A stretch of 20,725 bases of DNA from a virus: positions 1-20,725 of the IMG/VR virus record IMGVR_UViG_3300019849_000006; one strand, 5' to 3'. The position numbers were made by a program, and so were the translations under genes. The notes below the pieces were generated by a model. It ran no database searches. It was not told the origin of the DNA and saw only the letters and a program-made list of their open reading frames with translations. This document shows positions 1 to 20,725 of the stretch, piece by piece. The stretch's first letter is position 1. Every line of letters starts with the position of its first letter.

Positions 1-257
1 TGCTTAATAGCCCATAAGACAAAGCCCAAGCCGCCAGTAAAGATAGTGCCAAGCAGCATCTTCATGGTTGAGTGTACTTTATCCCACCGATCCGCGCATA
101 CTTTTTCATGCGATTCAATGCGCGTTAGGGCTTCATTAGCCGTTGTTTGTGATGCTTGAACCGCCGTCACAGCGTCTTTTGACGCTTGTGAAGCATCGCG
201 TATCATCTCAAGTAGAAGTGTCTGCGCTTCCATAGTTAGCCCCAGTATAGTTTCCAT
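1..257 (-). CDS. Small membrane-anchored phage protein, holin-accessory-like (partial)
   Basis: Not recognised with certainty. The gene runs off the left edge, so only its first 85 codons are visible. The start ATG at 257 has a GGAG ribosome site 8 bases upstream; a second in-frame ATG at 233 is less well placed. The first 60 or so residues are polar and helical (rich in Ala, Gln, Thr, Glu), with a HEKVCADRW segment near residues 51-59. A hydrophobic stretch from about residue 67 (MLLGTIFTGGLGFVLWA) would form one membrane helix. Small phage proteins with a helical N-terminus, an H-x-x-x-C-A-x-R-W/Y segment and one membrane helix are often found beside lysis genes, so a holin or holin-accessory role is an inference. 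The next gene upstream also encodes a membrane protein. Confidence 0.7.
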   Translation of the reverse strand, partial: METILGLTMEAQTLLLEMIRDASQASKDAVTAVQASQTTANEALTRIESHEKVCADRWDKVHSTMKMLLGTIFTGGLGFVLWAIK

Positions 258-310
258 TGTCTTAGCTCCAAATTTCCCCCAATCGCAATTTGTTCACCAC
301 TGACAACAGA

Positions 311-574
311 CTAAAATAAATGATACAGCCACCCCAAGGCTGCGCCTACAAAAACACCAAACAGATCTTTTTTATTGCCCTTCGACCATTTTCGCACATT
401 CCATGCAACCCACTCAGCGGCGGCGTATTCGCGCCAGTTTTCACGGGTTAGGCGGTTCTGTTGCTGGCCGTTCTCTCTTTTTAGCAAATAGCCCAGCCCA
501 ATTCCACCTATAGGCCAAATCATTACACAAAGAAAAGAGATCACAGCTTTTACGTAAGGGGTTAAATCGTTCAT
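311..574 (-). CDS. Small two-helix membrane protein, possible holin
   Basis: An 87-aa protein that I cannot assign to a family. Two hydrophobic stretches stand out: about residues 8-30 (VISFLCVMIWPIGGIGLGYLL) and 70-87 at the C-terminus (FGVFVGAALGWLYHLF). Between them lies a polar, basic segment rich in Trp, Arg and Asn. ATG 574 is chosen because AGG lies 8 bases upstream; an in-frame GTG at 583 would sit directly against that Shine-Dalgarno sequence. Size, two membrane helices and position after the tail genes, next to another membrane protein, fit a lysis-cassette holin, but no endolysin is visible in the window to confirm it. It could equally be a superinfection or envelope protein. Confidence 0.7.
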   Translation of the reverse strand: MNDLTPYVKAVISFLCVMIWPIGGIGLGYLLKRENGQQQNRLTRENWREYAAAEWVAWNVRKWSKGNKKDLFGVFVGAALGWLYHLF

Positions 575-611
575 ATATGACACCTAATGTTATTCGTTGA
601 CGCTTTGGTCA

Positions 612-905
612 TTATAAATCCTCCGGTAATCCATGCAGCAACACCTGCACGCGCATCAATAAGTCTGATTTCACATCATCGTGTATGGATAGGTCAGCGA
701 TATCAGCGGTTGTTTGCGCCAGTGCTTCTTCAAGCCGAGCAAGGCCGGATAACGCACGGGCCTCCCGCTTGCGAATGTCGGTTTCAGCCGCCACATCCAG
801 ATGATCGCGCAGCGGTTGGCTGGCGGGGTTAAAGGCGGCTAATAGTGCAGGGTTAGCATCAATCAGCGCCTGCGCTTCTGATATAATCTGATATAAGGCT
901 TTCAT
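612..905 (-). CDS. Hypothetical helical protein downstream of tail fibre gene
   Basis: A 97-aa protein, unrecognised. It begins at ATG 905 with a strong AGGAG site 6 bases upstream. The whole chain looks alpha-helical and is rich in Ala, Leu, Asp and Glu, without membrane segments or cysteines. It starts only ten bases after the end of the tail fibre/spike gene. Small helical proteins encoded straight after a fibre gene are often fibre-assembly chaperones or caps; that is inferred only from position and size. It could also be a minor virion protein. Confidence 0.7.
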   Translation of the reverse strand: MKALYQIISEAQALIDANPALLAAFNPASQPLRDHLDVAAETDIRKREARALSGLARLEEALAQTTADIADLSIHDDVKSDLLMRVQVLLHGLPEDL

Positions 906-914
906 ATGCTTCTC

Positions 915-2321
915 CTATGGTACTTGTTTCAGCACATTGCCAGCGGCAGGATCGCGCCACACATCGCCTGAAGATAAACCGCTGCTGGATGTTGGAAGGT
1001 CTGGGAAGTTCAAGTTGCCGCGGATAAGCGCACCGTCTCTATCCACCTGAAATGTTAGAGAGGATGATCCATCGCCCCGAAATACTTGAAACACCACGTC
1101 ACCCGCGTTGTTTGTGCCCCGACCTATGCGAAAGTTGCAGGTGCCTCCGTTGTCGCTCAAAAAATCCAAATCCACGAAGCGCGTCACTGCTGTGCTTTGG
1201 TTGAATAACGCGGTTATGTTTCGCGTTGATCTGTAGGTTCCATCAACTGCCGTGACATTTCCATTTACATCCAGATCGTCGCCAATGGTTACTGTGCTAC
1301 CTGTTAGTGATTGCAATGTATCAGCACTAACAGTACCGCTAAAATCGGCTGTCCCGGTTGTTGTGATTGTTGTAAACGCGCCTGTGCTCGGGGTTGTCGC
1401 GCCAACGGCAACTCCGTCTACCGCCCCACCGTTGATGTCTACGCTGTCGGCGTCTTGTGTTGCAATCGTGCCGAGGCCAAGGTTATTACGCGCCGCGCTT
1501 GCAGTGCTGGCCCCCGTCCCGCCGTCTGCAATAGCCAAGTCAGTAATGCCCGTTATGTCGCCGCCTGTTATAGCCACATTCGCTGCGTCTAAGCGATTGT
1601 TGACCAGCGTCCTTGTGGCGTTGATGTCTATAGCGACTGTGCCGCTAGCCACCGGTGATATAGTGTCTGTAATTATGCTCGGGGCAGTGACGCTGTTAAA
1701 CGTCACATCATCGGTAGTTGATAGGTTTTGATCAGAACCACCGAACACCGGGCTACCCCAATTTGTCGGGTCTGCGCCGCCAGTAGGGTCGTTGTTTATG
1801 TTGCCAGTAGTGTTGCTGCTATAAATCAAACCATCAGATGCTTTTACAATGTCATCAATATTGTAAGTTACGTTTGGATTCCATGTGCGCGTAAATTCTA
1901 CCTGTTCCCAAAATTGAGGACTTGTACTAGGATCATTGCCGATGTTGTTATTTTGCAGGCTGCGATATAATTGCCCGTTTGATGCTTCGACAAGCGCATT
2001 TTCTTGATATTCAATCACACTGTTCCACACGTCAAAAGCGGAACCGTCACCAAACTGACCTGCGCCATCAACATCAAACTGCTGGCCCTCGGATGCGCTA
2101 AAGAGAACGATACGGGCGGTCCCAGAGTAAAAACAGTTAGGCACACTTCCATCAGCCAAAAGCGGCAATGGGTTAGGGTTTGCAATGGTTTGATTAGCGT
2201 CTTTGAACGTATCCTTGCGCTGCGTTGTCCCTGTCTCATAAATATCGAGATAGCCATCAACGATAGGACTGCCATCAGGCAGCGTATATTTTGGGCGTGG
2301 ATTTACATATCTATTGCTCAT
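915..2321 (-). CDS. Modular tail fibre/tailspike with head-binding-like N-terminus and two sugar-binding-like modules
   Basis: A 468-aa virion protein likely to contact the host surface. Residues about 6-100 (NPRPKYTLPDGSPIVDGYLDIY and on) resemble the N-terminal head-binding domain of P22-type tailspikes, which docks the protein on the tail. Two tandem modules follow at about 104-142 and 145-193, each with the pattern Trp/Tyr - G-Q/L-x-Y - Asn/Asp-rich - W seen in small chitin/cellulose-binding (CBM5/12-like) domains. The middle (about 225-350) holds fibre motifs such as ADGGTGASTASAARNNLG. The C-terminus has the common phage ending LPTSSSGLSSGDVWRD. No endorhamnosidase-like catalytic domain is apparent. 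The start lies two bases after the previous stop and has only a weak, distant GGG ribosome site, so translation is probably coupled. Confidence 0.85.
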   Translation of the reverse strand: MSNRYVNPRPKYTLPDGSPIVDGYLDIYETGTTQRKDTFKDANQTIANPNPLPLLADGSVPNCFYSGTARIVLFSASEGQQFDVDGAGQFGDGSAFDVWNSVIEYQENALVEASNGQLYRSLQNNNIGNDPSTSPQFWEQVEFTRTWNPNVTYNIDDIVKASDGLIYSSNTTGNINNDPTGGADPTNWGSPVFGGSDQNLSTTDDVTFNSVTAPSIITDTISPVASGTVAIDINATRTLVNNRLDAANVAITGGDITGITDLAIADGGTGASTASAARNNLGLGTIATQDADSVDINGGAVDGVAVGATTPSTGAFTTITTTGTADFSGTVSADTLQSLTGSTVTIGDDLDVNGNVTAVDGTYRSTRNITALFNQSTAVTRFVDLDFLSDNGGTCNFRIGRGTNNAGDVVFQVFRGDGSSSLTFQVDRDGALIRGNLNFPDLPTSSSGLSSGDVWRDPAAGNVLKQVP

Positions 2322-2323
2322 TT

Positions 2324-4336
2324 TTAATTGCCAACCCTTTTTGTTATTTCGTCTAAGATTTCATCTGATAAAGGCTGCGTGATAATCGTTGCAATATCTC
2401 TGTCTACAATTTGTTCGTTACGCAAGTTACGTTGCTGGCGCAACCTGTCATACGTTGCCGAAGCTATGCTTAAAAGAGCGTTTCTATCAGCTTGAATTTT
2501 ACCAAAGTCGCGCCGTCCCGCCATGCGAGACGCGGTAAGCGATCCCGTTGTTGGCGAAACTCTTTGAACGCGGCCTGATAGCTCTTCCATTTCAATCAAT
2601 TCTTCGATAAAACTATCAGCCATTTCGGGGTTATCAAATGAAGCGCGTAGCTTGTCGCGCAAGCTATTTGACCTGACCAATCTCCTGACACGATTTGTAT
2701 CTGCCACGCCATCCTGAAGTATATCCACAATTCCTTGCAAAATGCCTGCGCGGTAAAATTCTTTTTCGCTCGAATTCATGGCGTCTACGGTGCGGGAAAC
2801 ATCTTCAATTCTGACTTTGCTTGATTTTAACATTTTGCGACCGTCAATTAAAGCCGAACGCAATGACGCGGGACCCGCATAAGCATCTCTGGCTGCTTTA
2901 TAAAGGGGCGCTATGCTGTCCGCCTCATTAATAAAAGACCGCCTTAAACCACTTGCGGCAACGCCTTGAGCGCTTAACCGTTGTGTTGTGCTATCTTTGT
3001 TTTTTTCAACAACATCGTCTAACCCGCGCTTTATATAATCTAAAACGCCGCCATTTATCTGATCACCTAAAGTCCATTTGCCGTCTTCCGTTTTAATCAT
3101 CCCCATTGTTTCAGGCGACATTCTTTCATCAGACATGATGCGCCGAGCGCGTTTAAATGCGGCCACACCTGACGGCGTATCCAGCAAAGAGCGAAGTTCT
3201 TCGGTTACAGGGTATTGAGTAAGCCGCAATTGATCGTAAAGCGGCGCGGCATCATTACGTATTTGCTCTTCAAGATTATCTATATCCTGCAAATAATCTG
3301 TGCGCCGCCTAGATAAAGTACGTTTGGCGACATCGCGTACTTGATCGGTTTGCAAATCCAAAACCTGCTGGCGATATTGCTGAATAATCGGCCTCGCCTC
3401 GCCCGCGCCAAGTGCTACTTGACTTCCTAATAACTCAATATTTTCCCCGCCAAGCTGCAACAGCGTTGGCCTGCGGCCCGTGCGATTTTGAAACTCACGC
3501 GCTCGTTGTGCAATGTCCCGAATGTTAATGCCATCCAGTCGCAACGCCTCACTCAATCGAGCATTAACAGCACCGCCTTGCGGGAAAACAGTGTCAACCG
3601 CCTTGTTTAAGCCAGTTAATAAGGCTTCCGCTGGTGCCGCTGCAAACCTTCCCGCGCGCCCCACCAAACCTGTTGGCGCTAGGTTTAAATCATCAACTGA
3701 CACGCTGTCTGCCGGGTCTATAATTTCTGCATCAACAAAACTTTGATCTTCAATTTGTCGCGTATTAGGCTGCTGCACATCTTGCTGCTGCCTTGATGAT
3801 CTTGCTATTTGCCGCCTGCCAGACCTTACAGCAAGGGGTAAAGGCGCGCTAATTGGGTTGGCCAATGCTGCCACTTCTGCGGCCTCAACCAATTCTTCAC
3901 GCGGAATACCCGTGATTTCTTCGCCAGACTGCCCAGCTGTTTGGGTTATGGCATCCAACAAACCTATGCCGCCAGCCGCAACGGCCGCGCCCGCGCGGTA
4001 TGGCAAGCGCAATAGACGTTCAATATAAAATTGTCGCGGGTCATCGCGTAAAAGACTATTATCCGTTAATCCCGCATATACCCCCTCGGCTGTGCCATAA
4101 GCTTCGCCAAGCGCATCGCCAAAACGATCAATGATGTTGCTATCATCTGGCTGCCCAGCGGTCTGTGGCGTCCCCATGGCATCAATCATAACATCCTCCG
4201 GCACACGACCAAAAGCAGACGCGGGCGCTGGTTCAGGCAAAAACTGCCGACGAATAACAGCCGCAATCTGTTCGTCTGTCATGCCTTCGGGGAAAACGGC
4301 GATCTCGCCATTCGGTAATTGAATGCGCTTATCCAT
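2324..4336 (-). CDS. Large DNA-ejection (internal virion) protein, gp16 position
   Basis: A 670-aa protein, last of the ejection-protein run, in the place and size range of P22 gp16 (about 609 aa). The N-terminus carries a short motif, LPNGEIAVFPEGMTDEQIAAV (residues about 6-26), that recurs at the start of many phage internal virion proteins. A Gly/Ala-rich hydrophobic stretch lies near residues 112-130. The segment at about 275-375 (pattern R-x-F-x-x-R-T-G-R-x-P-T-L, then LGG-x-N and A-x-P-L-Y) is typical of podovirus ejection proteins. The remainder is helical and charged. ATG 4336 shares its A with the upstream stop (TGATG); an in-frame GTG at 4339 is the alternative start. Its expected role is release into the host envelope to help pass DNA across; no enzyme motif is seen. 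Confidence 0.8.
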   Translation of the reverse strand: MDKRIQLPNGEIAVFPEGMTDEQIAAVIRRQFLPEPAPASAFGRVPEDVMIDAMGTPQTAGQPDDSNIIDRFGDALGEAYGTAEGVYAGLTDNSLLRDDPRQFYIERLLRLPYRAGAAVAAGGIGLLDAITQTAGQSGEEITGIPREELVEAAEVAALANPISAPLPLAVRSGRRQIARSSRQQQDVQQPNTRQIEDQSFVDAEIIDPADSVSVDDLNLAPTGLVGRAGRFAAAPAEALLTGLNKAVDTVFPQGGAVNARLSEALRLDGINIRDIAQRAREFQNRTGRRPTLLQLGGENIELLGSQVALGAGEARPIIQQYRQQVLDLQTDQVRDVAKRTLSRRRTDYLQDIDNLEEQIRNDAAPLYDQLRLTQYPVTEELRSLLDTPSGVAAFKRARRIMSDERMSPETMGMIKTEDGKWTLGDQINGGVLDYIKRGLDDVVEKNKDSTTQRLSAQGVAASGLRRSFINEADSIAPLYKAARDAYAGPASLRSALIDGRKMLKSSKVRIEDVSRTVDAMNSSEKEFYRAGILQGIVDILQDGVADTNRVRRLVRSNSLRDKLRASFDNPEMADSFIEELIEMEELSGRVQRVSPTTGSLTASRMAGRRDFGKIQADRNALLSIASATYDRLRQQRNLRNEQIVDRDIATIITQPLSDEILDEITKRVGN

Positions 4337-5469
4337 CACTCAATCAATCCCGTTTCTGGATTATAGCGGCGCATGTTACCTGTACTTTGTTGCGGCTCTT
4401 CCGGCTCGAACATGCCAGCAAGAATGTTTTCACGATTTCGGTTCCATTCGCGCAAAAAGCCCCGCGTATTGCGGTTTTCGCTAACATAGCGCGATCTATA
4501 TTCGTTAAATGCCGCATCCATTCGGGCTATTTTTGACAAGCCTCTAAAATAGCTTGCGATCATTTGAGGATTTGCCGTTGATGTAGGGAACCCGTCTCTA
4601 GCCATCTTCACATCAGAATCAGACGCGGCTCCCGGAGGCAGATTGTTGACAATCTCAGAGGCAATAACGCGGTTGGCGTTTGTTCTTAACCTTGATACCT
4701 CGTCTTCTGTGCCAAGCGCAGATTTTATAAATTCAGAAACATTAGCGATAAAACCAGAAGCGGGGTCTTGGTTTTCATATTGATCTGCCAAGTTTTGAAA
4801 TTCATTAGCTGTGCGCGATCTGCGATAAAAATTATCTTGGCTATCGTTCAAAATCTTTTCAGAAGCCGCCGACATTTTGTTAGCCATTCGTTTTTCTGCG
4901 GCTTGCCGCAAAGATAACTCATCACGGCGCAAACCTCTCTCAGCCTCGGCCCTCTTTTCTGCCGCCTCCTGAGCCGCGATACGCTGCTCAAGTTCACGCT
5001 CCCGAAGTTTAATAGCTTGCTGCTGCAAGCCGTTGCCCGCTTCAATAAATCCGGCACGCTCCGCCGCTAAAAGGCCCGCTGTTAACTCGCTATTAAGCAT
5101 ATTTATCGCGTTAACATCACCCATCATTGCTGCACCCGCCATTTCGCCAATCTGCATGGTGTCAGCAGGATCACCGCCGATCTGTTCAATTAACATGGCT
5201 CTTTCAAGTGCCAAATTTTGGATGCCTTCGTAATTTCCAGCATCCGCAAGTTGCTTGGCGCGTAACATATCTTGTGCTGCCGCCTGCATGCGTTCATTGG
5301 TTAACCTGCGTTCTTCGGCACGTTCTCCAGCGATGAACTCCGCCCCGCGTCCCTGCACGCCAGCGCCAAATGCCGACAAGCCCCGACCTATTTGCTCAAG
5401 TGTAGAACGTTCTCTCGCTGGCTGTGCAAATGCGCCGCCAACCATTGATAATGGATTGTTATCTGCCAT
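4336..5469 (-). CDS. Ejection/internal virion protein with long coiled coil
   Basis: A 377-aa protein in the ejection-protein cluster. Residues about 150-200 form a strongly charged Ala/Glu/Arg coiled coil. Around residues 275-320 is the segment NLPPGAASDSDVKMARDGFP followed by a YFRGLSKIARMDAA helix, a combination I associate with podovirus internal virion proteins. The C-terminus is short and polar. Its ATG overlaps the previous stop as TAATG, with GGAGG just upstream, and its own stop overlaps the next start, so it is translated as part of a coupled string. It probably fills the capsid core or is injected with DNA. It is not clearly the counterpart of a single P22 protein. Confidence 0.78.
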   Translation of the reverse strand: MADNNPLSMVGGAFAQPARERSTLEQIGRGLSAFGAGVQGRGAEFIAGERAEERRLTNERMQAAAQDMLRAKQLADAGNYEGIQNLALERAMLIEQIGGDPADTMQIGEMAGAAMMGDVNAINMLNSELTAGLLAAERAGFIEAGNGLQQQAIKLRERELEQRIAAQEAAEKRAEAERGLRRDELSLRQAAEKRMANKMSAASEKILNDSQDNFYRRSRTANEFQNLADQYENQDPASGFIANVSEFIKSALGTEDEVSRLRTNANRVIASEIVNNLPPGAASDSDVKMARDGFPTSTANPQMIASYFRGLSKIARMDAAFNEYRSRYVSENRNTRGFLREWNRNRENILAGMFEPEEPQQSTGNMRRYNPETGLIE

Positions 5470-7109
5470 TAACCTCCACCTCCGCCACCGCCTAGCAAGC
5501 CCGGCACGCTTAAAACACTACCGACGCCGCTGGCGAGTCCGCCTATTTGGCCCAAGATTCCGGGCTGCGCTTGAAGTTGTGGCAAGCCCGGCAATCCACT
5601 CACTTGGCCACCAGCAGCCGTGCCGACTTGCGCCAAACCACTACCCAATGCACCAGTATTCGAACCAATGATATTAGCCGCCCCAGAACCCTGCTGCTGT
5701 AGAAGCTGTGCAAGTAAGTTGTTTGAATTGCCCAGTACATTTGCCAACTGATTACCCGTTTGCAAGCGTGCATTGGCAAGCTGGCTTCCTGTCTGCAGTC
5801 CGGCGTCCGCAATGCCTGTGCCAAGCTGATTAGCAAGCTGTGCTAAAATATTGCCTGATTCGCCGCGAATGCCAGCGGAAATCTGGCCTTGTTGAGAAGC
5901 TAAGTTTGCTCTATCGCCACCCAATTGCGCAAGTAACCCTATATTTTGCGATCCAAGCCCCGCCTGTTGGCCAGCCGCTTGGAAGCCGCGATTAGCCACC
6001 TGACCAAGGCGTTCAAACTGATTATTTAGATCTTGCTGCGCAAAGCCCATCGCTTGGCGTTGTAATTCACTTAGCACATTGCCGCCGCGCAATCCCCCCG
6101 TGGCCGCCGCGTTGCGCGTTAAAGCCCTCTCCGCCCTTTCTCGCAAAAACGCCTGCCCCGGAGATTCGGCAAAATCTGCAAATGCTTGACGTTGTGCATT
6201 TGGGCCAAGAGCACCAGATAAAGCAGCTTGCTGCTGGCTCGCGCCTGCGCCCTCCTCCGCGAATTGGTTAAACCGCGCCTGTTCACCCGCAAAGCCTTCA
6301 TTCGCATCCGTTCGCAATGTGTTGAGAATATTTTGCGCCTGTCCGAAACTTTGGCCAATATCTGCAAGCGCCCCCGCTCGCGCCCCGGTTATGTCGCCCC
6401 GGGCTTGATTAATGCCGCGATCAATGGCACCTGCCGCGCCAGAAAAAGCACCTTGAAGCGCCTGCTCCGCACCAAGCAACCCCGTGGGGAGCGCCGCCGC
6501 TGCTTCTTGTCTGCGCTGTTCTGCCGCCGCCTGTTGAGACAGTAGCGCCTCACGGGTCTGATTGCCCTGCGCACGTTCAACACGCCGATTTTCGCGTATC
6601 TCGTTTACTACTGAACGAAGCTGTGAAGTGGTTAGATTTTGCGGCTGAATATTAACACCAGATTGATTAAGCACGCTTTGAATGTCTTGCGCCTCGCCGG
6701 GATTTAGGTCGCCAAGAGATTGAATGCGGTTAATAGCTGTGTTGAAGCCCTGATTGCGATCCGCCAGCGCTTGCGCCGCTTCTTCATTGCGCCGGAAACG
6801 CGCTCGGGCACGCTGTGCCGCACGAAATTCGCTCACATCATCGGCCCGATTGGCAACGCCTCTATCAATTTCACGCTGCAAGCGCATAAGCTGGTCGCTT
6901 GTAAAGTTGCTGTCATCATCAGGCAATGCCCGTGTACCGCCCCCCTGTACCGCGAACTGGGTTGCTGGGTTAAAACCTAGTCTATTTGACGTTTCCTGCG
7001 CAAATGGCCGCGTCGATGATACATTGCCAAATAGCCGCTGATTTTGGGGCAATTCGCCAAGCGTTTCACCCGTGGGAAGCCGGAAGTTTCTAAGTGCTGA
7101 AAAAGCCAT
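5469..7109 (-). CDS. Gln/Ala/Gly-rich DNA-ejection protein, gp20-like
   Basis: A 546-aa protein in the position of P22 gp20 (about 471 aa). It is low in complexity: rich in Gln, Ala, Gly and Asn, helical, and without cysteine. The diagnostic part is around residues 310-370, where SPGQAFLRERAERALTRNAA is followed by TGGLRGGNVLSELQRQAMGF; this S-P-G...A-A-x-G-G-L-x-G-G-N-x-L block is shared by many phage ejection and tail-associated internal proteins. The C-terminal third has near-repeats of L-Q-T-G-x-Q-L-A-N and ends in a glycine run after a hydrophobic stretch, which may help membrane insertion after ejection. ATG overlaps the upstream stop (TAATG). Expected role: part of the translocation conduit through the host envelope. 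Confidence 0.82.
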   Translation of the reverse strand: MAFSALRNFRLPTGETLGELPQNQRLFGNVSSTRPFAQETSNRLGFNPATQFAVQGGGTRALPDDDSNFTSDQLMRLQREIDRGVANRADDVSEFRAAQRARARFRRNEEAAQALADRNQGFNTAINRIQSLGDLNPGEAQDIQSVLNQSGVNIQPQNLTTSQLRSVVNEIRENRRVERAQGNQTREALLSQQAAAEQRRQEAAAALPTGLLGAEQALQGAFSGAAGAIDRGINQARGDITGARAGALADIGQSFGQAQNILNTLRTDANEGFAGEQARFNQFAEEGAGASQQQAALSGALGPNAQRQAFADFAESPGQAFLRERAERALTRNAAATGGLRGGNVLSELQRQAMGFAQQDLNNQFERLGQVANRGFQAAGQQAGLGSQNIGLLAQLGGDRANLASQQGQISAGIRGESGNILAQLANQLGTGIADAGLQTGSQLANARLQTGNQLANVLGNSNNLLAQLLQQQGSGAANIIGSNTGALGSGLAQVGTAAGGQVSGLPGLPQLQAQPGILGQIGGLASGVGSVLSVPGLLGGGGGGG

Positions 7110-7501
7110 TATCTACGGCCTCCAAAGTTAAATCCATAATTCGCAATTTGTGAAAATGGATTCTGTGGCGCTGGCTGTGCTTGTGACTGGGTTGTTGGCA
7201 GAAAGTCCGTCTGCACGTCAATTTGTTGCGGCTGAAACTGGCTGTAATCAACCGCCTGACCAAGCAGTGCCGACTGTATTTGTGGCAATCCGCGAACAAG
7301 CTGTTCTTGCGCCGCCACATTGCCAGCCTGCATGGCTTGGATTTGCGGGTTAATGCCTGCGCCTATCAGCGTTAAAAGGTCTTGCCGCGCTTGACCGGCT
7401 TGCCGTTCGACAAAATCTTGACGCCGCCGATTATCTTCACGAGTCGCCTGTTGTGATTGTTTGGATGCTTTTGTTGCGCCGCCGCCAAATAACTTACCCA
7501 T
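7109..7501 (-). CDS. Small virion protein at gp7 position of the ejection cluster
   Basis: A 130-aa protein lying where P22 carries gene 7 (an ejection protein). Sequence similarity to gp7 is not evident to me; the call rests on order and composition. The N-terminus is MGKLFGGG followed by a charged helix (residues about 12-45), then a Gln/Ala-rich middle and a Pro/Gln-rich linker. It ends in NPFSQIANYGFNFGGRR, a short aromatic-glycine tail. ATG 7501 overlaps the stop of the upstream gene (TAATG) with AAGG about 10 bases upstream. Likely packaged inside the head. Confidence 0.7.
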   Translation of the reverse strand: MGKLFGGGATKASKQSQQATREDNRRRQDFVERQAGQARQDLLTLIGAGINPQIQAMQAGNVAAQEQLVRGLPQIQSALLGQAVDYSQFQPQQIDVQTDFLPTTQSQAQPAPQNPFSQIANYGFNFGGRR

Positions 7502-7974
7502 TATTCGATTACCTTTTTCATTTCATCAGCGGTGATGCCGTAAATAGCTACATCGTGCAGCCGGTCATCTAGCTTGAAGGCGTAGCGTCTGTTGCCCTCT
7601 AAAGAAAATCCGCTAACTTCGAGAAATCGAATAACATTCTTATACACCACTGGCACATCACACGCAACCTTGTGACACCGCCGTACATTTTGCAGGATAT
7701 AAGCATAAACAGCTTTAATGCTGTCCAGCGAATACTGTTTTCGATGCTCTTTCAAGATATGCGCATGACCTTGCAAAGTGACGCCATTTATCCAGTGCAA
7801 ATGGTAAATCCCAATGATCTTGCCGTCTGCGAACACCACCAGATAGAAGCCTGTCGGATCTAATTCCAATGGCCTACCATCCCAAGTATCATCGGTAATC
7901 GCTGGCAATATGTCAGGATGCATCATAATTGAACGTATTAATGCAAGATCGTCTGTGGCTGTAACTGCTATCAT
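7501..7974 (-). CDS. GNAT-fold protein of the P22 gp14 (DUF2824) type
   Basis: A 157-aa protein resembling P22 gp14, a DUF2824 family member with a GNAT acetyltransferase-like fold that assists head assembly. Visible signatures are IMMHPDILPAITDDTWDG near the N-terminus, a YLVV strand, the HAHILKEHRKQYSLDSIKA segment that corresponds to the acetyl-CoA loop region of GNATs, and the C-terminal pattern VIRFLEVSGFSLEGNRRYAF. Whether it has acetyltransferase activity cannot be told from sequence. ATG 7974 is preferred: it overlaps the upstream stop as ATGA and has GGTGGG 7 bases upstream; a GTG at 7986 is possible. It lies between the head-completion and ejection genes, as gene 14 does in P22. Confidence 0.85.
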   Translation of the reverse strand: MIAVTATDDLALIRSIMMHPDILPAITDDTWDGRPLELDPTGFYLVVFADGKIIGIYHLHWINGVTLQGHAHILKEHRKQYSLDSIKAVYAYILQNVRRCHKVACDVPVVYKNVIRFLEVSGFSLEGNRRYAFKLDDRLHDVAIYGITADEMKKVIE

Positions 7975-8216
7975 GTCAATACCCACCCAGTGCTGCCAGA
8001 GCCGAATTGTTTTACATACAAAACGCTACCGGGCGCAGCTGTTGTATCTATGTAAAACTTGCCTATTTCTGCTGTCACAACCCCTTCGGGAGACCCCGCA
8101 CCAGTAGCAGGTGTCAGGAAATTCAGTTTGTCCGTGACTTCTCGGCTCCACACAAAAAAGTCTTGGCTCATTTGATCTTCATTAATCAGGAACTTTCTAT
8201 CAGCATTAATGATCAT
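7971..8216 (-). CDS. Short phage structural-type protein at tail-needle position
   Basis: An 81-aa protein. The C-terminal half, with GAGSPEGVVTAEIGKFYID, then LYVKQ and a final GWVLT, is a small beta motif that I know from many phage structural proteins and fibre ends. The N-terminal 35 residues are polar and helical. It occupies the slot where P22 has gene 26 (tail needle, about 233 aa), but it is too short and lacks the long trimeric coiled coil, so it is not called a needle. ATG 8216 overlaps the gp10-like stop (ATGA), and its own stop overlaps the next ATG. Function unknown; a tail tip or decoration piece is a guess. Confidence 0.75.
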   Translation of the reverse strand: MIINADRKFLINEDQMSQDFFVWSREVTDKLNFLTPATGAGSPEGVVTAEIGKFYIDTTAAPGSVLYVKQFGSGSTGWVLT

Positions 8217-9670
8217 TTAATTTCTGCCCATGCTGCAATCAGAACCCATTTTACCGGGTCGCTCATAGTCCACCTAAACACCTCTTGCCGCGCCGCACGC
8301 CCACAACGCCGCCAAATTGTGCGTTGCTCATATCTGCCTTTTTTGCCAACAAGTAATGTGCGAGGGCTGCCGAATGAAACGCCATCAGTGCTACGTGCCA
8401 TGCTGATTTTAGGGTTTTGTTCAACATTATTTCCTACACCCGCCTCGCAAACCAATTCCACCCAAGGCACCAATATGCGATCTGTTTGGTTATTAAAAGG
8501 CTGTGTGGTGATCTCCCGCACAATCGGCTGATCATATTCGGTGTATATGTCTAGATTTAACTCACCTACACGACCATCAATAAAATCGCCTACGATCAAC
8601 CTGTTATAAGCTTGCACGATACTATTAACACGCCACCTTGTGTTAGCTGTCGTTCCGTTTTGTACAGCAAATGATGACCTTTCGTGCCAGCGTTGCGATG
8701 TAAGATCATAAACGATTGTTTTTGTGGGCAAAGTCCAGCCGACAAACCGTGCACCGCCTTCGCTATAAAACCAGCCAAAAACATTATCCAATTGCTCTGG
8801 CGCTAATTGTTCCAGCAAGAAGTTAATCGCATCTGTTGATATTTCTTCTACGCCAGAACCAGTGAACGCATATACCGCCGGATTGTCGTTTTCAGAGCCG
8901 CCAATGAACATAAATGTTTGCGCCACATTAACCACTGAAAACGGCGACAAGCAACCAACATTGATGACGCCACCCTCTAGGCGCGCAAAAGGGAAATCAG
9001 CGCCGCCTACATTGCGGAACGGCTCTAGCGTGTATCTGCCCGCAAGGTACAGCTCATTGCGTAAAACTACAGGCGTTATAATGCCGTCCGGATCGGCCTC
9101 CGCACTGCCAAAATCAAGCGCGTTATAGGATAGTCCATCGTTTAATGCTGACACAATAAATAGGTCTTGGTCTGTGTTAAACACAAAATAGCCATCAACA
9201 TAGCGCACAAATTCAGGGTTGCCGTTGGCCCTAAAATCAGGATCGGTTATTTCTTGAAAAGAAGGGGATGCACCTGAATTGTAGATATAGCCTTTCCCGC
9301 CCGGCACCAAAACACATAGCTGGCTGCCATTATCGGCCATACTAACGCGCGTATTTCCTTCAATCGTGCCCAACGCCTCCAAATCAAAGCTTTCAGCGCC
9401 CTGAGATGTTAAGTTGCGGTTTAGACGGTATAATGTTGTGCCGTTTACGAAATACGCGATGCCAGCCATTTCATGACCGCCACGATTTGCCTCTGTCGGA
9501 CCGCCACTACTGGCAAGCTGAATAATACCGGGAGTACCGTACAAACTTTCTTGCGCAAAAGACGGCAATCGATTGATGTGCGGATAGAGGTTTGTGCATC
9601 TCTGACCGCTTATCAAAAGACTGCGGCTTTCGTAAAAACCGTTGCTTATAGGTAATTGGACTCGCGGCAT
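8213..9670 (-). CDS. Packaged DNA stabilisation / head completion protein, P22 gp10-like
   Basis: A 485-aa protein of the P22 gp10 type (about 472 aa in P22), which forms the hexameric tail hub that plugs the portal after packaging. The N-terminus shows the family pattern: PISNGFYESRSLL, then CTNLYPH and LYGTPGI, followed by repeated beta strands (for example YFVNGTTLYRLN, VRYVDGYFVFN) of the expected propeller-like body. The C-terminus holds RWTMSDPVKWVLIAAWAEI. ATG 9670 overlaps the upstream stop as TAATG. Its position after the gp4-like gene supports the call, although here a spike-like gene lies between the two. Confidence 0.92.
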   Translation of the reverse strand: MPRVQLPISNGFYESRSLLISGQRCTNLYPHINRLPSFAQESLYGTPGIIQLASSGGPTEANRGGHEMAGIAYFVNGTTLYRLNRNLTSQGAESFDLEALGTIEGNTRVSMADNGSQLCVLVPGGKGYIYNSGASPSFQEITDPDFRANGNPEFVRYVDGYFVFNTDQDLFIVSALNDGLSYNALDFGSAEADPDGIITPVVLRNELYLAGRYTLEPFRNVGGADFPFARLEGGVINVGCLSPFSVVNVAQTFMFIGGSENDNPAVYAFTGSGVEEISTDAINFLLEQLAPEQLDNVFGWFYSEGGARFVGWTLPTKTIVYDLTSQRWHERSSFAVQNGTTANTRWRVNSIVQAYNRLIVGDFIDGRVGELNLDIYTEYDQPIVREITTQPFNNQTDRILVPWVELVCEAGVGNNVEQNPKISMARSTDGVSFGSPRTLLVGKKGRYEQRTIWRRCGRAARQEVFRWTMSDPVKWVLIAAWAEIK

Positions 9671-11268
9671 TAGTTCACTCGGAACACAGCTTGTTCAACA
9701 ACCACGTTATTCGCGTTTGTCTCATTAGAAACATATACCTCATACGTATCGCCATTAACGAATGTGTCCTGCCAGATGGTTGTTACGGATACCAACGCCC
9801 CCGCCTCAATCTCAAAAGTTTTTCGTGTATTTTCAATGGGCGAGCCGTTTTTATATATCACTATAGTATAGTTTTGCGTGCCGCCTCCGATTTTAGATAT
9901 CGAAGCGGTTAAATCAATCGGAAGCCGCACGTCTACTTCACCGATATATTGCACAGAGCCAGTAGCACCGCCTATAAACTGCGCAGTTTCACCAACAACC
10001 CAAGTCGCATTAACCAATTCATCAACGCCAGCCCCGCCTATAACCGTGGCAGCAGAATTGCCAAAAAACGAGATAAGCGCATCGGGCCGCGTGTCTCTGA
10101 TCTGATCATTTAGCTGAACAGACCAGCGAATAGCTAATTGTGGCTCAAACCCAGAAGACAAGGGAACCATACCACCACGAAAACTATTGCCTTCGATAAT
10201 GCCCAGATTGCCGGATGTAATGTTGTTTTCTGCCGGAATAGAGCCCGCAAAAGCAACAGATCCTAAAGGTGCGCTAAAAGTCGAGCCATCAAGCTTTAAT
10301 GCGTTAAACACAGCCGCAGAAAAATCAAGCGCCACAAAAGCAGGGCTGCTACTGTTAATAAAACTACTTACAAAAGAGAAATTTTCCCAAGAACTCCCAA
10401 GAATAACTAACCCCTGCCCTGCATCAACAACGCGTAACCCGGTTATTGAGCAGCCGCGCAAGTCATTAATCGCGCCAAGCGACAAGCAGTTATCTACGCG
10501 CACATCATCGATATTTAATATGCTGAAAGGGGCACCCGTTGAAGATATATCCCAAACCTCAGCAGATGGACAAGACACCCGCAGACTTTGAAAGAGGCAA
10601 TTAATGTCAACACCGCTAAACATCGTTTCAGTGCCCGTGTAAGTAAGTGTCGGCGCGTTATAGCTATTAGATACCAAGCTAGCATTTTGCCCCATGACAA
10701 ACCGACTGGAGGTCGTTACATCATTTGACATGATATAAGTGGTATCGTCTTCAAGGGTTATAACGCCTAAAACTGGTGCCGGAAAATCGCTTTCAGTGTT
10801 AACCCTCACCACATTAGTAGCTGGCAAATCACCTGTAGCGACAATAGTTGTGCGGTTGTTTATGCTGTCTTGCTGCAATTCAATTCCTGAACCCGCCGCC
10901 AACGCTTGGAAGATCAACTGATCGCCGTTTAGCCGAACAATCGGCGTAGCGCCACCAGCTTGAGCATAGTTGAATTCAAGCGCGATCCCATTATCTGGGC
11001 TGATTTGACCACCCAGACCGACACCCAGCTCTAAATTTCGTATAGCGTTGATAGAGCCTTGGATATCTAAAACAGGAATGCCGTCAAGCGCACCGTTTTG
11101 CTCGATGCTGCCCGTAACCCCTAGTCCATCCAAAAAGTTTGAATAGGTAATTGTGTAATTGGTGTTGCCAGATACAAAAGGCACCAAAGAACCAGCAGGA
11201 ACCTCGGTGAGCATCGGAAACTTGCTTGTGCGCCGCCCTTGTGAGCGATAACCGTCATTCGTTGCCAT
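9670..11268 (-). CDS. Beta-helix spike-like virion protein inserted between gp4 and gp10 genes
   Basis: A 532-aa protein, beta-rich throughout. Residues about 20-60 (VPAGSLVPFVSGNTNYTITY and on) look like an N-terminal attachment domain. From about 170 to 380 short strands with regularly placed Asn, Gly and hydrophobic residues suggest a right-handed beta-helix, opening with GVITLEDDTTYIMSNDVTTS. The last 110 residues form a separate domain with alternating strands that could be a trimerising or receptor-binding jelly roll. I recall similar plans from marine phage structural proteins. The ATG overlaps the upstream gene by 14 bases and has GGAGG 9 bases upstream. It is probably a tail spike or fibre. 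No catalytic residues can be assigned. Confidence 0.75.
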   Translation of the reverse strand: MATNDGYRSQGRRTSKFPMLTEVPAGSLVPFVSGNTNYTITYSNFLDGLGVTGSIEQNGALDGIPVLDIQGSINAIRNLELGVGLGGQISPDNGIALEFNYAQAGGATPIVRLNGDQLIFQALAAGSGIELQQDSINNRTTIVATGDLPATNVVRVNTESDFPAPVLGVITLEDDTTYIMSNDVTTSSRFVMGQNASLVSNSYNAPTLTYTGTETMFSGVDINCLFQSLRVSCPSAEVWDISSTGAPFSILNIDDVRVDNCLSLGAINDLRGCSITGLRVVDAGQGLVILGSSWENFSFVSSFINSSSPAFVALDFSAAVFNALKLDGSTFSAPLGSVAFAGSIPAENNITSGNLGIIEGNSFRGGMVPLSSGFEPQLAIRWSVQLNDQIRDTRPDALISFFGNSAATVIGGAGVDELVNATWVVGETAQFIGGATGSVQYIGEVDVRLPIDLTASISKIGGGTQNYTIVIYKNGSPIENTRKTFEIEAGALVSVTTIWQDTFVNGDTYEVYVSNETNANNVVVEQAVFRVN

Positions 11269-11755
11269 CTATCACGGCCTCCGTATTCGTTTCCAGAGCG
11301 ATCGAACCCGTTGTTTCTGCCAGAATTTTATCAATATTATTGTGGTAAAATCGTGGGCACCAATTACCATTATCGTATGTGTTGCCCGTGCCAACAGGCA
11401 GTGTCGACGGGTAGAACGATGTTGGGCGATGCACACCAAGCTGCAACATAGCCTGATAACCCTGCTGTGCCGCATTTGTTAGCCCCGGACTGATTAGCCC
11501 GTCAAATTGCGGTGCCAAGTCAATAGCCAGATTATAGACAACACCGCGAACAGCCCCTGCTGGTATAGTGATTTCATCGTTTAAGGTTGCAACCTCTGTG
11601 TAACCAAGCTCAATTCCTTCAGCGTCATACGCCAGCATCATGTTGTTTAGTGCAAATATTGCGTCTTGATACTCCGCCGCTGAAAACTCCTGTTCTGCTG
11701 CCTGAACAATAATATTGCTTAATGCTGCATCGATCAAATTCGCGGCTGTAGCCAT
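11255..11755 (-). CDS. Tail accessory factor, P22 gp4-like
   Basis: A 166-aa protein matching the P22 gp4 tail accessory family in length and pattern. In P22 gp4 binds the portal ring and starts tail assembly by seating gp10. The helical N-terminus contains the typical segments FSAAEYQDAIFALNNMM and LAYDAEGIELGY; the middle contains ITIPAGAVRGVVYNLAIDLAP, and the C-terminus HRPTSFYPSTLPVGTGN. ATG 11755 overlaps the stop of the 54-aa gene (TAATG), with AAGGA 9 bases upstream. The next gene starts inside its last codons. Confidence 0.92.
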   Translation of the reverse strand: MATAANLIDAALSNIIVQAAEQEFSAAEYQDAIFALNNMMLAYDAEGIELGYTEVATLNDEITIPAGAVRGVVYNLAIDLAPQFDGLISPGLTNAAQQGYQAMLQLGVHRPTSFYPSTLPVGTGNTYDNGNWCPRFYHNNIDKILAETTGSIALETNTEAVIDGNE

Positions 11756-11919
11756 TATTCAGCGTCCTTTTTGGGCCGACCACGCTTCTTTGCGCCCGGC
11801 AACCTCCATCCAGCGCTCTTAGCAGCGGCGTGGTTGGCTGGCGTGTCGTTAATCTCTATCTCGTGGCCCGCGTGATTTAGATATATAGATTTTGAAACCC
11901 CGGTGAATTCATCAGTCAT
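11755..11919 (-). CDS. Small protein with basic AT-hook-like tail
   Basis: A 54-aa protein, not assigned to a family. ATG 11919 has AAGGA 7 bases upstream, directly after the terminator that follows the coat gene. Its stop overlaps the gp4-like start (TAATG), which supports it as a real gene. The first 30 residues are neutral to acidic (MTDEFTGVSKSIYLNHAG). The segment ANHAAAKSAGW is a small motif I have seen in short phage proteins. The C-terminus, GAKKRGRPKKD, contains the R-G-R-P core of AT-hook minor-groove binders, so contact with packaged or packaging DNA is possible but unproved. Confidence 0.75.
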   Translation of the reverse strand: MTDEFTGVSKSIYLNHAGHEIEINDTPANHAAAKSAGWRLPGAKKRGRPKKDAE

Positions 11920-11937
11920 TTTATATTCCTTGCTTAG

Positions 11938-11963
11938 AAAAAAGCGAGGGCCGAAGCCCCCGC
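11938..11963 (-). terminator. Strong intrinsic terminator after the coat gene
   Basis: On the minus strand, GCGGGGGC and GCCCTCGC form an 8-bp stem (one G-U pair) capped by a UUCG loop and followed by six U. It lies 8 bp past the coat stop codon. The next gene's ribosome site lies about 10 bp beyond the U-run, leaving no room for a separate promoter, so downstream tail genes probably depend on read-through or antitermination. Confidence 0.88.
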
Positions 11964-11970
11964 CTTTTGG

Positions 11971-13239
11971 TTATGGATTGCCGTATCCGTGCCCCGCAAA
12001 AAACGGATTCATGCAGCCGTATGCAGGTAGCAAGTCAAACCGCACAGTCTGGCGGTTAGTTTGAGCATCAGCATCCATCGTACAACGCATGACCAAGCCG
12101 TCACGTGTCTTTACAACCGTGTCGGTAGCATACAGTTTTTTGAGGGTTACAAAGGATATTGTAAATGCATCTGGATGCCAGAAAAGATTCGGTTGCAATA
12201 CGGTATTTTGTGTGCCGCCCAATGTGACTACAGCATTATCAGCAGGTGCTGAATCAACTGTATTATAAGCGCCGCCTGCCTCAAAAATAGCCGGGCCACT
12301 AATGACAATGTCGCCAGCGCCAGTGCCGCTTAAAGTTACATCTTCAGCAACTGTCGCGGTGAAAGGAACAGGGGTGCCAGACGCATCAACAGCTACGTCA
12401 CGAGTAGACAAGTTCAAGCGGTTGATGCCAGCGATAGTCAACGTTTCACCTGCTTTGATCTGCAAGTTAGATGCAAACCCATCAACGGATAGCGTTTGTT
12501 GCATGCTATCTTTAGCGGCCAAGTACGTTGCGTTAGGCGCACCATTTAACGCACCGGCACGGTCTGCGCCCGATCCGGTAAGCAGCGTCTGCATGGTGGT
12601 TGCGGTTTTAACATCAAACCCCGCGAAGTTTTCACGGATATTTGCAGTAGCGTTCGCATCACCAGCCTGAGGATTAACACCTAGCCCACGCTGTTCAGTG
12701 GCCAATGCAACTTGGCTGTACGGGTTAACTGCATAGCACCAGCGTTTGTTCATCGGCACACCGCTTGACTGCATCAACGCACCAGCTTCCGCGACTTCGG
12801 AAAAGCTGGTAACGCCAGTGCCTGGGGTTCCAACACGCAATGCCGCATTATCACGAACAAACCGTGCAAAATCCGTTTCCAAATCAATCACAATGCGATT
12901 TGCGATGTCATCGTAGAAACGATTTTTGTTGTTGCCCATTGTCAATGCTTCGTCGGCTTCGTCGTAGTCCACCGGAACAGTGATATAATCCTGCACAGTA
13001 GCAGTTGCTTTGCCCGTGATAATATCACGCTGCTGACCACTAATATCACCGGTGGGAGTTCGAATGCTGGTGTAGTCCGTAGGCCTTTGCACATCAATTT
13101 GCGTGCCAGTTGATGGATTCCATTTACCCGCAAACATCTGCGTGTTTACGTTTTTGGACAAAACCCGATTAGCTTCGAAACGGTCAAGAACACGTTCCAT
13201 CAGCTTTCGAGTAAAGTTGCTTTCAAAGTTATTAGCCAT
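11971..13239 (-). CDS. Major capsid protein, P22 coat (gp5) type
   Basis: A 422-aa protein of the P22 coat family (430 aa in P22), HK97 fold. The N-terminal helix (FTRKLMERVLDRFEANRV), the segment IDVQRPTDYTSIRTPTG and the basic-acidic loop DYITVPVDYDEADEALTMG are characteristic. An extra beta-rich stretch from about residue 225 to 345 (for example IAGINRLNLSTRDVAV) fits the telokin-like insertion domain that P22 coat carries. The C-terminus is LLPAYGCMNPFFAGHGYGNP. It starts 9 bases after the scaffold stop, with an AGG ribosome site. A strong terminator follows at once, which fits high coat output from a scaffold-coat unit. Confidence 0.93.
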   Translation of the reverse strand: MANNFESNFTRKLMERVLDRFEANRVLSKNVNTQMFAGKWNPSTGTQIDVQRPTDYTSIRTPTGDISGQQRDIITGKATATVQDYITVPVDYDEADEALTMGNNKNRFYDDIANRIVIDLETDFARFVRDNAALRVGTPGTGVTSFSEVAEAGALMQSSGVPMNKRWCYAVNPYSQVALATEQRGLGVNPQAGDANATANIRENFAGFDVKTATTMQTLLTGSGADRAGALNGAPNATYLAAKDSMQQTLSVDGFASNLQIKAGETLTIAGINRLNLSTRDVAVDASGTPVPFTATVAEDVTLSGTGAGDIVISGPAIFEAGGAYNTVDSAPADNAVVTLGGTQNTVLQPNLFWHPDAFTISFVTLKKLYATDTVVKTRDGLVMRCTMDADAQTNRQTVRFDLLPAYGCMNPFFAGHGYGNP

Positions 13240-13248
13240 TTAGGTTAC

Positions 13249-14103
13249 CTATTCAAAAACGGCACCGGCCAACCTTTCCGATTTGAAGTCAGGCGCGTTG
13301 CCGTGCACAACTTCTGCTGGTTTGGGTGCCTTGGTTGTTTTTTTTGTGCCAGCTAAATTCGGACGAATCTCACGTTCAATAAAAGAAACAGCTTGCACCG
13401 GAGACATGCGTTGAATTTCGTCCAGCTGCACGAAATTCCGGCTAAGATGACCAGCAATCAAAGGCCCTTGAGGGTCTTCAACCAGAAAATTCGCTAAATC
13501 ATTGGACACAAACTGTGAAACCGCTTGCGCGTCTTTTTGCATCTGTTCCGCCGAAATACCGAATGTCTCTGCTCGCTGGCTATACTGATTAAGCTGTTCT
13601 TGTTGACGCTGTGCCGTCTCGATTTGTCGCTTTTGGGCATCGGCGATCTGCGCTTGCTCTTTTGCACGCACAATCGCGTCATGCCCGGCACGCTCACGGA
13701 TAGCCTTCTCTCGATTTGCAACAGCCGCATCATATTTGGCGCGGTCGTCGTAGTACAAATCGGGGTCAGGCATTTCTGGAATTTCAGGCACAGTGTCTAG
13801 ATGCAAACGCGCACGTAGTTCGTCACGCTCGCGTTCTGCCTCTTGACGCAGCCGCTCTTGCTCCAGCCTCAAACGCCTTTCTTCTATGGTTTTAGAAGCC
13901 TTGCGCTGGATCTGCTCGTTTACAACGGCCTGTTGCTCTTCTGTGAAAACCACCTTGGGCTTTTCAGATTTTGCAACGTCCTGATTTTCCTGATTGTCGC
14001 TAAATTCGGCTACGTTTTCCGCGTCCGTATGTTGATGATCAACAGCCGTTGAAGCTTCCTCGTTAGCAGTTTCCGAGGCGTCTAGATTAACCTGCTCACT
14101 CAT
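13249..14103 (-). CDS. Scaffolding protein, P22 gp8 type
   Basis: A 284-aa protein in the scaffold position between portal and coat (P22 gp8 has 303 aa). The first 50 residues are acidic and disordered-looking. Residues about 50-175 form a very charged coiled coil rich in Glu, Arg and Gln. The C-terminus has the basic patch KKTTKAPK, which could contact coat as the basic C-terminal helix-turn-helix of P22 scaffold does. ATG 14103 has AAGGA about 10 bases upstream. Identification rests mainly on order, size and composition, since scaffolds diverge quickly. Confidence 0.85.
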   Translation of the reverse strand: MSEQVNLDASETANEEASTAVDHQHTDAENVAEFSDNQENQDVAKSEKPKVVFTEEQQAVVNEQIQRKASKTIEERRLRLEQERLRQEAERERDELRARLHLDTVPEIPEMPDPDLYYDDRAKYDAAVANREKAIRERAGHDAIVRAKEQAQIADAQKRQIETAQRQQEQLNQYSQRAETFGISAEQMQKDAQAVSQFVSNDLANFLVEDPQGPLIAGHLSRNFVQLDEIQRMSPVQAVSFIEREIRPNLAGTKKTTKAPKPAEVVHGNAPDFKSERLAGAVFE

Positions 14104-14133
14104 TGTCTATATATCCTTGCTAGATGAATTAAC

Positions 14134-14150
14134 CCCGCACTAGCTGCGGG
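14134..14150 (-). other. Hairpin in the scaffold 5' leader
   Basis: Perfect 6-bp arms CCCGCA and TGCGGG surround a 5-base loop, about 30 bp upstream of the scaffold start. No U-run follows, so it is not a terminator. It may stabilise the scaffold-coat mRNA. Confidence 0.5.
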
Positions 14151-14157
14151 TGCTCAA

Positions 14158-14186
14158 AAAATAACATTATTTCAAAAGCCATGCAA
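14158..14186 (-). promoter_or_regulatory. Candidate promoter for the scaffold-coat unit
   Basis: Reading on the minus strand, TTGCAT and TATTTT lie 17 bp apart, downstream of the terminator after portal and upstream of the scaffold gene. The boxes match the sigma-70 consensus only moderately, so the call is tentative. Its placement between a terminator and the coat genes makes it more likely. Confidence 0.35.
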
Positions 14187-14191
14187 GAAAC

Positions 14192-14211
14192 GCATAGCTA
14201 TGCCTTAAGGC
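14192..14211. repeat. Two overlapping perfect palindromes between portal and scaffold
   Basis: GCATAGCTATGC (14192-14203) and GCCTTAAGGC (14202-14211) are perfect palindromes of 12 and 10 bp that share two bases. They lie between the terminator and the candidate scaffold promoter, so they could be operator sites or add to the end of the terminator transcript. Confidence 0.55.
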
Positions 14212-14212
14212 C

Positions 14213-14246
14213 AAAAAAAACCCCACCAGTTTTGACGCTGGCAGGG
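14213..14246 (-). terminator. Intrinsic terminator after portal
   Basis: On the minus strand CCCTGCCAG pairs with CTGGTGGGG (9 bp including two G-U pairs) around an 8-base loop, followed by eight U. It lies about 70 bp past the portal stop and about 110 bp before the scaffold gene, so it would separate packaging genes from the scaffold-coat unit. Confidence 0.8.
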
Positions 14247-14296
14247 CTGAGAGGGTAAGTTTAGGACAGGAGGTGCCTTACAAATCAAGTATTGCA

Positions 14297-14325
14297 TGAA
14301 TTAAGCCGCTAATCAACTTAATTCA
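14297..14325. repeat. Inverted repeat at the end of the portal gene
   Basis: TGAATTAAG and CTTAATTCA are perfect 9-bp arms around 11 bases. The right arm contains the portal stop codon. It is AT-rich and has no U-run after it on either strand, so it is not called a terminator; it may protect the 3' end of the mRNA. Confidence 0.5.
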
Positions 14326-16507
14326 CTTGACGCGCAATATTCTGCGCTTGGCCTTGATAAGCCACTGCTGTGGCGGGGGTGATAATCGCATCTGCGCCAG
14401 TCGCATTGAACAGCTTTTGCAGCGTGTCCGCTTGCGTATTCAAATTGCTAACAGCGTCATTAACCGCTTGCTGCTGCGCCTCCACCTGTTTCATCATCTG
14501 ATCAAACGCCTGTTTTTCTACCGCCAAGCCCTGCGCTTCCATCTTGCGCATAAGTTCAAGCTCTTTTTCCTGCGCTGACAACGCAAGCTGCCGCGACTTC
14601 AGTTCAAGTTCAGCGGCCTTTATCTGCAACTCACCCTGCCTAACCCGCGCTTCAACTTGGTTACGCTCAAGATCAGCTTGCGCCTTTTGCATTTCAGCTT
14701 GTGCAAGCAATGTCGCTGCATCCGGCTGCTGGCCTTGTTGCGCCGCCAACATCTGAGCTTGCATGATTTCTTGCATCTCTTCTTCTGTCATCTGATTTTG
14801 TGGTATCAGTCCAGCGTTAATCAACTGTCGCCTAGCCCTATCTGCCAGCTTATCCATTTCTGGACCACTCACACTTCGCAACAAAATATCTGCGCCAAAC
14901 TCAAGAATATTTGGCATAACCTGCGCAATTTCAAGCATGGTCGAGACTGTTTGAGATTGTTTGCTGTCATAGCTTGGCCCCGCCTCCGCATAAACGTCAT
15001 ACTTACCAGCCGACAGGTCGTTAAGGGTGATAGGTTGCCCCGTCTGCGCATCAACAACAACCTGATTGAATTGCACCATTTCTGGCAATCCTTCGGGGCC
15101 GAGTATGCGCAAAGTACGCTCAGTGTCATAAACAGCTGGGATCGCATCTACTGTCGCTTTGCCAGCCGCGCCGATGCCAATGGTCATGGATTGAAAATAT
15201 TTGCTGTTGGTGTTGTTTCCACGATTTTGCAAACGCTCAATAGCCACACCAGATTGTGCGTTAACATTTTCTCCCATCGTTGCGTCAAAAACGCCAGTCG
15301 TTGCCCGCATCATATTCGCCATGTCTGTGGAGGTAACATTAAGCGATTGATTCACAGTAGCGCCGCCCAGTTTGAACGGTGCGGGCTGGCCATCTTCATG
15401 ATTGTAAAATTGCACGGGGTCAGTGTTGACGTTCATTGTCGCAAGTTCGTCTTGGTGGCCCTTAGCTTGCTCCAGCGTCATCATCAGCTTTTCGCGTGGC
15501 GCAAGCGCGCCCTCTTCGACTTCACGCGACTTCGCATAGTTAAACACCCGCTGTGCATCCATCATTTTTAAAACAGCGCCGTTATAAACTACCTTATTCT
15601 CAATCACCTGATAATTCGCAAAAAACGGGATAATCGGCACGCGCTCCCAAACCGTTTCTTCAGCGGCGTCAATCCAGCCAGCCGCATCAAATTTGCGAAC
15701 CTTAAAGTAGCGGTCTTTGACTGTGCGGGTGTTCTCAATCACCTCGCCAAGTTGTGCCAAATCGTCAAGAACGGGTTCAATTTCTTCGCGGTCAAACACC
15801 CGACCTAGATTAGTCTGCACAATTTCGCGGTCACGATATTCCGCGTAGTAAACATGAGCAATAATAACTACATCTTCTTTGTTCCAGTAATTTTCGTAGA
15901 TATCGCCTTGACTTAAACTGCTGCCAGACCTGTCGGGCCATCGCTCATTATAAGATTTTCGCGGAATAGCTGATAACAGAAACGCGTAATCAGCATCGCG
16001 CATATCCTGCTCAACAGCACCAGTGTCAAACCAGACGCGGTCCCAGCTGTTATAAATACGCTCGTAAATAATGTCCTGATCAAAGCTCCGGTCATTGATT
16101 TCACCAGTTTTCAACAGCATGCAATCAAAGCCACCCGTAACCACATTGCGGGCTATTGCATTAAAGATGGCGTCTGCATTGCTGTTTCGCTGTATACCTC
16201 TAACAAGCCCTGCAATCCTAGCCGCTTGTTCTTTATCGGTGTCATCGCCAGCAGGATGCACTTGCACGCCAAATTCAGAACGCTCAATCTCACCGGACAG
16301 CTGGTCTAAGATCGGCGTGACTTGATCGAACGTATATCGCGGCTTGCCGTTTCTTCGATACTCGTTATATATCCCGTCTTCCCATTGGCCATTCTGCTTA
16401 GTCACAAAGATATGAGACTCTTTTACCAGCTCGCGGTTGTCTTGCTCGATTGACTGGCAGTTTTCCAGCAAAGCCACGACTTCTTGATGATTGGTGTAAT
16501 CAGGCAT
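14318..16507 (-). CDS. Portal protein, P22 gp1 type
   Basis: A 729-aa protein very close in length to P22 portal (725 aa), forming the twelve-subunit ring through which DNA enters and leaves the head. Family features include the N-terminal YNEYRRNGKPRYTFDQVTP segment and IGIGAAGKATVDAIPAVYDT in the core. The last 150 residues form a long Gln/Glu/Lys-rich helix, as expected for the alpha-helical barrel of P22 portal. ATG 16507 is chosen because it has AAGGA 8 bases upstream and overlaps the TerL stop (TGATG); ATG 16516 has no spaced ribosome site. A dyad and an intrinsic terminator follow. Confidence 0.93.
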   Translation of the reverse strand: MPDYTNHQEVVALLENCQSIEQDNRELVKESHIFVTKQNGQWEDGIYNEYRRNGKPRYTFDQVTPILDQLSGEIERSEFGVQVHPAGDDTDKEQAARIAGLVRGIQRNSNADAIFNAIARNVVTGGFDCMLLKTGEINDRSFDQDIIYERIYNSWDRVWFDTGAVEQDMRDADYAFLLSAIPRKSYNERWPDRSGSSLSQGDIYENYWNKEDVVIIAHVYYAEYRDREIVQTNLGRVFDREEIEPVLDDLAQLGEVIENTRTVKDRYFKVRKFDAAGWIDAAEETVWERVPIIPFFANYQVIENKVVYNGAVLKMMDAQRVFNYAKSREVEEGALAPREKLMMTLEQAKGHQDELATMNVNTDPVQFYNHEDGQPAPFKLGGATVNQSLNVTSTDMANMMRATTGVFDATMGENVNAQSGVAIERLQNRGNNTNSKYFQSMTIGIGAAGKATVDAIPAVYDTERTLRILGPEGLPEMVQFNQVVVDAQTGQPITLNDLSAGKYDVYAEAGPSYDSKQSQTVSTMLEIAQVMPNILEFGADILLRSVSGPEMDKLADRARRQLINAGLIPQNQMTEEEMQEIMQAQMLAAQQGQQPDAATLLAQAEMQKAQADLERNQVEARVRQGELQIKAAELELKSRQLALSAQEKELELMRKMEAQGLAVEKQAFDQMMKQVEAQQQAVNDAVSNLNTQADTLQKLFNATGADAIITPATAVAYQGQAQNIARQVN

Positions 16508-18006
16508 CAGACCCATCCTTTGAAATTAATCTTAAATCCATCTGCGACTGTCGGTGTGCGAAACAAACTCATCATGATGGAATCAGCCTCGTTCGGACTT
16601 GGGATACCCATCCGCTTCATTTCCTCTTTTCGCATAAGTTGCAGTAAGCCGCGACTGTTAGTTTTTTGCGGTATCCTGCATATCTGCGATTTGAGCGACA
16701 TAATATCATCAATCCCATCGCTATCAAAGGCTATCATATCCGCGGGGTCAATGTACTTGCCACGCTCAACCGCCAAGTATGTGTTTTTCATGCGTCGAGC
16801 CAGATCAAAATAATACTGTGCGCGATTGTTATAAAATGTATCTGCATAGGTTTTTGGTTTATAACCAGCCGCACGATCACCGTCATCAGGATCATAACGC
16901 TTACCTGCATTATCCTGAGCCGAGCCACTCAGGCCACCCCTGAACATATGCCATTTCGTTCGCGTGCCCGCAAAAGCATCAGATATCTGCCTTTTCAGGC
17001 CCGTACCCATGCCATCGGCATCCCAGATAAACCAATCGGCTTGGCACCGGCTGGCAAGGCCCGTTGCCCAGTCGCAAACCTCATCGACCTCGCCTACGCT
17101 CTTGGTCCGAACTTGTTTGATAATAGAGCCGTGACGCTCAACAAAAGATGCTGCATCGCCGCCATCGTTGAACGGGTCATGACTCGCAACGATAGCGCCT
17201 GTCGGTTTGAATGCTTCCGCAAGTCGATCAATCTTATGCGCATCAACGCACGCATCAAACCATTCAGGCAAAATGATAGATCCATCAACGTGATCATTGT
17301 ACTGGCCTAGCCACTTGTGATCATACATCGCGCGGCTCATATTCGCTAAGTCGTCGAGACGTTCTTGCTCCAACCCAGAATTAACGAACCAAGATTTAGG
17401 TACATCCGTATAATTGATCTGCACAACCATAATTGTGTCATCTTCATAGACCTCACCACGTGACAAAGTCGGCTCTGCACGCTGAAGCCATTTTTGGGCT
17501 ATCGGATCAGCGCTGCTGCCCCTGTTCATCGTAACCCAAAGTTCTGGCATTTTGACATCTTCGCCCAGCATTTTCAGCTCTACATCCTTGGCGGATAGAC
17601 GCATAGAGGCGGATAGCATAGACAGGGTTTCTTCGGATAACGTCTCGCCTTCCTCAATCCAAACTTTTTGAACATCAGTCAGCAGCGACTTAAAAGCCGT
17701 AGGGTTGGTCCGCAGACCGCGATAAAATGACCTGCCGCCGGACATATGGGTGATGTTTGTTTTTGTCTCTGAAAACCCCGGCATTTGCAGACGGTCGATT
17801 TCATCCAGCAAAAGTCTATGTACGCTTTCATCGATACTGTTTTGCAGCTCACGTGTGCAGCAGATCAGATCGCCTTGGGACATGCATGCAGCCATATAAT
17901 CTGCAACGAAAGTAGATTTAGTGCTACCCCTGCCGCCAACGATGATTTTTATGCGCTTCGGGGTGGTTATCAAAGGGCCGAGTTTTTTAGCACACTTAAT
18001 CTTCAT
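16507..18006 (-). CDS. Terminase large subunit (packaging ATPase-nuclease)
   Basis: A 499-aa TerL that drives DNA into the prohead and cuts the concatemer. The ATPase domain has a Walker A loop GGRGSTKS at residues 24-31 and Walker B KVWIEEGE at about 114-121, with coupling motif LWVTMNRGS near 156-164. The RNase H-like nuclease domain has D277 in VASHDPFNDGG and D329/D331 in WFIWDADGMG. The length fits P22 gp2-type TerL. ATG 18006 is preferred because it begins just before the ATPase core and overlaps TerS by 11 bases; it lacks a clear ribosome site, so coupling is likely. A TTG at 18048 would add 14 unlikely residues. Confidence 0.94.
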   Translation of the reverse strand: MKIKCAKKLGPLITTPKRIKIIVGGRGSTKSTFVADYMAACMSQGDLICCTRELQNSIDESVHRLLLDEIDRLQMPGFSETKTNITHMSGGRSFYRGLRTNPTAFKSLLTDVQKVWIEEGETLSEETLSMLSASMRLSAKDVELKMLGEDVKMPELWVTMNRGSSADPIAQKWLQRAEPTLSRGEVYEDDTIMVVQINYTDVPKSWFVNSGLEQERLDDLANMSRAMYDHKWLGQYNDHVDGSIILPEWFDACVDAHKIDRLAEAFKPTGAIVASHDPFNDGGDAASFVERHGSIIKQVRTKSVGEVDEVCDWATGLASRCQADWFIWDADGMGTGLKRQISDAFAGTRTKWHMFRGGLSGSAQDNAGKRYDPDDGDRAAGYKPKTYADTFYNNRAQYYFDLARRMKNTYLAVERGKYIDPADMIAFDSDGIDDIMSLKSQICRIPQKTNSRGLLQLMRKEEMKRMGIPSPNEADSIMMSLFRTPTVADGFKINFKGWV

Positions 18007-18517
18007 CAGAATCAACGCCGACGAAGCGAATAGTCTGCACAGTCTCAAAAGGCTTGTTGTCAGCGTTAGCTAAATCAACCTGACTTCTGTCGCTGTATTT
18101 TTTGGGAAACAGCTTAGAGGCAAGCCATTTACGGCTGTCCACCCTTAATCGAGAACGGGCTATATGCTCCGCGTTTAAGGCTTTGCCGGTACCACCATTA
18201 GGATTCTCACGATCAACCCAGTCATTTGTCCCATTGTCTGCAATATCTAGGATTTCTTCGACCAGAAAATCGGCCTGGGCCTCTTTGGCTCGCACATATT
18301 TATCACGAAATCCGACTTCATTCTCATCTTCTGGGTTTTGCTTGCGATTAGCCAGAATCCACTCCCTAACCACCTTGTGGGAGGGGCATTTATCTATCGA
18401 TTTGCAGATATAAACCAATCCAAATGATGTGGTTGCAATCTTCTCGCATATCCGGTCGGCTAGATCAACTGTATAAACGCTTGGTCTACCAGTCTTTTTT
18501 TTGGGTTTGCTGGTCAT
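17996..18517 (-). CDS. Terminase small subunit, Sf6-type
   Basis: A 173-aa protein that recognises phage DNA and recruits TerL. The plan matches Sf6-like TerS: a basic N-terminal tail with KKTGRPSVYT, a helix-turn-helix from about residue 14 to 55 (ADRICEKIATTSFGLVYICK then VVREWILANR), a central helical hairpin with FRDKYVRAKEAQADFLVEEI and LDIADN, and the C-terminal hallmark SRLRVDSRKWLASKLFPKKY. ATG 18517 has AAAGG 9 bases upstream and overlaps the stop of the 41-aa gene (ATGA). It lies directly before TerL, as usual. A Sf6-like TerS beside a P22-like TerL and portal is common in this mosaic group. Confidence 0.93.
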   Translation of the reverse strand: MTSKPKKKTGRPSVYTVDLADRICEKIATTSFGLVYICKSIDKCPSHKVVREWILANRKQNPEDENEVGFRDKYVRAKEAQADFLVEEILDIADNGTNDWVDRENPNGGTGKALNAEHIARSRLRVDSRKWLASKLFPKKYSDRSQVDLANADNKPFETVQTIRFVGVDSDED

Positions 18518-18639
18518 TTCTTTTTACCTTTGTAGCCATTTGCATAGGCTGCGCGCTGTATAGCCTCAGCCTTTTTTTTGGTGGTGGGTTTTGATTTACC
18601 CCAAGTATATTTGCCTGATTTTGTGCGCTTTACCGGCAT
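18514..18639 (-). CDS. 41-aa lysine-rich phage protein upstream of terminase
   Basis: A tiny basic protein beginning MPVKRTKSGKYTWGKSKPTT and ending ANGYKGKKK, with about a third Lys/Arg. Short proteins of this pattern (K-x-G-x-Y-x-W-G, then K-A-E-A-x-x-R-A-x-Y-A-x-G-Y) are widespread near the terminase of tailed phages, but their function is unknown to me. ATG 18639 has AAAGGA 6 bases upstream, and its stop overlaps the TerS start as ATGA. It is the first gene of the leftward late block, about 80 bp after the proposed late promoter. Confidence 0.82.
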   Translation of the reverse strand: MPVKRTKSGKYTWGKSKPTTKKKAEAIQRAAYANGYKGKKK

Positions 18640-18718
18640 ATTCAATCCTTTGGTGTATAAACCCCGTAAATTTTGACACTCAAGGCCTGATTTTGCAGCC
18701 TATAGGTTGTGAGATGGC

Positions 18719-18747
18719 AGTATACCACGCCACTAGTAGCTGATCAA
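18719..18747 (-). promoter_or_regulatory. Late promoter for the packaging/structural block
   Basis: On the minus strand TTGATC (18742-18747) and TATACT (18719-18724) are separated by exactly 17 bp, a good sigma-70 type match. Transcription would start near 18712, giving a leader of about 70 bases before the 41-aa gene. It is divergent from the rightward module, and the A-tract array lies just upstream. Confidence 0.72.
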
Positions 18748-18760
18748 ATTTAGCGTTCTC

Positions 18761-18795
18761 AAAAAAATCAAAAAAAATCAAAAAAAGTGAAAAAA
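18761..18795. other. Phased A-tracts between divergent promoters (curved DNA)
   Basis: Four runs of 6-8 A begin at 18761, 18770, 18780 and 18790, spaced 9-10 bp apart and so in phase with the helix. Such phasing bends DNA. The array ends 4 bp before the rightward -35 box and begins 13 bp beyond the leftward -35 box, so it could act as an UP element or host-protein site for both promoters. Confidence 0.7.
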
Positions 18796-18799
18796 GGGG

Positions 18800-18828
18800 T
18801 TGATATTGTGCCAATATGCACATATATT
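18800..18828 (+). promoter_or_regulatory. Rightward early-type promoter 1 with spacer dyad
   Basis: TTGATA (18800-18805) and TATATT (18823-18828) are 17 bp apart. The spacer carries an imperfect dyad, TGTGC...GCACA (18807-18822), placed where a bound repressor would block RNA polymerase. A start near 18835 is expected. The -10 box and the following leader recur 456 bp downstream. Confidence 0.8.
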
Positions 18829-18838
18829 AATTTCATGA

Positions 18839-18875
18839 GGCAAGGAATTGGTTCCGGCCTGGCTTTAGGAGCAAA
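18839..18875 (+). repeat. Duplicated leader element, copy 1
   Basis: A 37-base block that matches 19295-19331 at all but one position. It contains a GGAA-TTGG-TTCC mini-hairpin (18844-18855) and ends with the AGGAG ribosome site of the next gene. GTTCC (18851-18855) could also pair with GGAGC (18868-18872), which would hide that ribosome site, so two exclusive folds are possible. It is untranslated if ATG 18880 is the start. Confidence 0.85.
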
Positions 18876-18879
18876 TCAA

Positions 18880-19251
18880 ATGACACAGTTCACCAAAATC
18901 AACAATCAGTTTCGCAGCAAAGTTATGAAGGCTGCTGGCACTATGTATGCAAAGTGCAAGCATAAAACCTCAAAAAACTGGGCTTCATCTCTGCGCCGCG
19001 CATGGAAATGGGCCAAAGAAAAGTTGATGGCTCCAGCTGTGCAAGGTTTTGCTTATCGCGAGTGGTCGCCACGCGCTGGCTTCGTTCGTTTTTACTTCGA
19101 CGATAACAGCTATGTGCAGTTAACGGCGCGCGGCCCGCGCGGCTCTTATGAGCGTCATCGTGCTTGCAAAGGTGAAACTTTCTATTGGGTTAAGTCTGAA
19201 GGCGATATTGCATCAAAAGTTGTGAAGTTTTTTGAAAATAAATACGCATAA
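18880..19251 (+). CDS. Orphan 123-aa basic protein, first gene of the rightward module
   Basis: I do not recognise this protein. It is basic and compact: an N-terminal Lys-rich region (MTQFTKINNQFRSKVMKAAG), a helix with SSLRRAWKWAKEKLM near residues 37-51, then a strand-rich C-terminal half with FVRFYFDDNSYVQLTARG and a Lys-rich end. No membrane segment, signal peptide or enzyme motif is visible. ATG 18880 is chosen because AGGAG lies 8 bases upstream and the same leader-to-ATG layout precedes the next gene; the reading frame stays open upstream, but that stretch is promoter and leader. A strong promoter with an operator, small size and a regulator gene downstream fit an early host-takeover or anti-defence protein, which is inference only. 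Confidence 0.82.
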   Translation: MTQFTKINNQFRSKVMKAAGTMYAKCKHKTSKNWASSLRRAWKWAKEKLMAPAVQGFAYREWSPRAGFVRFYFDDNSYVQLTARGPRGSYERHRACKGETFYWVKSEGDIASKVVKFFENKYA

Positions 19252-19255
19252 GGAC

Positions 19256-19284
19256 TTGAAATTTCCTAATTTAGGAAATATATT
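19256..19284 (+). promoter_or_regulatory. Rightward promoter 2 with perfect 17-bp palindrome as spacer
   Basis: TTGAAA (19256-19261) and TATATT (19279-19284) are 17 bp apart, and the whole spacer TTTCCTAATTTAGGAAA (19262-19278) is a perfect palindrome around a central T. A repressor bound there would cover both boxes. The promoter begins 5 bp after the stop of the previous gene. Its -10 and downstream leader copy those of promoter 1, while its operator differs. Confidence 0.85.
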
Positions 19285-19294
19285 AATATCAGAC

Positions 19295-19331
19295 GGCAAG
19301 GAATTGGTTCCGGCCTGGCTTAAGGAGCAAA
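19295..19331 (+). repeat. Duplicated leader element, copy 2
   Basis: The second copy of the 37-base leader, offset by 456 bp from copy 1, differing only at 19322 (A instead of T). The GGAA/TTCC hairpin (19300-19311) and the alternative GTTCC/GGAGC pairing over the ribosome site (19307-19311 with 19324-19328) are both kept. The gene start ATG 19335 follows. Confidence 0.85.
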
Positions 19332-19334
19332 AAA

Positions 19335-19562
19335 ATGCAAACCACACCTCAAGGCAACAAGTTTCAAGAATGCTGTGTAGTGCAAGGCTGCTACTTTCTT
19401 GAAGTGAACGATAAAGTAGTTGGTTATATTGACCAATCACACATAAAAGAATTCACACATTGCGATGAAACCCGCAAGCGGATCGGCGAAAAAGTGGTTG
19501 TCGAAGGTAACTACCGCGGACTTCCAGACTTCGTTGATCGCTTAGTCGCTGGCGAGGTTTAA
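19335..19562 (+). CDS. Orphan 75-aa protein under the second leader copy
   Basis: Not recognised. It begins MQTTPQGNKFQECC, carries four cysteines (three in the first 20 residues), has a likely strand pair (CYFLEVNDKVVGYI), and ends VVVEGNYRGLPDFVDRLVAG with an acidic last residue pair. No membrane helix is seen. ATG 19335 has AAGGAG upstream inside the duplicated leader. A terminator follows directly, so it forms its own transcription unit. Its context suggests co-regulation or alternation with the 123-aa gene. The function may be host modulation or counter-defence, but nothing in the sequence proves it. Confidence 0.82.
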   Translation: MQTTPQGNKFQECCVVQGCYFLEVNDKVVGYIDQSHIKEFTHCDETRKRIGEKVVVEGNYRGLPDFVDRLVAGEV

Positions 19563-19567
19563 TACAT

Positions 19568-19590
19568 AGGGGCTTCGGCCCCTTTTTATT
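19568..19590 (+). terminator. Intrinsic terminator with UUCG loop
   Basis: GGGGC and GCCCC (19569-19573 and 19578-19582, extended by an A-T pair) close a UUCG tetraloop, followed by UUUUUAUUU. It ends the transcript of the 75-aa gene, so the HTH gene just downstream is expected to be read at a lower level through leakage or from a weak promoter of its own. Confidence 0.88.
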
Positions 19591-19602
19591 TGGGAGAGCA
19601 AA

Positions 19603-19995
19603 ATGGCTAATAGCGCAGAATATGACACACTTAGAATATTTTTAGGCCTATCATATAAAGACGTAGCTTTTATGCACGGTGTTTCTGATCGTGCAATCCG
19701 GTATTGGATTAAGTCTGATGAGGTGCCAGCCGATGCAATGGATCAGCTGGTAGATTATAATAACTTTTTGGACGTGGAAGCTGATCTATTGTACCGCGAT
19801 GCAATCGCGGAGGCGTTGGAATTTGGCGACGATCATGTTGTAAAGCTTGTCAGGTTCAGAAGAAACGCAAGCGCCCTTCAAAACAGCCAAGAAGAGCGTA
19901 TGCCAGTCGGTGCCTACGCGATTGTGGTGCAGCGAGCATATGAATTGATTCATGATCATGGGATAGCCGCTGAAATCGTCTGGTCTGATGATTAA
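19603..19995 (+). CDS. Helix-turn-helix regulator, DUF1870/YdiL/Aca2-like plan
   Basis: A 130-aa protein with a clear N-terminal helix-turn-helix at residues about 18-37 (YKDVAFMHG, then VSDRAIRYWIKSD) followed by EVPADAM. The rest is helical, and the C-terminus is GAYAIVVQRAYELIHDHGI with a final VW. An HTH with the R-x-x-R/Q-Y-W recognition helix, then V-P-x-D, then a helical dimerisation region is the plan I associate with DUF1870 proteins such as YdiL and the anti-CRISPR regulator Aca2; this is from memory, not an alignment. ATG 19603 has GGGAG about 7 bases upstream, just after the terminator. It is a candidate autorepressor of the two spacer operators upstream, though those differ from each other. 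Confidence 0.8.
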   Translation: MANSAEYDTLRIFLGLSYKDVAFMHGVSDRAIRYWIKSDEVPADAMDQLVDYNNFLDVEADLLYRDAIAEALEFGDDHVVKLVRFRRNASALQNSQEERMPVGAYAIVVQRAYELIHDHGIAAEIVWSDD

Positions 19996-20005
19996 CGGAT
20001 GCTGA

Positions 20006-20048
20006 TTTTGCCTGCTTAGTACGCTATCAGCGCATAAAGCAGGTAAAA
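20006..20048. repeat. Large dyad between convergent genes
   Basis: Twelve-base arms TTTTGCCTGCTT (20006-20017) and AAGCAGGTAAAA (20037-20048) pair with one G-U, and an inner CGCT-ATC-AGCG hairpin (20022-20032) sits in the loop. The right part lies inside the 45-aa gene. On both strands the structure ends in A, not U, so it is not a standard intrinsic terminator. Confidence 0.65.
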
Positions 20049-20153
20049 TGGTCCGAAAAAGCTATGAAAGACAGCCCAAATCACGCTGTCGTTGTAAATA
20101 TAGCTTATTGTCCCCGCAAATATCATCCACAGCAAATAGATATTATCATTCAT
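20016..20153 (-). CDS. 45-aa small membrane protein
   Basis: A short gene with a good AGGTGGG ribosome site before ATG 20153. The protein starts MNDNIYLLWMIFAGTISYIY and ends with DSVIWAVFHSFFGPFYLLY plus a short tail, giving two hydrophobic stretches (about residues 6-20 and 26-44) joined by N-D-S. Short proteins with an S-V-I-W-A...H-S/G-F-F-G-x-F-Y pattern are familiar to me from phage and bacterial genomes, function unknown. It converges on the HTH gene, with its stop codon in the dyad arm. Confidence 0.7.
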   Translation of the reverse strand: MNDNIYLLWMIFAGTISYIYNDSVIWAVFHSFFGPFYLLYALIAY

Positions 20154-20209
20154 ATTTCCCACCTATAATAGTTACGCCGAAGCGCTTCAAATTCTGTGAA
20201 CTCTGGAAT

Positions 20210-20437
20210 TTATTCCTGCAATTCTGTTTCGTCGTGTGCGATCGTGAAGGTCACTGGATTTCCAGTTTTTGAATGAATAGCAGGTATTTCAATTATTGCC
20301 TCAGATGCATCTCTGATTCCATCATTCACATCATCAAGAAGAAGATAATGAACATCTTGAACCTGAATTTCATGGTTGGCTAATTCATTATAACGATCTG
20401 CAATAAGTTTTGCCTGTTCTTTTGTATAATTGATCAT
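20210..20437 (-). CDS. Orphan 75-aa acidic protein
   Basis: An unrecognised protein starting MINYTKEQAKLIADRYNELA, with an acidic centre (LLLDDVNDGIRDASEAI) and a strand-rich end with IPAIHSKTGNPVTFTIAHD. No membrane segment or known motif is seen. ATG 20437 has AAGGA 9 bases upstream. A short gap of 56 bp separates it from the 45-aa membrane gene on the same strand, so the two are probably co-transcribed. An AT-rich dyad lies upstream near the presumed promoter. Confidence 0.72.
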   Translation of the reverse strand: MINYTKEQAKLIADRYNELANHEIQVQDVHYLLLDDVNDGIRDASEAIIEIPAIHSKTGNPVTFTIAHDETELQE

Positions 20438-20499
20438 TTCAAGTCTTCCTTTGTGTTGTCCACTCGGTCAAATCTCGACGTCTAGTTGCGATTAATGTA

Positions 20500-20525
20500 G
20501 TGTTTTAGTGTATATATCTAAACAC
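20500..20525. promoter_or_regulatory. AT-rich dyad near the start of the leftward small-gene unit
   Basis: GTGTTTTAG (20500-20508) and CTAAACAC (20518-20525) are inverted apart from one extra T, around nine mostly A/T bases. It would overlap the transcription start of the promoter candidate at 20528-20558, the usual place for a repressor site. Confidence 0.4.
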
Positions 20526-20527
20526 CT

Positions 20528-20558
20528 ATAATACATTATTTTTACACACGCCGTGCAA
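20528..20558 (-). promoter_or_regulatory. Weak promoter candidate for the leftward small genes
   Basis: On the minus strand TTGCAC (20553-20558) and TATTAT (20528-20533) lie 19 bp apart. The spacing is longer than ideal, so this is tentative. It lies upstream of the 75-aa gene and next to an AT-rich dyad. Confidence 0.3.
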
Positions 20559-20622
20559 TCGTCACCGCGCCGCCAAAGCGACCAACGCTTTTGGGCTGCA
20601 TTGCATGATTAAGCCAAGTCAT
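20542..20622 (-). CDS. 26-aa peptide gene overlapping the upstream stop
   Basis: A very short frame, MTWLNHAMQPKSVGRFGGAV plus a basic end, whose ATG overlaps the stop of the gene to its right as ATGA. No separate ribosome site is clear, so coupling with the upstream gene would be needed. The overlap geometry matches that of the real genes in this window and the peptide reads like protein, but its size leaves real doubt. No function can be offered. Confidence 0.45.
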   Translation of the reverse strand: MTWLNHAMQPKSVGRFGGAVTIARRV

Positions 20623-20725
20623 GATGACGCCTCGCATAACCCATAAGCACTACTGCATGCGGGCGAATCAAACATTGCATCAAGGTCAAATTGCTTACCG
20701 CCCCGGCTTGTTCGAGACCATTTAA
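20619..20725 (-). CDS. 3' end of a gene entering from the right edge (partial)
   Basis: The last 34 codons of a minus-strand frame that is open to the window edge. They include SRGGKQFDLDAMFDSPACSS and end shortly after YGLCEASS. Only the C-terminus is visible, so no family can be named; two cysteines lie eight positions apart but this is not a clear metal site. Its stop overlaps the ATG of the 26-aa frame. Of the frames at this edge it looks the most protein-like, but another frame is also open for a similar stretch. Confidence 0.45.
   Translation of the reverse strand, partial: KWSRTSRGGKQFDLDAMFDSPACSSAYGLCEASS

Follow-up and report, generated by a model that had tools for sequence, protein, structure and literature searches.

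A promoter-leader cassette duplicated ahead of unrelated small genes in a P22-like phage fragment, and an analogous cassette in distant relatives

In the window analysed here (the whole stretch of 20,725 bases, a partial viral record), two small orphan genes are each preceded by a copy of the same promoter-leader cassette. The cassette is real and non-random, and an analogous family of cassettes occurs in relatives of the phage. We think it probable, on balance, that the duplicated cassette is a portable expression module made up of an operator-bearing promoter, a near-5'-terminal hairpin and a strong Shine-Dalgarno (SD) sequence.

Layout of the repeat and of the genes behind it

The minus strand of the window carries a P22-like morphogenesis cluster, with genes for the coat, a stabilisation protein, the portal and the large and small terminase subunits. 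Three small plus-strand genes are divergent from the terminase cluster, and the cassette stands before each of the first two. Gene 1 (18880..19251, plus strand, 123 aa) and gene 2 (19335..19562, plus strand, 75 aa) found no relatives in protein searches of PHROGs, Pfam, IMG/VR and phage records. Nor did BLASTP align them with each other, even at E 100, in agreement with a sequence-only reading of this DNA that had seen no similarity between the two. The two-gene unit is closed by an intrinsic-terminator-like site, AGGGGCTTCGGCCCCTTTTTA (19568..19588, plus strand). Gene 3 (19603-19995), which lies 3' of the terminator and lacks a cassette copy, encodes a protein of 130 aa whose helix-turn-helix match is weak; it is a candidate regulator.

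The cassettes lie in direct repeats of 82 nt each, 456 nt apart (18794-18875 and 19250-19331). Each contains a sigma-70-type promoter on the plus strand that matches the consensus at 10 of 12 positions, TTGATA-17 bp-TATATT in P1 (18800..18828) and TTGAAA-17 bp-TATATT in P2 (19256..19284), followed by a 37-nt leader that ends at the ribosome site (18839..18875 and 19295..19331, plus strand). The spacing, promoter layout and single leader mismatch given in the sequence-only reading all hold. The leaders are identical at 36 of 37 positions, the first 27 without exception, and the mismatch is a T to A change in the loop of a predicted hairpin that holds the SD. Since an exact 27-nt match is expected only ~1.4e-8 times in 20.7 kb, chance is excluded for the leader repeat. 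Conservation is concentrated in the leader, as had been proposed: identity is 9/12 in the -35 block, 7/17 in the spacer and 12/16 in the -10 block and the bases that follow, so that at most one of the 18 mismatches of the repeat falls in the leader (hypergeometric P = 7e-5).

An SD, AGGAG in the first copy, stands 6-10 nt 5' of the ATG in both copies. Another ATG, at 18835, coincides with the predicted P1 transcript start and is in frame with gene 1, to which it would add 15 residues; a leaderless start there is a formal possibility, confined to copy 1. The frame that leads from copy 1 into gene 1 is interrupted by a stop in the second copy; gene 2 reads the leader in another frame. Because the two frames differ, the conservation of the leader is not coding.

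Both leaders are predicted to fold alike, into GGC-AA-GGAA-UUGG-UUCC-G-GCC and then a 4-pair hairpin with the SD inside. The leader, of ~40 nt, would thus have one stem of 7-8 pairs and one of 4, and its first hairpin would begin 10 nt past the -10 box, ~4 nt from the expected transcript start. The predicted hairpins are no more stable than those of shuffled sequences (z -0.7 to 0; -1.4 and -0.7 in a second test), and covariation is undetectable in the window because its two copies are nearly identical. A search of Rfam gave no match above the curated threshold for the window. In the window phage itself a leader hairpin is suggested by the folding prediction, short of proof.

The two spacers differ, and each has its own palindrome centred between the -35 and -10 boxes, a feature that the earlier reading had missed. 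The P1 spacer holds an imperfect palindrome, TGTGC-N6-GCACA (18807..18822, plus strand; 6 of 8 symmetric pairs), whose quality is matched by ~3% of random spacers and which is a possible operator. In the P2 spacer the palindrome ATTTCCTAATTTAGGAAAT (19261..19279, plus strand; 8 of 8 pairs) is perfect over 17 nt, or 19 nt with its flanks. A palindrome of this kind occurs in ~1e-4 of random spacers, and its arms are the longest of any found in a scan of the window; it is likely to be a repressor operator. Neither palindrome recurs within the window. These observations suggest that each promoter has a separate operator. As the palindromes differ, a simple common control of genes 1 and 2 is doubtful, and with it the earlier proposal that they are co-regulated.

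Searches for the leader and an analogous cassette in relatives

It had been suggested that the leader might recur before other small genes of this phage or of related genomes, and searches of both gave no further hits of this kind. Within the window the next-best match to the leader (21/37) is at background level. An exact search of IMG/VR returned no leader, which leaves two copies, both in the 20.7-kb partial record; as this record is incomplete, the phage may have more. Relaxed, gapped leader patterns retrieved five stretches from GTDB and two from IMG/VR; these lie mostly inside or beside coding sequence and look like chance matches, and none contains a promoter-leader cassette. A BLASTN comparison of the region with plasmids and phages yielded nothing beyond chance hits, of which the single one in the phage collection falls outside the leader. 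The closest phages, namely L003, L014 and L004 (portal proteins 46-47% identical to that of the window), Pseudoalteromonas phage H6/1 (38%) and Vibrio phage 340E47.2 (35%), carry neither the window cassette nor the relatives' cassette described below. In L004, positions 2664-3096 hold three short repeats, AATAATTTTAAACGCCCGGAAAC, some of them near the starts of small genes.

A scan of 80-odd related loci for duplicated sequence 5' of SD-preceded starts identified a second cassette. It consists of TTGACA-17-TAnAAT, 10 nt (GGGAACCATA), a hairpin GAGNGGCRYGGUGCNNCUC, an SD and an ATG, and it occurs in relatives whose portal is 41-45% identical to that of the window (L021, L035, L050, L056, L063, L065 and L093-L126). 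Pattern search found it in 36 IMG/VR contigs, and ~40 contigs carry it overall. A covariance model built on it (R1) gave 61 matches in 39 loci, nearly all with E < 1e-6; the 61 include loci that overlap on the same contig and reduce to 36 distinct rows. The stem of eight pairs is 95% paired in these sequences, and compensating two-sided changes occur in 17 cells vs 5.9 in shuffles and at most 3 in slid controls. This covariation is limited to two of the eight pairs, and the number of covarying pairs is not above that in shuffles. The relatives' cassette had no match in Rfam or among isolated phages, and we found no description of such a promoter-hairpin-SD family in the literature searched.

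Behind the relatives' cassette stand 55 proteins that form 22 groups of small proteins. Most near-complete records have two or three copies of it, and the window has two of its own. A terminase or portal gene lies on the same fragment in 27 of the 40 cassette loci, with the cassettes mostly within a few kb upstream of terL; they run with the terminase genes, whereas the window cassette is divergent from them. An identical 88-nt cassette precedes different genes in L094 and L095, and the genes whose products begin with MEINNYTLEL and MKFENVAEVG stand either behind this cassette or, in other genomes, behind a different hairpin leader that ends in ACTCTTGACGGAG. Gene exchange behind the relatives' cassette is thus visible. 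A second leader type was seen before small genes in L021, L085, L094, L097, L100, L103, L109 and L124, usually as a GC-rich hairpin followed directly by CTCTTGACGGAG; some genes are found behind either type.

We rejected the window leader as a member of the relatives' family by sequence, as the R1 model scores it at E = 1.5. What the two cassettes share is a -10 box, a gap of 10 nt, a hairpin (predicted in the window), an SD, an ATG and a position near the terminase genes. They are therefore akin in layout and neighbourhood and not in sequence, and the window pair is best understood as this phage's own version of the relatives' kind of module. That cassettes of this type mark a family of accessory genes, as had been proposed, is borne out by the relatives' different cassette, with its 22 protein groups, but not by the exact leader of the window, which was found nowhere else in the collections searched. 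The P22-like group seems to reuse ready-made control modules habitually.

A portable module and its rivals

According to the explanation that we favour, each copy would be a complete module, with a host sigma-70 promoter and its operator-like palindrome, a leader of ~40 nt and an SD. The leader would most likely give strong expression to any gene placed behind it: the near-terminal hairpin would shield the 5' end of the mRNA from decay and hold the ribosome site in constant surroundings. In E. coli, secondary structure at the 5' end blocks the access of RppH and RNase E and stabilises mRNAs (PMC3997798), and the fixed distance between hairpin and start in the two cassettes fits stabilisation of this type. 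Once the cassette had been duplicated, homology between the leaders would permit the exchange of small genes behind it, as has been proposed for the PeSLs of T4 and for HGTV-1, while the spacer of each copy could have become a repressor site of its own. Several observations speak against this reading: the unexceptional stability of the window hairpins, a kinship with the relatives' cassette by layout alone, the absence of both cassettes from the closest phages and the divergent orientation in the window. A hairpin followed by an SD that is itself embedded in a hairpin could also lower translation.

Four rivals have to be weighed, which we rank as follows: a leader-specific regulator, recent conversion, a put-like function and coding. 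The first, which we regard as rather unlikely though the strongest of them, holds that the leader, as RNA or as initial transcribed DNA, is bound by a regulator of phage or host origin that governs both genes together; examples would be a translational repressor acting at the SD and a CsrA-like protein that recognises the two GGA motifs. Conservation beyond the needs of a promoter, the palindromic GGAA-N4-TTCC, GGA motifs in both parts of the leader and an SD inside a small predicted hairpin in both copies would all suit such a site. However, GGA and short hairpins are common, the leader folds no better than shuffled sequence, no candidate partner was identified, and the different spacer palindromes argue against common control at the DNA level.

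Alternatively, the leader might have been copied by a recent local duplication or gene conversion, so that its identity would reflect age, not function. The presence of only two copies, 456 nt apart in one genome and with no other occurrence, is compatible with this, and conversion over a short tract that stops at the leader is conceivable. Yet the mismatches avoid the leader within a single repeat, the promoter hexamers and their spacing were kept while the spacers came to hold different palindromes, and the layout recurs, with covarying stems, in the relatives. We consider a recent copy unlikely.

Much less plausible is a put-like antitermination function of the leader RNA, by which polymerase from both promoters would pass the terminator at 19568 and continue into gene 3. 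HK022 has two similar short put RNAs, putL and putR, behind two early promoters, one of them immediately behind PL (PMC9378689), and in the window the terminator precedes the helix-turn-helix gene at 19603. By their description, however, put RNAs are ~70 nt long, have two substantial stems, act on RNA polymerase and have no SD inside (PMC9378689), whereas the window leader has ~40 nt, contains an SD, has no Rfam match and stands in each copy directly before a gene start. Finally, that the leader is coding sequence, with gene 1 starting at ATG 18835 on an open frame (MRQGIGSGLALGANQMTQ...) and copy 2 as a remnant, is hardly credible, as the equivalent frame in copy 2 lacks a start and runs into TAA, and each copy retains an SD just ahead of the ATG that follows. 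A leader peptide likewise ranks low.

A bolder reading can also be imagined. In environmental P22-like podoviruses, interchangeable, lineage-specific hairpin leaders might constitute a riboregulatory code, each lineage having its own factor that recognises its leader and with which acquired small genes are switched on or off jointly. The window cassette and that of the relatives would then represent two dialects within a single, so far undescribed class of mRNA leaders in phages. We regard this as unlikely.

Comparison with known systems

Stem-loops at the 5' end that stabilise mRNAs are known from ompA and papA; as they appear in the references of PMC3997798, they differ from the window cassette in serving single genes and not being shared modules. 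The SAS/ESAS elements of Cluster K mycobacteriophages are comparable in arrangement, being repeated non-coding elements at the starts of a subset of genes, with the ribosome site inside and an inverted repeat in the ESAS (PMC3203893). Unlike the window cassette, they occur in 11-19 copies per genome, consist of a 13-bp SAS and 17-bp inverted repeats and are shared across subclusters (PMC3203893); their sequence, GGGATAGGAGCCC, is not that of the window leader, which has two copies only.

Another parallel is the PeSL (promoter-early-stem-loop) of T4-type phages, regarded as a mobile regulatory cassette (Arbiol 2010 and Comeau 2014, as cited in PMC4503421); a motif similar to it is present in the haloarchaeal virus HGTV-1 (PMC3950731). 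To the extent described in PMC4503421, PeSLs resemble the window cassette in joining an early promoter to a stem-loop, in being repeated before small unrelated genes and in the gene shuffling proposed for them. They belong to another phage family and, to judge by the title of the 2014 paper, are promoter-terminator composites, whereas the window has few copies and its hairpin would lie between promoter and SD, in the mRNA leader. Set beside the PeSL, the window has a host-type promoter, two copies before unrelated small genes and an adjacent hairpin that is predicted, with a stability not better than shuffles; beyond the one chance hit, the phage collection contained no similar DNA that would indicate sequence sharing with T4-type phages, and gene shuffling at the cassette was seen only for that of the relatives. 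The small-gene regions of phages are rich in orphan genes that give no clue to when they act or what they do. Where a promoter-hairpin-SD cassette can be recognised, as in the P22-like group, it provides a means of collecting accessory genes that are acquired and expressed through one module, and the exchange of genes behind fixed regulatory modules becomes open to direct test in phages other than the T4-type.
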